Origin: Duganella sp. CF517
Lineage (GTDB): Bacteria; Pseudomonadota; Gammaproteobacteria; Burkholderiales; Burkholderiaceae_D
Assembly (NCBI RefSeq): GCF_900110275.1
Contig: NZ_FODC01000001.1
Location: 969,198 to 1,033,197, forward strand
DNA length: 64,000 nucleotides
Direction: 5' to 3'
The notes beneath the pieces are model-generated. The model was not told the origin of the DNA. It did not search any database and was given only the letters and a program-made list of their open reading frames with translations. This document shows positions 1 to 64,000 of the stretch, in pieces. The position numbers and the translations under genes are program-made. Within the stretch, counting starts at the first letter, position 1. Each line of letters opens with the position of its first letter.

Positions 1-1455
1 GGGCCAGGCGGTGACATGCCCCTCGACGTCGATCGGCGCGCCGGAAGGCCTCGGCGTTGGCCAGCGCTCATGATCGGCAAGTGCCAGCATCCGCGCCGCC
101 TCCGCGCGCACCAGTGCCACATCGCCACCCGCGGACCAGTGCTCGAGCCGCTCCAACGCGGCCTTGCCGTAACGACCGCCCTCGAACCGAAGGAAGCGGA
201 AATCGAACTGGCCGACCGCTGTTTTGCCGCTTTCCAGCCGCGCCATCTGGCTGTTGACCGAAATGCGCGCCGGATCGGCGATCGGCGTAAACAACGCCAG
301 CATCACCGCGATCACCAAAAACGCGGCGGTGACGTTGACCGGGGCCAGAGGACGCAACCAGGTGTCGTACTGATACGCCGCCCAAGCGTAGCCGATCGCG
401 TAGCAGCTGGCCACCAGCAGGCAGGCCGCCGCGATGATGCGGTCGGTGGTCCAGCCGTACTGCGCCACCCGCAGCCCGAGCGCGTAAATGCCGATCGCGG
501 TCAGCGGGAAAATCAGGATGCAGGCGGCGCGCGTGCTCAGTCGCACGATCGCCTGGACGCCGGCCGCCGCGTCCCCGTTCTGGAACGCGGCGTTGATCAA
601 CACCACCAGCACCACCACCGCCGCCAGCAGGACGGACGTGGCGTGGCGGGTCTCCCACAGCGCCTGCAACCCCGTGAACGGCAGGCTGCAAAGGAAGCCG
701 GTGACGATGACCGCCGCCACCGGCAAAATCCACGACATCAGCACCAGCAGCAAGGTGCGGATGCCGCGCACGATGGCCGGCCGCACATCGGTGATGTGCA
801 TGGCGCAGGAAAATGCGGTGAAGACGACCGGCACGTTGAACCACGCCTCCGTGAGCAGTTGCTCCAGGAAGTTCAACTTGATCAGTTTGAACAGCGCGCT
901 TCCCATGAACAGCACCATGAACAGCGCGCCCACGAAGAACACCGAAAACAACAGCTGCACGCCGAGCTTCCAGGCGACTTCAAAGTAGGTGCCGTAGCTG
1001 GCCACCCGGCGTCGATCATGGACGCCGGACAGCACCAGGGACTGGGCGATGAAGAAAAACGGAACGCTGCACAGCGCCAGTATCTGCGACGGGGAATAGA
1101 CACGCCGCTCCGTCCAATTGTCGAACATCGGGTAGCCATGGTGGCCGCGCCAGGCGTCGTGCAGCGCCATCGCCAGAATGACCAGCGAGGCCGCCGCCAG
1201 CCAGGCCGCCGCCTTGCGGGCGGGCATATGGCCGACACTCGACACCAGCAGCACCGGCAGGAACAGCGCCAGCATCATCAACGGCACCGCCAGATACGGG
1301 GCCGTGGCCGGCCAGAGGCCCTCCTTGCCCGCGCGGTACAGCCAATACAGCAGCACGCCCTGCAGCAGTCCCGTGACCAGCCTTGCGGCCATCACCCGCC
1401 GGCTGACGCCCGTACCGAGCGCCATCTCGTCCCGCTCCACCGCCGATAGCTCCAT
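1..1455 (-). CDS. DUF4153 domain-containing membrane protein (3' end missing)
   Basis: Multi-pass inner-membrane protein whose C-terminus lies beyond the left edge; 485 residues are visible. Translating the minus strand from the ATG at 1455 gives an open frame to base 1. There are about ten hydrophobic segments, for example residues 22-40, 50-66 and 75-90, and several in the 130-330 range, followed by a soluble tail containing the motif ADPARISVNSQ. This layout (multi-spanning N-terminal half, soluble C-terminal part starting with an ARISVNSQ-like motif) is typical of the DUF4153 family, whose function is unknown. The start is supported by an AGGGGG Shine-Dalgarno about 7 bases upstream. It is transcribed divergently from dapC. 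Family assignment is by recognition of overall architecture, not by a search. Confidence 0.75.
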   Translation of the reverse strand, partial: MELSAVERDEMALGTGVSRRVMAARLVTGLLQGVLLYWLYRAGKEGLWPATAPYLAVPLMMLALFLPVLLVSSVGHMPARKAAAWLAAASLVILAMALHDAWRGHHGYPMFDNWTERRVYSPSQILALCSVPFFFIAQSLVLSGVHDRRRVASYGTYFEVAWKLGVQLLFSVFFVGALFMVLFMGSALFKLIKLNFLEQLLTEAWFNVPVVFTAFSCAMHITDVRPAIVRGIRTLLLVLMSWILPVAAVIVTGFLCSLPFTGLQALWETRHATSVLLAAVVVLVVLINAAFQNGDAAAGVQAIVRLSTRAACILIFPLTAIGIYALGLRVAQYGWTTDRIIAAACLLVASCYAIGYAWAAYQYDTWLRPLAPVNVTAAFLVIAVMLALFTPIADPARISVNSQMARLESGKTAVGQFDFRFLRFEGGRYGKAALERLEHWSAGGDVALVRAEAARMLALADHERWPTPRPSGAPIDVEGHVTAWP

Positions 1456-1564
1456 GATTCGCCCCCTTGTCATTCTGTGTACTGTCAATGCGCCGAGTAT
1501 CGCATGATTGGCAATCACGCCATGTTACCTGTTTAGCATTGATGACAAAGCGTCCAGACCGTGA

Positions 1565-1594
1565 ATGACCCGGGTGCGCCATAGGCGCTATAAT
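1565..1594 (+). promoter_or_regulatory. Probable sigma-70 promoter of the dapC-dapD operon
   Basis: A perfect TATAAT (1589-1594) is preceded by ATGACC (1565-1570, matching TTGACA at four of six positions) with an 18-base spacer. Transcription would begin near 1601. The TATAAT overlaps the first possible ATG of the dapC frame (1593), so that ATG cannot be the translated start of this transcript. Confidence 0.6.
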
Positions 1595-1643
1595 GCCTGA
1601 CCTACGCCGTTCCTTTTTCAACGATCCGCACCCGGTCCGCCAC

Positions 1644-2861
1644 GTGAATCCACATCTCGAAAAGCTGCAACCCTATCCGTTCGAAAAGCTGCGCCAGTTG
1701 TTTGCGCAGGTGAGCGCCAGCCCAAGCCACAAGGCGATCAGCCTTGGCATGGGCGAACCCAAACATCCGACGCCGGCTTTCATCCAGCAGGCGCTGATCG
1801 ACAATATCGACGGCCTGGCCAACTACCCGACCACCATCGGCTCGGATGCGCTGCGTGGCGCCATCGCCGGCTGGCTGGAGCGCCGCTATGGCCTGCCGGC
1901 CCTTAATCCGGCCACCCAGGTGCTGCCGGTGAACGGCTCGCGCGAGGCGCTGTTCGCGCTGGCGCAAACGGTGATCGACCCGGCGGCCAAGTCGCTGGTG
2001 GTGTGCCCCAACCCGTTCTACCAGATCTACGAAGGCGCCGCCTACCTGGCCGGCGCCGAGCCTTACTTCGTCAACTCCGACCCGGCCCGCAATTTCGGCT
2101 GCGACTACGACAGCATCCCCGCCTCGGTCTGGGAACGCGTGTCGCTGCTGTTCCTGTGCTCTCCGGGCAACCCGACCGGCGCCGTGCTGACCTTGACCGA
2201 CTGGGAGAACCTGTTCGCCCTGTCCGAGCGCTACAACTTCATCATCGCCGCCGACGAGTGCTACTCCGAGATCTTCCACGGCGAGCAGGCGCCCCTGGGC
2301 GCGCTGGAAGCGGCCCACACCCTGGGCCTGTCGACGGTCGAGAAGCCATACGCGCGCCTGGTGGTGTTCAGCAGCCTGTCGAAGCGCTCCAACGTGCCGG
2401 GCATGCGCTCGGGCTTTGTGGCCGGCGACGCCGACGTGCTGAAAAAATTCCTGTTGTACCGCACCTATCACGGCGGAGCCATGAGCCCTTCCGTGCAAGC
2501 TGCATCGATCGCGGCCTGGAACGACGAAACCCACGTCGAACAGAACCGCGAAAAATACCGCGCGAAATTCAACGCCATCACGCCGCTGCTGCAAGAGGTG
2601 CTGACGGTGGAACTGCCGGACGCAGGCTTCTACCTGTGGGCGGACGTCAGCCGCACCGGCCTGTCGGACACCGAATTCGCGCAGCGCCTGTACGCCGAAT
2701 ATAATGTCACGGTACTGCCGGGCAGCTATCTGGCGCGCGACGCGCACGGCGCCAATCCGGGCCGCAACCGCATCCGCATGGCGCTCGTCGCCGAGACGGA
2801 GGAAGGTCTGGAAGCCGCCCGGCGCATCGTCCAATTCTGCAAGTCCCTCCTTAACAAATAA
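1644..2861 (+). CDS. dapC: Succinyldiaminopimelate transaminase (DapC)
   Basis: PLP-dependent class I/II aminotransferase, 405 residues, that converts N-succinyl-2-amino-6-ketopimelate to N-succinyl-L,L-diaminopimelate with glutamate as donor in the succinylase branch of lysine/peptidoglycan precursor synthesis. Visible family signatures are the N-terminal [27 protein letters not shown], the [14 protein letters not shown] block, [10 protein letters not shown] and the PLP-lysine region [17 protein letters not shown] chose the GTG at 1644 over the ATG at 1593 because the latter sits inside a TATAAT promoter box and because this family normally begins right at the NP(H/N)L(E/D)KLQPYPF sequence. 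No strong Shine-Dalgarno precedes the GTG. dapD follows 11 bases downstream, so the two are probably cotranscribed. Function is secure; the start is inferred. Confidence 0.92.
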
Positions 2862-2872
2862 TTGAGCAAATC

Positions 2873-3700
2873 ATGACCCAACAACTCCAGCAAATCATCG
2901 ACCAGGCATGGGAAGACCGCGCCAACATCAACCCGGCCAACGGCGCCGCTGAACTGCGCGACGCCGTCTCGCACGTGATCGCGGGCCTGGACGCCGGCAC
3001 CATCCGCGTGGCCGAAAAGACCACCGGCGACTGGGTCGTCAACCAGTGGGTCAAGAAAGCCGTGCTGCTGTCGTTCCGCCTGGAGAACAACGTGGTCATG
3101 CCGTCCGACGGCACCATGCAGTTCTACGACAAGGTCCCGACCAAGTTCGCCAACTACACGCCTGAAGATTTCGCCAAGGGCGGCTTCCGCGTGGTGCCGC
3201 CGGCCGTCGCGCGCCGTGGCTCCTTCATCGCCAAGAACGTGGTGCTGATGCCTTCCTACGTCAACATCGGCGCCTACGTCGATGAAGGCGCGATGGTCGA
3301 CACCTGGGCCACCGTCGGTTCGTGCGCGCAGATCGGCAAGAACGTCCACCTGTCCGGCGGCGTCGGCATCGGCGGAGTGCTCGAACCGATGCAAGCCAAT
3401 CCGACCATCATTGAAGACAACTGCTTCATCGGCGCCCGTTCGGAAATCGTCGAAGGCGTGATCGTCGAAGAGAACTCGGTGATCTCGATGGGCGTCTACA
3501 TCGGCCAGTCGACCAAGATCTACGACCGCGCCACCGGCGAAGTGACCTACGGCCGCGTGCCTGCCGGTTCGGTGGTCGTCTCGGGCAACCTGCCATCGGA
3601 AGACGGCAAGTACTCGCTGTATTGCGCCGTCATCGTCAAGCGCGTGGACGCCAAAACCCGCGCCAAGACCGGCATCAACGAACTGCTGCGCGGTATCTAA
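2873..3700 (+). CDS. dapD: 2,3,4,5-tetrahydropyridine-2,6-dicarboxylate N-succinyltransferase
   Basis: Transfers succinyl from succinyl-CoA to tetrahydrodipicolinate, the committed step of the succinylase DAP branch. The 275-residue length matches the proteobacterial DapD family exactly. An N-terminal helical domain (about 1-95) is followed by a left-handed beta-helix of hexapeptide repeats (about 100-240) with the characteristic [21 protein letters not shown] and [23 protein letters not shown] stretches, then [11 protein letters not shown] and [14 protein letters not shown]. It lies directly behind dapC and ahead of a PilU-type ATPase. With dapE at 5651 it supplies two of the three succinyl-branch enzymes in this window, and dapC supplies the other. 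Confidence 0.97.
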
Positions 3701-3759
3701 GCACCCCGGCGGGTGCCGGCACGCGATACCCGCCCGCCTTTGATTTTGAGGAGCGCATC

Positions 3760-4902
3760 ATGGCCATGGACCGCCTGTTCCAGCTGATGAAGGAAAAGAA
3801 CGCGTCGGACATGTTCTTCGCGGTGAATTCGCCGGTGCACATCAAAATCAACGGCAACCTCATTCCCATCAACCAGCAGAAGCTCGAACCGGGCAACATC
3901 GAGTCCATGCTGGCCGAAATCGCCTCGCCGGCGCAGATGGAAGAACTGGCCGCCACCAATGAGCTCAATATGGGCGTGTCGGTGGCGAACCTGGGCCGCT
4001 TCCGCCTGTCGGCCTTCAAGCAGCGCGGCACCATCTCCGCCGTGTTCCGCTTCGTGCCCGCCTCCATCCCCGTATTGGCCGATCTGGGACTGCCACCGGT
4101 GCTGTCGGACCTGATCATGGAAAAGCGCGGCCTGCTGCTGCTGGTCGGCTCCACCGGCTCGGGCAAGTCGACCACCATCGCCTCGATGCTGGACTACCGC
4201 AACGAGCTGCGCTCGGGGCACATCCTGACCCTGGAAGACCCGATCGAGTACCTGTTCAAGAACAAAAAGTCGATCGTCAACCAGCGCGAAATCGGCAGCG
4301 ACGCCAAGGATTTTGCCACGGCGCTGCGCAATTCGATGCGCCAGGCGCCGGATTGCATCCTGATCGGCGAGATCCGCGACAAGGAGACCATGGCGGCGGC
4401 GCTGGCCTACGCGCAGTCGGGCCACCTGGTGCTGGCCACCCTGCACGCCAACAACAGCTATAACGCGCTAAACCGTATTATCAGTTTCTACCCGATCGAG
4501 AACCGCGCGGCGCTGCTGCAGGATTTGTCGTCGACGGTCAAGGCGATCGTCTCGCAGCGGCTGGTCCGCTCGATCAACGGCGGCACGCGCACGGCGGCGG
4601 TGGAAGTGATGGTCAACACCCGCTACATCTCGGACCTGATCGAAAAAGGCGACATCGGCCAGATCAAGGAAGCGATGGAGAAAAGCCTGTCGCCAGGCTC
4701 GCAGTCGTTCGAGCTGGCCTTGCTCAAGCTGGTGCAGGACGGTTTGATCAGCCAGGAGGAGGCGCTGGCCAACGCCGATTCGGCCACCAACCTGCTGTGG
4801 CTATTGAATAATGGCCCCGACAGCAAGGCCGCCAAGGCCGAGCCGGAAGCCAGGCAGCCTCCCGACGAGGCATCCTTCACCGAGTTCACGCTCAATACCT
4901 GA
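3760..4902 (+). CDS. pilU: PilT/PilU family type IV pilus retraction ATPase (PilU-like)
   Basis: Cytoplasmic hexameric ATPase of the secretion NTPase family, 380 residues. It shows a Walker A motif VGSTGSGKST (about 128-137), the Asp box LTLEDPIEYLF, a Walker B motif DCILIGEIRD, and a His box ATLHANN. The length is close to PilU (about 380) rather than PilT (about 345), and the AIRNLIRE motif of PilT is not seen in the C-terminal tail, so PilU or a PilU-like accessory motor is the better call. The ATG at 3760 has GAGGAG six bases upstream; a longer frame opens upstream but overlaps the end of dapD. The stop codon lies in a convergent hairpin. Placement within dap genes is recurrent in this bacterial group by recall, not by search. 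Confidence 0.88.
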   Translation: MAMDRLFQLMKEKNASDMFFAVNSPVHIKINGNLIPINQQKLEPGNIESMLAEIASPAQMEELAATNELNMGVSVANLGRFRLSAFKQRGTISAVFRFVPASIPVLADLGLPPVLSDLIMEKRGLLLLVGSTGSGKSTTIASMLDYRNELRSGHILTLEDPIEYLFKNKKSIVNQREIGSDAKDFATALRNSMRQAPDCILIGEIRDKETMAAALAYAQSGHLVLATLHANNSYNALNRIISFYPIENRAALLQDLSSTVKAIVSQRLVRSINGGTRTAAVEVMVNTRYISDLIEKGDIGQIKEAMEKSLSPGSQSFELALLKLVQDGLISQEEALANADSATNLLWLLNNGPDSKAAKAEPEARQPPDEASFTEFTLNT

Positions 4903-4920
4903 CCGGGACACTTCGGTCAG
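4899..4920. terminator. Small convergent hairpin shared by two stop codons
   Basis: CTGACCG and CGGTCAG form a 7-bp stem with an 8-base loop. The stem contains the stop codon of the pilU-like gene (4900-4902) and that of the antisense 57-residue gene (4917-4919). There is no T-tract, so it is at best a weak bidirectional terminator. Confidence 0.35.
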
Positions 4921-5090
4921 CGGCGCGGCTGCGGGTCGGCCGGCGCCACGCAATCGTCTGTGGACGGCACCAAACCCCAACCAAGCTGACGGCGGATATC
5001 CCCGGTCGACGGCGGCGAGCAGTGTTGCGTCAAACGCTCGCTCATATACTGACGGATCTGTTCTTTGGTCGGCTTGTTCGGCAATTCCAT
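4917..5090 (-). CDS. Small hypothetical protein (57 aa)
   Basis: A 57-residue frame begins MELPNKPTKEQIRQYM and includes GDIRRQLGWGLVP. It has an AGGAG Shine-Dalgarno eight bases ahead of its ATG (minus strand), in a stretch otherwise unoccupied between the pilU-like gene and the ArsC-like gene. The composition (charged helix, then Pro-rich turn and IRRQLGWGL) resembles short conserved proteins I recall from Oxalobacteraceae, but I know of no function. A possible promoter is TTGGTA (5150-5155) and TAATAT (5126-5131) with an 18-base spacer on the minus strand. It contains two Cys residues and no membrane segment. The gene call rests on the ribosome site, the gap it fills and protein-like composition. 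Confidence 0.6.
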   Translation of the reverse strand: MELPNKPTKEQIRQYMSERLTQHCSPPSTGDIRRQLGWGLVPSTDDCVAPADPQPRR

Positions 5091-5279
5091 CCCACGGCTC
5101 CTGATAGTTGTACGACAACCGATCCATATTAGGCAGCGGATACCCGGACTACCAATGTCAATTCGATAAGTGGCAATATCAAATTGTTATACCAGCGGGC
5201 CGAGTGCGTGGCCCCTGCCCGTACCCTCCGCCTGCGCCCCATGGTATTCTGTCGGCCTTTCGCCCGACACCGCACGCAC

Positions 5280-6784
<1,505 letters not shown>

Positions 6785-6844
6785 TTCACCGGCCGGCTGC
6801 CCGCGCGGCGTGCGCGAACCGATTACCGTTATACCGAGATAACC

Positions 6845-7732
6845 ATGAACACGACTCCTTTCACCACGCCGCGCGACCTGTTGCGCTACGCCGTCACCCG
6901 CTTCAACGCCGCCCAGCTGTTTTTCGGCCACGGCAGCGTCGAAGCCTTCGACGAAGCGGCCTACCTGATCCTGCACACGCTCAAGCTCCCGCTGGACAAG
7001 CTGGAGCCGTTCCTGGACGCGCGCCTGCTGCCGGAGGAAGTCGCGTCGGTGCTGGCGGTGATCGACCGCCGCACCGTCGACCGCGTGCCGGCCGCCTACA
7101 TCACCAACGAGGCGTGGCTGGGCACCTACAGCTTCTACGTCGACGAGCGCACCATCGTGCCGCGCTCCTTCATCGCGGAACTGATCCCGGACTACTTCGC
7201 GCCGTGGGTCAACCAGCCCGATAACATCGCCAACATCCTGGAACTGTGCACGGGCTCCGGTTGCCTGGCCATCATGCTGGCCGACGCCTTCCCCGACGCC
7301 CGCGTCGACGCGGTCGACATTTCGGCCGATGCGCTGGAAGTGGCGAAGAAAAACGTCGCCACCTACAAGCTGGAAGACCGCTTGACGCTGATCCAGTCCG
7401 ACCTGTACGCCAATGTGCCGGACAAGAAGTACGACCTGATTATCACCAATCCGCCGTACGTCAATTCGGGTTCGATGTCCAAGCTGCCGAAGGAATACCT
7501 GGCCGAGCCGCAAATCGCCCTCGACGGCGGTAGCGACGGCATGGACCTGGTGCGCAAGATCGTCGCCGGCGCCGCCGAGCGCCTGACCGACGACGGCATC
7601 CTGATCGTCGAAATCGGCAACGAACGCGAATTCGCCGAAGCCGCCTTCGGCGCGCTGGGCCTGACCTGGCTCACCACCAGCGCCGGCGACGACATGGTCT
7701 TCCTGCTGACCGCCGACCAGCTGAAGCTGTAA
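6845..7732 (+). CDS. prmB: Ribosomal protein L3 glutamine N5-methyltransferase (PrmB)
   Basis: SAM-dependent methyltransferase, 295 residues, that methylates a glutamine of ribosomal protein L3. An N-terminal helical domain (about 1-110) precedes a Rossmann methyltransferase domain with the SAM-binding LELCTGSGCLAIMLA (about 135-149), and the glutamine-recognition motif NPPYV. The NPPY motif places it in the HemK/PrmB group. PrmB is preferred over PrmC because of the VNSGSMSKLPKEYLAEPQIALDGG segment and an N-terminal domain resembling PrmB. It sits 60 bases after dapE and 25 before an ABC-F gene that also acts on ribosomes. Confidence 0.92.
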   Translation: MNTTPFTTPRDLLRYAVTRFNAAQLFFGHGSVEAFDEAAYLILHTLKLPLDKLEPFLDARLLPEEVASVLAVIDRRTVDRVPAAYITNEAWLGTYSFYVDERTIVPRSFIAELIPDYFAPWVNQPDNIANILELCTGSGCLAIMLADAFPDARVDAVDISADALEVAKKNVATYKLEDRLTLIQSDLYANVPDKKYDLIITNPPYVNSGSMSKLPKEYLAEPQIALDGGSDGMDLVRKIVAGAAERLTDDGILIVEIGNEREFAEAAFGALGLTWLTTSAGDDMVFLLTADQLKL

Positions 7733-7757
7733 CACCCTCTTTAAAGTACAAGAACCA

Positions 7758-9758
7758 ATGATCCGCTTTATACAAGTAAGTCTGATGCGCGGCACCAAGC
7801 CGCTGTTGGAACAAGTCGATGTCACGCTGAACCCGGGCGACAAGATCGGCCTGATCGGCGCCAACGGCGCCGGCAAATCGAGCCTGTTCGCGATGATGCG
7901 CGGCGAGCTGCACCCGGACCAGGGCGAAATCGACTTCCCGGCCAAATGGCGCGTCGCTTACGTGGCGCAGGAAACGCCGCCGCTGGACCGCGCGGCCCTC
8001 GACTACGCGATCGACGGCGACGTCACCCTGCGCAAGCTGGAAGCGGAACTGGCGCGCCTGGAATCGGAACCCGAATCGTCGGAAAACGGCATCGCCATCG
8101 GCGAAATCTACAGCGCGCTGGCCGACGCCGACGCCTACACCGTGCAGTCGCGCGGCGAACAGCTGCTGCTCGGCCTGGGCTTCACGCTCGACCAGATGCA
8201 GCAGCCGGTGGCCAGCTTCTCCGGCGGCTGGCGCATGCGCCTGAATCTGGCGCAGGCGCTGATGTGCCCTTCCGACCTGCTGCTGCTCGATGAACCGACC
8301 AACCACTTGGACCTGGACGCGATCATCTGGCTGGAAGACTGGCTCAAACGCTATGCCGGCACCCTGCTGATCATCTCCCATGATCGCGACTTCCTCGACG
8401 AAGTGGTCAACGTGGTGGTGCACATCGACGAGCGCAAGCTCAAACGCTACTCGGGCAACTACTCGTCGTTCGAGCGTCAGCGCGCGGCGCAGATGATCCT
8501 GGCGGCCGGCGCGCTGGAAAAGCAGCAGCGCAAGCGCGCCCACCTGGAATCGTTCGTTAACCGCTTCAAGGCGCAGGCCTCCAAGGCCCGCCAGGCGCAA
8601 AGCCGCATGAAGGCGCTGGCCAAGATGGAAGAACTGGCGCCGCTGCGCGCCGCCGCCGAATTCTCGTTCGAGTTCCGCGAGCCGCTGAGCGCTCCGAATC
8701 CGCTGCTGGTGATGGAAGACGTCAACGCCGGCTACGCGATCGAAAACGAAGCGACCGGCGAGATCACCCACAAGACCATCGTCAACAACATCAAGTTCTC
8801 GCTGCAGATCGGCCAGCGTATCGGCCTGCTGGGCGTGAACGGCGCCGGTAAATCGACCCTGATCAAGACCATCGCCGGCGAACTGGCGCCGCTGACCGGC
8901 GACGCCACCATCGGCAAGGGCCTGAACATCGGCTACTTCGCCCAGCACCAGGTGGAGATGCTGCGCCACGACGAATCGCCGCTGTGGCACCTGGCCAAGA
9001 TCGCCCCGACCGTGCGCGAACAGGAGCTGCGCAACTTCCTGGGCGGCTTCAACTTCCCCGGCACCATGGTCACCAGCTCGATCGCGCCGTTCTCCGGCGG
9101 CGAGAAGGCCCGCCTGGCGCTGGCGTTGATCGTTTGGCAGCGCCCCAACCTGCTGCTGCTCGATGAACCGACCAACCACCTGGACCTGGAAACGCGCGAG
9201 GCGCTGACCGAGGCGCTGGCGCAGTTCGAAGGCACGCTGGTCGTGGTCTCCCACGATCGCCACCTGCTGCGCGCCACCACCGACGAATTCATCATCGTCG
9301 CCGACGGCAAGCTGCAACCGTTCGACGGCGATCTGGACGACTACAAGGATTGGCTGTTCAAGACCAAGCTGGGGAAAGGCACCGACGTGCTGCCCGCCGC
9401 CGGCAAGGCCAACAAGACCGACTTCCCGGTGGTGTCGCCGGTCGCCGCGCCGGCGGCAGCCGCGCCGGCCGCCGCCAGCAAGGACCAGAAGCGCCAGCAG
9501 GCCGAGGACCGCCAGCGCCTGGCCACGCTGCGCAAGCCGCTGGAGCAAAAGATCAAGCGCCTGGACGATCAAATCGCCAAGCGCAGCGCGCAAAAAGCCG
9601 AGGTGGATGCCAAGTTGGGCGAGTCTTCGATCTACGAAGCGGCCAACAAGGCCAAGCTGAAACAGCTGCTGGCCGATCAAAGCTTCTTCACCAAGGACCT
9701 GGGCCAGTTGGAAGCGGAATGGCTGGAATTGCAGGAGCAGCTCGAAGCGCTGGCCTGA
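7758..9758 (+). CDS. ABC-F family ATPase (YheS-like ribosome-associated factor)
   Basis: Soluble protein of 666 residues with two ABC ATPase domains and no membrane segment. Domain 1 has Walker A GANGAGKSS (about 34-42), signature SFSGGWRMRLNLAQAL and Walker B LLLLDEPTNHLDL; domain 2 has GVNGAGKST and SGGEKARLALALI with a second DEPTNHLDLE. The interdomain linker is rich in Lys/Arg and carries the KQQRKRAHLESFVNRFKAQASKARQAQSR stretch typical of the P-site tRNA interaction motif. The C-terminus has an Ala/Pro-rich hinge (about 550-580) and a coiled coil (about 585-665). ABC-F proteins act on the ribosome in translation; YheS is the closest E. coli relative. It is unlikely to be a resistance determinant. 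It probably forms a transcription unit with prmB. Confidence 0.92.
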   Translation: MIRFIQVSLMRGTKPLLEQVDVTLNPGDKIGLIGANGAGKSSLFAMMRGELHPDQGEIDFPAKWRVAYVAQETPPLDRAALDYAIDGDVTLRKLEAELARLESEPESSENGIAIGEIYSALADADAYTVQSRGEQLLLGLGFTLDQMQQPVASFSGGWRMRLNLAQALMCPSDLLLLDEPTNHLDLDAIIWLEDWLKRYAGTLLIISHDRDFLDEVVNVVVHIDERKLKRYSGNYSSFERQRAAQMILAAGALEKQQRKRAHLESFVNRFKAQASKARQAQSRMKALAKMEELAPLRAAAEFSFEFREPLSAPNPLLVMEDVNAGYAIENEATGEITHKTIVNNIKFSLQIGQRIGLLGVNGAGKSTLIKTIAGELAPLTGDATIGKGLNIGYFAQHQVEMLRHDESPLWHLAKIAPTVREQELRNFLGGFNFPGTMVTSSIAPFSGGEKARLALALIVWQRPNLLLLDEPTNHLDLETREALTEALAQFEGTLVVVSHDRHLLRATTDEFIIVADGKLQPFDGDLDDYKDWLFKTKLGKGTDVLPAAGKANKTDFPVVSPVAAPAAAAPAAASKDQKRQQAEDRQRLATLRKPLEQKIKRLDDQIAKRSAQKAEVDAKLGESSIYEAANKAKLKQLLADQSFFTKDLGQLEAEWLELQEQLEALA

Positions 9759-9780
9759 CCGGGCCAGCCCGCGCGGGCGC

Positions 9781-10311
9781 TCAGGCGGCCTGGCGGGCGC
9801 CGACCGGCACTTTGCGGATCGACATCAGCCTGTCGATGTCGACCACGATCAGGCGGCGCCCGTCGACCTCTCCGAGGCCGAGCAGGTAATCCACCGGCGG
9901 CGCCGTGCCGCCGCCGGGGCTGGTGCCGGTGCCGGGTATGGGCAGCAGCTCGTCGAGCGTCAGCGAGACGATATCGGTCACGCCATCGACCACCATCCCC
10001 ATCACGCAGGTCGACAGCTTGAGGATGATCACGTCCGTCAGCGGATCGTGCGCCGGCGGACGCGGGCCGAAGGCGATGCGCATGTCGACGATCGGCATGA
10101 TCACGCCGCGCGACACCGCCACCCCGCTGATAATCTCGCCGTCCGAGGCGAAGCGTTCCAGCTCCTTCAGCGGACGCAGTTCCTGCACCTTGCTGAAGTC
10201 CAGCGCGTAATCGAGACCGCCTAGCCGGAACACGAGATACTGCTGCGCCCCCGGCTCGGTGGGACGCACGGCGGCGTTGGCATTCATGGCTTGCATCTTC
10301 GAGAGAATCAT
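9781..10311 (-). CDS. CheW-like chemotaxis coupling protein
   Basis: Single CheW domain protein, 176 residues from the preferred ATG. The SH3-like fold is recognisable from QYLVFRLGGLDYALDFSKVQEL, the GVAVSRGVIMPIVDMRIAFG loop and GMVVDGVTDIVSLTLDELLPIP, ending in DYLLGLGEVDGRRLIVVDIDRLM. CheW couples methyl-accepting receptors to the CheA kinase. No receptor, CheA or CheY is adjacent, so it is an isolated copy. The start at 10311 is chosen because AAAGGA lies five to six bases ahead; the frame continues further upstream without a better ribosome site. A Gly/Pro/Thr-rich insertion (PIPGTGTSPGGGTAPPVDY) lies in the loop before the last strands, which is longer than usual for CheW. Confidence 0.9.
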   Translation of the reverse strand: MILSKMQAMNANAAVRPTEPGAQQYLVFRLGGLDYALDFSKVQELRPLKELERFASDGEIISGVAVSRGVIMPIVDMRIAFGPRPPAHDPLTDVIILKLSTCVMGMVVDGVTDIVSLTLDELLPIPGTGTSPGGGTAPPVDYLLGLGEVDGRRLIVVDIDRLMSIRKVPVGARQAA

Positions 10312-10455
10312 GATCATCCTTTCGTCTATTGACGTGCGGTAACAGGCATGAATCATCCTAACCGCACGCTTCCGGTGCGGGATTGATTGGCATCAACGTT
10401 AGCCCGGCGGCCGGCAGCCGTTTGCTACAATGCGACAAAGAGCGCGACCAACCCG

Positions 10456-10854
10456 ATGACGAACTTAATAGATATGAACGACGTGGAGCTCAGTGCGATC
10501 CGCGCGCAGGGACCCGGGGGACAGAACGTCAACAAGGTCTCCAGCGCGGTGCATCTGCGTTTTAATATCGTAGCCTCCTCGCTGCCCGGGCATATCAAGG
10601 AACGCCTGCTGGCCATGCGCGACAGCCGCATCACCAAGGACGGCGTGGTGGTATTGAAGGCGCAGCAGTCGCGCAGCCAGGAAGCCAACAAGGAGGACGC
10701 CCTGCGGCGCCTGCAGGAACTGGTCGACAGCATCGCGGTGCTGCCCGCCGTGCGGCGCGCCACCAAGCCGACGCGCGGCTCGCAGCGCCGCAGGCTCGAT
10801 GGAAAAGCCAAGGACGGCGAACGCAAACAGATGCGCGGCAAAGTCACCCTGTAG
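10456..10854 (+). CDS. arfB: Alternative ribosome-rescue factor / peptidyl-tRNA hydrolase ArfB
   Basis: Class-I release-factor-like protein without the codon-recognition domain, 132 residues. The catalytic GGQ is visible in RAQGPGGQNVNKVSSAVHLRF, and the C-terminal tail is Lys/Arg-rich (KPTRGSQRRRLDGKAKDGER), as needed to enter the empty mRNA channel of stalled ribosomes. The length matches the YaeJ/ArfB family (about 130-140). The start at 10456 is preferred; an ATG at 10474 is also possible and neither has a strong Shine-Dalgarno. The gene overlaps the end of the convergent TauE/SafE gene by 11 bases. Confidence 0.93.
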   Translation: MTNLIDMNDVELSAIRAQGPGGQNVNKVSSAVHLRFNIVASSLPGHIKERLLAMRDSRITKDGVVVLKAQQSRSQEANKEDALRRLQELVDSIAVLPAVRRATKPTRGSQRRRLDGKAKDGERKQMRGKVTL

Positions 10855-11629
10855 CGACACGCAGGCATTGATGCGCGCCCAGCGCCAGCAGGCTAATAAA
10901 AAAGCAACGCCTGAAGACGGCGGCCGGCATGCGGTCGCGCAGCCACTGGCCCAGCATCATGCCGGCGCCGGCGGGCAGCAGCGCCAGCACTGAGCCGCCG
11001 GCGGACGACACCTGCCAACTGCCCCGGCAGGTCAGCACCACGGCCAGCGCCAACGTCGAGACGGTGAAGGCCAGTCCCAGCGCCTGCACCAGATCGTCCT
11101 TCTCCAGGTTAAGCGCTTGCAGATAGGGAGCGACCGGCATGACGAAGACTCCCGTTATACCGGCCAGCACGCCGGTGGCGGCGCCGGCCAGCGGCCCGGC
11201 CCACGACTCCGCACGCCGCGCCACGCGACCGCGCCAGCCGCTCAACCCCAACGCGCCGTAGCCCGCCAGCGCCAGCCCGAGCACCACCGAGGCCCACGCG
11301 CCGCTGGACATGCCCTGCGCGCCGGCAGCGATGAAATCATCGGGCGGCGGTGACGACGACAACAGCCATCCGCCGGCCGCCGTGCCCACGCAAACGGCCA
11401 CCAGCAAGGTCCGCAGGCGCAGCCAGAGCGGGTATAGCGCCGGGCCGCTGGCCAGCTGCCATACATTCGTCACAGCCGAAGGCACGATCAGCAGCGCCGC
11501 CGCTTCCAGTGGCGGCAACGTCAATGTCAACAAGGCCATCGCCACCGTCGGCAGGCCCATCCCGGTGACACCTTTCACCAGGCCGGCCAGCACAAATACC
11601 AATGCGATAAAGAGTGTCGATGTGTTCAT
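10844..11629 (-). CDS. Sulfite exporter TauE/SafE family membrane protein
   Basis: Integral membrane protein of 261 residues with about eight hydrophobic segments and the N-terminal GLVKGVTGMGLPTVAMALL signature of the TauE/SafE (DUF81) family, repeated in weaker form around residues 150-165 (GVLAGITGVFVMPVAPYL). Family members export sulfite, sulfoacetate or other organic anions, but substrate cannot be predicted here. It is divergently transcribed from a LysR regulator 82 bases away, which is the usual arrangement when the regulator controls the exporter, so this LysR protein is the likely regulator. Confidence 0.88.
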   Translation of the reverse strand: MNTSTLFIALVFVLAGLVKGVTGMGLPTVAMALLTLTLPPLEAAALLIVPSAVTNVWQLASGPALYPLWLRLRTLLVAVCVGTAAGGWLLSSSPPPDDFIAAGAQGMSSGAWASVVLGLALAGYGALGLSGWRGRVARRAESWAGPLAGAATGVLAGITGVFVMPVAPYLQALNLEKDDLVQALGLAFTVSTLALAVVLTCRGSWQVSSAGGSVLALLPAGAGMMLGQWLRDRMPAAVFRRCFFISLLALGAHQCLRVATG

Positions 11630-11679
11630 GGGAGCTATTCTGCACGCCGGCGGCTTGCGTGGGAATGTGGAATATACTT

Positions 11680-11706
11680 AGCCTGACTTCACATTATCCG
11701 TAGGCT
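11680..11706. promoter_or_regulatory. Candidate LysR operator between exporter and lysR genes
   Basis: AGCCT (11680-11684) and AGGCT (11702-11706) form an inverted repeat around 17 bases in the 82-base divergent intergenic region, six bases ahead of the lysR ATG. The nearby TATACT (11673-11678) could be a -10 for lysR and its complement a -10 for the exporter. Position and dyad symmetry fit LysR-type autoregulation, but the arms are short. Confidence 0.3.
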
Positions 11707-11711
11707 GAACC

Positions 11712-12620
11712 ATGCGCTTCGACCTGATCGACCTTAAATTGTTCGTCCATATCGCCGAAAGCGGCAGCATCACCGCCGGCGCCAAGCTGGCGCACCTGTC
11801 GCTGCCCTCGGCCAGCGCCCGTGTCCACGGCATGGAGGAAGGCCTGAACCTGGCGCTGCTGGAGCGTGGACGGCGCGGCGCCGAGCCCACCGAGGCGGGA
11901 CGCGCGCTGCTGCATCACGCGCGCGCCATCGCCCGCCAACTGGACGACATGCGCGCTGACCTGGCCCAATTCGGGTCGGGCCTGAAAAGGCAGGTGCGGC
12001 TGCTGTGTAACACCTCGGCGATGACCGAATTCCTGCCGGAGGCGCTGGCCGGCTTCCTGGCTGGCCACCCGCAACTGAGCATCGATCTGGAAGAACGGCT
12101 GAGCCGCGACATCGTGCGGGCGGTCACCGACGGCGCGGCCGATATCGGCATCGTCACCGACGCGGTGGACAGCGCGGCGCTGCAAACCTTGCCGTTTCGT
12201 GACGATCCCCTGGTGCTGGTGATGGCGCGCAAACATCCGCTGGCCCAGCGCATCGGCAAAGGGCGCGGCAAGCGGCGCGGCGTGCTGTTCGCCGATACGC
12301 TGGATCAGGACTTCATCGGTCTGGCGGGCGACAGCGCCTTGCAGCAGTATGCGGCCGAACAGGCGTCGCGGCTGGGGCGCGAGATGCACTGCAAGATCCG
12401 GCTGCGCAGCTTTGAGGCGGTTTGCCGCATGGTCGCCAGCGGCGCCGGTGTGGCGATATTGCCGGAGGCGGCGGCGCGGCGCAGTGCCGATCCGGAGGCG
12501 TTGCGGGTGGTGGCGTTGAACGACGATTGGGCCGATCGCAAGTTGCTGATCTGCGTGCGCGATCATGCGGCCTTGCCGCTGCACGTGCGGGAGTTGGTTG
12601 CGGCGTTGCGGCGTACTTGA
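11712..12620 (+). CDS. LysR-family transcriptional regulator
   Basis: 302 residues. The N-terminal winged helix-turn-helix (about 1-60) shows IAESGSITAGAKLAHLSLPSASARVHGMEE followed by the typical LLERGRRGAEPTEAGRALLHHAR. The remainder is the periplasmic-binding-protein-like effector domain (about 90-295) with EERLSRDIVRAVTDGAADIGIV. It faces away from the TauE/SafE exporter gene, which is its most likely target, and converges on the FapA paralogue pair with only four bases between stop codons. The inducer is unknown. Confidence 0.92.
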   Translation: MRFDLIDLKLFVHIAESGSITAGAKLAHLSLPSASARVHGMEEGLNLALLERGRRGAEPTEAGRALLHHARAIARQLDDMRADLAQFGSGLKRQVRLLCNTSAMTEFLPEALAGFLAGHPQLSIDLEERLSRDIVRAVTDGAADIGIVTDAVDSAALQTLPFRDDPLVLVMARKHPLAQRIGKGRGKRRGVLFADTLDQDFIGLAGDSALQQYAAEQASRLGREMHCKIRLRSFEAVCRMVASGAGVAILPEAAARRSADPEALRVVALNDDWADRKLLICVRDHAALPLHVRELVAALRRT

Positions 12621-12624
12621 GTGA

Positions 12625-14490
12625 CTAGTCGGCTTGCGGCGCCCAGTTGATCGGGCCCACGTGGCCGGAGAAGATTTTCGTCATGCCGGCGTCGGCGCCG
12701 CGCACTTTGGCTTTCAGTTCCTTCGCGGGGCGGTCGTACGGCGGCGGCCCGTCCGGCACGAAACTCATCGTCCGCGCCAGCACGTCGCCGGTGAGCATGT
12801 GGACGGTGCAGCGCGAGCCGTTCATCAGCGCGTTCTTTTCCCGCTCCACCTGATTGACCTCTTGCTGCGCCTGCTCCTGCTGCGCTTGCGCCGCCTTGAG
12901 CGCCAGCGAGACCTTGGCGACCGCGCGCAGCGATGGCCCCACGGCCGTCGCCATCTTGTGGAACAAGGGCTCCTGCTCGGTCGTCAGTATCACCTCGCGC
13001 TTGCGCACGCGGGTCGCCAGATTCAGATAATTGCGCACTTCCGGCTGGCTGGTGATGGCGTCCATCTCGGCCTTGCGTTGTTCGCCATCGCGCAGCGCCT
13101 GCGACACCTTCGGCAGTAGCTCGGCGATCTTCCGGTCGAATTTTGTCAGGTCCGGCACCAGCGTGTAAAGCAGCATCTCGCTTTGCTTGCGCGGCCCGGC
13201 GTGAATGATCTCGATCTTGCGGGCGGCGATCGCGCAGCCCTCGGCCACTTTGATGATCACCTCGTCGGCCATGATCTCGCAGTTGCTGGCCTCCCCGATC
13301 ACCACCCGCGTGCCGGAGATGATGCAGCTCTCGGCCCGCGCCAGCGAGACTTCGCCGCGCTTGGTCTGCAGCACCGCGCCCGACGCCACGCCCTTCACGC
13401 GGATCGCCCCGTCCGCGTTGACGGCGGTGCCGCCCATCAGGTTGCGGCCCAGCGCGATGTCGCCGCCGCGCGAGCTGATATTGCCGAAGACGTTGCCGTG
13501 GATGGTGATGTTGCCGCCGTCGACAGAGCGCTGGTCCTGCACGTCGCCGAATTCCTCGTACTCGCCGGTCAGTTGCAGATTGCCGGTGGTGCGCGCGCTC
13601 ACCCCTTCCCGGCTGATGATCTTCGGGCCGATCGAGATGCGCTTGCTGCCCGGCTCCACGCTCAGGAAGCCTTCGACCGCCGACACCAGGTACTCGCCGT
13701 CGCGCAGGTTTTCGATCACCGTCCCGGCGCCGGCCACCGAAGTCAGTTCGATATCGCGCGGCACCGGCGGCTCCAGCACCACGCCGGACAACTCGAAGCC
13801 CCGCACGCCCGGTGTGCGCGGCACCTTGCGCAGCAGCTTGACGTTGGGTTTGACCTGCGGGAAGCGGTTTTGAAACGTCTGTAGATCGAGCTTGCCGTCC
13901 GGCGTCTCGCGCGGCGCGTTGCTGCGGTGGATATCGCGGGATACTTCCACGATGGTAGCGTCGCGCCCCTGCACGACGTTGAGCCGCCGCGCGACGATGA
14001 TACGCGCCAGGCGCCCGCTGACGATGACGTCGCGCACGGCCGGCGCGTCGATACCGAAGCGGATGCCCTTGCCCCACATGTCGGCGACGAATTCGTCGAA
14101 CTTCAGGCGCGCCGGTTGCGGCGGCATATCCGGCACCTCGAAGAACACCGGTTCGAAGTAGTATTCCGCCTCGCCGGCGATCACCTTGACGGTCTTGTAC
14201 AGGGCGCGGCGCACCGCGTGGAACGGCTCGACGCTGTCGGCGAAGCGCAGCAGCGGCTGGCCGGCCAGGTTGGCCGGCAGCTCCGGGCCGCAGTTGTACA
14301 GCATTCTGGTGAAGACGGCGTAATCGAGCCCCGCGAAGTAGGCCCCGCCGAGGAAGACCTGGCCGACCGCCGCGACGCACGATACCGCGGTCGCTTCGGC
14401 ATCGAAATAAACGCCGTCATCGCGCTTGACGATCGCCGCGGGCAAATCACCTTCCGCAGTTTGTTCCAGCGTCGTTGCGTCGTCTGACAC
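12625..14490 (-). CDS. FapA/DUF342 family protein, paralogue 2
   Basis: 621 residues from the GTG at 14490, which has GGGGA five bases upstream; an in-frame GTG at 14502 lacks a ribosome site. The protein has an N-terminal domain (about 1-230) with VADMWGKGIRFGIDAPAV and SRDIHRSNAPRETPDG, a central parallel beta-helix typical of DUF342 (about 250-440, including ISIGPKIISREGVSARTTGNLQLTGEYEEFGDVQDQ and repeated hydrophobic-turn units), and a C-terminal coiled-coil region (about 480-570). It is clearly a duplicate of the next gene, with matching motifs throughout. DUF342/FapA proteins are polar-flagellum assembly or polymer-forming factors in other bacteria, but no flagellar gene is nearby, so the role here is unknown. 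Confidence 0.85.
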   Translation of the reverse strand: MSDDATTLEQTAEGDLPAAIVKRDDGVYFDAEATAVSCVAAVGQVFLGGAYFAGLDYAVFTRMLYNCGPELPANLAGQPLLRFADSVEPFHAVRRALYKTVKVIAGEAEYYFEPVFFEVPDMPPQPARLKFDEFVADMWGKGIRFGIDAPAVRDVIVSGRLARIIVARRLNVVQGRDATIVEVSRDIHRSNAPRETPDGKLDLQTFQNRFPQVKPNVKLLRKVPRTPGVRGFELSGVVLEPPVPRDIELTSVAGAGTVIENLRDGEYLVSAVEGFLSVEPGSKRISIGPKIISREGVSARTTGNLQLTGEYEEFGDVQDQRSVDGGNITIHGNVFGNISSRGGDIALGRNLMGGTAVNADGAIRVKGVASGAVLQTKRGEVSLARAESCIISGTRVVIGEASNCEIMADEVIIKVAEGCAIAARKIEIIHAGPRKQSEMLLYTLVPDLTKFDRKIAELLPKVSQALRDGEQRKAEMDAITSQPEVRNYLNLATRVRKREVILTTEQEPLFHKMATAVGPSLRAVAKVSLALKAAQAQQEQAQQEVNQVEREKNALMNGSRCTVHMLTGDVLARTMSFVPDGPPPYDRPAKELKAKVRGADAGMTKIFSGHVGPINWAPQAD

Positions 14491-14575
14491 GGTAGTCCCC
14501 ACAAAGATGTACGTCGGAGCGGCAGCTCCTTCACTTTTTTAATATTATTTGTAGATTAGCATGAACGCAGGGCAT

Positions 14576-14603
14576 TGTGCGCGCACATCATGCGCGCGCG
14601 CGG
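14576..14603. repeat. Palindrome and alternating CG tract between fapA paralogues
   Basis: A perfect 12-base palindrome TGTGCGCGCACA (14576-14587) is followed three bases later by an alternating TGCGCGCGCGCG run. Both sit in the 120-base spacer between the two DUF342 genes. Alternating purine-pyrimidine tracts can adopt Z-form DNA and the palindrome can form a hairpin, but no T-run follows, so I do not call it a terminator. Confidence 0.5.
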
Positions 14604-14625
14604 CTTGCGCATGCCAGGCGGCCCG

Positions 14626-16536
14626 CTAGTCCGCCGATGCCCGCGCGCGCGGGTCGAGATGCCAGTCGAGCGATCCGGCGCTGTCGCAGAACAGCATCTC
14701 GCCGCCGCTCGGGGTGCCGCGCAGGCGCTGCTTGATCTCCTTGGGCGGCAACAGCGTCAACGACACGCCGTCGGCGGCGAAAGGCATGGTGCGCACCGTG
14801 GTCTCGCCGCTGACCATGTGCAGGCCGCAGCGCGCCACGCCGGCCGCCGCCACCTTCTGCTCGATCACCCGCGCCAACCGGTCCCGCAACAGCGTTTGCT
14901 GCGTTTGCGCGGCCTGGATCTCCTTCTTCAACTGCTCGATCGCCTGGATCTCGGTGGCCACGGCGCCGGCGATCTTGCGCAGGAACTGGCCCTGCTCGGG
15001 CGTCAAGGTCAATTCCTGGGTGCGCAGCTTGACCGCCAGCGCCAGATAGCGGCGCACGTCGGGCAGCGCGGCGATGCGCGCGGCTTCCTGCTCGCCGGCC
15101 TCGATGGTCTGCGCGAAACCGGTTAGGCGCACATCGAGTTCGGCGATTTCCTCGTCGAAGCGCTTGACGTCGCGCACCAGCACATGGATCACCATCTCGG
15201 TGCGGCGGCGTGGGCCGGCGCTTTCGATTTCCACGTTGCGCCCCGCCACCGCGCAGCCCTCGGCCACCGCGATCACCACCTCGTCGGCGATGATTTCGCA
15301 ATTAGAGGCTTCATCGATTTTGACGATGCTGCCCGAAATGACGCAGTTCTCGGCGCGCGCTATCGTGATCGCGCCGCCGCTGGTGTGGATCACCGAATTG
15401 GAGGCCACACCGGCGATGCTGATCGAGCCCAGCGCGTTCTGCACGCTGCCGCTCACCAGATTCTTGTCCAGCACCACCACCCCGCCGCGCGAATGGATGT
15501 TGCCATAGACGTTTCCGTGCACCGTGATGTCGCCGCCGGTGACGTCGCGCTGTTCCTGCACGTCGCCGTATTCCTCATAGGCGCCGGCCAGCTGCAGGTT
15601 GCCCGTGGTGCGTCCGCTGACGCCTTCCGTGCTGACGATCTTGTCGGTGATGGATATGCGGCTGGACTTCGAGTCCACGCTCAGGAAGCCCTCGCGCGTG
15701 GACACCAGATACTCGCCGTCCTCCAGGGTCTGCGCCTCGGTGCCGTCGCCGGCGTAAAAGCGCAAGGTCAGGTCCTGCGGCGGCTCCGGCGCCGTCATGC
15801 GGCCGGACAGGTCGAAGCCCGGCTGGCCCGGCACCGCCGGCACCTTTTTGAGCAACCTGACGTTCGCCTTGATTTGCGGGAAGCGGTTCTGAAAACTCTG
15901 CAAATCGATGCGGCCGTCGGCGCGCGCCTTCGGCGCGTCGCTGCGGTGCAGGTCGGACGAGACCTCCATCACGGTCGCGTTCTGCCCCGGCTCCGGTTCC
16001 AGATCGGTGGCGAAGGTGATGCGGTCCGCCTTGGCGGCGGCCATCGCCGACGCCACCGCCGCCACGTCGATACCGAACTGTATGCCCTTGCCCCACATGT
16101 CGGCGACGAATTCGTCGACGTCAAGGCGGGTCTGGCGCTCCGGGATCACGGTGCCGTCGGGGAGCACCTCCTCGTCCAGATACAGCGGCTCGAAGTAGTA
16201 TTCGGCGTAGCCGTGGCCCATCTTGGGATTTTTATACAGCGGAACGCGCAGCGGATCGATCAGGCGCAGGTCGTCGCACAGGCGCACCGCCTGGGCCGCG
16301 CCCAGATCGGGACCGACGCCGAACAGCGCCTTGATCATCAATGGGTAATTGAGGCCCGGCAGGTAATAACCGGCGCGGAACACTTGGCCGATGGCGGCGA
16401 TCAGCGCCGGCCGCGGCAGGCCGACATCGATATAAATACCGTCGGTTTTACGAACCAAACCGATAGGCAGGCTGGCGCTGGGAGCCGATGGCTCGCCAAC
16501 GGGAAAGGGCGCTGCGGCGGCAACGTCTTGAACCAC
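14626..16536 (-). CDS. FapA/DUF342 family protein, paralogue 1
   Basis: 636 residues starting at a GTG with an excellent GGAGG seven bases upstream. The architecture equals that of the downstream copy: N-terminal domain with FVADMWGKGIQFGIDVAAV and SDLHRSDAPKARADG, a polar right-handed beta-helix (about 260-450) built from repeats such as GDITVHGNVYGNIHSRGG, and a C-terminal helical region (about 480-590). The two genes are in tandem and 135 bases apart, so they may be cotranscribed, with this copy promoter-proximal. The DUF342 family includes Vibrio FapA, which influences flagellar assembly with regulators; here there is no flagellar neighbourhood. The duplication suggests a hetero-oligomer or divergent roles, which is inference. 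Confidence 0.86.
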   Translation of the reverse strand: MVQDVAAAAPFPVGEPSAPSASLPIGLVRKTDGIYIDVGLPRPALIAAIGQVFRAGYYLPGLNYPLMIKALFGVGPDLGAAQAVRLCDDLRLIDPLRVPLYKNPKMGHGYAEYYFEPLYLDEEVLPDGTVIPERQTRLDVDEFVADMWGKGIQFGIDVAAVASAMAAAKADRITFATDLEPEPGQNATVMEVSSDLHRSDAPKARADGRIDLQSFQNRFPQIKANVRLLKKVPAVPGQPGFDLSGRMTAPEPPQDLTLRFYAGDGTEAQTLEDGEYLVSTREGFLSVDSKSSRISITDKIVSTEGVSGRTTGNLQLAGAYEEYGDVQEQRDVTGGDITVHGNVYGNIHSRGGVVVLDKNLVSGSVQNALGSISIAGVASNSVIHTSGGAITIARAENCVISGSIVKIDEASNCEIIADEVVIAVAEGCAVAGRNVEIESAGPRRRTEMVIHVLVRDVKRFDEEIAELDVRLTGFAQTIEAGEQEAARIAALPDVRRYLALAVKLRTQELTLTPEQGQFLRKIAGAVATEIQAIEQLKKEIQAAQTQQTLLRDRLARVIEQKVAAAGVARCGLHMVSGETTVRTMPFAADGVSLTLLPPKEIKQRLRGTPSGGEMLFCDSAGSLDWHLDPRARASAD

Positions 16537-16775
16537 GATTTTCCTCCAGGCGTCACGCGGCCGAAGGGCATTGCGTGCAATTAATTAATATTACACACAG
16601 ACAAAGAAAAAGATAGCGGTATTCGTGGTAAAAACTCTACAACCGTGATGTTATTGTCACAGATCAATAATGATTTGATATTTACCGGGTCAAACGGGGG
16701 ATAACAGGAGGACAGCCAGGACGGGAGGGCATCGCGCGCGGCCGGGCGCGGCCAGGGGAAATAGCGGCCGGTTGC

Positions 16776-17171
16776 CTAGCGGCGCGGCGGATTGGCGTAG
16801 ATGTCCTGCCCCGCTTCGTTGATCTGGCGGCGCAGATCGCGACGCTCGTCCGGCGTCAGGCGTCCCACGCGACGGTTCATCTCGGCGTTGCGGCTGGCCT
16901 CTTGCATGGCGCGGCGCTGCTCTTCGGCGCGGGCCTCATAGTTGTTGCGCTGCTCGGCCTGGCGCTGCTGGTCGGCCTGGCGCGGATCGGCCTGGCGCTG
17001 GATTTGTACTTGCTGAGGCCGGTTTTCCTCGCGCCGCGGCCCGTCGCCGGGCTCGGCATGGGCAAGCCCCGCCGCCAACACACCGCAGCACACCAATAAG
17101 GAAGCCATGGAGGATCGAACGCAAAAAGATGCGCTTGCTGCCGCGTGTATTTTTTTGTGATCGATGAACAT
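16776..17171 (-). CDS. Small secreted Gln/Arg-rich protein
   Basis: 131 residues. A hydrophobic signal segment SMASLLVCCGVLAAGLAHA (about 21-39) is followed by a predicted cleavage after AHA. The mature part is strongly enriched in Gln, Arg and Glu, with repeated QADPRQADQQRQAEQR units, and ends with a conserved-looking RVGRLTPDERRDLRRQINEAGQDIYANPPRR. The ending LTPDERRDLRRQINEAGRDIY is shared by many short uncharacterised periplasmic proteins of Oxalobacteraceae, as I recall it. The start at 17171 has AGGAAC nearby; the frame opens further upstream without a ribosome site. It is divergent from ompR, 170 bases away. No function can be assigned. Confidence 0.7.
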   Translation of the reverse strand: MFIDHKKIHAAASASFCVRSSMASLLVCCGVLAAGLAHAEPGDGPRREENRPQQVQIQRQADPRQADQQRQAEQRNNYEARAEEQRRAMQEASRNAEMNRRVGRLTPDERRDLRRQINEAGQDIYANPPRR

Positions 17172-17341
17172 GATGTTCCTAAAAGCTGAATCCGTGCTTG
17201 AAGTGTATGATGCTTTAACCGAGGGGGTAAGACCAATTGGGTAAAGTTTGTAACACTTTGTAATGGGTCGCCACAGACGTTTTCGCAAAACGGATATGAC
17301 GTTACCATAGCAACATCAATAAGACAATTCTGACAGAGCAA

Positions 17342-18109
17342 ATGACTAGCACAACGACTGAATCCGGCAACAACTCCGCCAACCAGCATGGCCATCAGGC
17401 CAAGATCATGGTGGTGGACGACGACGTCCGCCTGCGCGATCTGCTGCGGCGCTACCTGACCGAGCAAGGCTTCAACGTCTTCACCGCCGAAAGCGCGACC
17501 GCCATGAACAAGCTGTGGCTGCGCGAACGCTACGACCTGTTGGTGCTGGACTTGATGCTGCCTGGCGAGGACGGTCTGTCGATCTGCCGCCGCCTGCGCG
17601 GCGCCGGCGACCAGACGCCGATCATCATGCTGACCGCTAAAGGCGAGGACGTGGACCGTATCGTCGGCCTGGAAATGGGCGCCGACGACTATCTGCCGAA
17701 GCCGTTCAACCCGCGCGAACTGGTGGCCCGCATCGGCGCCGTGCTGCGCCGCCGTGGCCCGGACGAGATCCCCGGCGCGCCGTCGGAAACGCCGCAATCG
17801 TTCGAATTCGGCCAATTCGTGCTGGACCTGGGCACGCGCACGCTGAAGAAAAACGGCGAGACGGTGCCGCTGACCACCGGCGAGTTCTCGGTACTGAAAG
17901 TATTCGCCCGCCATGCGCGCCAGCCGCTGTCGCGCGAGAAGCTGATGGAGCTGGCGCGCGGGCGCGAATACGAAGTGTTCGACCGCAGCCTGGACGTGCA
18001 GATCTCGCGCCTGCGCAAGCTGATCGAGCCCGATCCATCGAGCCCGCTGTACATCCAGACCGTCTGGGGCCTGGGCTACGTGTTCATCCCGGAGGGGCAG
18101 CCGCGCTAA
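17342..18109 (+). CDS. ompR: OmpR-type response regulator
   Basis: 255 residues. Receiver domain (about 22-140) with acidic pair VVDDD, phospho-acceptor Asp in LVLDLMLPGEDG, Thr in IIMLTAKGED and Lys in DDYLPKPFNPRELVARI; C-terminal winged-helix DNA-binding domain (about 155-250) ending in IQTVWGLGYVFIPEGQPR. The extremely conserved receiver and the ending resemble betaproteobacterial OmpR closely. It forms an operon with the EnvZ-like kinase 9 bases downstream. OmpR governs porins and envelope functions in response to osmotic or acid stress in the enterobacterial model; the regulon in this organism cannot be read from the window. Confidence 0.92.
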   Translation: MTSTTTESGNNSANQHGHQAKIMVVDDDVRLRDLLRRYLTEQGFNVFTAESATAMNKLWLRERYDLLVLDLMLPGEDGLSICRRLRGAGDQTPIIMLTAKGEDVDRIVGLEMGADDYLPKPFNPRELVARIGAVLRRRGPDEIPGAPSETPQSFEFGQFVLDLGTRTLKKNGETVPLTTGEFSVLKVFARHARQPLSREKLMELARGREYEVFDRSLDVQISRLRKLIEPDPSSPLYIQTVWGLGYVFIPEGQPR

Positions 18110-18118
18110 CGCGCGAAG

Positions 18119-19492
18119 ATGCGCATGAAGTCTCTTTCGAAGTTCCGTTTCGCTTTTCGGCTGGCCAGCATGAAAAGCGGCCTTTTCTGGCGCACCTTCT
18201 TCCTGCTCGGCGCCTTGACGACGACCAGCATGACCGCGTGGGTCGGCATGATCAGCGTGGTGCAGCACGAGCCGCAGGTGCAGCAGATCTCCGCGCAGGT
18301 GATCTCGGTCGTCACCATCACCCACGCCGCCCTCACCCACTCGGCGCCCGAACTGCGGCGCGAGCTGCTGTTCGACCTGGTGTCGAACGAGGGGATCCGC
18401 GTGTTCCCGCTGGAGGAGGACGACAAGGTCGAACCGCCGCCGAAGAACGCGCTGATGCCGGATATTCAAAAACTGGTCAAGGCCAAGCTGGGCGCGGACA
18501 CGCGCTTCTCGGCCAAGGTGAACGGCGTCTCCGGCTTCTGGGTCAGCTTCAAGATCGACGACGACCAATACTGGCTGATGCTCGAACGCGAACGCATACG
18601 CGGCCTGACCGGCATCCAGTGGCTGGGCTGGGCCAGCGTGGTGTCGGTGGTGTCGCTGCTCGGCGCGGCCTTCATCTCCAGCCTGATCAACCTGCCGCTG
18701 CGGCGCCTGACCAAGGCCACCCGCGCCTTCGCGCAGGGCAGGCGGCCGGACCCGCTGCCGGAAAGCGGCCCGGCCGAAATCATGGAGGCCAACCGCAGCT
18801 TCAACCAGATGGTCGACCAGCTGCAGCAGGTCGAATCGGACCGCGCCGTGATCCTGGCCGGCATCTCGCACGACCTGCGCACGCCGCTGGCGCGCATGCA
18901 GCTCGAGGTGGAAATGGCCAATCTGTCGAACGAGGCGCGCGAAGGCATCCAGTCCGACATCGGCCAGATGGACGCCATCATCGGCCAGTTCCTCGACTAC
19001 GCCAAACCGACCGAGGCGTCGAGCTTTACCAATGTCGATGTCAGCGAACTGCTGGCCGACACCGCGCACGAGGCCGAGCGTTTGCAGGACGTGCGCGTGA
19101 CCACCGCCATCGCCGCCGGCGCCCACGTGATGGGCAACGGCACCGACCTGAAACGGGTGTTCAACAACCTGGTCGAAAACGCCCGCCGCTATGGCAAAAC
19201 GCCGGACACGGACATCACCGAGATCGACATCACGTGCGCCGTCAAGGGCGTGGGCGCGTCCAGGCGCGTCGTCATCGAGGTGGGGGACCATGGCTGCGGC
19301 GTGCCGGACGACCAGATCGAACAACTGCTCAAGCCCTTCACCCGCCTCGACGCCGCGCGCGGCCAGGCCAACGGCGCCGGCCTGGGACTGGCGATCGTCG
19401 ACCGGGTGCTGCTGCGCCACGGCGCCGAACTGACCTTGAGCAACCGCGAAGGCGGCGGCCTGGTGATCCAGATCGCGATGAAGGCGGTATGA
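18119..19492 (+). CDS. envZ: EnvZ-type osmosensor histidine kinase
   Basis: 457-residue inner-membrane sensor kinase. The first membrane helix is near 27-45 (FFLLGALTTTSMTAWVGMI), a periplasmic domain lies at about 46-160, and the second helix at about 163-186. These are followed by a HAMP linker (about 187-240), the dimerisation H-box ILAGISHDLRTPLARMQLEVEM with the phospho-His, and a HATPase domain with NNLVENARRYG (N box), VGDHGCGVPDDQ and GLGLAIVD. It is the partner of the adjacent OmpR. The stop codon overlaps the start of the next gene (ATGA), so a third protein is translationally coupled to this two-component system. Confidence 0.92.
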   Translation: MRMKSLSKFRFAFRLASMKSGLFWRTFFLLGALTTTSMTAWVGMISVVQHEPQVQQISAQVISVVTITHAALTHSAPELRRELLFDLVSNEGIRVFPLEEDDKVEPPPKNALMPDIQKLVKAKLGADTRFSAKVNGVSGFWVSFKIDDDQYWLMLERERIRGLTGIQWLGWASVVSVVSLLGAAFISSLINLPLRRLTKATRAFAQGRRPDPLPESGPAEIMEANRSFNQMVDQLQQVESDRAVILAGISHDLRTPLARMQLEVEMANLSNEAREGIQSDIGQMDAIIGQFLDYAKPTEASSFTNVDVSELLADTAHEAERLQDVRVTTAIAAGAHVMGNGTDLKRVFNNLVENARRYGKTPDTDITEIDITCAVKGVGASRRVVIEVGDHGCGVPDDQIEQLLKPFTRLDAARGQANGAGLGLAIVDRVLLRHGAELTLSNREGGGLVIQIAMKAV

Positions 19493-20208
19493 CGCGGCCG
19501 TCCATCTTCGCCGCCGTGCTGTTGCCGGCTCTGCTGGCCGCGCCGAACGCCGGCGCCGCGCCCTCCGCGACGGCCGCGCCGCGCATCGAACAACGCGCGC
19601 CGACGGCGGCCGAGCGGGAATCGTTCGACGACTTCTTCCGCGCCCGCAACGCCGCGCAACCGCAGCGGCCCTGGGGCGCCGCGCCGTTGTTCGCCCCCGC
19701 GTTCGAAATCGAACGCCAGCGCGGCAAGGCGTGGAACGTGATCGCCAGTGTCGATTCCGCGCCGCGCCGCTCGGCGCCGGATCTGTGCCGGCAAGTGCGC
19801 TCCAGTTTTGTCTACGATGCGGCCAAACCCGGCGGCGAGCGCTGGACCGACGCCGCCGAGGCGCCGCAATGGCACGTGTGGCTGGCGCAACCGAACATTC
19901 CGTGTCAGGCGGCCAGATATACGGTATTGATGGATCAGGCCGTGCCACCGGCAGATGCGGTGGCGTTGCTGAGACAGCACCGCGAGCTGCTGTTGCGCGC
20001 GCGCCTGCTATTCGCCGGCAACTCCGGCTGCGCGCGGCAACGCGCCCTCACCTTCCGGCTGGCGGCGCTGAAGCCGGCGGCGGCGGCGGCCGGCGCGCCG
20101 GTCATGTACGGTTTGGTGTTTGAAAGCGATCGCGACACGACGGCGACGGTCGCCGTGCGCAAGCACCGTGGCGAATATGCCGCCTGGAACGTCAGCTGCT
20201 CCGGTTGA
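19489..20208 (+). CDS. Hypothetical secreted protein coupled to ompR-envZ
   Basis: 239 residues. Its ATG overlaps the envZ stop codon in an ATGA arrangement, implying translational coupling. A signal peptide of about 23 residues (VLLPALLAAPNAGA, cleavage near APS) is followed by a soluble domain. There are four Cys residues at roughly 100, 141, 183 and 236 (LCRQVRSSF, NIPCQAARY, SGCARQRAL, NVSCSG), which suggests two disulfides and a periplasmic location. I do not recognise the family. The position suggests a periplasmic accessory or target of OmpR/EnvZ, but nothing in the sequence proves it. Its last 17 bases overlap the convergent Imm26-like gene. Confidence 0.75.
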   Translation: MTRPSIFAAVLLPALLAAPNAGAAPSATAAPRIEQRAPTAAERESFDDFFRARNAAQPQRPWGAAPLFAPAFEIERQRGKAWNVIASVDSAPRRSAPDLCRQVRSSFVYDAAKPGGERWTDAAEAPQWHVWLAQPNIPCQAARYTVLMDQAVPPADAVALLRQHRELLLRARLLFAGNSGCARQRALTFRLAALKPAAAAAGAPVMYGLVFESDRDTTATVAVRKHRGEYAAWNVSCSG

Positions 20209-20680
20209 TCGGATGCTCGCGCGACTCCAATAGCTTGGTCAGCAGCAACTCGGTCGAACCGTAGCCGTACAGCGAATCGGCCTCCAGCCCGGGCGTATCG
20301 TAGGGCACCGATTCTTCCCGCTCGGAACGGCTAGGATCGTTGTCGGAATATGTCACGCGCCAGGCGCGCTTCAAGGCGTCGGCGCGGCGCAGGAACTGCG
20401 GCATCGGCCACAGTGCCGGATTCCAGTCGACGGCCTCGCCCAGCACGCGCCAATGGCCGCTGGCCAACGCCATGTCGCCCACGCGCAGCACCTTGACGGC
20501 GTCCTGCGGCTGCAGGGTGTTGAGTTCATCGATCGACGGTATCCTGTCGAGCTTGGGCCCGAACAGATAGGCCAGCATGATCTTGCTGCCCGGCGACAAA
20601 CGGGCGACCAAGCCCCAGCCGTACCCGCCATCGAGCAACGGCACCGCAAACCAGCTTCCTTCATGATACGACTGCCTCAT
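20192..20680 (-). CDS. Imm26-like immunity domain protein (orphan)
   Basis: 162 residues. The ATG at 20680 has AAGGAG six bases ahead, which decides the start although the frame runs further upstream. The N-terminus YHEGSWFAVPLLDGGYGWGLVARLSPGSKIMLAYLFGP matches the pattern of immunity protein 26 (Imm26): an EGxWFAVPL motif, a GxGxVAR beta strand and a YFFGP-like turn. Imm26 domains usually protect against polymorphic toxins, yet no toxin gene is adjacent. The family also includes stand-alone proteins of unknown function, so an immunity role is only suggested. It is convergent with the secreted protein downstream of envZ. Confidence 0.6.
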   Translation of the reverse strand: MRQSYHEGSWFAVPLLDGGYGWGLVARLSPGSKIMLAYLFGPKLDRIPSIDELNTLQPQDAVKVLRVGDMALASGHWRVLGEAVDWNPALWPMPQFLRRADALKRAWRVTYSDNDPSRSEREESVPYDTPGLEADSLYGYGSTELLLTKLLESREHPINRSS

Positions 20681-20865
20681 TCCACTCCTTTCGCTAGCGC
20701 GAACCAGCAACGTGGCGCCGAAATGCACTGACGAACAGGACATGGCGCCGCCTCCACATATGCTGTGACTGCTTCATTGACGCCGTGCGGCGCAAACCCG
20801 AAGTGTATCGGCGCGGCGCGAATTGTGTCGCACGCCACCGCGCGCGCCGCCCCCGGCAACGGGTG

Positions 20866-20874
20866 TGATACACT
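20866..20874 (+). promoter_or_regulatory. Extended -10 promoter just ahead of the TPP riboswitch
   Basis: TGATACACT gives an extended -10 (TG, one base, TACACT). No good -35 is visible, as is common for extended -10 promoters. The start of transcription would be near 20881, exactly at the 5' strand of the riboswitch P1 stem. Confidence 0.45.
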
Positions 20875-20880
20875 GCCGGC

Positions 20881-20960
20881 TCGCTAGGGGTCCTGGGCAT
20901 TTTGTTCCGGGTGAGAGATACCCTTCGTACCTGATCTGGATAATGCCAGCGAAGGAAAGC
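20881..20960 (+). promoter_or_regulatory. TPP riboswitch (THI element)
   Basis: The aptamer core is unmistakable: GGGG near 20887-20890, GTGAGAGATACCC (20931-20943 region starts at GTGAGAGA, 20911) and the nearly invariant ACCTGATCTGGATAATGCCAGCG (20929-20951). The P1 stem can form between TCGCT (20881-20885) and AGCGA (20948-20952). TPP riboswitches bind thiamine pyrophosphate and switch off downstream genes. This one lies 70 bases ahead of the TonB-dependent receptor gene and is the only riboswitch I found in the window. Confidence 0.95.
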
Positions 20961-20968
20961 GCAAAGTA

Positions 20969-21026
20969 GTTCTCCCCTCCTTTGATGGCTCTCCTCGCGG
21001 CGTCCAGCCGAGAACAAGCAGAGAGC
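20969..21026 (+). promoter_or_regulatory. Likely translational expression platform of the TPP riboswitch
   Basis: GCTCTC (20988-20993) is exactly complementary to GAGAGC (21021-21026), which contains the ribosome-binding site of the receptor gene. CTCG (20994-20997) pairs with CGAG (21009-21012) to extend the hairpin. The upstream GTTCTC (20969-20974) can pair with GAGAAC (21010-21015) and would compete with the inner stem. There is no T-run, so control at translation initiation fits better than termination. Confidence 0.55.
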
Positions 21027-21030
21027 AGAC

Positions 21031-23190
21031 ATGTCCACACCACATTTCGCAGTTTCCGTCATCGCCCTGGCGGTGTTCCATGCATTTTCCGGCGCCGCCG
21101 TCGCCGCCGAGCCGGCAGTCGAGGCGGCCGGAGCCGCCGCCGAGCAGTCCATGCCGGAGGTCGTCGTCAGCGCCACCAAGGTGCGCGCCACCACCGCCTC
21201 CGTCGCCGGTTTCGGCAACGCCCCGCTGCTGGAAACGCCGGCCTCGGTCAGCGTACTGACGTCGCAGCAAATGCTCGACCTGCAAATCCGCTCGACCACC
21301 GACGCCGCCAAATTCGACGCCAGCCTGAGCGACTCCTACAACGCCGTCGGCTACGCCGAACAATTCTCGATCCGCGGCTTCAAGCTCGACAACGCGTCGA
21401 GCTACCGCAAGGACGGCATGGCGATCCCCGGCGACACCCAGATCCCGCTCGAGAACAAGGAGCGCCTGGAAGTGCTCAAGGGCCTGTCGGGCCTGCAAGC
21501 CGGCGTCTCCGCGCCGGGCGGCATCATTAACTACGTCACCAAACGCCCGACCGACACGCCGCTGCGCACCGTCGTGCTGGAGGCGCGCGAGCGCGGCACC
21601 CTGTATGGCGCCGTCGATGTCGGCGGACGCTTCGAGGATAACCGTTTCGGCTACCGCGTCAACGTCGCCGGCGAGCGCCTGCGCTCCTATATCAAGGGCG
21701 CGGACGGCAACCGCAAGTTCATCTCGGCCGCCTTCGACTGGCGCCTGTCGCCGCAGGCGCTGCTGCAGGTCGATGCCGACTACCAGCGCAAATCCCAACT
21801 GACCGCGCCGGGCTTCCAGCTGTTGGACAACACCACCTTGCCGGTGGTCGACGCCGACACGATGCTCAACAATCAGCCGTGGAGCCGTCCGGTGGAAACC
21901 ACCACTAGCAACATCGGCGCGCGCTTCGAATACAAGTTCTCGTCCGACTGGAGCACCACGGTCAGCGCCAACCAGCACCACTTCAAACGCGACGACTACA
22001 CCGCATTCCCTTACGGCTGCGGCCCGAACTTCTACCCCGGCTACTGCGGCAACGGCGACTACGACGTCTACAACTACGTCAGCCTGGGCGAGAAGAAGTC
22101 GCCGCTGACGATGCAGGCGCTGGTCCAGGGCCGCTTCGCCACCGGCGCGCTGGCGCACCAGTTCACCGGCGGCGCGTCGTTCCAGAAGAACAGCGAAAAA
22201 TGGGGCGATTACATTTACACGGAGTCCGGCCGTAGCAACATCTACCAGCCAGTGGTGGTCGCTCCGGTGGGCGGCGATGTCAACGCCCCAGCCTTCGAAC
22301 GACGCCACGGCAACGAACGCTCCTTGTTCGCCCAGGACATCGTCAGTTTGAATGCGAAGCTTAAACTGCACGCGGGCGCGCGCTACGTGCAGGTCAGGCG
22401 CGTGGAATACGTTGGCCCCAACGACCAAAACGTCCCGCTGCCGGATGCGAATACCGACGTTGGCTTCTGGCTGCCGAATGTGGCGCTGGTCTATAGCCTG
22501 CTTCCCAATGTCTCGCTCTACACCTCGTACGCGCAAGGTTTGGAGCATGGCGGCATCGCGCCGATGCAGACCAAAAACGAGGGGCAGGCGCTGGCGCCGT
22601 CCAAATCCAAGCAGGTGGAAGTCGGAATCAAGGCCGACATCCGCCCGGACCTGAGCGCCACCCTGGCGTTGTTCGAGATCCGCAAGGGACTGGAATATAC
22701 CGACGCCGGCAATTCCTACGTGCGCAATGGCGAGGCGCAGAACCGTGGCCTGGAGATGGCGTTGAACGGCCGCGCCACGCGCGAACTGATGGTGGGCGTG
22801 TCGGCCACCGCGCTCAATACCAGGCAAAGCGATACGGGCCAGGCCAGTTTGGACGGCAAGCGCGTGACCAACGTCGCCGCGTTCAAATCGTCGGTGTATG
22901 CGGATTACGCGGTGCCGCAAATCGAAGGCTTGAATCTGAACGCGAACTGGCAGTACTCGGGCAAGAAGGCTTTCGATCCCGAGAACCAGGTGTTCGTGCC
23001 AAGCTACCATGTGCTCAACCTCGGGGCTTCGTACGCCACGCGCATCGGGGGTGTCTCGACAACCTTGCGCGCCAGCGTGAACAACGCGCTGGACAAGTTC
23101 TACTGGCGCGACGTGACGCAGGATCTGGGTGGATATTTGATGCCGGGTGCTTCGCGCACGTTCCGTGTGTCGGCACAGTTCGACCTGTAA
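21031..23190 (+). CDS. TonB-dependent outer-membrane receptor, TPP-riboswitch controlled
   Basis: 719 residues. The signal peptide (about 1-26, ending AVAAEP) is followed by a TonB-box-like MPEVVVSATK, a plug domain (about 60-170, with LETPASVSVLTSQQMLD, FSIRGFKLDN and LEVLKGLSGLQAGVSAPGGIINYVTKRPT) and a 22-strand beta-barrel that ends FRVSAQFDL. By sequence it looks like a siderophore-type receptor (FhuE/FpvA group). However, the TPP riboswitch in its leader argues that it imports thiamine or a thiamine precursor/derivative, as for the omr1/OMR-type receptors described in comparative genomics of thiamine regulons. It needs TonB-ExbB-ExbD, which are not in the window. It converges on a kinase gene that ends 33 bases away. 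Confidence 0.9.
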   Translation: MSTPHFAVSVIALAVFHAFSGAAVAAEPAVEAAGAAAEQSMPEVVVSATKVRATTASVAGFGNAPLLETPASVSVLTSQQMLDLQIRSTTDAAKFDASLSDSYNAVGYAEQFSIRGFKLDNASSYRKDGMAIPGDTQIPLENKERLEVLKGLSGLQAGVSAPGGIINYVTKRPTDTPLRTVVLEARERGTLYGAVDVGGRFEDNRFGYRVNVAGERLRSYIKGADGNRKFISAAFDWRLSPQALLQVDADYQRKSQLTAPGFQLLDNTTLPVVDADTMLNNQPWSRPVETTTSNIGARFEYKFSSDWSTTVSANQHHFKRDDYTAFPYGCGPNFYPGYCGNGDYDVYNYVSLGEKKSPLTMQALVQGRFATGALAHQFTGGASFQKNSEKWGDYIYTESGRSNIYQPVVVAPVGGDVNAPAFERRHGNERSLFAQDIVSLNAKLKLHAGARYVQVRRVEYVGPNDQNVPLPDANTDVGFWLPNVALVYSLLPNVSLYTSYAQGLEHGGIAPMQTKNEGQALAPSKSKQVEVGIKADIRPDLSATLALFEIRKGLEYTDAGNSYVRNGEAQNRGLEMALNGRATRELMVGVSATALNTRQSDTGQASLDGKRVTNVAAFKSSVYADYAVPQIEGLNLNANWQYSGKKAFDPENQVFVPSYHVLNLGASYATRIGGVSTTLRASVNNALDKFYWRDVTQDLGGYLMPGASRTFRVSAQFDL

Positions 23191-23222
23191 AGCGAAATCC
23201 GCAGGCGGCGCGGCGACGGCGA

Positions 23223-23759
23223 TTACGGCATCGCCGCCAACAACCGCTCCACCTGCGCCAGCCGCTGCTGCGGCGCGCCCGATACCAGCACATACGGTAT
23301 CCGGCGCGCCGCCAATTCCTCCATCAGCATAAGGTTGATGGTAACGCTGACCTGCTCGGACTCGCGCTGCAAACCGTCGGCGACCCACGGAATGTCCGGC
23401 GCGGTCACCAGGGTCAGCGCATAGTCGCGCTGGTGCCCGTCGGCCAGCCGCGCCAATTGATCGTCGATGCCGCCGAAATAATGACGGCTGTAGACCGCCG
23501 TCATCAGCGGCGCCGTATCGCAGAACAGGTACCCGTACGCCGAGCGCGCCGCCGCGTCCTCGCGTTCACGTTGCGTACTGGCGATATGGAACTGGTCAGC
23601 CGCCACCGGAACCCGCCGCCCCACATCGACGAATTCGCGCAGATACTCCGGCACCCAGACCGTCCGATAGCGCGCGGCCAACGCCGCCGCCAAGGTGGTC
23701 TTGCCCGAGGAGGCCGGGCCCAGTATCGCCACGCGCCGTGGCATGGCCGCCAGCGTCAT
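23223..23759 (-). CDS. NadR-like AAA/P-loop nucleoside (vitamin) kinase
   Basis: 178 residues. Walker A GPASSGKTT (about 13-21) is followed by VPEYLREFVD, FCDTAPLMTAVYS, and VTAPDIPWVADGLQRES. The TPWVADGLR-like motif is typical of the ribosylnicotinamide kinase domain of NadR. Here it stands alone, without the NadR adenylyltransferase or helix-turn-helix domain. Its start overlaps the stop of the PnuC-family gene (ATGA), which strongly suggests that it phosphorylates the transported compound. Classical substrate: nicotinamide riboside. Because the neighbouring receptor is under TPP control, thiamine or a thiamine moiety is a serious alternative. The substrate is inferred, not shown. Confidence 0.8.
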   Translation of the reverse strand: MTLAAMPRRVAILGPASSGKTTLAAALAARYRTVWVPEYLREFVDVGRRVPVAADQFHIASTQREREDAAARSAYGYLFCDTAPLMTAVYSRHYFGGIDDQLARLADGHQRDYALTLVTAPDIPWVADGLQRESEQVSVTINLMLMEELAARRIPYVLVSGAPQQRLAQVERLLAAMP

Positions 23760-24436
23760 TCTAGTACCAGCCTGCGGCCGCCGGTTTCCTCGCCGCCGCT
23801 ACCGCCACCGCCCGCCCCCATGCCGGCCGACTGCTGCCACGTGCGCAGGCCGACCACCGCCATGCCGACGAAGACAGCGTACAGGATCGCCGTCAGCATC
23901 AAGTGCTTGTGCAGATAGAGTCCGACATACAGCACATCGACAACGATCCAGACATGCCAGTTCTCGATCTTCTTACGCGACAGCAGCAGCTGTCCGACCA
24001 GACTGCCGGCGGTTAGGAAACCATCGGAGCGCGGCACGTCGGTATCGGTGTAGGTCTTGAGGAACCACGCCAGCAGCACGAAGCCGGCCAGCCACGCCGC
24101 CACGGCGATCCAGCGGCCGCGCGCGTCGAGCGCGCTGACCGCGAGCCGTTCGTGGCGGTCATTCCCGTGCAGCCACTGGTACCAGCCATAGAACGACACC
24201 GAAATGAACACCAGTTGCAGCCCCATGTCGCCGTACAGCCGCGAGCCGTAGAACACCAGCCCGTAGGTGGCCGACGAGATGATGGCGAACAGCCAGGCCC
24301 AATGGCTCTGGCGGATGTTGAGCCACACCGTGGCCACCGCCAGGATGAACGACACCAGTTCCAACGGGGTCGTGGCGAATCCCGCCAGATGCAGCGGCAA
24401 ATTCAGGTACCCCAACAGAACCGATAATTCGTGCAT
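23756..24436 (-). CDS. PnuC-family vitamin transporter (PnuC/PnuT)
   Basis: 226 residues with seven predicted membrane helices and the family motifs LYGDMGLQLVFISVSFYGWYQW and ENWHVWIVVDVLYVGLYLHK followed by LTAILYAVF. PnuC carries nicotinamide riboside and PnuT carries thiamine by facilitated diffusion; both need intracellular phosphorylation to trap the substrate. The gene overlaps the S46 peptidase stop by one base (TAATG) and the kinase start by four bases, so all three form one tight operon. The proximity of the TPP-riboswitch receptor makes PnuT (thiamine) the favoured subtype. The sequence alone does not settle it. Confidence 0.85.
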   Translation of the reverse strand: MHELSVLLGYLNLPLHLAGFATTPLELVSFILAVATVWLNIRQSHWAWLFAIISSATYGLVFYGSRLYGDMGLQLVFISVSFYGWYQWLHGNDRHERLAVSALDARGRWIAVAAWLAGFVLLAWFLKTYTDTDVPRSDGFLTAGSLVGQLLLSRKKIENWHVWIVVDVLYVGLYLHKHLMLTAILYAVFVGMAVVGLRTWQQSAGMGAGGGGSGGEETGGRRLVLE

Positions 24437-26574
24437 TATTTTTTCGCCGGATATTTAATGGTCATCTCTTTGAGCAGGTTGTCGGCATGATCGACTTCGC
24501 TCATCACCCACAGCATATACCGGATATCCAGATGGATAGCGCGGGTGATGGCGGGATCGAAATACCAGTCTTTGGTGATCGACTCGTAGGTCGAATCGAA
24601 GTTCAGCCCGATCAACTCGCCCCTGCGGTTCATCACCGCCGAGCCGGAATTGCCGCCGGTGGTATCGGCGCTGCTCAAAAAGTCGACCGGCACGGTGCCG
24701 AGGACGGCGTCCTTGAATGGTCCGTAGCGCTTGGCCTTGATGGCGTCGAGCTCCCGTTGCGGCGCGTTGAACGGATCTTTGCCGGTATGCTTCTCGACGA
24801 TGCCTTCGACGGTGGTGAACGGTCCCTTGCTGATGCCGTCGCGCGGCGAATACGGCGCCACGGTGCCGTAGGTGACGCGCAAGGTGCCATTCGCGTCCGG
24901 GTACACCGGCTTGCCCTGCGATTTCTTCCACGCGATGACGGCTTCCATGTAGCGCGGGATCACGCGCTCCAGGTTTCCGTCCAATTCCTTGCGGCGGTCC
25001 TTGAGCGACTGCGCCGCGCCGTCCAGCTTTGCCGCCAGTTGCATGAAGGCGTCGTCCGATGCCTTGACGGCGGCGGCGTCCTTGCCGATCCACGCCAGCC
25101 GCGTGGCGGTGTCGCCCAGTCCCGTCCCGGCGTACAGCGCCGGCACCGCCTCGGGCGCCGGCAGCAGCGGGTCGAGGCCCGCCACGTGCATGGACTTGGG
25201 CAGTTTGGCGTAGCGCCGCAGCGCCGCCACGAAACGCGCCTGGTCCACCTCCGCCACGTACGACTGTTCCAGCCGGTTCAGGCGCGCCTTGATGAAGGTC
25301 GCGTCGCGCTGCTGGAAACCGGTCTCGCGCTCGGCGTCAGGCTTCGCCCCTTCCAGCGCCAGCCGATGCAGGGTGGCGGCGCTTTTCAGCAGCTCGCCGG
25401 TGGTGGCGACGCTGTAGCCGAACTCCTCGTCGCCCAGCGCGATGTCGGCGGCGATCACCGCGTCCAGCTCCGCCAGCAGCGTTTTCGACACGTCCTTCTG
25501 CGCCGCGTACCAGGCGCGGAATTGCGCGTCCTGCACGTCCTTGACGGCGGCGATGTCCTTGCGCGCGAAACCGTCCATCAGGCCCTGCGATTTCTTCATC
25601 ACGTTGTTCAGGCTCTTGGCGACGCTGGCGTAGCGCACTTCCGCCGCCGGTTTGCCCTTGGTAGCGGCGGCGATGACGTCGAGATCGGCCTGGATTTCGG
25701 CCACGCGCGCCGGATAACCGACGTCGCGCGCGGCGCGGATCTCCGACGGCAGCTTGTAGCGGCTGGTGCGGCCCGGATAACCGGCCAGCAGCACCGGGTC
25801 GCCGTTCTTCAACCCCTCGGCCGACAGCACCAGGAAGTCCTTCGATTGATACGGTACGTTGTCCGGCGACGGATCGGCCGGACGGCCGTCCTTGCCCACG
25901 TAGGCGCGCAGGAACGCGAAGTCGCCGGTATGGCGCGGCCATTCGTAGTTATCGACGTCGCCGCCGTAGTTGCCGATCATGTCCGGCGGCGCGTAGACCA
26001 GGCGCACGTCGCGTATCATCATTTGTCGGATGCGGTAGTATTCCAGCCCGCGATGGAAGGCCGGCACCGAGCACCGGTAGATCCTGTCGGTTTCGCATTC
26101 GGCGATCAGCGCCTTGACGGCTTTTTCCACCGCGTCGTGGCGCTGCTTGCCGCTCATCGCGGGCGTGACGCCTTCGAGCACGCGGGCGGTGACGTTTTCC
26201 ACCTTGTCGGTCACATACACCAGCGAATTGGGGCCGCCGGGCAGCTCCTGCGCGCGGGTCTTGGCCAGGAAGCCGTCGACGATGTAATTGTGCTCCGGCG
26301 TCGCGTTGCGCTGGATGGCGCCATAGGCGCAGTGGTGGTTGGTGACCACCAGGCCGGCGTCGGACACGAACGACGCCGAACAGCCGGGCAGCGCGACAAT
26401 GGCGCTCATCGGATGCTTGGACAGGTCGGCCAGCTTTTCGGCCGGGATGGCGATGCCGATGCGTTGTAGTTCGGATTTCAGCTGCGGCAATTGGTATGGC
26501 TGCCACTGCCCTTCGTCGGCGTGAGCCGCCGCCGCGCCGAGGATAGCGGCCGGCAGCACTAGATATTTTAACAA
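24436..26574 (-). CDS. S46-family dipeptidyl-peptidase (DPP7/DPP11 type)
   Basis: 712 residues. Signal peptide about 1-19 (AAILGAAAAHADEGQ), so the enzyme is periplasmic or secreted. The S46 chymotrypsin-like catalytic triad is visible: His in GLVVTNHHCAYG (about 79-80), Asp in DNYEWPRHTGDFAFLRAYVG (near 225) and Ser in TTGGNSGSAV (about 643), with the alpha-helical exopeptidase domain inserted between. S46 enzymes release dipeptides from peptide N-termini. At the S1-pocket position, 18 residues after the catalytic Ser, Porphyromonas DPP7 has Gly and DPP11 has Arg; here the residue is Ser (FDSTYES). It is the first gene of an operon with a PnuC-family carrier and a kinase. Confidence 0.92.
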   Translation of the reverse strand: MLKYLVLPAAILGAAAAHADEGQWQPYQLPQLKSELQRIGIAIPAEKLADLSKHPMSAIVALPGCSASFVSDAGLVVTNHHCAYGAIQRNATPEHNYIVDGFLAKTRAQELPGGPNSLVYVTDKVENVTARVLEGVTPAMSGKQRHDAVEKAVKALIAECETDRIYRCSVPAFHRGLEYYRIRQMMIRDVRLVYAPPDMIGNYGGDVDNYEWPRHTGDFAFLRAYVGKDGRPADPSPDNVPYQSKDFLVLSAEGLKNGDPVLLAGYPGRTSRYKLPSEIRAARDVGYPARVAEIQADLDVIAAATKGKPAAEVRYASVAKSLNNVMKKSQGLMDGFARKDIAAVKDVQDAQFRAWYAAQKDVSKTLLAELDAVIAADIALGDEEFGYSVATTGELLKSAATLHRLALEGAKPDAERETGFQQRDATFIKARLNRLEQSYVAEVDQARFVAALRRYAKLPKSMHVAGLDPLLPAPEAVPALYAGTGLGDTATRLAWIGKDAAAVKASDDAFMQLAAKLDGAAQSLKDRRKELDGNLERVIPRYMEAVIAWKKSQGKPVYPDANGTLRVTYGTVAPYSPRDGISKGPFTTVEGIVEKHTGKDPFNAPQRELDAIKAKRYGPFKDAVLGTVPVDFLSSADTTGGNSGSAVMNRRGELIGLNFDSTYESITKDWYFDPAITRAIHLDIRYMLWVMSEVDHADNLLKEMTIKYPAKK

Positions 26575-26656
26575 GATAAAAGCCCCTGATTGAGTTCAGC
26601 GGCAGTATATTCCTTATGCGGATGGCTGAAAATGCTTTTTGCGCATCGCCGGACCG

Positions 26657-28411
26657 CTAATCGCCTCCGCCTTGCGCGGACAGGTCGAAGCCCAGCGTCA
26701 GCTTGCAGCCGCCGCCCGCCACATACTGGCCGATCTCGAAGCTGCCGCCCAGCGCCGCCACGCGCTGCGCCATGCCGATCAAGCCGAAGGACTCGCTCTT
26801 GCCGTGCTGCTGCGGCGCGATGCCGATGCCGTTGTCGGCCACGCTGAACACCAGGCGCCCGGGCCGCGCCGCCAGCACGATCTCGACATGGCTGGCGAGC
26901 GCGTGGCGCCGCACATTGCTCAACGCTTCCTGCATGGCGCGGAACAGCACGATCGCCATGTCCGACGTGATCGCCGCGAAGGTCGCCTCGCCGGGCAGGG
27001 TCAACGCGCAGGCCATGCCGCTGCGCTTGCGGAACTCGGCCGCCTGCCATTCCATCGCCGCCTGCAGGCCCAGATCGAGCACCGCCGGACGCAGCTCGTT
27101 CATGATGCCGCGCACGTTGCGGATCGTCGTATCGATATTCTCCAGCACCCCGTTGACGCGCTGGTGCAGGCGCGCGTGACGCTCGCCGGTGCGCACGCTG
27201 AGCATGGAGATGTCGATGCGCAGCGCCAGCAGGTTTTGTCCCAGTTCGTCGTGGATGTCGCGGGCGATGCGCTTGCGCTCATCCTCCTTGACCGTCTCCA
27301 GGTGCTCGGCAAGCTTGCGCAGCTGGTCGCGCGATTCCTGCAGCGCGGCCTCGGTGCGTTTGCGCTCGGCCACCTCCAGCGTCAGCAGGCGGTTCGCCTC
27401 GGTCAGCTCGGCGGTGCGCGCCGCCACCCGCCCATCGAGCTCGCGCGACAACTTGAGCAGGTCGGCCTCGGCGCGCTGGCGCGCGGTGATGTCGGAGAAC
27501 ACGCCGATGAAGTGGCTGATGGCGCCGTCCTCGTCGCGGATCACCGTCAGCGACATCGCCGCGACATACGGCACGCCGTCGCGCCGGCGGTTGAACACCT
27601 CGCCCTGCCACCTGCCGTAGGCGCACAGGCAGCGCATCGCCTCGGCGTGGTAGCCCATGGGATGGGCGCCGGGCCGGCCCAGGAAGCGCGGATCACGGCC
27701 CAGCGCCTCCTCCACCGGATAGCCGGTCAGCCTGGTGAAGGCCGGATTGACGGAAACGATGCGCTTTTCGACATCGCACACCATCACGCCCTCGCCCATG
27801 CTGTCGATCACCTGGAAGGCGCGTCGGCGCGCCGCCTCGCGGGCGTCGGCGCTGCCGATGTCGGTCAGGATCATGCGGCACCTGCGGGCGGCGACATCCA
27901 GATTGGCCTCGATATGCACCTGGCGCTGGGCGCCGCCGCGCAGCGCGGCGAACAGCGGCACCTCCAGCACCGCGCGCCGTCCGCTGACCAGCAGCTCGGC
28001 CAGGAAACGGCGCAGGCCCGCCTGCGACTGCGGCGCCACGAACTGCTCGAACGAGCGGCCGCGCAGCTCCTCGCGGCGGCAGCCGAGCAAATCGCCGGCG
28101 GCGTGGTTGGCGCGCGTGATGCGCCCCTCCGGATCGAGCGACAGATAGCCGGCCGGCGCCTGGTCGTACAAGGCCGCGTAGTGCTCGCGCGCGGCCTCGG
28201 CCAGATCGCGCTCGGTCTGCACTTCGGCCAGCGCCACGTTCTGCATATCGAGCTCGATCTGGCTCACCTGCAGCTCGTGCCAGCGCTTGAGCGTTTCGCT
28301 GTCGGCGTCGGCCGGCGGCGGACGTCCGGTCTTGGCCAGCGCGGCGACCGCCTGCTCGGCCACGTAGCGCAGCCGGTCGGGATCGAGTTCGGGGCGCTGG
28401 CGCTTGTTCAT
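26657..28411 (-). CDS. PAS-domain histidine kinase, HisKA_3 (NarL-type) family
   Basis: 584 residues, no membrane segment. Two PAS domains are present (about 78-195 and 200-320, the latter with IDSMGEGVMVCDVEKRIVSVNPAFTRLTGYP), followed by a coiled coil (about 325-385), a HisKA_3 H-box EDERKRIARDIHDELGQNLLALRIDISML, and a HATPase domain with RAMQEALSNVRRHA (N box) and VADNGIGIAPQQ. The phospho-His lies in ARDIHDE. Kinases with HisKA_3 normally partner LuxR-type response regulators, but none is encoded nearby. Its start overlaps the stop of the CheB-CheR-PAS fusion gene by four bases, so the two are coexpressed and likely act in one signalling pathway. Confidence 0.9.
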   Translation of the reverse strand: MNKRQRPELDPDRLRYVAEQAVAALAKTGRPPPADADSETLKRWHELQVSQIELDMQNVALAEVQTERDLAEAAREHYAALYDQAPAGYLSLDPEGRITRANHAAGDLLGCRREELRGRSFEQFVAPQSQAGLRRFLAELLVSGRRAVLEVPLFAALRGGAQRQVHIEANLDVAARRCRMILTDIGSADAREAARRRAFQVIDSMGEGVMVCDVEKRIVSVNPAFTRLTGYPVEEALGRDPRFLGRPGAHPMGYHAEAMRCLCAYGRWQGEVFNRRRDGVPYVAAMSLTVIRDEDGAISHFIGVFSDITARQRAEADLLKLSRELDGRVAARTAELTEANRLLTLEVAERKRTEAALQESRDQLRKLAEHLETVKEDERKRIARDIHDELGQNLLALRIDISMLSVRTGERHARLHQRVNGVLENIDTTIRNVRGIMNELRPAVLDLGLQAAMEWQAAEFRKRSGMACALTLPGEATFAAITSDMAIVLFRAMQEALSNVRRHALASHVEIVLAARPGRLVFSVADNGIGIAPQQHGKSESFGLIGMAQRVAALGGSFEIGQYVAGGGCKLTLGFDLSAQGGGD

Positions 28412-31026
28412 AGCGGCCCCGGACCATTCTGCATGGACCGTAGCTGCGCCTCCAGCAGTTTCGATTCGGTGATGTTGATAAAGGTGACCACCACCCCGTC
28501 GATCACGTTCTCCACCGTCCGATACGGCATGATGCGCACCGTATACCAGCCGCCGCTGCGCGTGGGGATCTGTTTTTCGCAGAACACCAGCGTGCGCAGC
28601 ACCTCCTGCGCGTCGGCCTCCAGCTCCGGATACAGCAGGTCGTTGACGATGTCGCCCAACGGCCGCTGGACGTCGCCCGGTATCAGCTTGTAGATGTGGG
28701 TGGTCTGGTCGGTGAAGCGGCGGATGCGCAGCTTGTTGTCGAGGAAGATGGTCGCCACATCGGTGCTGTTGAGCAGATTTTTCATGTCGCCGTTGACCAC
28801 CGACAGATCGTCCACCTTCGACTGCAGCTCGGCGTTGACGGTGTACAGCTCCTCGTTGAGCGACTGCATCTCCTCCTTGGAGGTGGTCAGCTCCTCATTG
28901 GTCGATTGCAGTTCCTCGTTGGTCGACTGCAGCTCCTCGTTGGCCGACTTGAGCTCCTCGCGCGAGGCCTGCATCTCGTCGCGCACCGCCTGGATCTCCA
29001 GGCGCGCCTGCGCCAGCTGCTGCTCGAGCTCCAGCACCTGCGGGTTGGCCGAGCGCGAACGGCGCCGTTCCGACGGCAGCGGCAAGGTGGCGAAGGTCAC
29101 CATCACGGTGCCCGACAGCGGTCCCGATTCCGGCATCGCCTCGGCCGTCAGGTCCAGCGCCTGCGACGGCCTGCCGGTCGCGTCGCGCTGTATCAGGCCG
29201 CGCACGGCGACCATGCCGTCGCCCTGGGCGGCGCGCTTGAGCAGGTCGGCCAGTTCGTGGCGCAGGCTGTCGCGCGCCATCGCGTGGATGTTCCAGTTGG
29301 CCTTGCCGGCTGCCGGCTCCAGGTAGGCGCCGGTGCGGCCATGGATATAGAGGATGTCGCCATGGACGTTGAGCAGCACGGCGGCCGGCGCGTGCTTTTT
29401 AAGCAGCAGCTGCTCGACCTGGGTTTGGAGGTTACCGTTCATGGATGGGCTGATAGGCTCGCTGGCAGAAGGAATGGACACGGTGTTGACACGCGTGGGG
29501 AAGTAGTTGGCCACGCGGTGGATGGACGCGTCCAGGCGCCGGTAGATGCGGCCGCCGCCGGACATCGGCGCGAACAATTCGTTGAAGTGGCCGGGCGTGT
29601 CGGCGCTGCCGAGCATCAGCAGGCCGCCGGTCTTGAGCGCGTAGTGGAACAGCGGGATCAATTGCTCCTGCAGCTTTGCGGTGAAATAAATCAGCAGGTT
29701 GCGGCAGCACAGGATATCGAGCTTGGTGAACGGCGGATCGGAAATGATGTTCTGGCGCGCGAAGATGATCGTGTTGCGCACGTCCTTGCGGATGCGGTAG
29801 CCGCCCTTCCCGCCTGGCATGAAGTAACGCTGCAGCAGTTCCGCGGAGACGTCGTCCTCGATGGCGGCGCCGAACACGCCCTGGCGCGCGCGGTCGATGG
29901 CGTCTTCGTCAAGGTCGGTGGCGAAGATCTGCAATGTGTAGCGCGCCGTGGGCCGCAGTTGCTCGAGCACCTCGTTGAAGGCGATCGCCAGCGAGTACGC
30001 CTCCTGGCCGGTCGAGCAGGCAGGCACCCATGCCTTGAAGGCGGCGCCCTCCGGATGCTCGGCCAGCAGTTGCGGCAACGCGCTCGCCATCAGGTACTCC
30101 CACACTTTGGGATCGCGGAAAAAGCTGGTCACGCCGATCAGCAGTTCCTTGAACAGCAGCTCGACTTCCGCCGGGTTGGCGTCCATATGGCCGACATAGG
30201 CGCCCAAGGTGAGGCACTGGCACAGCTTCATGCGGCGCTCGATGCGGCGCATGACGGTGCTCAGTTTATAGTCGGAGAAGTTGGCGCCGGTCTGCTTGAG
30301 CAGCAGCAGGAACAAGCGCTGCAGCGCCTCGCGCTGCGCCGAGGCCTGCGCCGGCAGACCGCCTTCGTGCCCGCCGCGCCACTCCGACAGGTGCGCCGGC
30401 ATCTCCGATGGCTGCGCGACGATGTCGACCACCTCGGCGTCGATGGCGCTCAGGGGCATCGGGTCGAAACGCGCCGATCCGGGCTGCTGCGCCATGGTCA
30501 GGCCACCGTTCTCGCGTATCGCCGCCAGCCCCTGGGTGCCGTCCATGCCCATGCCGGAGAGGACGATGCCAACCGCGCGCTCGCGGCCATGCCCGGCCAG
30601 CGCGCGGAAGAAACTATCGATCGGCAAGCGGAAACCGCGTCGCCCCGACGACGGCAGCAGCGCGAACCGGCCGCCCTCGAAGCCGAGGTTGCGATCGGGC
30701 GGGATCACGTAGACATGGTCCGCTTCGACCGCCATGCCCTCGGTCACCTCGGCCACCACCATCGGCGTTACCCGCTGCAGCAAATCGGGCAGCATGCCCT
30801 TGTGGAGCGGATCGAGGTGCTGCACGACGACGTAGGCGAAGCCGCTGGCCGGCGGCACCGCCACCAGGAATTCGCAGATCGGATCGAGGCCGCCGGCCGA
30901 GGCGCCGATGCCCACCACCGTCACCGGCGACGGCGCGGCGGCTGCAGGCGGCGGCGCGCCATCGGCGGCAGCGGCGCGGGAAACCATGGCGTTGGGAAGC
31001 GGGCGTTTCGTCATCGTGGCATTCAA
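28408..31026 (-). CDS. CheB-CheR-PAS fusion protein (receptor-modification type sensor)
   Basis: 872 residues. CheB methylesterase domain (about 30-215): Ser in GIGASAGGLDP, His in VVVQHLDPLH, Asp in GMGMDGTQGLAAI, all present. CheR methyltransferase domain (about 240-495): RRIERRMKLCQ, LIGVTSFFRDP, PACSTGQEAYSLAIAF and CRNLLIYF. A segment at about 500-640 carries a PAS-like domain, followed by a long coiled coil (about 660-745) containing three near-identical ELQSTNE heptads encoded by 21-bp DNA repeats, and a final PAS domain (about 750-865). Fusions of this type couple methyl-transfer-like modules to PAS sensing; the methyl target is usually unknown. It precedes and overlaps a PAS histidine kinase, which it probably controls. 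Confidence 0.9.
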   Translation of the reverse strand: MNATMTKRPLPNAMVSRAAAADGAPPPAAAAPSPVTVVGIGASAGGLDPICEFLVAVPPASGFAYVVVQHLDPLHKGMLPDLLQRVTPMVVAEVTEGMAVEADHVYVIPPDRNLGFEGGRFALLPSSGRRGFRLPIDSFFRALAGHGRERAVGIVLSGMGMDGTQGLAAIRENGGLTMAQQPGSARFDPMPLSAIDAEVVDIVAQPSEMPAHLSEWRGGHEGGLPAQASAQREALQRLFLLLLKQTGANFSDYKLSTVMRRIERRMKLCQCLTLGAYVGHMDANPAEVELLFKELLIGVTSFFRDPKVWEYLMASALPQLLAEHPEGAAFKAWVPACSTGQEAYSLAIAFNEVLEQLRPTARYTLQIFATDLDEDAIDRARQGVFGAAIEDDVSAELLQRYFMPGGKGGYRIRKDVRNTIIFARQNIISDPPFTKLDILCCRNLLIYFTAKLQEQLIPLFHYALKTGGLLMLGSADTPGHFNELFAPMSGGGRIYRRLDASIHRVANYFPTRVNTVSIPSASEPISPSMNGNLQTQVEQLLLKKHAPAAVLLNVHGDILYIHGRTGAYLEPAAGKANWNIHAMARDSLRHELADLLKRAAQGDGMVAVRGLIQRDATGRPSQALDLTAEAMPESGPLSGTVMVTFATLPLPSERRRSRSANPQVLELEQQLAQARLEIQAVRDEMQASREELKSANEELQSTNEELQSTNEELTTSKEEMQSLNEELYTVNAELQSKVDDLSVVNGDMKNLLNSTDVATIFLDNKLRIRRFTDQTTHIYKLIPGDVQRPLGDIVNDLLYPELEADAQEVLRTLVFCEKQIPTRSGGWYTVRIMPYRTVENVIDGVVVTFINITESKLLEAQLRSMQNGPGPL
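28891..28953. repeat. Three 21-bp tandem repeats in the coiled coil of the CheB-CheR fusion
   Basis: Three consecutive 21-base units (28891-28911, 28912-28932, 28933-28953), differing from each other at only a few bases, encode the heptads ELQSTNE/ELKSANE on the minus strand. Length changes in whole units would keep the reading frame and lengthen or shorten the coiled coil. Confidence 0.8.
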
Positions 31027-31173
31027 ACCAACCGTAGGGGCCCCGCCGCCTGCTACACAAAGGATGCGGGCAGCAGGGTATGTGGTTTTTGTCTACAACT
31101 TGCCAGATGATTATACAAAGGTAGCGCCCAAAAACCAAGCGGCCACGCCCGGGAGCGTGCGCCAGCGCGCCTT

Positions 31174-32631
31174 CTAGTCGCTTGCGGCATGCCAGCCGCC
31201 GCCCAGCGACTGGATCAAGGCGATGGCCGTCGCCTGGCGGTCCGCCTGCGACTGCACCAGCGCGCGGCGCGCGTTGAGCGCCGTGGTCTGGGCGGTCACG
31301 ACGTCGGTGTAGCCGACCTGGCCGGCCCGGTAGCGGTTCAGCATCTGCACCTCGACCTGGTCGGCCGCCTCCGATGCGATCCTGCGCAAGTCCTGCTGCT
31401 GCGCCAGCGCCCTGGTGGCCGACAGCTGGTTTTCGACGTCGGCGAACGCGGTCAGCACGGTCTGGCGGTAGCGGGCGATGGCGGCGTCGCGCGAGGCCTC
31501 GGCGCCGGCCACGCGGGCCCTGGTGGCGCCGGCGTCGAACAGCGTCTGCGCCGCCGACAAGCCCAGCGACCACAGGTTGTTGGAGGCGTTGAACAGCCCC
31601 GATGCGGCGTTGGAACCGACGCCGTAGGAACCGGTCAGATTCAGGCTCGGGAAATAGGCGGCGCGCGCGATGCCGATTTGCTCGTTGGCGGCGGCCACCG
31701 AGCGTTCGGCCGAGGCGATGTCCGGGCGGCGCTGCAGCAAGGTCGACGGCACGCCGGCCGGCACGTCCGGCACCGTGATATTCCACGGCGCCGGCGCCAG
31801 CGCGAAATCGCTGGCGGCCTTGCCCAGCAGGACGGCGATCGCGTGTTCGAGCGTGGCGCGCTGCCGCACCAAGGTGACCTGGTCGATGCGCGCGTTGGCC
31901 AGCTGGGTTTGCGCCTGCAGCAGATCCGACTTGGTGGTGACGCCGGCGTCGAAACGGTTCTGCGTGATCTGCAGCACGCGCTCGTAGCCTTCGGTGGTGG
32001 CGTCGAGCAGCGCCTTTTCGGCGTCGGCCTGGCGCAGCAGGAAGTAGTTGGTGGCCAGTTCGCCCTGGGCGGACAGGCGGGCGGCGGCCAGGTCGGCGGC
32101 GCTGGCCTGCAGGCTGGCCTGGGCGCTGTTGGTTCCCGCGCGCAGCCTGCCCCAGATATCCGGCTCCCAGCTGGCGCCGATGTTGGCGCGGTACTGGCTG
32201 GCGTTCTGCGTGTTGCCGCCGCCGCCGGAACGGGCGGCGGTGCCGTCCAAATCGACCGCCGGGAACAGCGCGGCGCGCTGTTCGACGACCAGCGCCCTCG
32301 CCTGCGCGTAGTTGGCGGCGGCGATGGCGACGTTCTGGTTCGAGACCTCGATGCCGTCGGCCAGCTGGTTCAGCAGCGGGTCACCGAACAACTGCCACCA
32401 CGGCCCGCGTTCGAGCGTATCGGCCGGCGCGGCGACGGTCCATCCGGCGGCGGCCTTCTCGGCGTCGGTGGCGGTTTCCTTGAAGGCCGCCGGCGTCGGC
32501 GTCTGCGGCAGCTGGTAGGCCGGGCCGACGGCGCAGCCTGCGCTCGCCAGCACGGCCAGGGTCAGGACCGCCAGCGCGACCGCCCGATGGCGCGGCGCTG
32601 GATGGAGGATGGTTGGTGCGTGTGGGTTCAT
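31174..32631 (-). CDS. RND efflux outer-membrane lipoprotein (NodT/TolC-like)
   Basis: 485 residues. The signal sequence ends in a lipobox ASAGC at about residue 33, predicting a lipidated outer-membrane channel of the NodT/OprM type. Typical OEP repeat features are present: GPAYQLPQTP, DPLLNQLADGIEVSNQNVAIAAANYAQARA, SWEPDIWGRLRAGTN and YRAGQVGYTDVVTAQTTALNARR. It is the last gene of the operon and overlaps the MdtC-like pump stop/start by four bases, so it should be the dedicated channel for the pump encoded upstream. Confidence 0.93.
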   Translation of the reverse strand: MNPHAPTILHPAPRHRAVALAVLTLAVLASAGCAVGPAYQLPQTPTPAAFKETATDAEKAAAGWTVAAPADTLERGPWWQLFGDPLLNQLADGIEVSNQNVAIAAANYAQARALVVEQRAALFPAVDLDGTAARSGGGGNTQNASQYRANIGASWEPDIWGRLRAGTNSAQASLQASAADLAAARLSAQGELATNYFLLRQADAEKALLDATTEGYERVLQITQNRFDAGVTTKSDLLQAQTQLANARIDQVTLVRQRATLEHAIAVLLGKAASDFALAPAPWNITVPDVPAGVPSTLLQRRPDIASAERSVAAANEQIGIARAAYFPSLNLTGSYGVGSNAASGLFNASNNLWSLGLSAAQTLFDAGATRARVAGAEASRDAAIARYRQTVLTAFADVENQLSATRALAQQQDLRRIASEAADQVEVQMLNRYRAGQVGYTDVVTAQTTALNARRALVQSQADRQATAIALIQSLGGGWHAASD

Positions 32632-35600
32632 GGTGTGCTCGGCGACGGATCGCTGTGAATTTCGCTTGAATGCTTGCTTAATTGTTCTTCGGACGGGCCG
32701 CGTCGGCGCAGCTTGTCCATCAGGATGTAGACCACCGGCGTGGTCAGGAGCGTCAGCAACTGGCTGGCGATCAGGCCACCGATGATGGCCACGCCCAGCG
32801 GCCGGCGCAGCTCCGAGCCCTCGCCGAAGCCGATCGCCAGCGGCAGCGCGCCGAGGGCGGCGGCCAGCGTCGTCATCAGGATGGGGCGGAAGCGCAGCAG
32901 GCAGGCTTCGCGCACCGCCTCGAGCGGCGACAGGCCGCGCGAGCGCTCCGCCTCCAGCGCGAAGTCGATGATCAGGATGGCGTTCTTCTTGACGATGCCG
33001 ATCAACAGGAAGATGCCGATCAAGGCGATCGTCGAGAACTCCATCTTGAAGATCAGCAGCGCCAGCACCGCGCCCACGCCCGCCGACGGCAGGGTGGTGA
33101 GCACGGTCACCGGATGGACCAGGCTTTCGTACAGGATGCCGAGCACGATGTAAATCACCACGATGGCCGCCAGGATCAGCAGCGGCAGCGACTTGTTGCT
33201 GTCCTGCGCCGACTTGGCGGCGCCGGCGAAGCTGCCGCGCACATTATTCGGCATGCCGATTTCCGCCTCCGCCGCCGCGATCTCGGCGGCGGCGTCGGAC
33301 AGGCTGGCGCCGTCGGCCAGGTTGAAGGCGATGGTCGTCGCCAGCTCGCCGTCCTGGTGGTTGATCGACGTCGCCGTCGAGCTTTCCGCGAACCTGGCCA
33401 TCGCCGACAGCGGCACCATGGTGGTGGCGGTGGTGCTCAGCGCGGAGCCCGACGACGCGTCCCTGACCGCCGGCGCGGCGACGTTGGCGGCGGTGGCCGT
33501 GCCGGCGGCCGTTGCGCCGGCCGCCGTCGCTCCGGTGCTCGTGGTCGTGCTCGCGGTCGTGGTGACCGTCGGCGCGCCGCTCGGATTACTGGCGGTGGGC
33601 GCCGGCAAGCCCTTCGACGGCACGTACACGTCCTTCAGCGATTCCGGACTCTTGGTGTAGTCGCGCGCCACCTCCATGATCACGTGGTACTGGTTCACCT
33701 CACCGTAGATGGTCGCGACCTGGCGCTGGCCGAAGCTGTTGTACAAGGCGTTGTCGATATCCCTGGCCGACACTCCCAGCCGCGAGGCGCTATCCTTGTC
33801 GACGGTGACGAAGGTTTCGACGCCGTTTTCCGCCTGGTCGCTGTCGACATCGACCAGCGATTTCTTAGCCTTCATCGCGTCCGCCAGGCGGGTGGCCCAT
33901 TTCTTCAAATCGGCCTCGTTGTCGCTTTTGAGCGTGTACTGGTTGTTGGCGTTGGCCGAGCGCCCGCCCGAGCGCAAATCCTGCACGGGACTGAGGAACA
34001 GGCTCACGCCCGTGACCTTGGCCAGCTTGGGCCGCAGGCGCGCGATCACGGCGTTGCCCGCCACGGAGCGCTCGCTGGCCGGTTTCAGGTTGATGAACAT
34101 GAAGCCGCCGCCGGCACGCCGCCCGCCGGTGAAGCCCACCACGGTGGCGACATCGGGATCGTCCTTGATGATGTTGACCAGTTGGCGCAGCTTGCCCTGC
34201 ATGGCCTGGAACGAGATGCTCTGGTCGGCGCGGATGCCGCCGCTGACCTGGCCCGTGTCCTGCTGCGGAAAGCCGCCCTTGGGAATGGCCGCGAACAGAT
34301 AGACATTCAGGCCGATCACGAACACGAGGCTGAGCATCACCAGCCAGACGCTCGACAGCGCCCAGTCCAGGCTATGTTCATAGCCCTTGAGGATCTTGTC
34401 GAAACCTGCTTCGAAGAAGCGCGCCACGCGGCCCGGCGGCTTGCCATGCTGGTCCGGCTTGAGCAGCCAGGCGCACATCATCGGCGTGGTGGTCAGCGAG
34501 ATCACCAGCGAGATCATCACCGCCGCCGACAAGGTGATGGCGAACTCCTTGAACAGCGCGCCGAACTGGCCGCCCATGAACAGCAGCGGGATGAACACCG
34601 CGATCAGCGAGAGGCTGATCGACAACACCGTGAAGCCCACTTCGCGCGCGCCCAGCAACGCCGCCGAAAGGCGGTCCATGCCGCCCTCGATATGGCGCTG
34701 GGTGTTTTCCAGCACCACGATGGCGTCGTCGACGACAAAGCCGGTGGCCACGGTCAGCGCCATCAGCGACAGGTTGTTAAGGCTGAACCCGAGCAGGTAC
34801 ATCACGCCGAAGGTGCCCAGCAGCGACACCACCGTCGCCACCGCCGGCACGATGGTGGCGCGCAGGTTGCGCAGGAAAACGCTCACCACCAGCACCACCA
34901 GCAGGATCGAGATGATCAGGGTGACCTCGATCTCGTGCAGCGAGGAGCGGATCGAATTGGTGCTGTCGCTGGCGATGGCGACGTTGACGTCCGGCGGCAT
35001 CTGCGCCTGCAACGCCGGCAGTTGCGCGCGCACGCTGTCGACCGTCTCGATCACGTTGGCGCCCGCCTGCGGCCGGATCAGCACCACGATCGCCGGCTGG
35101 CCGTTGAACAGGCCCAGATTGTTCACATCCTCGACGCCGTCGACCACCTCGGCCACGTCCTTGAGGCGGATCGCCGTCTCGTTGCGCCATCCGACCACTA
35201 GGTCCTGGTAGTCGCGCGCGTTGCGCCCGCCGCTGGCGTTGGCCGACTCGGTATAAATTTGCAGGCGGCGGCCCTGCCCTTGTAGCGCGCCGCGCGGACG
35301 GTTGGCGTTGGTGGCCTGGATCGCCGCGCGCACATCCTCCATCGACAGGCCGTAGCGGTTGAGCGCATACGGGTTGAGTTCCACGCGCACCGCCGGCAGC
35401 GAACCGCCGCCCAGTTCCACATCGCCCACGCCGGTCACCTGCGACAGGCGTTGCAGCACGGTGTTGGACACCGCGTCGTAAATCTGGCCCGGCGTGCGCG
35501 TTTTGGACGTCAGCGCCAGGATCATCACCGGCGAGCCGGAGGTGTTGGCCTTGCGGTAGGTCGGATTGCTGCGCAAGGTGGCCGGCAGATCGACGCGGCT

Positions 35601-35942
35601 GGCGTTGATGGCCGCCTGCACCTCGCGCGCCACCGCGTCGACGTTGCGGTTCAAATCGAACTGCAGGGTGATGTTGGCGGAGCTGGTGCTGGAGCTGGAC
35701 GTCATTTCGTTGACGCCCGCGATCACGCCCAGATGGCGCTCCAGCGGCGTCGAGACGCCGCTGGCCATGGTCGACGGGCTTGCGCCCGGCAGGTTGGCGT
35801 TGACCGTGATGATGGGGAAATCGACCTGCGGCAGCGGCGCCACCGGCAGCACGAAGAACGCGCCGATGCCGGCCAGCGCGATGCCGACCGTCAGCAGGAC
35901 GGTGGCGATCGGCCGTTTGACGAATGGCGACGACAGGTTCAC
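32628..35942 (-). CDS. mdtC: RND efflux transporter, MdtC-like inner-membrane pump
   Basis: 1104 residues, 12 predicted membrane helices with two large periplasmic loops. Characteristic sequences include FVKRPIATVLLTVGIALAG (N-terminus), RQVPVD-type segment FPIITVNANLPGASP, GFVVDDAIVVLENTQRHIEGG (helix 4 with proton-relay Asp pair), and GILYESLVHPVTVLTTLPSAGVGA. It is about 80 residues longer than the roughly 1025 of E. coli MdtC, because of an Ala/Thr/Ser-rich insertion at about 772-841, between the segment ending DVYV and the strand beginning MVPLS. It overlaps the adjacent genes by four bases on each side. The insertion is inside the second periplasmic loop, near the funnel or docking area. 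Substrates are unknown. Confidence 0.93.
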   Translation of the reverse strand: MNLSSPFVKRPIATVLLTVGIALAGIGAFFVLPVAPLPQVDFPIITVNANLPGASPSTMASGVSTPLERHLGVIAGVNEMTSSSSTSSANITLQFDLNRNVDAVAREVQAAINASRVDLPATLRSNPTYRKANTSGSPVMILALTSKTRTPGQIYDAVSNTVLQRLSQVTGVGDVELGGGSLPAVRVELNPYALNRYGLSMEDVRAAIQATNANRPRGALQGQGRRLQIYTESANASGGRNARDYQDLVVGWRNETAIRLKDVAEVVDGVEDVNNLGLFNGQPAIVVLIRPQAGANVIETVDSVRAQLPALQAQMPPDVNVAIASDSTNSIRSSLHEIEVTLIISILLVVLVVSVFLRNLRATIVPAVATVVSLLGTFGVMYLLGFSLNNLSLMALTVATGFVVDDAIVVLENTQRHIEGGMDRLSAALLGAREVGFTVLSISLSLIAVFIPLLFMGGQFGALFKEFAITLSAAVMISLVISLTTTPMMCAWLLKPDQHGKPPGRVARFFEAGFDKILKGYEHSLDWALSSVWLVMLSLVFVIGLNVYLFAAIPKGGFPQQDTGQVSGGIRADQSISFQAMQGKLRQLVNIIKDDPDVATVVGFTGGRRAGGGFMFINLKPASERSVAGNAVIARLRPKLAKVTGVSLFLSPVQDLRSGGRSANANNQYTLKSDNEADLKKWATRLADAMKAKKSLVDVDSDQAENGVETFVTVDKDSASRLGVSARDIDNALYNSFGQRQVATIYGEVNQYHVIMEVARDYTKSPESLKDVYVPSKGLPAPTASNPSGAPTVTTTASTTTSTGATAAGATAAGTATAANVAAPAVRDASSGSALSTTATTMVPLSAMARFAESSTATSINHQDGELATTIAFNLADGASLSDAAAEIAAAEAEIGMPNNVRGSFAGAAKSAQDSNKSLPLLILAAIVVIYIVLGILYESLVHPVTVLTTLPSAGVGAVLALLIFKMEFSTIALIGIFLLIGIVKKNAILIIDFALEAERSRGLSPLEAVREACLLRFRPILMTTLAAALGALPLAIGFGEGSELRRPLGVAIIGGLIASQLLTLLTTPVVYILMDKLRRRGPSEEQLSKHSSEIHSDPSPSTP
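33420..33628 (-). repeat. Low-complexity Ala/Thr/Ser insertion segment in the MdtC-like pump
   Basis: About 70 codons encode a run dominated by Ala, Thr, Ser and Gly (for example TASTTTSTGATAAGATAAG and TATAANVAAPAV). Sequence on both sides aligns with ordinary MdtC. The DNA contains short imperfect repeats of GCCGGC/GTCGTG type. The frame is maintained throughout. Confidence 0.75.
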
Positions 35943-38900
35943 AGCGCACCACCTTCGGCCGGCGTGTGTTTCAATGCCGGCCCATTCGGCTTGCCGCCGC
36001 CGAAGCGGCGCGCCAGGCTATCGAAGCCAAGGTAAATGACCGGCGTGGTGAACAAGGTCAGAAGCTGGCTGACGATCAAGCCGCCGAAGATCGCCAGGCC
36101 CAGTGGGCGGCGCAGTTCAGCGCCCTCGCCCCAGCCCAGCATCAGCGGCACGGCGGCGAACAGCGCCGCCAGGGTCGTCATCAGGATGGGACGGAAGCGC
36201 AGCAGCGCGGCCTGGTGGATCGCCTCGCGCGGCGGCTTGCCGCCTTCGCGTTCGGCGTCGATGGCGAAGTCGATCATCATGATCGCGTTCTTTTTGACGA
36301 TGCCGATCAGCAGGATGATGCCGATGATGCCGATCACGCCGAGGTCCTGGCCGCTGATCATCAGCGCCAGCAAGGCGCCGACGCCGGCCGACGGCAACGT
36401 CGACAGGATGGTCAGCGGATGCACGTAGCTTTCATACAGCACGCCCAGCACGATGTACACGCAGACCACCGCAGCCAGGATCAGCCAGAGCTGGTTGGAC
36501 AGCGAGGCCTGGTAGGCGCCGGATGCGCCGAGGAAGGTCAACGTCACCGACGGCGGGAACTTGATCTCGACGGCGGCCTGCCGGATGCTGTCGACCGCCG
36601 TGCCGAGCGAGACGCCGGCGGCGGTATCGAAGCCCAGGGTGGTGGCCGGATACTGGGCCACGTGCGTCACCTGCAACGGCGCCGGGCGCTCGCTGATGGT
36701 CGCCAGCGCCGACAGCGGCGTCGACTTGCCGGAACCGGTGCGCAACTGCAGATTGCCCAGGTCCTGCGGCGACGTGATGTCGTCGCTTTTCGCCTCGAGG
36801 ATCACGCGGTACTGGTTGGTCTCGGTGAAGATGGTCGAGACGATGCGCTGGCCGAAGGCGCTGTACAGCGCGTCGTCGATCGAGGCGGCGGTGACCGACA
36901 GGCGCGAGGCGGTATCGCGGTCGACGGTGATGTAGGCGGCGTTGGCGCTGGCGCCGACGTCGGAAACGACGTTGCGCAGCTCCTTTTTGGTGCGCATCTG
37001 CTCCGCGAGCTTGGTGGCCCATTCATTGACGGAGGCGTTGTCCGCGCCCTCGATCGACACGCGGAACTGGGTCGGCCCGGATTCGGCGTCGATGGTCAAG
37101 TCCTGGGTCGGCTGCAGATACAAGGTCAGGCCCGGGATCGTCGCCACGCGGTTGCGCAGCCGGTCCATGGTCTCCTGCTGGCTGCCGGTGCGCTCGCGTT
37201 TGAGGTTGATCAGCATGCTGCCGGTATGGAGCATGGTGTTGTTGGCGGCGTCGACGCCGACCACGGAGCTCAGGGTGGCCACGTCCGGGTCCTCCAGCAC
37301 CAGTCTCGCGGCCTGCTGCTGCAACTCGGCCATCCGGGCGTAGGAGACGGCCTTGCCGGTCTCCAGGCGCGCCTGCAGCTGCCCGGTGTCCTGGGTCGGG
37401 AACAGCCCTTTCGGGATCACCACGTACAGCAGCACCGTCAACAGCAAGGTGGCCAATGCCACCAGCAGGGTCAGGCCGCTGTGTTTGAGCACCCATATCA
37501 GCGCGCGGTCGTAATGACCGATCACCCAGTCGAAGAACTGCTGGAAGCGCACGGCGAAACGGCCCGGTTTCTCTTCGCCGTGGCTCTTGAGCCAGCGCGC
37601 CGACATCATCGGCACCAGGGTCAGCGACACCACGGCGGAAATCAGGATCGTGATCGCCAGCGCCATCGCGAACTCGCGGAACAGGCGGCCCACCACGTCG
37701 CCCATGAACAGCAGCGGGATCAGCACCGCGATCAGCGACACCGTCAGCGAAATGATGGTGAAGCCGATCTGCTTGGCGCCCTTGAGCGAGGCGGCCATCG
37801 GCGTCTCGCCCTCCTCGATGTAGCGGGCGATGTTCTCGATCATGACGATCGCATCGTCGACCACGAAGCCGGTGGCGATGGTCAGCGCCATCAGCGACAG
37901 GTTGTTCAGGCTATATCCGAGCAGGTACATGATGCCGCAGGTTCCGATCAGCGAGATCGGCACCGACAGGCTGGCGATCACGGTGGCGCGGATGCTGTGC
38001 AGGAAGGCGAAGATCACCAGCACCACCAGCAGCACCGCCAGCAGCAGTTCCATGCCGACGTGCGTGACCGAGGCGCGGATGCCGGTGGTGCGGTCGCTCA
38101 GCACCTCCAGCTTCATGGCGCCGGGCAGCCCCGCCTCCAGCTCCGGCAGGCGGGCCTTGATCGCATCGACCGTGGCGATGACGTTGGCGCCGGGCTGGCG
38201 CTGCACGTTGAGGATGATGGCCTGCTTGTTGCCGGACCACGCGCCCAGTTGCACGTTCTCGGCGCTGTCGACCACCTGCGCCACGTCGGCCAGGCGCACC
38301 GGGGCGCCGTTCTTGTACGCCAGGATCAGGTTCTGGTAATCCTTGGCGGCCACCAGCTGGTCGTTGGCGTTGATGGTGTAGGCGCGGGTCGGACCGTCGA
38401 AACTGCCCTTGGCGCCGTTGGCGTTGGCGGCGCTGATCGCGGTGCGCAAGGTGTCCAGTCCAAGGCCGTACGACGCCAGCGCATTGGTGTCGGCCTGGAT
38501 CCGCACCGCCGGCCGCTGGCCGCCGCTCAGGGTGACCAGGCCGACGCCGGAGACCTGGCTGATTTTCAGCGCCAGGCGCGTGTTGACGATGTTCTGCACC
38601 TCGGTCAGCGGCATCGTGTCGGAGGTGATCGCCAGGGTCAGCACCGGCGCGTCGGCCGGATTGACCTTGGCGTAGATCGGCGGCGCCGGCAAGTCGGTCG
38701 GCAGCAGCGAGGAGCCGGCGTTGATCGCGGCCTGCACTTCCTGCTCGGCCACCTCCAGCGTCTGGCCCAGGCCGAACTGCAGCGTGATGATGGAGACGCC
38801 GGCGGCGCTGGTGGAGCTCATGCGCTGCAAGCCGGCCATCTGGCCGAACTGGCGTTCCAGCGGCGCCGTCACGGTCTGCCCCATCACCTCGGGGCTGCCG

Positions 38901-39058
38901 CCGGGGTACAGCGTTTGCACCTGGATGGTGGGGAAATCGACCTGCGGCAGCGCCGACAGCGGCAGGAACTTGAAGCCGACCAGGCCGGCCAGCACGATCG
39001 CCAGCATCAGCAGCGAAGTCGCCACCGGCCGCTGGATGAATGGAGCGGATGGACTCAT
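35939..39058 (-). CDS. mdtB: RND efflux transporter, MdtB-like inner-membrane pump
   Basis: 1039 residues, typical of MdtB. It opens SPSAPFIQRPVATSLLMLAIVLAG and shows FPTIQVQTLYPGGSPEVM, GFVVDDAIVMIENIARYIEEGE with the helix-4 Asp pair, TQDTGQLQARLETGKAVSY and GVLYESYVHPLTILSTLPSAGVGALL. In E. coli, MdtB and MdtC form heterotrimers of two MdtB and one MdtC subunit, and the same arrangement is likely because both genes are adjacent and translationally coupled (start TAATG with the adaptor, ATGA with mdtC). No unusual insertion is seen in this copy. Confidence 0.93.
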   Translation of the reverse strand: MSPSAPFIQRPVATSLLMLAIVLAGLVGFKFLPLSALPQVDFPTIQVQTLYPGGSPEVMGQTVTAPLERQFGQMAGLQRMSSTSAAGVSIITLQFGLGQTLEVAEQEVQAAINAGSSLLPTDLPAPPIYAKVNPADAPVLTLAITSDTMPLTEVQNIVNTRLALKISQVSGVGLVTLSGGQRPAVRIQADTNALASYGLGLDTLRTAISAANANGAKGSFDGPTRAYTINANDQLVAAKDYQNLILAYKNGAPVRLADVAQVVDSAENVQLGAWSGNKQAIILNVQRQPGANVIATVDAIKARLPELEAGLPGAMKLEVLSDRTTGIRASVTHVGMELLLAVLLVVLVIFAFLHSIRATVIASLSVPISLIGTCGIMYLLGYSLNNLSLMALTIATGFVVDDAIVMIENIARYIEEGETPMAASLKGAKQIGFTIISLTVSLIAVLIPLLFMGDVVGRLFREFAMALAITILISAVVSLTLVPMMSARWLKSHGEEKPGRFAVRFQQFFDWVIGHYDRALIWVLKHSGLTLLVALATLLLTVLLYVVIPKGLFPTQDTGQLQARLETGKAVSYARMAELQQQAARLVLEDPDVATLSSVVGVDAANNTMLHTGSMLINLKRERTGSQQETMDRLRNRVATIPGLTLYLQPTQDLTIDAESGPTQFRVSIEGADNASVNEWATKLAEQMRTKKELRNVVSDVGASANAAYITVDRDTASRLSVTAASIDDALYSAFGQRIVSTIFTETNQYRVILEAKSDDITSPQDLGNLQLRTGSGKSTPLSALATISERPAPLQVTHVAQYPATTLGFDTAAGVSLGTAVDSIRQAAVEIKFPPSVTLTFLGASGAYQASLSNQLWLILAAVVCVYIVLGVLYESYVHPLTILSTLPSAGVGALLALMISGQDLGVIGIIGIILLIGIVKKNAIMMIDFAIDAEREGGKPPREAIHQAALLRFRPILMTTLAALFAAVPLMLGWGEGAELRRPLGLAIFGGLIVSQLLTLFTTPVIYLGFDSLARRFGGGKPNGPALKHTPAEGGAL

Positions 39059-40437
39059 TATTGTGCCGCGCCCTGTTCTTTGCGGTGACGGCGCTCGGCG
39101 GGCGGCGCCGACGCGCCTTCGGCGGCGGCCGGCGCGCCCGGCGCGGCGCCAGCGGCGGCGCCGGCGGCGCCAGCGCCATGCGCGCGGCGGCCGCCGCCGG
39201 CGCCCGGCAAGGTCACCTTGGCGCCTTCCTTGAGGCGGTCGGCGCCCTCGGTGATCACCTGCTCGCCGGCCTGCAGGCCGCTGGCGATTTGCACCTTGTC
39301 GACGGTGGCCTCGCCGCGCGTGATACTGCGCATGGTGACGCTCTTGTCGTCCTTGAGCACCCAGACGAAATCGCCCTTGGTGCCGTGGCGCACCGCGTTG
39401 ACCGGCACCATGATCGCGTCCTTGATGGTGCGCAGTTCCAGGCGCACGTTGACGAACTGGCTCGGGAACAGCGTCGACTTGGCATTGTCGAAGCGCGCCT
39501 TGGCCTTGACGGTGCCGGTCTGCGTGTCGACCTGGTTGTCCATCGCCGCGAACTTGCCGCTGTCGAGGGTATTGGTGCGGGTGCGGTCCAGCGCCAGCGC
39601 CGGCAGGGCCGCGCCGTCGTCCACGCGCTGCATCACGCCCGGCACGCTGTCCTGGGGGATCGAGAATTCCACGTCGATCGGCGACAACTGGGTGATCACG
39701 GCGATGCCGGTGGAGTCGCCGGAGCCGACCAGGTTGCCGATGTCGACCACGCGCAGGCCGACCCGGCCCGTGATCGGCGCGATGACCTTGGTGTAGCCCA
39801 GATTGAGCTTGGCCGTGCCCTCGGCGGCGCGGTCGGTCATGACCGTGCCTTCGAGCTGCTTGACCAGCGCGCCCTGCGTGTCGACGTCCTGGCGGGCGAT
39901 CGAATCCTGCTTGAGCAGCGTTTGATAGCGCTGCAGCGTCAGTTTGGCGTTTTCCAGCTGCGCCTCGTCGCGCTGGCGCTGGCCGCTGGCCTGCAGCAGC
40001 GCCATTTCGAACTGGCGCGGATCGATCTGCGCCAGCACCTGGCCGGCCTTGACCATCTGGCCTTCCTTGAACAGCACCTTTTGCAAGATGCCCGACACCT
40101 GCGGACGCACGGTGGTCGTCGCGGCGGCGGTCACGGTGCCCAGCGCATCGAGCGTGACCGGAATGTCGGCCTTCAGCGCCGTCGCCACGCCAACGGTGGT
40201 GGCCGGCGCGCCGCGCCGGCCGCCACCGGCGCCGGGACCACCGGGGCCGCCCGGGCCTCCGGGCCCGCCGGCGCCCGGCGGGCCGCCGGGCGCCGGCGCC
40301 GGCTGGTGCGTCAGGTACCAGGCCAGGCCGCCCAGCGCCGCCATCGCGGCGACAGCGATCACGCCGCCGACGACTTTACTGCGGCGGCTGCGCTTCGGTG
40401 GGTTGACGTTCTGAGTCGGCTTGGCTTGCGAATCCAT
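39058..40437 (-). CDS. mdtA: RND efflux periplasmic adaptor (MdtA-like)
   Basis: 459 residues from the ATG at 40437, which has AAAGGA eight bases upstream; the frame is open for ten codons further. A membrane anchor (about 22-40, VVGGVIAVAAMAALGGLAWYL) is followed by a Gly/Pro-rich linker of about 25 residues with PGG repeats, then a biotinyl-lipoyl domain (TVRPQVSGILQKVLFKEGQMVKAGQVLAQIDP), a hairpin, and beta-barrel and membrane-proximal domains. The C-terminus is Ala/Gly/Pro-rich. E. coli MdtA has about 415 residues and lacks the PGG linker and long tail. It heads the operon adaptor-mdtB-mdtC-OMF. Confidence 0.92.
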   Translation of the reverse strand: MDSQAKPTQNVNPPKRSRRSKVVGGVIAVAAMAALGGLAWYLTHQPAPAPGGPPGAGGPGGPGGPGGPGAGGGRRGAPATTVGVATALKADIPVTLDALGTVTAAATTTVRPQVSGILQKVLFKEGQMVKAGQVLAQIDPRQFEMALLQASGQRQRDEAQLENAKLTLQRYQTLLKQDSIARQDVDTQGALVKQLEGTVMTDRAAEGTAKLNLGYTKVIAPITGRVGLRVVDIGNLVGSGDSTGIAVITQLSPIDVEFSIPQDSVPGVMQRVDDGAALPALALDRTRTNTLDSGKFAAMDNQVDTQTGTVKAKARFDNAKSTLFPSQFVNVRLELRTIKDAIMVPVNAVRHGTKGDFVWVLKDDKSVTMRSITRGEATVDKVQIASGLQAGEQVITEGADRLKEGAKVTLPGAGGGRRAHGAGAAGAAAGAAPGAPAAAEGASAPPAERRHRKEQGAAQ

Positions 40438-40543
40438 TGTTATCCTTTTATAGGCTTGCGTGTCCATGACAAAAACACCATGGCGGTTGATGCGTGGACT
40501 CTAGCATATGCACCCTGCCCTGTCAGTGGCCTGCAACCCCGGG

Positions 40544-40562
40544 TTACAAACTCGCTACAAAA
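40544..40562. promoter_or_regulatory. TACAAA direct repeat at the RND / two-component divergent promoter
   Basis: TACAAA occurs at 40545-40550 and again at 40556-40561, 11 bases apart. Direct repeats one helical turn apart are the usual binding mode of OmpR-family regulators. The site lies in the 278-base gap between the adaptor gene and the response-regulator gene. Confidence 0.35.
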
Positions 40563-40594
40563 CAGGGGATTTCGCCCGGCGGCGTTCATCCCGC

Positions 40595-40609
40595 TTTACA
40601 TTTCTTTAC
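40595..40609 (-). promoter_or_regulatory. CpxR-like box (GTAAA-N5-GTAAA)
   Basis: Read on the minus strand, the sequence is GTAAA, five bases, GTAAA, a perfect match to the consensus established for the envelope-stress regulator CpxR. It lies between the divergent RND operon (starting at 40437) and the OmpR-family response regulator (starting at 40716). That position would allow control of both the efflux genes and the regulator itself. Confidence 0.5.
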
Positions 40610-40715
40610 GGGTTAGACATTCCGATGACATGCTTAAACGGCACACTTGCCCCTTTGACGATTGCGACATGGCGCCGCCCGCGCAACCTTGTGGAGCCGC
40701 GCGCCGGTCCGTAGA

Positions 40716-41459
40716 ATGAACCGAATGAATACGACAAACGACCGCATCCTGCTGGTGGAGGACGATCCCCGCCTGGCCGAGATGCTCACCGAGTACCTGA
40801 GCCAATCCGGCTTCCGCGTCACGCACGCGCCCAATGGGCGCACCGCCGTCGCCCACATCGCCGCCGGCGAGGTCGACGCCGTGGTGCTCGACCTGATGCT
40901 GCCCGATATGGACGGCCTGGAGGTCTGCCGCCAGGCACGCGCCGTCTCGGACGTGCCGGTGCTGATGCTGACCGCGCGCGGCGACGCCATCGACCGCATC
41001 GTCGGCCTGGAAATGGGCGCCGACGACTACCTGCCCAAGCCATTCGAGCCGCGCGAGCTGCTGGCGCGCCTGCGCGCCATCCTGCGCCGCCGGGTCGACC
41101 TGGGTCATCTGGACAGCGCGCGCCGCGGCGCGGGAGCGCCGGTGCGCGGCGACTTCCTGCGCTTCGGCCGGCTGGAGATCGACCCCGATTCGCACTCCGC
41201 CAGGATCGACGGCGTGCCCTGCGAATTGACCGCCTACCAGTTCGACCTGCTGCTGGTGCTGGCGCGCCACGCCGGGCGCGTGCTTTCGCGCGACAGCCTG
41301 ATGGAACTGCTCAAGGGCGAGCCGATCGAGGCGTTCGACCGCTCCATCGACGTCCACATGTCGCGCATCCGCGCCGCCGTCGAGGACGACCCCAAAAAAC
41401 CGCGCCGCATCATCACCGTGCGCGGCGCCGGCTACCTGTTCGCCAAGGTGCAGGATTGA
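40716..41459 (+). CDS. OmpR-family response regulator divergent to RND operon
   Basis: 247 residues from the ATG at 40716 (an ATG three codons later is equally possible and neither has a clear Shine-Dalgarno). Receiver domain with ILLVEDDP, phospho-acceptor Asp in VVLDLMLPDMDG, LMLTARGD and DDYLPKPFEPRELLARL; winged-helix DNA-binding domain (about 145-240) with LTAYQFDLLLVLARHAGRVLSRD and ending RRIITVRGAGYLFAKVQD. It overlaps its kinase partner by four bases. The gene pair is head-to-head with the RND efflux operon, and a CpxR-like box lies in between, so this regulator probably controls the pump. Confidence 0.92.
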   Translation: MNRMNTTNDRILLVEDDPRLAEMLTEYLSQSGFRVTHAPNGRTAVAHIAAGEVDAVVLDLMLPDMDGLEVCRQARAVSDVPVLMLTARGDAIDRIVGLEMGADDYLPKPFEPRELLARLRAILRRRVDLGHLDSARRGAGAPVRGDFLRFGRLEIDPDSHSARIDGVPCELTAYQFDLLLVLARHAGRVLSRDSLMELLKGEPIEAFDRSIDVHMSRIRAAVEDDPKKPRRIITVRGAGYLFAKVQD

Positions 41460-42724
41460 TGAAGCGCCTGAATTTTGGCCTGCCGCGCCTGTACATCCGC
41501 TTCTACGCGGCGATACTGGTCATCCTGCTGCTGTTTTCGCTGGCCGTGATGCAGGTGTGGCGCCGCGGCGGCGGGCCGCTGGAGCGCTCCAACGCCACCT
41601 TGTCGCGCGTGATGCAGAACGTGCTGGCGCCGCCGGACGCGCCGCGCGAGGCGCAACAGGCGGCGCTGGAGAACGTGGCCAGGGGCCTGAACGCGCACAT
41701 GACGCTCTACACCCGCGACTGGAAGCCGCTGGCGGTGGTCGGCGACCAGATCCCATCGCGCCACTGGCGCCAGCGCGGCATCACCGGCCCGCCGCCGGAA
41801 TCGTTCGTGCGGCTGCCCGACGGCCGCAAGCTGCTGTCGAGCGAGCCGCTGGGGTTCGCCCGGCCCAGGGCGATGCTGAACAACACGCTGATGCTGCTGG
41901 CGGTGGGACTGGGCATCGCCGCCTTCCCGCTGGTGCGCGGGCTGACCAAACGGCTCGAGCGGCTGCAGCACGGCGTCGACTTGCTGGGCGCGGGCGACCT
42001 GAAGGCGCGCGTGCAGGTCGAAGGCAAGGACGAGGTGGCGCGGCTCGCGCTCAGTTTCAACCGCACCGCCGACCAGATCGAGCGACTGGTCGGCGCGCAC
42101 AAGACGCTGCTGGCCAACGCCTCGCACGAATTGCGCACGCCGCTGGCGCGCATCCGTCTAGCGCTGGAGTTGATCAAGGACGGCGTCGACGCCAAGCGCC
42201 GCGCCGGACTGGAACAGGATATCGCCGAACTCAATGAGCTGCTCGACGAGATCCTGCTGGCCAGCCGGCTGGGGGCCGTGGTCGACGACACCACGCTGGA
42301 GGAAATCGACCTGCTGGCGTTGGCGGCCGAGGAATGCGCGCGTTACGACGACGCGGTGCTCGATGGCGAATCGGCGGTGATGCAGGGCGACCCGCGCCTG
42401 CTGCGGCGCCTGTTGCGCAATCTGCTGGAGAACGCGCACCGCCACGGCAAGCCGCCGGCGAACGTGGGCATCGCCAATGACGGTGGCACGGCCAGGCTGA
42501 CGGTGTGGGATGACGGACCGGGCGTGCCGGAAGCGGAATTCGAACAGGTGTTTGAGCCGTTTTATCGCCGCCGCAACACGCGCGACAACAGTGGCGCGGG
42601 ATTGGGACTGGCGCTGGTGCGGCAGATCGCGCGCCGCCATGGCGGCGAGGCGCGCTGTGTGTTGATGGCCGATGGGCGCAGCGGCTTCGAGATCACGCTG
42701 CCGCTGACACCGGGTAAACCATGA
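41456..42724 (+). CDS. Sensor histidine kinase (EnvZ/CpxA-like) for RND efflux
   Basis: 422 residues. First membrane helix about 13-35 (FYAAILVILLLFSLAVMQVW), a short periplasmic domain (about 36-140), second helix about 142-162, and HAMP (about 163-215). The H-box ANASHELRTPLARIRLALELI carries the phospho-His, followed by a HATPase domain with NLLENAHRHG, VWDDGPGVPEAEFE and GAGLGLALV. It overlaps the response regulator, and the periplasmic domain is compact and Arg/Pro-rich, similar in layout to CpxA/RstB-type kinases. The signal is unknown. Confidence 0.92.
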   Translation: MMKRLNFGLPRLYIRFYAAILVILLLFSLAVMQVWRRGGGPLERSNATLSRVMQNVLAPPDAPREAQQAALENVARGLNAHMTLYTRDWKPLAVVGDQIPSRHWRQRGITGPPPESFVRLPDGRKLLSSEPLGFARPRAMLNNTLMLLAVGLGIAAFPLVRGLTKRLERLQHGVDLLGAGDLKARVQVEGKDEVARLALSFNRTADQIERLVGAHKTLLANASHELRTPLARIRLALELIKDGVDAKRRAGLEQDIAELNELLDEILLASRLGAVVDDTTLEEIDLLALAAEECARYDDAVLDGESAVMQGDPRLLRRLLRNLLENAHRHGKPPANVGIANDGGTARLTVWDDGPGVPEAEFEQVFEPFYRRRNTRDNSGAGLGLALVRQIARRHGGEARCVLMADGRSGFEITLPLTPGKP

Positions 42725-42767
42725 TCCGTCGGCGGCCAGCACGGCGCCGCCGACGGCGGTCAATACA

Positions 42768-44642
42768 TCACGGCGACTCGCACAGGCAATGCGTGATCGC
42801 GGTGAACGGCTTGCGCGACGCCGTCAGCTCCGACAACCAACCCAAATCCCTGGCGATGCCGTTCGCCGCGCTTGGCGGCAAGCCGGTGCTGGCCGTCACG
42901 CCCAGGTTCACCTGCTGGCTGATGGCCTTGGCCACCGCCTGCGCGGCCGAACCACCCAGCATATCGATCACGCGATCGAACTTGCTGGTTTCGCGCTCGA
43001 TATACACCACGCGGAAATCCCCGCCAAGGCTGGCGCGCTTGGCGGCCGACTTCAACGCATCGTTATAGCTGCCCAGCGTATCGACCAGACCACGCTCCTT
43101 GGCCTGGGCGCCGGTCCATACGCGGCCCTGCGCCACCGCGTCGATTTTCTCCGGCGTGGTCTTGCGCGCCTTGGCCGCGCGGGTCGTGAACTCGGCGTAG
43201 ATATGGTTGATGCTGCCCTGGATGACCTGCGCGAAGCGCGGATCGAGCGGCCGCAAAGGATTGCCGGCGTCGCCCAGCCAGGTGGTCGGCTGGCCGGCGG
43301 TGTGGATGCCCAGCTTGTCGATCACCTTGTCGGCGGTCGGCAGGATCGCGAACACGCCGATCGAACCGGTGATGGTGTTCGGATCGGCGATCACCTCGTC
43401 GGACGCCATCGACATCCAGTAACCACCGGAAGCGGCCACGTTACCCATCGAGACCACCACCGGCTTGCCGGCGGCGCGCGTCAGTTCCAGCTCGCGGCGG
43501 ATCAACTCCGAGGCGAAGGCGCTGCCGCCGGGCGAATCGACACGCAGCACGATGGCCCTGATGCCGTTGTCCTCGCGCGCGGCGCGTATCAGCTTGGAGG
43601 TGGAATCGCCGCCGATGGAGCCGGGACCGGCGGTGCCGTCGCTGATCTCGCCCTGCGCCACGATCACGCCGACGGCGTCGCCGGTCAGCTTGTGCGGCGT
43701 GCGCGCCAGGTATTCGTCGAAGCCGACCTGGCGGAAGCTCTTGCCTTCCGCGTCCGGCGCGCCGCGCTTGATCATCAACTGGCGGATTTCATCGCGGGTT
43801 TTCAGGCCGTCGACCAGCTTGTCCGCCACCGACAGCTTGCCCATGTCGCCATTGAGCGCGGCCACCTGGGCGGGCAAGTCGTTGATGTTCTTCATGATCT
43901 GCCCCTGCGGCATCTTGCGCGCCTTCTCGACGTCGTTGGTGTACGCCGTCCACAGCGCGTTGTTCAGATACGACTCCGCCTCGCTGGCGGCCTGCGACGG
44001 GCCGTTGGCGACATAGGGCTCGCCGAAGCTCTTGTAGGTGCCCACGCGCAGCAGGTTGACCGTCACGCCGACTTTATCGAGGGCGTCGCGGTAGTAGTTG
44101 CGATAGCGGCCGAAGCCCTCCATCAGCACCATGCCCATCGGGTGCATGTACACCTCGTTGGCGTGCGAGGCGAGCAGGTACTGGCGCTGGTCGTAGCTGG
44201 AACCCCAGGCCACCACCGGCTTGCCGGAGGCCTTGAAGCGGTCCAGGCCCGCCGCCACTTCGCGCAGCATGGCCTGGCCGCCGCCTTCCATTTCGTCGGT
44301 CAGCAGCACGGCGGCGCCGATCGACGGGTCCTTGGCGGCCGTGTCGAGCACCGTCAGCACGTCGCGCAGCTGGATCATCTTCAGCGTTTCGCCACCGCGC
44401 GCGGTGGTGACCAGCGCCTCGCGCGCGCTGACGCTGGACTGTTCGACCAGTTGACCCTTCAGGTCCAGCACCAGCGTGGTCTTCGATTGCAGCGGCTTGA
44501 AGCCGCCGCCGAAGATGGCGTAGGCCAGCGCGATCAGCAACGCCAGGAACAGCAGGTTCAGGATCGTGCGGCGGCCGGCGTCGAGCGCGCGCCAAAAGAA
44601 AGCGAAGCCGCTACGAATGTAGGAAAACGGGGATCGGGCCAT
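42768..44642 (-). CDS. sppA: Signal peptide peptidase SppA, 67 kDa type
   Basis: 624 residues, a tandem-domain S49 protease that degrades cleaved signal peptides in the inner membrane. An N-terminal membrane helix is seen at about 24-45. The catalytic Lys lies in the first half (GTYKSFGEP, about residue 203) and the Ser nucleophile in the second (MGNVAASGGYWMS, about 405), the geometry known from E. coli SppA. Other signatures are GVIVAQGEISDG and IRAIVLRVDSPGGSAFASELIRRELE. The C-terminus carries an additional 60 or so residues of unknown role. It follows the sodium:solute symporter by 32 bases on the same strand. Confidence 0.94.
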   Translation of the reverse strand: MARSPFSYIRSGFAFFWRALDAGRRTILNLLFLALLIALAYAIFGGGFKPLQSKTTLVLDLKGQLVEQSSVSAREALVTTARGGETLKMIQLRDVLTVLDTAAKDPSIGAAVLLTDEMEGGGQAMLREVAAGLDRFKASGKPVVAWGSSYDQRQYLLASHANEVYMHPMGMVLMEGFGRYRNYYRDALDKVGVTVNLLRVGTYKSFGEPYVANGPSQAASEAESYLNNALWTAYTNDVEKARKMPQGQIMKNINDLPAQVAALNGDMGKLSVADKLVDGLKTRDEIRQLMIKRGAPDAEGKSFRQVGFDEYLARTPHKLTGDAVGVIVAQGEISDGTAGPGSIGGDSTSKLIRAAREDNGIRAIVLRVDSPGGSAFASELIRRELELTRAAGKPVVVSMGNVAASGGYWMSMASDEVIADPNTITGSIGVFAILPTADKVIDKLGIHTAGQPTTWLGDAGNPLRPLDPRFAQVIQGSINHIYAEFTTRAAKARKTTPEKIDAVAQGRVWTGAQAKERGLVDTLGSYNDALKSAAKRASLGGDFRVVYIERETSKFDRVIDMLGGSAAQAVAKAISQQVNLGVTASTGLPPSAANGIARDLGWLSELTASRKPFTAITHCLCESP

Positions 44643-44674
44643 TGATACTCCAAGTGATTGCGTAATTTACAAGA

Positions 44675-46138
44675 TCATACTGCATGCGGCCTGCGCTGTC
44701 CCGGTACCGAAATAAGGAGCAAGCCTCCAAACACCAGCAAACCGTTCATGATAAGCAATTCCAGACCCAAACGATAGTTACCGAATAGTAATTTTTGATT
44801 GACATCAACGACGTAGCAGAGCGCGGGACCGGCCAACGCCACCAGCGGCACCCAGCGGTCGCGCACCGCGCGGCGGGTCAGGATACCGAAGGCGAATAAC
44901 CCCAGCAACGGGCCATAGGTATAGCCGGTCAGCTTCAGCACAAGCCCCACCATGCTGGCATTGTCGATCCATTTGAACATCAGCACCAGCAGCAGGAACA
45001 GCGCGCAGAAGGTCAGGTGCACGCGGTGGCGCCATCGTACCTTGGCCGCTTCGGGCAGATCGGTGCGGCGCTGCATGCCGAGGATGTCGATGCAAAAGGT
45101 CGACGTCAGCGCGGTCATCGCGCCGTCCGCGCTGGGGAACAGCGCCGACACCAGCCCGATGAAGAAGATCAGCTGCAGCGCCGCCGGCATGTGCCCCATG
45201 ACCACCGCCGGGAAGATCTTGTCGCCGCTGGCCGCCAGGCCCACCGTCGGCGCGTACAGGTACAGCAGCCCGCCAAGGAACATGAACAGCACCAGGACGG
45301 CGGTCAGCACCAGCGTCAGCAGCAGCATGTTCTTCTGCGAGTCGCGCAGGGTCTTGACGGAGATATTCTTTTGCATGATCTCCTGGTCCATGCCGGTCAT
45401 CGCCAGCACGATGAAGAAGCCGGCCAGCACCTGCTTCCAGAAATAGGCGGGGCTGTCGACCGAGGTCGTGACCACGTTGGTCAAGCCCTGGGCCCGCATG
45501 CGCGCCAGGCTCTCGGGCAGGCTCAGGTTCATGTCGTGCAGCAGCCAGCCGACGCAGGCCACCAGCCCCAGCACCATGCCGGTGGTTTGCAGGGTATCGG
45601 TCCAGACGATGGTCTTGACGCCGCCTTCGTAGGTGTACAGCAGGATCATGCCCAGGATCACCACGGTGGTCAGCCAGAACGGCACGCCCATATTGTCGAG
45701 GATGGTGATTTGCAGGATGTTGACGACCAGATAGAGCCGCGCGGACGCGCTCAACGTGCGCGACAGGATGAAAAACGCCGCGCCGCTCTGGTAGGAACGC
45801 GTGCCGAGCCGGACGTCGAGGTAGTGGTAGATCGAGGTCAGCTTGAGCCGGTAGTACAGCGGCAGCAGGACATGGGCGACGGCGATGTAGCCAAGTACGT
45901 AGCCGAGGATCACCTGCAGATAGCCGAAGCCGTCGCGGCCGACGGCGCCGGGCACGCTGACGAAAGTGACGCCGCTCAGGGTGGTGCCGACCATGCCGAA
46001 CGCCACCAGGATCCAGTTGCTGCTTTTGTTACCGATGAAGAAGCTGTCGTTGGTGGCGTTGCGGGAGGTGCGCCAGGCGACCCCCAGCAGCAAGGCGAAA
46101 TAGGCGAAGATCAGGCAAAACAGCGTGACAGCAGACAT
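44675..46138 (-). CDS. Sodium:solute symporter family transporter
   Basis: 487 residues with about 13 hydrophobic helices and the SSS-family features FGMVGTTLSGVTFVSVPGAVGRDGFGYLQV, SGAAFFILSRTLSASARLYLVVN and the second-half motif IGLVSALFPSADGAMTALTS. The family uses a sodium gradient to import sugars, amino acids, nucleosides or vitamins. It lies 89 bases downstream of the DeoR regulator on the same strand, and both may be controlled by the decamer operator upstream of that regulator, which makes a sugar or sugar derivative plausible. Substrate unknown. Confidence 0.9.
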   Translation of the reverse strand: MSAVTLFCLIFAYFALLLGVAWRTSRNATNDSFFIGNKSSNWILVAFGMVGTTLSGVTFVSVPGAVGRDGFGYLQVILGYVLGYIAVAHVLLPLYYRLKLTSIYHYLDVRLGTRSYQSGAAFFILSRTLSASARLYLVVNILQITILDNMGVPFWLTTVVILGMILLYTYEGGVKTIVWTDTLQTTGMVLGLVACVGWLLHDMNLSLPESLARMRAQGLTNVVTTSVDSPAYFWKQVLAGFFIVLAMTGMDQEIMQKNISVKTLRDSQKNMLLLTLVLTAVLVLFMFLGGLLYLYAPTVGLAASGDKIFPAVVMGHMPAALQLIFFIGLVSALFPSADGAMTALTSTFCIDILGMQRRTDLPEAAKVRWRHRVHLTFCALFLLLVLMFKWIDNASMVGLVLKLTGYTYGPLLGLFAFGILTRRAVRDRWVPLVALAGPALCYVVDVNQKLLFGNYRLGLELLIMNGLLVFGGLLLISVPGQRRPHAV

Positions 46139-46227
46139 GAGGATTATCCAGCGGCAAGTAATTCAAATCGCCGCCAATATACACCCCCGCCCCCGCCCGC
46201 GTGCGGCAGCCGACTCCAGCTAGCGGC

Positions 46228-47010
46228 TCACGCCGCTTCCCACGGCGCCGCTTTCGACACCACGGCGTCCGCTTCCAGCAGCGGCCGGAGCGCGGCGTCG
46301 GCCACGTCATGCTCAAGGATGAAGCCGCTGACGCCGTTGATCTGCGCTACGCGGAACGGCGCGCTCGTGCCCAGCTTCTCGTTTGTCGCCAGCACCGTGA
46401 CCTTGGCGCTGGCGGCGACCAGCGCCCGTTTGAACTGGGCGTCGGCCGGGTCGAAAGCGCTGACGCCGGTGGACGCGGCGATCGCGCACGCGCCCAGGAA
46501 CAGGCGGTCGATATTCATGCCCGACACCGTGGCGATGGCGCCGGCGTCGACGCTGCCGCCGAGCGCCGGGGTGACCACCCCGCCGACCAGGATCAGCCGC
46601 AGATCGGAGCGCTTAAGCACGGCAGCGGCGATATCGATGGAATTGGTGGCCACGGTCAACTCCAGGCCATCTTTCAAAAACTCGACGATGAGCAGGTTGG
46701 TGCTGCCGCAATCGAGAAAGATCAGCTGTCCGGGTTCGACCGTTGCGGCGGCCGCGCGCGCCAGGGCCGCCTTCTGGCGCTGCGCGGTGTGCATTCTGAC
46801 GGCGATCGGTTGCGCTGCCCCGGAGGTCGGCATGGCGCCGCCGTAGATCCGCTGGCACAAGCCCTCCGCCGCCAGCGCGCGCAGGTCGCGCCGCACGGCG
46901 TCCTCGGAAACGGCGAATTCGGCCGCCAGCAAGGCGGCCGAAACCGTCTGACCGCCGGACAACCGTTCGGCGATCGCGGCGCGGCGTTCAAGGGGAAGGA
47001 TAGGATTCAT
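46228..47010 (-). CDS. DeoR/GlpR-family transcriptional repressor
   Basis: 260 residues from the ATG at 47010; the frame opens upstream but those codons would overlap the operator. Helix-turn-helix (about 1-60) contains the DeoR signature VSAALLAAEFAVSEDAVRRDLRALAAEGLCQRIYGGA, and the effector domain (about 75-250) contains the LIFLDCGSTNLLIVEFL and LFLGACAIAASTGVSAFDPADAQFK segments typical of the DeoR C-terminal sugar-phosphate sensor. It is divergent from a sugar O-acetyltransferase and upstream of a sodium:solute symporter. Three phased decamers occur just before its start and three more ahead of the acetyltransferase, indicating autoregulation and control of both sides. Confidence 0.9.
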   Translation of the reverse strand: MNPILPLERRAAIAERLSGGQTVSAALLAAEFAVSEDAVRRDLRALAAEGLCQRIYGGAMPTSGAAQPIAVRMHTAQRQKAALARAAAATVEPGQLIFLDCGSTNLLIVEFLKDGLELTVATNSIDIAAAVLKRSDLRLILVGGVVTPALGGSVDAGAIATVSGMNIDRLFLGACAIAASTGVSAFDPADAQFKRALVAASAKVTVLATNEKLGTSAPFRVAQINGVSGFILEHDVADAALRPLLEADAVVSKAAPWEAA

Positions 47011-47013
47011 GGG

Positions 47014-47043
47014 CGCATGATAACACGCACAAACGTGCATAAA
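47014..47043 (-). promoter_or_regulatory. DeoR operator 1: three phased decamers
   Basis: Read on the minus strand there are three consecutive 10-base units, TTTATGCACG, TTTGTGCGTG and TTATCATGCG, ending four bases before the deoR ATG. The 10-base period puts each repeat on the same helix face, as seen with DeoR-family repressors that bind direct repeats. Confidence 0.65.
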
Positions 47044-47090
47044 CAATCGACAATCGCCGGTGGCCGCTCGCCACATCAGGCGGAAACCCA

Positions 47091-47119
47091 TTGCAACGGA
47101 GGGCGGATTGGCGTATCGT
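47091..47119 (+). promoter_or_regulatory. Promoter of the sugar O-acetyltransferase
   Basis: TTGCAA (47091-47096) and TATCGT (47114-47119) are separated by an ideal 17-base spacer. Transcription would start near 47126, inside the decamer operator 2, which explains how the repressor could block it. Confidence 0.5.
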
Positions 47120-47120
47120 T

Positions 47121-47160
47121 CGGATACACGTTAGTGCACGTTCATGCACGTTTATGCATA
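47121..47160 (+). promoter_or_regulatory. DeoR operator 2: four phased decamers
   Basis: Consecutive 10-base units CGGATACACG, TTAGTGCACG, TTCATGCACG and TTTATGCATA follow the promoter. The last three fit the same pattern (TT-N-RTGCACG) as operator 1 on the opposite strand, so the same DeoR protein probably binds both. Confidence 0.65.
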
Positions 47161-47172
47161 AAGGATACAAAA

Positions 47173-47727
47173 TTGGGACAGACGCAAAAACAGAAAATGC
47201 TGGCGGGCGAGTTCTACACCGCCGCGGACGCCGAGATTCAGGCCGATCAAGCGGCCGCGCGCGACTGGATGGAACGCTACAACTGCGGCGTCGGCCTGAC
47301 GCAGGACCAGCACCGCGAACTGCTGGTGGAAGGCCTTGGGGGCGTCGGCGAAGGCGTCGTTATCCGCCCGCCCTTCCACGTCGACTACGGCTACAACATC
47401 AAGGTCGGCAATGGGGTGTTTTTAAACTTTAACTGCGTCATTTTGGACGTGGTGCAGGTCGAGATCGGCGACATGACCCAGATCGGTCCGGGCGTGCAGA
47501 TCCTCACCGCCGACCATCCGCGCGAGCCGGCGCTGCGGGCGCAAGGGCTGGAGTTCGGGCGTCCGATCCGCATCGGGCGCAACGTCTGGATAGGCGCGGG
47601 CGCGCTCATCATGCCGGGCGTGACCATCGGCGACGACGCGCTGATCGGCGCTGGCAGCGTGGTCACGCGCGACGTGGCGCAGGGCGTGACGGTGATGGGC
47701 AATCCGGCGCGGCCGCGCTCCGCCTGA
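47173..47727 (+). CDS. Sugar O-acetyltransferase (maltose acetyltransferase/LacA family)
   Basis: 184 residues. The start codon is a TTG at 47173 with AAAGGA seven bases ahead; no ATG is available in the right place. The start MGQTQKQKMLAGEFYTAADAEI aligns with the Maa/NodL N-terminus (KEKMLAGELYxAxDPEL). The C-terminal hexapeptide beta-helix (about 60-184) carries the characteristic NCVILD, IGPGVQILTADHP, NVWIGAGALIMPGVTIGDDALIGAGSVVTRDV sequences with His of the HP/D motif. The enzyme transfers acetyl from acetyl-CoA to a sugar. Operator 2 in its leader and the divergent DeoR gene show sugar-type regulation. The natural acceptor is unknown. Confidence 0.9.
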   Translation: MGQTQKQKMLAGEFYTAADAEIQADQAAARDWMERYNCGVGLTQDQHRELLVEGLGGVGEGVVIRPPFHVDYGYNIKVGNGVFLNFNCVILDVVQVEIGDMTQIGPGVQILTADHPREPALRAQGLEFGRPIRIGRNVWIGAGALIMPGVTIGDDALIGAGSVVTRDVAQGVTVMGNPARPRSA

Positions 47728-47739
47728 TCGCGGCCGGGC

Positions 47740-49374
47740 TTACATCCGGTCGAGCAACTGCTGCCCGGCGCGCTCGCTGAGCACCAGCACCAGCTTGAGC
47801 CGGGCGCGCGTCATGCCCACGAACAGCTTGCGCAGCACGCGCTCGTCGATCTCGGCGAAGTCGATCTCGGTGAAAATCACCGCCGGGGCCGACTGGCCCT
47901 TGAAGCGGTACACCGACTCGGCCAGCAAGCCGCCTTCCCGGTACTCGGGGTTGCCGAACAGGTCGTAGACGCCGGTGAACGACTTCAAGGTGTGGGCGTC
48001 GCTCAGCTTGTCCAGGTTGAGGATGGCCGATTTTTCGCGCCCGCGGAACGAGGCGATGGCGATGTCGTGGCGCGCGAAGCCGGCGCCCAGGCACAGGGTG
48101 ACGGCCTTGCGGGTTTGCGCCAGCATCGCCTCGGTATCGCCCTCGGGATACATCAACTCCTCGATATCGGCGCCCTTGAACGGGCTGCCCGCCTCCACCG
48201 GCGAGGCGGTCGCGCCGATCGAGGCCAGCATGTCGACGATCTGGCGCGGACTGCGGTAGTTGGTGTTCGAATGCAGGGTGACCCAGCCCGGCAGCGGCAC
48301 CATCGCGCGGCCGTACAGGTTCTGGTTCGGGTCCTCGAGCCAGATCGCGCGGCCGTCGTCCTTGAGCATGCGCAGCAGGATGTCGCGCCAGGCCGGCGAA
48401 AAATCCTGGCCCTCGTCGACGATCACCACGTCGTAGCGCCACTCCCCGGGCAGCGGCGAGGCGGTCATCTGCGCCTCGATCTGCTCCCACACGCCGGGCG
48501 CGCCGTACTCGGGCACCTGGTCTTGCGCGCGCATGAAGGCGTCGCTGAGCATGTGGAAACTGGCGACCTTGCCGCCGGGCGGCACCAGGCGCTCGATATG
48601 GTCGGCCAGCGGCCGGTTGTAGCACACGTACAGCGGCGACAGGCCGGCGTCGATGGCGGCGGCGTATTCGGCCAGCGCCAGCTGGGTCTTGCCGCTGCCG
48701 GCGGTGCCGACCACGTGCAGGCGGAACGGCGTGAACTCCAGCCGCCGCGCCCAGGTCGCCAGGCCGCCGGACAGCCGCGCGACCATTTGCGCGGCATTGC
48801 CGATCATCGAGCTGGGATCGGGCCGCAGGCTGAGCATGTTGCCGAGGAAGCGCGTGACCTTGTCGAACTGTTCGCCGGGCTTGGGATCGGTGATGGGCAG
48901 GATGTCGCGCACCACTTGCGCCAGGCGGTCCTTGCTGGTGGCGTCGATGATGTGACGCGGATCGATGCCCGCCAGATTCGCGTTGCGGACGGTGTAGTCG
49001 GGGCAGTACAGCAGATAATCGATGGACAGCTCGCTGCCGAAGCGCTCGCTCAAGCCCTTGATCGAACGCATGATGTGGTTGGCCACCTTGCGCGGCTTGC
49101 CCTCGTAGTTGCGCACCAGGCCCTCCTGCGTCTCGTTGAGGAAGCCGGACTTCTGCTCGATCAGCAGCATGCGCCCGTTGGGCGCGACGATGATGAAATC
49201 GATCTCGCCGTACGCCGAGAAACCGTTCTCGACATTGGTCCAGTGGACGCCGTGATAGATGCGATAGGGAGCGCTGGCGAGGGTGGATTCGAGATAGGTG
49301 AGCGTTTCAATCTCGCGCGCGGCGGTGCCGGTGACGGCCATCTCTTGCCAGCCGGTAGGATGAAGATGAGCCAT
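47740..49374 (-). CDS. NERD domain plus UvrD-like DNA helicase
   Basis: 544 residues. The NERD nuclease-related domain is at about 17-130 (AREIETLTYLESTL, GEIDFIIVAPNGRMLLIEQKSG with the conserved D-x-E-x-K-like pattern), followed by a linker and a helicase core: Walker A VGTAGSGKTQLALA (about 222-235), Walker B VVIVDEGQDFSPAW (about 316-329), motif TNYRSPRQIVDML, and motif VI FVGMTRARLKLVLVLS. The closest architectures are NERD-helicase proteins described in defence and DNA-processing contexts. No methylase, nuclease or other defence gene is adjacent. The function is unknown; a role in DNA repair or phage defence is inference. Confidence 0.85.
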   Translation of the reverse strand: MAHLHPTGWQEMAVTGTAAREIETLTYLESTLASAPYRIYHGVHWTNVENGFSAYGEIDFIIVAPNGRMLLIEQKSGFLNETQEGLVRNYEGKPRKVANHIMRSIKGLSERFGSELSIDYLLYCPDYTVRNANLAGIDPRHIIDATSKDRLAQVVRDILPITDPKPGEQFDKVTRFLGNMLSLRPDPSSMIGNAAQMVARLSGGLATWARRLEFTPFRLHVVGTAGSGKTQLALAEYAAAIDAGLSPLYVCYNRPLADHIERLVPPGGKVASFHMLSDAFMRAQDQVPEYGAPGVWEQIEAQMTASPLPGEWRYDVVIVDEGQDFSPAWRDILLRMLKDDGRAIWLEDPNQNLYGRAMVPLPGWVTLHSNTNYRSPRQIVDMLASIGATASPVEAGSPFKGADIEELMYPEGDTEAMLAQTRKAVTLCLGAGFARHDIAIASFRGREKSAILNLDKLSDAHTLKSFTGVYDLFGNPEYREGGLLAESVYRFKGQSAPAVIFTEIDFAEIDERVLRKLFVGMTRARLKLVLVLSERAGQQLLDRM

Positions 49375-49410
49375 GAAAGGTGGGCGGGTCTGCCGTCAAT
49401 GAAAAAAAAC

Positions 49411-49437
49411 ATTGTAAGGCAGATCCGCCGTTGTCAA
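49411..49437 (-). promoter_or_regulatory. Promoter of the NERD-helicase gene
   Basis: Minus-strand TTGACA (49432-49437) and TACAAT (49411-49416) are separated by 15 bases, shorter than the optimum of 17, so the promoter may be weak. It lies in the 70-base gap behind the MFS gene, suggesting independent transcription of the NERD gene. A run of eight T residues follows. Confidence 0.5.
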
Positions 49438-49444
49438 CGTCCCA

Positions 49445-50656
49445 TTAGTGCGATGCGACGCGCACGCGCTGGGCCTCGCCGGCGACCTGCCGGCGCGGAT
49501 TGAGACGGTCGAGGCGGCCGCTGAGCGCGGTCAGGCCGAACGCGCCCAGCACCACCAGCGCGCCGATCCAGCCGGTGTGCACCAGGCCGGCGTGCTCGAC
49601 GATCAAACCGCCACCCCATGCACCGGCCGCGATGCCCAGGTTGAAGGCGGCGATATTCAGGCCCGAGGCGACGTCCACCGCGCGCGGCGTGAAGTGCTCG
49701 GCCTGCTGGACCACATACACCTGCAACCCGGCCACGTTGCCGAAGGCGAAGGCGCCCCACACCAGCACCGTCGCCAGCATCAGCCATTTGAACGGCGCCA
49801 CGAAGGTGACGACCAGCAGCACGGCGGCCAGACCCAGGAAGATGATCTTGAGCGCGCCGATCGGTCCGCGCGCGTCGGCCAGCTTGCCGCCCCAGATGTT
49901 GCCCACCGCGACCGAGACGCCGTACACCAGCATCACCAGCCCCACGGCGCCGGCGCTGAAACCCGAGATTTCCTGCAGAATCGGCGCCAGATAGGTGAAG
50001 GCGATGAAGGTGCCGCCATAGCCGACGGCGGTCATCGCATATACCAGCAACAGGCGCGGCTCGCCCAGCACCTTGACCTGCTGCAGCAACGAGGCCGGTT
50101 TGCTGTGCTGGATCGTCGACGGCACGAACAGCAGGCTGCCGATGAAGGCGAGCACACCCAGCGCCGAGACGGCCAGGAAGGTCTCGCGCCAGCCGAAATG
50201 CTGGCCGATGAAAGTGCCGAGCGGCACGCCGGTCACCAGCGCCACGGTTAATCCGGTGAACATGATGGCGATCGCGCTGGCGGCCTTCTCCTTCGGCACC
50301 AGCGAGGTGGCGATGGTCGAGCCGATCGAAAAGAACACGCCGTGCGCCAGACCCGTCAGGATGCGGGCGATCACCAGCGATTCGTAACTGGGCGCCTTCC
50401 AGGCCAGCAGATTGCCGGCGGTGAACAGCACCATCAGCGAGACCAGCAGCGTTTTACGCGGCAATTTTCCGGTCAGCGCGGTCAGCACCGGGGCGCCGAC
50501 GGCGACGCCCAGCGCGTACAGGCTGACCAGCAGACCGGCGGACGGCAGGTTTACGCCAAGATCGGCGGCGATGGTCGGCAAAAGACCGACGATGACAAAT
50601 TCGGTGGTCCCGATGGCGAATGCGCTGATGGTCAGCGCCAGCAAGGCAAGTGGCAT
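49445..50656 (-). CDS. MFS transporter, DHA1 (AraJ/YdhP-like) family
   Basis: 403 residues with 12 predicted helices. The N-terminus ALLALTISAFAIGTTEFVIVGLLPTIAADLGVNLPSAGLLVSLYALGVAVGAP is typical of the sugar-efflux/drug-efflux YdhP-AraJ-type group, and motif A-like GKLPRKTLL follows helix 2. The substrate is unknown; relatives export arabinose, purine ribonucleosides or drugs. It precedes the NERD-helicase gene on the same strand, which has its own promoter. Confidence 0.92.
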   Translation of the reverse strand: MPLALLALTISAFAIGTTEFVIVGLLPTIAADLGVNLPSAGLLVSLYALGVAVGAPVLTALTGKLPRKTLLVSLMVLFTAGNLLAWKAPSYESLVIARILTGLAHGVFFSIGSTIATSLVPKEKAASAIAIMFTGLTVALVTGVPLGTFIGQHFGWRETFLAVSALGVLAFIGSLLFVPSTIQHSKPASLLQQVKVLGEPRLLLVYAMTAVGYGGTFIAFTYLAPILQEISGFSAGAVGLVMLVYGVSVAVGNIWGGKLADARGPIGALKIIFLGLAAVLLVVTFVAPFKWLMLATVLVWGAFAFGNVAGLQVYVVQQAEHFTPRAVDVASGLNIAAFNLGIAAGAWGGGLIVEHAGLVHTGWIGALVVLGAFGLTALSGRLDRLNPRRQVAGEAQRVRVASH

Positions 50657-50849
50657 GACTTCACTCCTGAAAAGTTAATGCATGCAGTATCCAGACTTTC
50701 GCCGACAAGAAAAAGCCACGATCGGGTAGAAGATATTTGACTCCGGCGCAAATATGGGGCGTAGATACATGAGTCCGTGTCCGAATGACAGACTTGACCC
50801 CGGAGTGATTTATGATGGAGGGCTGTTGACTTCCGCTATCCGCTTCGCC

Positions 50850-51059
50850 ATGAATTCAGAAAAACTCGCGCTGTTGCTGACGCGTGAAATGCCTTACGGT
50901 AAATATAAGGGGCGCATGATCGCCGATCTGCCCGGCCATTACCTCGACTGGTTCGCGCGCGAGGGCTTTCCGTCGGGCGAACTGGGGGCGTTGATCGCGT
51001 TGATGTACGAGCTCGACCATAACGATTTGCGCGCCCTGCTCGACCCGCTGCGGCGGTGA
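50850..51059 (+). CDS. DUF3820 family small protein
   Basis: 69 residues. The sequence MPYGKYKGRMIADLPGHYLDWFAREGFPSGELGALIAL matches the short DUF3820 family, which contains the MPFGKYKG and GFPxGELG motifs and is found widely in proteobacteria. Function is not established; some members have been described as quorum-sensing-regulated in Pseudomonas. The ATG at 50850 matches the usual N-terminus (MNxExL). An in-frame TTG at 50825 with GGAGGG close upstream is possible but would add residues absent from the family. It stands alone between a divergent MFS gene and an M4 protease. Confidence 0.82.
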   Translation: MNSEKLALLLTREMPYGKYKGRMIADLPGHYLDWFAREGFPSGELGALIALMYELDHNDLRALLDPLRR

Positions 51060-51146
51060 AGCGCTGCTTCACGGTTGGCAATAGGTGACATCGGACAATG
51101 TAGATTCCGTGTATAAAGTCACTTATCGCTAACAGAGGAGAACACC

Positions 51147-52178
51147 ATGGCGCCCAACCCATATCGCTGCACTTGCTTCATCATCTCGTCGAAGATGCTG
51201 CGCCTGCTGGCCGACGAGACGAGCGATGCACACGAACGTTGCGTGCTATTGGACCAGGCCGAGCTGTCGGCCCATTTGCGCGGCCAGCGGTCGGTGGCGA
51301 CGCCGACGACCGCCGCCTTCGGCATCACCACCACCGGCGAGAAACGCCGCACCGTGTACGACGCCAAAAACAAGAGCGCCCTGCCCGGCAAGCTGGTGCG
51401 CGGCGAAGGCGCCAAGGCCAGCGACGACGCCACCGTCAACCAGGCCTACGACGGCGCCGGCGCCACCTACGATTTTTTGTTCGAGGTGTTGAAGCGCAAT
51501 TCCATCGACGGCAAGGGCGTGCGGCTCGACTCGACCGTCCACTATCAAAAGAATTTCAACAACGCTTTCTGGAACGGCCAGCAGATGGTCTACGGCGACG
51601 GCGACGGCAAACTGTTCATGGGTTTCACCACCGCCGTCGACGTCATCGCCCACGAACTGACCCACGGCTTGACGCAGAACGCCGTCCCCGGCGGCCTGGA
51701 CTACGAGGACCAGAGCGGCGCGCTCAACGAATCCATCTCCGACGTGTTCGGCAGCATGGTCAAGCAGTGGAAGCTCAAGCAGAGCAGCGCCCAGGCCGAC
51801 TGGCTGATCGGCGCCGGCATCATGGGGCCGACCGTCGGCAAGGCGCTGCGCTCGATGGCCGATCCGGGCAACAAGGAACTTACGTGGTCCGGCGATGACC
51901 AACCGAAGACGATGGCCGGTTATATCGAGGACGGCGACGTCCATACCAACTCGGGCATTCCCAACCACGCCTTTTACGCGGCCTGCATCGCGCTCAACGG
52001 CAACTCCTGGGACAAGGCCGGGCCGATCTGGTACAAGTCGCTATCCTTGCTGACGTCCACCGCCACCTTCGCCGACATGGCCAGGGCGACGATGCAGTCC
52101 GCCGAGCTGTTGTACGGCGCCGATTCGAAGGAACAGCATGCGGTGCAGGCCGCGTGGAAGCTGGTTGGCGTGATTTGA
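51147..52178 (+). CDS. M4-family metallopeptidase (protealysin-like)
   Basis: 343 residues. Zinc motif HELTH at about 168-172 in DVIAHELTHGLTQNAVPGGLDYEDQ, with the third ligand Glu in GALNESISDVFGSMVKQW (about 194) and the downstream catalytic His in DGDVHTNSGIPNHAFY. There is no signal peptide; the N-terminus YRCTCFIISSKMLRLLADE resembles the short propeptide of protealysin (a CxxFI-type propeptide), making it an intracellular or non-classically exported thermolysin-like protease. The Shine-Dalgarno AGAGGAG lies six bases before the ATG. An emfourin inhibitor gene follows 8 bases later, in the same order as in Serratia. Confidence 0.92.
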   Translation: MAPNPYRCTCFIISSKMLRLLADETSDAHERCVLLDQAELSAHLRGQRSVATPTTAAFGITTTGEKRRTVYDAKNKSALPGKLVRGEGAKASDDATVNQAYDGAGATYDFLFEVLKRNSIDGKGVRLDSTVHYQKNFNNAFWNGQQMVYGDGDGKLFMGFTTAVDVIAHELTHGLTQNAVPGGLDYEDQSGALNESISDVFGSMVKQWKLKQSSAQADWLIGAGIMGPTVGKALRSMADPGNKELTWSGDDQPKTMAGYIEDGDVHTNSGIPNHAFYAACIALNGNSWDKAGPIWYKSLSLLTSTATFADMARATMQSAELLYGADSKEQHAVQAAWKLVGVI

Positions 52179-52186
52179 GGGGAACG

Positions 52187-52495
52187 ATGATGCGTATGAC
52201 ATTGCGATGTACAGGCGGCTTCGCCGGACCGGCCGGGGCGCAGACGCGCACCATCGATCTGGCGCAGCTGCCGCATGAGCAGGCCGAGCAAATGCAGCAG
52301 TTGGTGCAGGCCTGCGACTTTTTCGCGCTGCCGGAAAAGCTGGTCAAGACCGCGCCGAAGTCCTGGGATTTCCAGTACGACCTGGAGGTCGACGAGGGCC
52401 GCCAGGCCCACACCGTGCGCTACCATCTGGACGCGGTGCCGGAACAGTTGCGGGCGTTGACCGAGAAGATCAACGACGAGGTCGATCCCGACTAG
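52187..52495 (+). CDS. Emfourin-like inhibitor of the M4 protease
   Basis: 102 residues. It starts 8 bases after the protease stop with a GAGGGG ribosome site. The sequence contains RCTGGFAGPAG, DLAQLPHEQAEQMQQLVQACDFFALPEKL and WDFQYDLEVDEGRQAHTVRYH, which correspond to the emfourin (M4in) family of intracellular thermolysin/protealysin inhibitors. Emfourin binds the protease active site tightly, so coexpression keeps the enzyme inactive inside the producing cell. The order protease-inhibitor as a two-gene unit supports the assignment. Its stop codon is the CTAG shared, on the opposite strand, with the convergent PPC-domain gene. Confidence 0.82.
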   Translation: MMRMTLRCTGGFAGPAGAQTRTIDLAQLPHEQAEQMQQLVQACDFFALPEKLVKTAPKSWDFQYDLEVDEGRQAHTVRYHLDAVPEQLRALTEKINDEVDPD

Positions 52496-52881
52496 TCGAT
52501 TCGCAGTTCCGGATAGCCGGTGCGCGGGTCGTGCTCGCGCCTGAAGCGGTGGTCGGGCAGCAAGGCCAGCAGTAGCTCGGCCGTGGTGCGCACCACGCAG
52601 CCGGGGCCGACATGTCCGCCGAAGACCTGCCCGCGCGCGTCGGCTACCGACATGTGCAGATGGGCGCCGTCCGGCGCGATCGCGCCGGCCAGGGTCAGGA
52701 TTTCCAGGTCGCCGTGCAACGCCGTCGCCTGCGGCTGCCCGGCATAGCGCAGTTGCGCGACGTGCAGGCTACCGATGCCTTGCAGCACGAAGCCGGCCCG
52801 GTGGCCGCTGGCCAGCAAGGCGGCCACCACCGCGCCGCGCACGTCGTCGCCGGGCTGCAGACGTAACGGCAAGGTCAGCAT
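52492..52881 (-). CDS. PPC (DUF296) domain protein
   Basis: 129 residues. The plants-and-prokaryotes-conserved domain covers nearly the whole protein, with LRLQPGDDVRGAVVAALLASGHRAGFVLQGIGSL, the GDLEILTLAGAIAPDGAHLHMSVADARGQVFGGHVGPGC core, and conserved His residues of HLHMSV and GGH that bind metal in archaeal and bacterial members. Bacterial stand-alone PPC proteins have unknown function; in plants the domain is fused to AT-hooks. Its ATG overlaps the stop of the glutaredoxin-like gene by one base (TGATG), so the pair is translationally coupled. Confidence 0.85.
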   Translation of the reverse strand: MLTLPLRLQPGDDVRGAVVAALLASGHRAGFVLQGIGSLHVAQLRYAGQPQATALHGDLEILTLAGAIAPDGAHLHMSVADARGQVFGGHVGPGCVVRTTAELLLALLPDHRFRREHDPRTGYPELRID

Positions 52882-53246
52882 CACGCCACCATGGTCGCGA
52901 ACTCGCCGCTCTTGATGAGTCGCTGCAGATCGGTGGCGCCGCCGATCAGCACGCCCTTGACGAAGATCATCGGAAAGGTCGGCCAGCCGGTCCACATCTT
53001 CAACGCGGTGCGCGGGCGCCACTCGGAAAAGTAATTGCCGTAGCTGAGATATTTGTAGGGGGTGCCGTTGGCGTCGAGTATCTGGCGGGCTTTGCGGGGG
53101 AAAGGATTGAGTCCCATGCCGACCACGACGACGCTGTTGGCGGCGATGGCGGCCTGGACTTCGGCGACGAGGTCGCGGCGGTAGTCGCCGACGCGCTCGC
53201 GGATGGCGGGGTGGATGTGGGCTTCGTCCAGGATGTTGCGGCTCAT
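52881..53246 (-). CDS. Glutaredoxin-like protein lacking all cysteines
   Basis: 121 residues from the ATG at 53246, which has GAGGAA seven bases ahead. The monothiol-glutaredoxin fold is evident from MKxTP-like VVVVGMGLNPFPRKARQILD, then KMWTGWPTFPMIFVKGVLIGGATDLQRLI with the cis-Pro and GG of the glutathione site. However, the active-site position normally occupied by CGFS or CPYC reads NPFP, and the protein contains no Cys at all. It therefore cannot do thiol-disulfide exchange or ligate an Fe-S cluster by its own Cys. It could still bind glutathione or a partner. It is coupled to a PPC-domain gene. Confidence 0.85.
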   Translation of the reverse strand: MSRNILDEAHIHPAIRERVGDYRRDLVAEVQAAIAANSVVVVGMGLNPFPRKARQILDANGTPYKYLSYGNYFSEWRPRTALKMWTGWPTFPMIFVKGVLIGGATDLQRLIKSGEFATMVA

Positions 53247-53406
53247 CGTGTTCCTCGTGATCATGAAAACCGCAAGCGTAGCCGTAACCGGCGCGAAGAG
53301 CCAGCGTTTTTAGCGGGGGCCTGGCATGCAAGCGACCTCTGAAACACACGTGGGGCCGGTGACGGCGTTCCGCCTGATCCGCCCCGCGCGGTTCCGTGTC
53401 TGCGCT

Positions 53407-53988
53407 TTACAGCGCCAGCTTGGTGACCTTGGTCCCTTCCAGGTTCAGATTGGCCATGAGCCCCGCGTTGGTCAGCACCAGCGCCTGCACCGGCCCGGTC
53501 GCCGTGGCGGTGTCGATCTCGCCGTTGGCGCCCACCTTGAGCAGCGCCACCGACCCATCCACGCCCGCCGTCCAGCCCTTGCTATTGCGGAATTTATCCA
53601 GCGCTTCGCGCGTCATGAACAGCATCACCACCGCCTTCGACTGCGCGCCCGCCTGGAAGCCGACCGACACCGACGTCATGCTGTAGTAATCGGCCGTCTG
53701 TCCGCCCGCGCGCAGCACGCCGCGGCCATATTCGCCGCCCACCACCAGCCCCGCCGCCAGCACGCGCGGGAACACCAGCACGCCGTTGGCCTTGCGCACC
53801 AGCTCGCGCGATCCCTTGACCTCCTTGTACAGCCGCTCCAGGGTGTCGTAGGAGCCGCGCTCGATCTCCGTCTTGACGGCGGCCGGATCGGACTTGGCGT
53901 CGGTGGTGGTGGTCGTGCATCCACCGAGGGCCAGACCGGCGAACGCGACGGCGGCGGTGGCGCGCATCAAAAATGTACGTTTTTGCAT
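53407..53988 (-). CDS. SYLF (YSC84-like) lipid-binding lipoprotein
   Basis: 193 residues. The start at 53988 has AGGAG six bases upstream. A lipoprotein signal sequence is seen with lipobox LGGC (about residue 23) followed by a Thr tract, so it should be anchored in the outer membrane or periplasm. The SYLF/DUF500 domain (about 55-190) contains KEVKGSRELVRKANGVLVFPRVLAAGLVVGGEYGRGVL and YSMTSVSVGFQAGAQSKAVVMLFMT. SYLF domains bind phosphoinositides in eukaryotes; bacterial members are stress- or envelope-associated proteins of unclear function. Confidence 0.9.
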   Translation of the reverse strand: MQKRTFLMRATAAVAFAGLALGGCTTTTTDAKSDPAAVKTEIERGSYDTLERLYKEVKGSRELVRKANGVLVFPRVLAAGLVVGGEYGRGVLRAGGQTADYYSMTSVSVGFQAGAQSKAVVMLFMTREALDKFRNSKGWTAGVDGSVALLKVGANGEIDTATATGPVQALVLTNAGLMANLNLEGTKVTKLAL

Positions 53989-54109
53989 AGAAGTCTCCTG
54001 AGGAATAGTGAGCCAGCTTGCCAAAATAGCAGTTCGATTTTGGCACCTTTATTAGAAACGTGCCAACCCGACTTGTCTCAGGTGCGCGACAACGCCACGG
54101 CTGTCCGCT

Positions 54110-56281
54110 TTAGGCGCGGGTCCCGAAGGCCAAGCGCTTGCCTTCACGCAACATCGTGGCGAATTCCACCGCCGGCACCGGTTGGCTGAACAGGTAGCCC
54201 TGCAACTGGTCGCAGCCCAGCTCGCGCAGGAAACTCATCTGCTCAACCGTCTCCACGCCCTCGGCGACGATTTCCTGGCGCAACTGCTGCGCCATCGTCA
54301 CGATCGCGCGCGCGATGGCGCAATCGTTTTCTTCATACGGCAAACCGACCACGAACGAGCGGTCGATCTTCAAGGTGCTGATCGGGAATTTTTTCAGGTA
54401 GGCCAGGCTCGAATAGCCGGTGCCGAAGTCGTCCAGCGCCAGCGACATGCCCATCGCCACCAGTTCGTTCATGATGGCGATGACGTTGTCGGTGCCGCGC
54501 ACCAGCAGGCTTTCGGTGATTTCCAGGTTGATCTGGTCCGGCTGCACGCCGTAGCGCTCCATCACCGCCGCGATGCGCTGCGGCAGCTGGCTGTCGAACT
54601 GGCGCGCCGACAGGTTGACCGCGACCGGCGGCATGATCAGGTTGTCCTCGCGCCAGTCGCGGATCTGGCGGCAGGCCTGCTCCAGCACCCAGGTGCCCAG
54701 GTCGAGTATCAGCCCGGTCTCCTCGGCCACCGGAATGAACACGCCCGGCGACACCAGGCCGCGCACCGGATGGCGCCAGCGCAGCAGCGCCTCGGCGCCG
54801 ACGATGCGGCCGCTGCGCAGGCTCACCTTCGGCTGGTAGTACAGCAGCAGCTCGTCGTTGACGAGCGCCTGGCGCAGTTCGCTCTCGAGCCGCAAATGCT
54901 CCTTGGCGCGCTGGTTCATCTCCTCGCTGTAGAACAGGAAGTCGGCCTCGATGTTCTGCGCCGCCTTGTTCATGGCGACGTCGGCGTAGCGGATCAAGGT
55001 CGGCACATCGGTGGCGTCCTCCGTGTAGACGGTGATGCCGATGTGCGCGCCCACCTGCAGGCTGTGGGCGGCGATCTGGATCGGCGCGGTCAGCGCCGCC
55101 AGCAGCTTTTGCGCGACGACGGCGGCGTGTTCGCGTTTTTCGATGTGCAGCAGCGCGACGGCGAACTTGTGGCCGTCGAGCCGCGCCAGCACGTCGGCCT
55201 CGCGCAGCACGGCGCGGAACATGCGGCCGATCTCGCACAGCAGCTCGTTGCCGATGTCGCTGCCGAGCGTGTCGCTGATGGCGCCGACGCGGGTGATCTC
55301 CACCACCAGCATCGCGCCGTGCTCCTGCGAGCGACGGTTCTCGGTCAGCGCCTGGCCGACCAGCTGCGTAAGCAGGCACAGGTTGGGCAGCCCGGTCAGC
55401 GGATCGTAGTTGGCCATGCGCTGCATGCGCGCCTGCGCGTCCTTGTGCTCGCTGATGTCGGAAAACAGCGAGAACGTGTGGCTGATCTTGCCGCGCCCGT
55501 CGCGCACCACGCTGATCGTCACCGATTGCGGGAACAGCTCGCCGTTCTTGCGCTTGCCGATGATCTCGCCGCGCCACGGCCCGGCGCCCTGCATCGCCGC
55601 GCGCACCTTGGCGCGGAACTCGGCGTCGTGCACGCCCGAGCGCAGCAGGTCCGGCGTCTTGCCGATCGATTCCTCCGGCGTGTAGCCGGTGATGCGGGTG
55701 AACGAGGAATTGATCGAGACGATGCGCTCGTGGCCGTCGGTGATCAGCACGCCCTGGTCGCTGTCCTCGATGATGCGCGCGTGCAGGTTGATCTTGTCGG
55801 CCGCCGACAGCGCCTCGCCCACCCTTGCCAGCCGCACCAGCATGCCGACCGGTTCGCCGCTGTCGTCGTGGCGCAGGAAGATGTGCATCTTGACCCGGAT
55901 GATGTCGCCGTTTTTCTTGCGGCGCCGCACTTCGGCGGTGGCGCCGGCCTCGCCGCCGGCTTCGCCGCCGCCCTCGATACCGAGTTCGGCGATATTGCCG
56001 TCGTCATCGTCCCCGGCGTACAGGAACAGCACGTGCTGGCCCAGCGCCTCGTCGGCGGTGTAGCCGAACATCTGCGCCGCGCCCGGGCTCCAGGCCGTCA
56101 GGTAGCCGGTCAGGTCCAGTTCCAGCACCGCCTGGTCGTCGGCGTCGACCGACGGCGCCATCGCCGCGCGCGCCTCGGCCAGCGCGGCGTCGAGGCTGGC
56201 CAGCGTGAGCGCCAGCGCCTCGCCCTGCTCGCCGCGGGCGCGCTGACTCAGCGCCAGACAGCGCTCGATGGCGTCAAGCAT
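54110..56281 (-). CDS. PAS-GGDEF-EAL cyclic-di-GMP phosphodiesterase
   Basis: 723 residues. Two PAS domains (about 45-150 and 170-275), a GGDEF domain (about 290-440) in which the active-site motif reads LDGHKF, which is degenerate and should not make c-di-GMP, and an EAL domain (about 455-715) with intact catalytic residues: EALLRWRHP, VNLSARQF, EITESLLV, DDFGTGYSSLAYLKKFPISTLKIDRSFV and VAEGVET. The protein is thus a probable phosphodiesterase with a regulatory GGDEF (possibly GTP-sensing). It overlaps the HDOD gene by eight bases, implying joint expression. Confidence 0.93.
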   Translation of the reverse strand: MLDAIERCLALSQRARGEQGEALALTLASLDAALAEARAAMAPSVDADDQAVLELDLTGYLTAWSPGAAQMFGYTADEALGQHVLFLYAGDDDDGNIAELGIEGGGEAGGEAGATAEVRRRKKNGDIIRVKMHIFLRHDDSGEPVGMLVRLARVGEALSAADKINLHARIIEDSDQGVLITDGHERIVSINSSFTRITGYTPEESIGKTPDLLRSGVHDAEFRAKVRAAMQGAGPWRGEIIGKRKNGELFPQSVTISVVRDGRGKISHTFSLFSDISEHKDAQARMQRMANYDPLTGLPNLCLLTQLVGQALTENRRSQEHGAMLVVEITRVGAISDTLGSDIGNELLCEIGRMFRAVLREADVLARLDGHKFAVALLHIEKREHAAVVAQKLLAALTAPIQIAAHSLQVGAHIGITVYTEDATDVPTLIRYADVAMNKAAQNIEADFLFYSEEMNQRAKEHLRLESELRQALVNDELLLYYQPKVSLRSGRIVGAEALLRWRHPVRGLVSPGVFIPVAEETGLILDLGTWVLEQACRQIRDWREDNLIMPPVAVNLSARQFDSQLPQRIAAVMERYGVQPDQINLEITESLLVRGTDNVIAIMNELVAMGMSLALDDFGTGYSSLAYLKKFPISTLKIDRSFVVGLPYEENDCAIARAIVTMAQQLRQEIVAEGVETVEQMSFLRELGCDQLQGYLFSQPVPAVEFATMLREGKRLAFGTRA

Positions 56282-57284
56282 GGGTTTTACCTGTCTTGCC
56301 GGACGCCACCGTCTGCATCCACAGATACGCTTCGGCGGCGACCCGGTTGAAATTGTCGGTGTCGATCTGCAGCGCTTGCAGACGCGCGTCCAGCGCGGCG
56401 TGATCGTCGCGCTCGGCCGCCTCCACCACGCCGAGCAGCGCGCCCAGCTCGCCCTCGTGCGCCAGCAGCGCCTGCTGCACGGCCTCGCTCATCGTCAGCG
56501 GTTTGAGCACCTCGGCCAGCGGCAGTCCGAACAGCACGCCCAGCAGCGAGAACATGCCGACCATGAACGCCTGCTCCTGCCGCGCCTTGCCCAGGCCGGC
56601 GTCGCGCGACAGCAATTCCATCGCCCGCGCCCGCACCGCCACCCGCGCCAGCAGCATCGGCGAGCGCTGGTCGCCCTCGCGCGACGAGAACAGCATCAGA
56701 TGGAGCCAGCGCCGCAGCTGCGCGCGGCCCAGGATCAGGATCGCCTGCGAAAAACTGGTGACGCGGCGGCCGGCGCCCATGCCCAGCGAGTTGACCAGCC
56801 GCAGCAGGTGATACGACAAGGTCGGGTCCTGGCGCAACAGCGCTTCGATCTCGTGGGTGTCGGCGTCGGCCGATACCAGCTGCACCAGTTGCAACGCCAG
56901 CGCGCGCGAGGCGACCTGGCTGCCCACCGGCTTGGACGGCGGCGCCAGGAACCACTCGCCCTCGATCCATGCGACGCCGGACGGCAAGGTGCTGGCGAGT
57001 TCGGCGTCGGCGCGATAAAGCTTCTCGGCGGGCATTTTTTTCCAGCCCGCCTGGTCCAGCAACCGGCCGAGCTCCTCGCTCAGGCCGGCGCGGTAGTAGC
57101 AGCCCATGCTGCCGCCCGCCACCTCGCGCAACACCGCGACGATGGCGTCCGGCAGCGCCGCCGGCCGATCGGGCTGAGGGGGCTGGTCGAGAAAGCCGGC
57201 GTCGAACAGCAACGCGCCGGGGTGACCGTTGCGGTCGGCCAGCGGGTGCAGGAATACAGGCGGGAGGGCAATCAGGGCGGTCAT
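56274..57284 (-). CDS. HDOD-domain protein (divergent N-terminal domain)
   Basis: 336 residues. The HDOD domain is in the C-terminal half (about 145-320), with LRQDPTLSYHLLRLVNS, VTSFSQAILILGRAQLRRWLHLMLFS and AFMVGMFSLLGVLFGLPLAEVLK. The N-terminal half (about 1-130) contains PPVFLHPLADRNGHPGALLFDAGFL and ends without classical EAL motifs, resembling the decayed EAL domain found in YuxH-type EAL-HDOD proteins. HDOD proteins act in signal-transduction output, often c-di-GMP or stress related. It lies first in the pair HDOD to GGDEF-EAL, whose genes overlap. Confidence 0.85.
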   Translation of the reverse strand: MTALIALPPVFLHPLADRNGHPGALLFDAGFLDQPPQPDRPAALPDAIVAVLREVAGGSMGCYYRAGLSEELGRLLDQAGWKKMPAEKLYRADAELASTLPSGVAWIEGEWFLAPPSKPVGSQVASRALALQLVQLVSADADTHEIEALLRQDPTLSYHLLRLVNSLGMGAGRRVTSFSQAILILGRAQLRRWLHLMLFSSREGDQRSPMLLARVAVRARAMELLSRDAGLGKARQEQAFMVGMFSLLGVLFGLPLAEVLKPLTMSEAVQQALLAHEGELGALLGVVEAAERDDHAALDARLQALQIDTDNFNRVAAEAYLWMQTVASGKTGKTHA

Positions 57285-57397
57285 AAATGATCCAGCAAAA
57301 ACAGTCAGTTATGCTGCTATGGTACTCCGAAACTGTTGGCCCCGGTCAACATTGTCAAGCCGGGCGAGGCTTTCGCCCGCAGGTTTCCTGTTCTGCG

Positions 57398-58330
57398 TCA
57401 AACCGACTGCGTGTGGTGGGGCAAATGGCGCAACAAGCGCTCGAACAGGCCCGGCTGGCGCATGCGGGCGATCCACCAGTTCAGCGCGGCGCCGTGCTCG
57501 CCGCTGCGCCAGGCCAGGTAGAAGGTTTCGGCCGGCTTCGGCTCATCGACCGGTTTTTCGACCAGCAGTCCGGCGTCGATGGCGGCGCGCGCGCACGGCT
57601 CCGGCAGGAAGCCGAAGCCGGTGCCGGCCAGCTGGAATTGCAGCTTGGTTTTCATGTCCGGCACGGTCAGGGTATCCTGCCCCAGCAGCAGTCCGACGGT
57701 GCGCGGCGCCAGCTGGCGGGCCGAATCGGCGACGCTGACGGCCCGGTATTGCTGCAGATGCGCGCGGCCGAGCGCGCCTTCGACGGCCGCCAGCGGATGC
57801 GACGGCGCCACCGCAAAGACGAACTCGACCTTGCCGATCGGCTCGGAGACATAACCGCCGCCGGCCGGACCATCGCCGGCCACGCCCACCAGCAGGTCGG
57901 CGCGGCGGTCCAGCAGCGCCTCCCAGGCGCCGGACAGGGTTTCCTTCACCACCCGCAGGCGGGTTTGCTGCGCGACCTCGTAGAAGGCGTTGATATCTTC
58001 CAGGAACAGACATGGCGAGAACATCGAATCCATGCCGACCGCCAGTTCGGTCTCCCAGCCGGACGCCACGCGCCGCACCCGGTGTTCCAGGTCCTGCGCG
58101 GCCTTGAGCAGGTAGCGCCCCTCCTTCAGCAGCTCGACGCCGGCCGCCGTCAGCACCACGCGCGGACCGTTGCGCTCGAACACCTGGACGCCGAGGTCGT
58201 CCTCGAGCTTGCCGACGGTGTAGGAGATCGTCGACGGTACGCGGTGCAACTCCTTGCCGGCGGCAGAGAACGATCCGCGACGGTCGATGGCGTCGACGAT
58301 TTGCAGCGCTTCGAGGCTTAATCTGAGCAT
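57398..58330 (-). CDS. LysR-family transcriptional regulator divergent from pirin
   Basis: 310 residues. The N-terminal helix-turn-helix has IDRRGSFSAAGKELHRVPSTISYTVGKLEDDLGVQVFERNGPRVVLTAAG, followed by an inducer-binding domain (about 90-300) with LDRRADLLVGVAGDGP and GTGFGFLPEP. It is head-to-head with the pirin gene, the usual arrangement of LysR regulators controlling pirin-type genes in this group. An AATCCGG heptamer occurs twice in a row (58372-58385) directly before a TATACT (58390-58395) in the intergenic region. Confidence 0.92.
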   Translation of the reverse strand: MLRLSLEALQIVDAIDRRGSFSAAGKELHRVPSTISYTVGKLEDDLGVQVFERNGPRVVLTAAGVELLKEGRYLLKAAQDLEHRVRRVASGWETELAVGMDSMFSPCLFLEDINAFYEVAQQTRLRVVKETLSGAWEALLDRRADLLVGVAGDGPAGGGYVSEPIGKVEFVFAVAPSHPLAAVEGALGRAHLQQYRAVSVADSARQLAPRTVGLLLGQDTLTVPDMKTKLQFQLAGTGFGFLPEPCARAAIDAGLLVEKPVDEPKPAETFYLAWRSGEHGAALNWWIARMRQPGLFERLLRHLPHHTQSV

Positions 58331-58503
58331 TCGATTTTTTCGATAGTAAAGGGGTAAATTTTCCGTTTTTTAATCCGGAATCCGGGGTCTATACTGTGAT
58401 TCATGGATGCGGCGATGATCGAAGAAACAACGGATCGACCTTCAAAATTATCGCACATCAGCTGAACACAACCTTAAAAACAATCGAAGAAACGGAGCTC
58501 ATC

Positions 58504-59205
<702 letters not shown>

Positions 59206-59252
59206 CCCTTCCCCATGGGAAAGGCTGGCCCAAAATAATTTTCCGCCAGTTT

Positions 59253-59261
59253 TGGTATGAT
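59253..59261 (+). promoter_or_regulatory. Extended -10 promoter candidate for ribA
   Basis: TGGTATGAT contains an extended -10 (TG, one base, TATGAT). No clear -35 is present. Transcription would begin close to 59268, so that the transcript would start within the terminator-like hairpin. No better promoter is visible in the 36 bases between hairpin and ribA. Confidence 0.35.
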
Positions 59262-59265
59262 GAAG

Positions 59266-59306
59266 GGCGCGCCGGGTCTGTTCGAACAGCCCGGCGCGCC
59301 TTTTTT
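59266..59306 (+). terminator. Strong rho-independent terminator (pirin/ribA intergenic)
   Basis: GGCGCGCCGGG (59266-59276) pairs perfectly with CCCGGCGCGCC (59290-59300). The loop contains a further self-complementary CTGTTCGAACAG that extends the stem after a single bulged T. A run of six T residues follows (59301-59306). It ends the pirin transcript and precedes ribA by 36 bases. Confidence 0.9.
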
Positions 59307-59342
59307 ACTTTATTACATCATCAATATTTGAAGAGCATAGCT

Positions 59343-59996
59343 ATGTTGCAGAGCGCGGAAACACCGGCAAAAGACGAATTGGACTACATGACTTCGTGCG
59401 CCCTGCCGACGCCCTGGGCACAGTTCACCTTGCACGCCTTCGTCGAAAAAGCCACCGGCAAGGAACATCTGGCCATGGTGCTGGGCGATATCGGCGACGG
59501 CGCGCCGGTGCTGGCGCGCGTGCACTCGGAGTGCCTGACCGGCGACGTGCTGTTCTCGCAACGTTGCGATTGCGGCGCCCAGCTGGAGGGCGCGCTCAAG
59601 AAGATCGCCGCCGAGGGCCGCGGCGTGCTGCTGTACCTGCGCCAGGAAGGCCGCGGCATCGGCCTGATCAACAAAATCCGCGCCTACCGCCTGCAAGAGG
59701 CCGGCGCCGACACGGTCCAGGCCAACGAGCAGCTGGGCTTCAAACCGGACCAGCGCACCTACGGCCTGGTCAAGCCGATGCTGGCCCAGTTCGACGTTAA
59801 AAGCCTGCGCCTGATGACCAATAATCCGCGTAAGATTGATGCCATGACCAAACTTGGCATCGAGGTGGCCGAGCGCGTGCCGCTGCTCGTCAACCGCAAT
59901 GCGTTCAACCAGCATTATCTGAACACCAAAGCCGCCAAGCTGGGCCATATGATGACGCCTTTGACGCCCGCCGCCGTGGAAGATGGCGCGCTCTGA
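59343..59996 (+). CDS. ribA: GTP cyclohydrolase II
   Basis: 217 residues, first committed step of riboflavin synthesis (GTP to 2,5-diamino-6-ribosylamino-4(3H)-pyrimidinone 5'-phosphate). The zinc ligands are visible as [21 protein letters not shown], and [26 protein letters not shown] is the conserved GTP/Arg-containing region. There is no fused RibB (DHBP synthase) domain. The ATG at 59343 with GAAGAG ahead is preferred; an upstream TTG would add five residues. Because the serine-protease gene follows 30 bases later, ribA may share a transcript with it. Confidence 0.95.
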
Positions 59997-60026
59997 GGTT
60001 GCCGATAGAATAAGTCTAAGGTTTGC

Positions 60027-61700
60027 ATGAAATTTACCGCGCTTGCCACATCCATCGCCTTGACCGGGGCCTGCGCTGGCGCGCTAGCGGCTCCCACCAC
60101 TGCAAACCCCGCCGCGCCGACGCTGGCCGCAGCAGCCAGCGCGGCCACCGCGGCGGCGACCACCACCGCCACGACCGGCGCAACGACCGCCAGCGCGCCG
60201 GCCAGGGGCAAACAGCCGCCGGCCCCGCCTGCCTCACCTTCATCACCCTCATCACCTTCATCCCCCTCATCACCTTCATCACCCGCGTCGCCTGATTCCG
60301 CCGACCCGTCCGCCGGCGCCGCCGCCGCCGACACCGCGCCGTTGCCGCCGCCGTCGAGCGCGGCCCAGCATTTATATGCGTCGGCCAAGAACGACATCCT
60401 GCAAGTGCGTTCGCTGCTGAAAAGCGGCCGCACGCAATCGTCGGTGGGTTCGGGCTTCTTGATCGGCACCAGCAACCTGGTCGTCACCAATTACCACGTG
60501 GTGTCGCAATTCGCGCTCGATCCGGACACCTACGTCGGCGAATGGGTCGACACCAGCGGCCAGCGCGGCAACGTGGAATTGCTGGCGGTCGACGTGCTGC
60601 ACGATTTGGCGGTGCTGCGCGTCAACCGCAACGGCACCGGCTTCTTCAAGATGCCGGACCAGCTGGCGCGCCTGACGCAGGGCCAGTACCTGTATTCGAT
60701 GGGCAATCCGCTCGATCTGGGCTTCGCCATTTCCGAGGGCGCCTACAACGGCGTGATCGCGCGCAGCTTCTACGACCAGCTGATGTTCACCGGCCCGATC
60801 AACTCCGGCATGAGCGGCGGCCCCAGCGTGACGGTCGACGGCTCGGTGGCCGGCGTCAACGTCTCCAAGCGCCTCGACGGCGAGCTGGTCAGCTTCCTGG
60901 TGCCGGCCCGCTTCGCCCAGGACCTGCTGCGCAAGGTCGAACAACAAGCCAAGGCGCCGGCCGATTTCACGTCGGTGGTGGCGGGCCAGCTGCTGAGCCA
61001 TCAGCGCGCGATGGTCGACCAGCTGCTGGCCAGTCCGCTGAGTTTGAAGCCGATGGGACCCTACCAGGTGCCGGTGCGCGAGTCCGAGCAGATGCGCTGC
61101 TGGGGCCGCTCCAACGTCAAGGCCGACAAGCCGTTCACCGTCGACGACGCCAGTTGCGCGATGGAGTCGGCGATCTTCGTCAGCGGCTCGCTGCAAACGG
61201 GACAGCTCAGCATCCGCCACCAGTTCATCCGTGGCACCGGCCTCGACAAGCTGCGCTTCGCGCAACTGGCCAGCGCCTCGTTCAAGAACGAGCACTTCGG
61301 CAGCAACAAGGACACCCGTTTGACCGGCCCCAACTGCACCGAAGACTTCGTCAAGAATAAAAACCTGCCGTTGCGCGCCGTGCTGTGCGTGCGCGCCTAC
61401 CGCAAATTCGCCGGCCTGTACGACTTCGCGCTGCTGACGGCCACCACCGATCAGGGGTTGATGAGCCTACAAAGCCGACTGGATGCGCGCGGCGTCTCGT
61501 ATGACAACGGCATGCGCGTGTCGCGCGTGTTCCTCGAATCGCTGTCGCTGGCGCCGGCCGGCGCGCCCGTGCCCGCGCGCACGCCGGTCGTGAAACCGGC
61601 GGGCAAGCCGTCGAGCACGACGCCGGCAAGCGGGACCGCCGGCAAGGCGCCGATCCCCGCCCCGCCCCCGGCCAAGCCGGCCACGGGAGGCGCGCAATGA
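60027..61700 (+). CDS. Secreted trypsin-like serine protease with Pro/Ser repeat linker
   Basis: 557 residues. Signal peptide about 1-21 (GACAGALA), then a low-complexity Ala/Thr stretch and a Ser/Pro repeat (about 70-88), followed by a trypsin-like (S1C, DegP-type) domain at about 115-310: His in VTNYHVV, Asp in VLHDLAVLRV, Ser in NSGMSGGPSV. There is no PDZ domain; the C-terminal part (about 320-500) is an unassigned domain with four Cys, then a Pro/Ala-rich tail. The next gene (FHA membrane protein) overlaps by four bases, so the pair is coupled. Substrate unknown. Confidence 0.88.
   Translation: MKFTALATSIALTGACAGALAAPTTANPAAPTLAAAASAATAAATTTATTGATTASAPARGKQPPAPPASPSSPSSPSSPSSPSSPASPDSADPSAGAAAADTAPLPPPSSAAQHLYASAKNDILQVRSLLKSGRTQSSVGSGFLIGTSNLVVTNYHVVSQFALDPDTYVGEWVDTSGQRGNVELLAVDVLHDLAVLRVNRNGTGFFKMPDQLARLTQGQYLYSMGNPLDLGFAISEGAYNGVIARSFYDQLMFTGPINSGMSGGPSVTVDGSVAGVNVSKRLDGELVSFLVPARFAQDLLRKVEQQAKAPADFTSVVAGQLLSHQRAMVDQLLASPLSLKPMGPYQVPVRESEQMRCWGRSNVKADKPFTVDDASCAMESAIFVSGSLQTGQLSIRHQFIRGTGLDKLRFAQLASASFKNEHFGSNKDTRLTGPNCTEDFVKNKNLPLRAVLCVRAYRKFAGLYDFALLTATTDQGLMSLQSRLDARGVSYDNGMRVSRVFLESLSLAPAGAPVPARTPVVKPAGKPSSTTPASGTAGKAPIPAPPPAKPATGGAQ
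60234..60287 (+). repeat. Six 9-bp tandem repeats in the protease linker
   Basis: Six near-identical 9-base units (mostly TCACCTTCA/TCACCCTCA) encode Ser-Pro-Ser triplets. Copy-number change by slippage would keep frame and alter linker length. Units are about 75-100% identical. Confidence 0.85.
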
Positions 61701-62695
61701 TGGCGCCCTACTTCGTGGAAATCCTCGCCCGCAATGGCGACGTGCTGCACCGGCACAAGGCCGACGCCTTGCCGATCCGCCTTGGACGCAGCTACGACAA
61801 CGACATCATTCTCGACGACGCCCACAGCGCCGCCGCGCACGCCATCGTCGACCTCGACGAACAAGGGAAACTGGTACTGCGCGACCTCGGCAGCAAGAAC
61901 GGCACCTACGCGCGCGGCAAGCGCCAGACCGAAGTGGTGCTGGGCGGCGACACGGTGGTGCGTCTCGGCCATACCCGCTTGCGCATCCGCGCCGCCGACT
62001 TCCCGGTGCCGGCCGAAATCGCCGACACCACCATGCACGGCTGGGAAGGCGCGACGCCGGCCACCATCGGCCTGGTGCTGATCGCCGTCTTCAGCTGCCT
62101 GGAAACGTGGCTGTCCGACGTCGAACCGTTCGCGCTGATCCGGTATCTGCTGGTGCTCGCGTCCAGCCTGGCGGCGGGTTTGCTGTGGAGCGGCGTGTGG
62201 GCGCTGTCCAACCGCCTGTTCGGCAGCCACGCGCGCATGGGCCGGCACCTGTTCATATTGGGCAGCGGCCTGGCGGTGGTGGGCGTCTGGCGCGCCGCCA
62301 GCAGCACCATGGCGTATGCGTGGTCGGCCGAAGGGTTCACGCGGTATGGCAACCTGGTCAGCCTCGCGATCGTTTGCGGCATGTTGTTCTTCCATCTGAA
62401 GACCATCAAGCCGCACCTGACGAAGCAGTTCGCCACCACCGCCACGATCATGATGCTGGTCGGCGCCGGCTTGATGCTGATGGCCAACCTGCAAGGCACG
62501 GGCCGCTTGTCGGACGAGCTGTATATGTCGGTGCTGTTGCCGCCGGAAGTCAAACGCAGCCCCGACCGCAGCGTCGACCAATTCATGGGCAACGCCGCCA
62601 AGCTCAAGTCCGACACCGATGCGGCGCGGGCGCGCGGCGTCAAGGACGGCGCGGACGACGCCGCCGATGACGACGACGACGGCAGCGCCGAATAA
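61697..62695 (+). CDS. FHA-domain membrane protein
   Basis: 332 residues. An N-terminal FHA domain (about 8-95) has IRLGRSYDNDIILDD, HAIVDLD and RDLGSKNGTYARG, the phosphothreonine-binding signature. About five membrane helices follow (115-280), for example IGLVLIAVFSCLETW and FALIRYLLVLASSLAAGLLW. The tail is strongly acidic (DGADDAADDDDDGSAE). The N-terminal FHA would face the cytoplasm. Its start overlaps the stop of the serine protease gene by four bases (ATGA), implying a joint function. FHA proteins often sense Ser/Thr kinase activity, but no kinase is present here. Confidence 0.88.
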   Translation: MMAPYFVEILARNGDVLHRHKADALPIRLGRSYDNDIILDDAHSAAAHAIVDLDEQGKLVLRDLGSKNGTYARGKRQTEVVLGGDTVVRLGHTRLRIRAADFPVPAEIADTTMHGWEGATPATIGLVLIAVFSCLETWLSDVEPFALIRYLLVLASSLAAGLLWSGVWALSNRLFGSHARMGRHLFILGSGLAVVGVWRAASSTMAYAWSAEGFTRYGNLVSLAIVCGMLFFHLKTIKPHLTKQFATTATIMMLVGAGLMLMANLQGTGRLSDELYMSVLLPPEVKRSPDRSVDQFMGNAAKLKSDTDAARARGVKDGADDAADDDDDGSAE

Positions 62696-62737
62696 GGTGG
62701 CGATGGTGAAGCCGCCAGGCAACCGGTAACGTCGGGA

Positions 62738-62775
62738 ACGGATTCGTGCCGGGCATGGCGCCGGCACGAATCCGT
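62738..62775. terminator. Bidirectional hairpin between FHA gene and tetR
   Basis: A perfect 15-bp stem (62738-62752 with 62761-62775) encloses an 8-base loop. It lies between convergent stop codons. No T-run is present on either side, so it may pause or stabilise transcripts rather than act as a classical terminator. Confidence 0.55.
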
Positions 62776-62788
62776 GAAGGTCGCGGCG

Positions 62789-63397
62789 TTACGGCCAGCC
62801 GCGCAATACCTGGTCGACCACGCCCTGCAACTGTTCGCGCGTGGCGCCGGCGGCGGCCTGCACCGCCATGCCGTTCGACACCGTCATCACATAGCGCGCC
62901 ATCTGCCCCGAACAGCTATCGGCCGGCAAATCGCCATCGACCTTGGCCCGCTCGAACCGCTCGCGCAGTTTTTCCTCGCTCGCCGCCCGGCGCTCGATCA
63001 GTGAATTACGAATCGGCAGCGCATCGTCGCTGCAAGCCAGCGCGCCGTTGATCACCAGGCAGCCATGCGGCTTGTCGGTCTCGGTCTGGGCATCGGCGTT
63101 GCCGCGCAAAAAATGCTCGACCACGGCGCGCGCGGTCGCTTCCTTCAACGCCGCGTTGAACAGCGGGTCGTGCGTGGCCCCGTACCGGTCCAGCGCCATG
63201 CGGAACAGGTTTTCCTTGTTGCCGAACACAGCGTACAAACTGGGCCGGTTCATGCCCATCGCCTCGGTCAGTTCCGGCAGCGAACTACCCTCGTAGCCCT
63301 TCTCCCAGAACACCTTCATCGCTTTGTCCAGCGCCGTTTCAGCATCGAAAGTGCGCGGACGGCCCGTCTTGCGGACTGTGGAAGTATTCTCTTTCAT
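62789..63397 (-). CDS. TetR/AcrR-family repressor of the adjacent MFS gene
   Basis: 202 residues. The N-terminal HTH (about 10-65) has GRPRTFDAETALDKAMKVFWEKGYEGSSLPELTEAMGMNRPSLYAVFGNKENLFRMAL, and the ligand domain follows. The C-terminal domain carries HGCLVINGALACSDD, with Cys residues common in the TetR_C_24-like group. It is divergently transcribed from an MFS exporter, and two matching operator half-sites lie at the two promoters, so it very likely represses both itself and the exporter until a ligand binds. Confidence 0.93.
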   Translation of the reverse strand: MKENTSTVRKTGRPRTFDAETALDKAMKVFWEKGYEGSSLPELTEAMGMNRPSLYAVFGNKENLFRMALDRYGATHDPLFNAALKEATARAVVEHFLRGNADAQTETDKPHGCLVINGALACSDDALPIRNSLIERRAASEEKLRERFERAKVDGDLPADSCSGQMARYVMTVSNGMAVQAAAGATREQLQGVVDQVLRGWP

Positions 63398-63407
63398 ACC
63401 AATCGGT
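63398..63407. promoter_or_regulatory. TetR operator candidate 1 (tetR side)
   Basis: ACCAATCGGT is an imperfect palindrome directly upstream of the tetR start. On the minus strand TATAAT (63413-63418) precedes it, so the operator covers the tetR transcription start. Confidence 0.5.
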
Positions 63408-63418
63408 TAAAAATTATA

Positions 63419-63447
63419 TTGACAACGTGATCTCCAGCCGTCATTAT
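63419..63447 (+). promoter_or_regulatory. Promoter of the MFS transporter gene
   Basis: TTGACA (63419-63424) and CATTAT (63442-63447) are separated by exactly 17 bases, a strong consensus promoter. The first base of operator candidate 2 lies three bases after the -10. Confidence 0.7.
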
Positions 63448-63449
63448 GA

Positions 63450-63459
63450 ACCGATCAGT
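63450..63459. promoter_or_regulatory. TetR operator candidate 2 (MFS side)
   Basis: ACCGATCAGT; its reverse complement ACTGATCGGT matches candidate 1 (ACCAATCGGT) at eight of ten positions. It lies at the transcription start expected for the MFS gene. Confidence 0.5.
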
Positions 63460-63501
63460 AAAAAACTCAAGCATTTTTACGACTACCCAGGACTATTTCC
63501 C

Positions 63502-64000
63502 ATGCAATCTACATCCAACGCGCAGGCTGTGCCTGTAAGTCAACCGTCGGCGCTCACCACGCCCGCCCCCACCCGCGCCGCCTGGCTGGCCGTACTTTCC
63601 GTCGCCGTCGGATCGTTCGCGCTCGTCACGACGGAATTCCTGCCGGTCGGCCTGCTGCCGTCGATCGCCGCCGAACTGAAGGTGACCGAAGGCCTGGCCG
63701 GCATGATGGTCACCATCCCCGGCATCGTCGCCGCGTTTGCCGCCATCCTGGTCACCATCGGTGTCGGCAAGACCGACCGCCGTTACGTGATCTGGGGGCT
63801 GACGGCAACGCTAATCATTTCCAATCTGATGGTGGCGCTGTCCGATTCCTTCTTGGTGATCCTGGTCGGCCGCGCCCTGCTCGGTATCGGCGTCGGCGGC
63901 TTCTGGGCCATTGGCGGCGCGCTCGGCAACCGGCTGGTGCCGCCCGCGTATGCGACGCGGGCGACCTCGATCATCTTCGCCGGCATTTCGCTCGGCACCG
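63502..64000 (+). CDS. MFS exporter (5' part; continues beyond right edge)
   Basis: Only 166 complete codons are visible. After a variable N-terminal tail of about 24 residues, the sequence AWLAVLSVAVGSFALVTTEFLPVGLLPSIAAELKVTEGLAGMMVTIPGIVAAF shows the DHA1 multidrug/sugar-efflux type start with TTEFLPVGLLP. Four helices can be seen, and the segment FLVILVGRALLGIGVGGFWAIGGALGNRLVP is the conserved helix 4 region. The TetR gene opposite and the paired operators suggest inducible efflux of a small molecule. The substrate is unknown. Confidence 0.9.
   Translation, partial: MQSTSNAQAVPVSQPSALTTPAPTRAAWLAVLSVAVGSFALVTTEFLPVGLLPSIAAELKVTEGLAGMMVTIPGIVAAFAAILVTIGVGKTDRRYVIWGLTATLIISNLMVALSDSFLVILVGRALLGIGVGGFWAIGGALGNRLVPPAYATRATSIIFAGISLGT

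Follow-up and report, generated by a model that had tools for sequence, protein, structure and literature searches.

A TPP riboswitch-linked receptor, a PnuC-family carrier and a NadR-like kinase as a candidate thiamine import and trapping module in Oxalobacteraceae

PnuC-family carriers and NadR-type kinases are named for nicotinamide riboside salvage, and a gene pair of this kind facing a receptor gene headed by a thiamine pyrophosphate (TPP) riboswitch raises the question of which vitamin the pair serves. We analysed such a locus in a window of 64,000 nucleotides from Duganella sp. CF517. Its features, in window coordinates, are as follows.

20876..20974, plus strand: TPP riboswitch aptamer (RF00059, 66 bits, full model 1-105)
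20975..21030, plus strand: leader from aptamer to receptor (sequence)
21031..23190, plus strand: candidate outer-membrane receptor for thiamine, TonB-dependent, 719 aa (PF00593, PF07715)
23223..23759, minus strand: candidate thiamine kinase of 178 aa, a stand-alone P-loop kinase (AAA_28) similar to NadR-RNK (PF13521)
23756..24436, minus strand: candidate thiamine facilitator of the PnuC family, PnuT-like, 226 aa (PF04973, 185.9 bits)
24436..26574, minus strand: DPP7-like S46 dipeptidyl-peptidase, opening the operon of carrier and kinase (PF10459, 766 bits)
26604..26632, minus strand: weak promoter-like site ahead of the S46 gene (9/12 consensus bases)

The initial annotation had placed a TPP riboswitch ahead of a TonB-dependent receptor, and this is borne out. 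In a covariance-model search the aptamer exceeded the RF00059 gathering score of 54.3 (E 9.6e-11) and was the sole match above a gathering score within the 64 kb window; the receptor contains both plug (57.1 bits) and barrel (162.1 bits) domains. On the opposite strand a tight operon of carrier and kinase had been described. Both genes are there, the carrier with its NMN_transporter domain, and they overlap in an ATGA; the operon, however, has three genes rather than two, in the order S46 peptidase, carrier, kinase, the end of the peptidase gene overlapping the carrier start by one base in a TAATG. The operon end does face the receptor, stop codon to stop codon, with 32 bases between them and not 33. 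No riboswitch was found upstream of the operon in the covariance-model search of the window. The fold of the aptamer plus leader was no better than that of shuffled sequences (z -1.31, 22 of 200 shuffles at least as good), and promoter and terminator scans stayed at chance level, the two promoter-like sites found being not above shuffles (mean 1.2, sd 1.2).

The closest named families and folds, PnuC and NadR, would suggest nicotinamide riboside salvage by the carrier-kinase pair (PnuC plus RNK), with the neighbourhood of the TPP-linked receptor an accident of genome history. The recurrence of that neighbourhood argues against this reading. Close kinase orthologues, taken at no less than 52% identity and clearly apart from a 33-44% group, occur in 33 of 97 genomes of the family (in two pieces in G018). 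A second TPP riboswitch is present in 31 of these 33 genomes versus 3 of the 64 without a close orthologue (Fisher p 1.3e-19, uncorrected for kinship; matches with E up to 0.001 were counted, weak ones included), and in 26 of the 33 no more than 8 kb separates the kinase from the riboswitch-headed receptor. Among 80 named loci the carrier is directly upstream of the kinase in 79 under a non-overlap rule (in the 80th, L192, the two genes overlap), the receptor faces the kinase in 75, and a riboswitch precedes the kinase-facing receptor in 72. Comparison of neighbourhoods across the family, as had been proposed, thus finds receptor, carrier and kinase kept as a unit beside a TPP riboswitch. Since the arrangement is kept in tens of genomes, the riboswitch-receptor unit facing the carrier and kinase genes is genuine and not due to chance. 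The whole module also occurs in Methylobacillus rhizosphaerae (L221), a member of another taxonomic order. The S46 peptidase gene is near in 62 of the 80 loci, and in 39 it immediately precedes the carrier gene; we know of no link between this peptidase and thiamine, and for that reason treat it as probably a passenger.

A riboswitch model (R1) trained on 25 riboswitches from the family detected 15 of 15 canonical PnuT loci, a set selected for its Rfam riboswitch matches, and none of 14 NadR-type kinase loci from the family, 10 of which carry the NMNAT motif. Because R1 was trained on family riboswitches, its matches in the family's loci are not independent of the first riboswitch count. At kinase loci outside the family, 0 of 36 had a riboswitch in the stretch read.

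In one orthologue locus (L057) the carrier gene, which in the window is not downstream of the riboswitch, comes under it: all on one strand are the riboswitch (5012-5110), receptor (5163-7340), carrier (7375-7995) and kinase (7992-8516). This too speaks against nicotinamide riboside salvage. It also qualifies the earlier proposal that TPP would control the outer-membrane step only, which fits the anatomy of the window and of most relatives but not L057, where the riboswitch heads all three genes. The collinear order was seen in this one genome only.

The kinase itself belongs to the riboside kinase fold. Its only Pfam match is to PF13521 (114.7 bits), and its only NCBIfam matches at E up to 0.001 are to two NadR models, the better of which (TIGR01526) stays below its cut-off and is matched only at positions 162-318 of 325, the kinase half. 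Neither the ThiK model TIGR02721 (E up to 0.001) nor thiamine pyrophosphokinase PF04263 matched the protein, and the NMN adenylyltransferase and HTH domains are absent from its 178 residues. An AlphaFold2 model (mean pLDDT 92.2) has the RNK-type P-loop kinase fold, with NadR chains as its best PDB matches (top 8x7f_A, TM 0.86 by query length). In the kinase tree, by contrast, the window kinase falls outside the NadR group, and its close orthologues form a clade apart from NadR, although they are not strictly one group, kinases of other Burkholderiales being nested inside with weak support. Residues in the helix after strand 2 contrast sharply between the orthologues and the NadR group: residue 40, after the EY motif, is Leu in 32 of 32 aligned orthologues versus Gly in 23 of 23 members of the NadR group, of which 19 have, in the same open frame, what we take to be the NMNAT motif and 4 (L074-L077) were placed by hand after inspection. 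Residue 131 is Gln instead of the NadR-group Arg in 30 of 32 orthologues. L062 was left out of the tree and the residue count because the P-loop pattern failed to match it; its kinase likewise reads EYLRE.

Nicotinamide riboside salvage does draw some support from the genomic background. Besides the module carrier, the window genome encodes an NR-type PnuC (C14:79928-80464), and the module kinase is the only NadR-type protein found in it; within the same family PnuC can lie beside a full NadR, as at L070, where a nearby gene resembles NAMPT by eye. On the other hand, four genomes (G040, G048, G092 and G094) hold the module kinase and a full NadR elsewhere. The initial annotation had named homologues consistently accompanying NAD genes as the outcome that would speak against thiamine; this is not so for the close orthologues, whereas full NadR does occur among the more distant pairs of PnuC and kinase, and other such pairs show no vitamin signal. 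We regard nicotinamide riboside salvage as an unlikely account of the module.

The carrier is less decisive. In its tree, calculated without the short L074, the window carrier is not among the 12 canonical gamma-proteobacterial PnuT proteins but in a clade of its own with other Burkholderiales, and the branch that separates it from NadR-linked carriers has a support of only 87/80. At 11 columns that tell TPP-linked from NadR-linked carriers (counted without L143, a long branch), it is TPP-like at 4, NadR-like at 3 and neither at 4. Trp at position 46, considered as a PnuT-like mark, was discarded, as it is also present in 8 of 8 other solo loci.

The background of thiamine genes shows where such a kinase would fit. 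ThiL scores above its cut-off in 93 of the 97 family genomes, including all 33 with the kinase. Thiamine pyrophosphokinase (TPK), the type to which we take Tnr3 to belong, was found in 1 of 97, which is not the window genome. A search of the window genome with the ThiK model gave no match, although this model is a weak test, the ThiK-like kinases of canonical operons themselves reaching no more than 48-73 bits where the cut-off is 299; weak matches of 20-41 bits appear in 10 of the 33 kinase genomes. ThiC is unmatched in four family genomes (G007, G020, G087 and G095), none with a close kinase orthologue; G046, G078 and G091, whose only ThiC matches were partial, under the cut-off and located at contig ends, were not counted as missing. 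No genome with the module but without ThiC was found among the 33, so no natural auxotroph tests the module.

We consider it likely that the locus serves to import and trap thiamine, the substrate being read from its context. The TPP-controlled receptor would use TonB energy to bring thiamine across the outer membrane, and the PnuC-family carrier would allow its diffusion through the inner membrane. The NadR-like P-loop kinase would then convert thiamine to thiamine monophosphate, which could not leave the cell, and housekeeping ThiL would make TPP from it; high TPP would shut off the receptor through the riboswitch. Thiamine as the substrate of the NadR-like kinase, first suggested in the initial annotation, agrees with the linkage to TPP riboswitches, with L057, with ThiL in most family genomes and TPK in only one, and with a clade outside NadR; substrate, activity and regulation are what we infer from these genomic data.

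Comparable importers are known. As described in PMC5613172, the Bacteroides OMthi, PnuT and Tnr3 system combines TPP riboswitches, a TonB-dependent receptor, a PnuC-family carrier and an adjoining enzyme gene, and split versions have the receptor apart. The window locus shares the riboswitch, the outer-membrane receptor, the carrier and the enzyme gene beside it, but its enzyme is a NadR-like P-loop kinase in place of Tnr3, there termed a thiamine pyrophosphorylase (PMC5613172), and its riboswitch heads the receptor only. Canonical gamma-proteobacterial TPP operons (L129-L135, L137-L141) encode a receptor, a small protein, PnuT and a ThiK-like kinase, with receptor, PnuC-family carrier and kinase in the same functional order as here. 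Their components differ: the receptors are barely related to the window receptor (five matches, E 2.6e-6 to 0.04), the carriers form a different clade, and the kinase after PnuT is of the APH/ThiK kind (three tested). Most also have the extra small gene; the one tested, in L131, resembles Thiamine_BP with a score of 24.8 bits, marginally below the cut-off of 24.9. Two receptors encoded behind TPP riboswitches in other families (L136 and L142) share 36-38% identity with the window receptor.

PnuC-NadR salvage shares with the window a PnuC-family carrier and an RNK-kind P-loop kinase; the module kinase differs in having no NMNAT or HTH part, in its clade, in Leu40 for Gly and Gln131 for Arg (the latter in 30 of 32), and in its TPP link. 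Nearer relatives are Burkholderiales loci with eno, ftsB, pnuC and a kinase gene (L082, L085-L087, L090; eno and ftsB identified by eye), whose carriers are sisters of the window carrier (100/100) and whose kinases fall in its clade (98/92). Unlike the window, they show no receptor match and no TPP riboswitch within the 13-16 kb read.

A precursor, hydroxymethylpyrimidine (HMP) or hydroxyethylthiazole, might be imported and phosphorylated instead of thiamine. TPP riboswitches also control precursor transporters, and within one genus of the family three genomes have a third TPP riboswitch ahead of a permease, CytX-like in the one tested (L116; TIGR02358, below cut-off). Such a permease, however, would already take care of HMP in the genomes that have it; PMC7749635 and PMC5613172 describe PnuC relatives linked to TPP as carriers of thiamine, and a riboside kinase pocket would be nearer in size to thiamine than to HMP. 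Precursor import seems to us improbable. Dual use of the kinase on thiamine and nicotinamide riboside, with the receptor serving thiamine, is suggested by the window genome, where one such kinase accompanies two PnuC types and might also act on nicotinamide riboside, but it is very improbable given the separate NadR of several relatives and the residue contrast after strand 2.

Returning to thiamine import and trapping, the NadR-fold kinase would stand in for ThiK or TPK in the importer. We lean towards the view that a branch of NadR-type (AAA_28) riboside kinases, unrelated to ThiK (APH fold) and TPK, turned thiamine kinase, took the kinase slot of the receptor-PnuT-kinase system in Oxalobacteraceae and spread as a whole module. 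A search of CC-licensed PMC papers found no report of a NadR-like kinase tied to thiamine.

If this is true, the NadR fold would offer an example of acceptor choice shifting from a riboside to thiamine, with a few residues as candidates for the change. Many Oxalobacteraceae genes of the NadR-like kinase and nicotinamide riboside carrier families would then be vitamin B1 genes, and the family would have a thiamine kinase where the known kinds went undetected. The locus also cautions against naming PnuC-family carriers from homology alone.

In this 64-kb window from a Duganella-group bacterium, the only Rfam match above the gathering score is a TPP riboswitch, which lies at one edge of the unit listed here.

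Features of the locus (window coordinates)
20876-20974, strand of the receptor: TPP riboswitch (Rfam match, 66 bits)
21031-23190, same strand, downstream of the riboswitch: TonB-dependent receptor, 719 aa
26574-24436, opposite strand, first in transcription order: S46 dipeptidyl-peptidase
24436-23756, opposite strand, second in transcription order: PnuC-family carrier
23759-23223, opposite strand, third in transcription order: AAA_28 kinase, 178 aa

The initial annotation had described a riboswitch-controlled receptor facing a two-gene operon of carrier and kinase. The facing arrangement stands, with 32 bases separating the ends of the receptor and kinase genes. The operon, however, is one of three genes: the S46 peptidase gene comes first and overlaps the carrier gene by one base (TAATG), and carrier and kinase genes overlap by four (ATGA). 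A small protein encoded upstream of the riboswitch on the opposite strand (20192-20743) matches the immunity protein Imm26.

The proposed tie of kinase, carrier and receptor to a TPP riboswitch was borne out by neighbourhood comparison across the 97 genomes of the family. A kinase relative is present in 38 of them, 33 with a close orthologue (at least 52% identity) and 5 with only distant ones (33-44%), and the carrier lies directly 5' of the kinase in all close-orthologue loci read (32 and the window). When TPP riboswitch matches up to E 0.001 were taken, some under the family's cut-off, two or more were found in 31 of the 33 kinase genomes versus 3 of the 64 without the kinase (Fisher p 1.3e-19, kinship not corrected). 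One riboswitch sits upstream of thiC where coordinates were compared (for example in G000, the window's genome, G001 and G040). In 26/33 kinase genomes the kinase has riboswitch and receptor at most 8 kb away; in three others the riboswitch is more distant (about 14 kb in G081, 155 kb on the same contig in G063, a different contig in G032) and precedes a receptor sharing 52-57% identity with that of the window; in G019, G064, G086 and G091 the kinase is on a contig of only 4-11 kb. No second riboswitch was found in two kinase genomes, the assemblies G086 (~1080 contigs) and G091 (~610 contigs); the receptor behind the single G091 riboswitch shares 56% identity with that of the window. The three genomes with a second riboswitch but without the kinase are G017, which has the receptor truncated by a contig end (62% identity), and G025 and G078, whose riboswitch is directed off a contig end. 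Three genomes of one genus carry a third TPP riboswitch before a permease (L116:7359-8815, L117:6781-8226, L118:6982-8440); the L116 permease, the one tested, is CytX-like, a putative HMP transporter with a TIGR02358 match below cut-off.

A search of named genomes with a kinase profile retrieved 349 relatives, and the 80 best were used; these loci overlap the family set (for example L207 and G022) and are not mutually independent. They come from Duganella, Rugamonas, Massilia, Janthinobacterium, Pseudoduganella, Telluria, Undibacterium, one Methylobacillus and some unnamed Oxalobacteraceae/Burkholderiales, and the kinase nearest to the window's among these 80, at 84% identity, is that of Duganella sp. 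1411. In 79/80 loci the end of the carrier falls less than 200 bases short of the kinase, and in L192 the two overlap; a receptor faces the kinase in 75, and in 72 the receptor match is preceded, 48-173 bases ahead of its start, by a TPP riboswitch. No riboswitch was found in the stretch read at the remaining eight: in L161, L192 and L228 the receptor extends to the edge of that stretch, and in L198, L205, L208, L220 and L224 no receptor was found in it. The S46 peptidase gene is immediately 5' of the carrier in 39/80 loci, and it shows no evident functional link to the unit. Methylobacillus rhizosphaerae (Nitrosomonadales, L221) carries the whole unit in the same layout as the window, a distribution that may reflect transfer of the functional unit as a whole.

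The gene order of one genome, G057, gives the clearest indication that carrier and kinase are part of thiamine metabolism. There (L057) a single strand carries, in this order, the riboswitch (5012-5110), the receptor (5163-7340), the carrier (7375-7995) and the kinase (7992-8516); the receptor gene is 34 bases from the carrier gene, which overlaps the kinase gene by ATGA, so that all three genes are behind the TPP riboswitch. In both congeners sampled (L041, L056) the layout is convergent, as in the window.

A riboswitch model built from the family's own TPP riboswitches matched 15/15 canonical PnuT loci, which had been picked because Rfam had shown a riboswitch there, and gave no match in 14 loci with distant NadR-type kinases of the family, in 36 kinase loci outside the family or in 5 other PnuC loci. 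In ten of the 14 NadR-type loci the NMNAT motif shares the reading frame of the kinase, which makes the protein a full NadR; the other four were assigned by hand. Full NadR and stand-alone kinase coexist in G040, G048, G092 and G094. At one of the ten full-NadR loci, L070:3306-8510, neighbouring genes encode a NAMPT-like protein (identified by eye), a TonB-dependent receptor (28% identical to the window's), a PnuC and the NadR, in that order; they are a candidate set for NR uptake that includes a dedicated outer-membrane receptor.

The best named relatives of the kinase are NadR proteins, the match being limited to the ribosylnicotinamide-kinase half (model positions 162-318 of 325); the gene stands alone, without the remainder of NadR. 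An AlphaFold2 model built on an alignment of 31 orthologues (mean pLDDT 92.2) has NadR chains as its closest solved folds (8x7f_A, TM 0.86; 1lw7, TM 0.80). In a tree of 82 rows, the orthologues share one clade (98/92) with kinases of other Burkholderiales, separate from NadR. Eleven positions, selected because they differ between the groups, distinguish the orthologues from the NadR group, and six of them (40, 43, 44, 49, 51, 56) fall in the helix after strand 2, the loop behind it and the beginning of the helix that follows. At position 40 the residue is Leu in 32/32 orthologues and 6/6 sister kinases, Gly in 23/23 of the NadR group and Val in 11/11 pseudomonad kinases. From these residues we infer that the acceptor pocket may be altered. 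The pseudomonad PnuC-kinase pairs with this Val form a further clade (L095, L098-L100, L102, L103, L105-L107, L109, L114), with a uppP-like gene nearby in three loci read (L098, L106, L114).

In the PnuC-family tree (89 proteins), the window's carrier belongs to a clade of 33 (98/86) that is sister to carriers of other Burkholderiales (100/100). Two groups of NadR-linked carriers and 12 canonical gamma-proteobacterial PnuT lie across a branch with only 87/80 support, and carrier residues fail to discriminate thiamine from NR. The sister loci gave no vitamin signal: in L082, L085, L086, L087 and L090 the pair of the window's clades stands behind eno-/ftsB-like genes, with no riboswitch and no receptor in the 13-16 kb read, and L089 (G115) has the kinase and no PnuC match. 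Other TPP-linked carriers (L136, L142 and the long-branched L143) cluster with three Burkholderiales carriers beside an APH-type kinase, an assignment tested in L143 and L148; in L143 a kinase of this kind is behind the TPP riboswitch.

The window's receptor shares 36-38% identity with receptors of two other families that follow TPP riboswitches (L136, L142) and 40-43% with receptors adjoining a PnuC-family gene in other Burkholderiales (L146-L148), whereas those of gamma-proteobacterial TPP operons are barely related to it. Receptor and carrier thus recur together while the kinase varies; in L136 no kinase follows the carrier. L146 (1076-5172), L147 and L148 (2445-6589) pair a homologous receptor with a PnuC-family carrier, L146 and L148 also having a kinase of ~400 aa of the APH family (family tested in L148). 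No TPP riboswitch was found in these three loci, which are possibly a further thiamine uptake variant.

ThiL scores above cut-off in 93/97 family genomes, including all 33 kinase genomes, and ThiC is matched in 93/97; TPK was found in 1/97 and not in the window's genome. Imported thiamine would need some kinase ahead of ThiL. The ThiK model finds nothing in the window's genome and, across the family, no match that exceeds the cut-off; weak matches (best 41 bits) occur in 31/97 genomes, 10 of them kinase genomes, and since ThiK-like kinases of canonical operons themselves score only 48-73 bits, a distant ThiK may exist elsewhere in those genomes. The kinase could also serve NR, because another PnuC-family gene of the window's genome (G000:C14:79928-80464; L144:5821-6507) groups with the NR-type, NadR-linked carriers, and neither NadR nor any NadR-type kinase besides the window's was found in this genome. 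Thiamine precursors are a conceivable substrate as well. To judge from sequence comparison, the module as a whole is probably devoted to thiamine, and it is moderately likely that its kinase is a thiamine kinase of the NadR fold. Canonical TPP operons have a ThiK-like kinase gene after PnuT (three tested) and Bacteroides a Tnr3 gene (PMC5613172), whereas here a NadR-like kinase occupies that slot. The uptake module is real, conserved and linked to TPP; systems of its kind are known, and what is unusual about it is the kinase.
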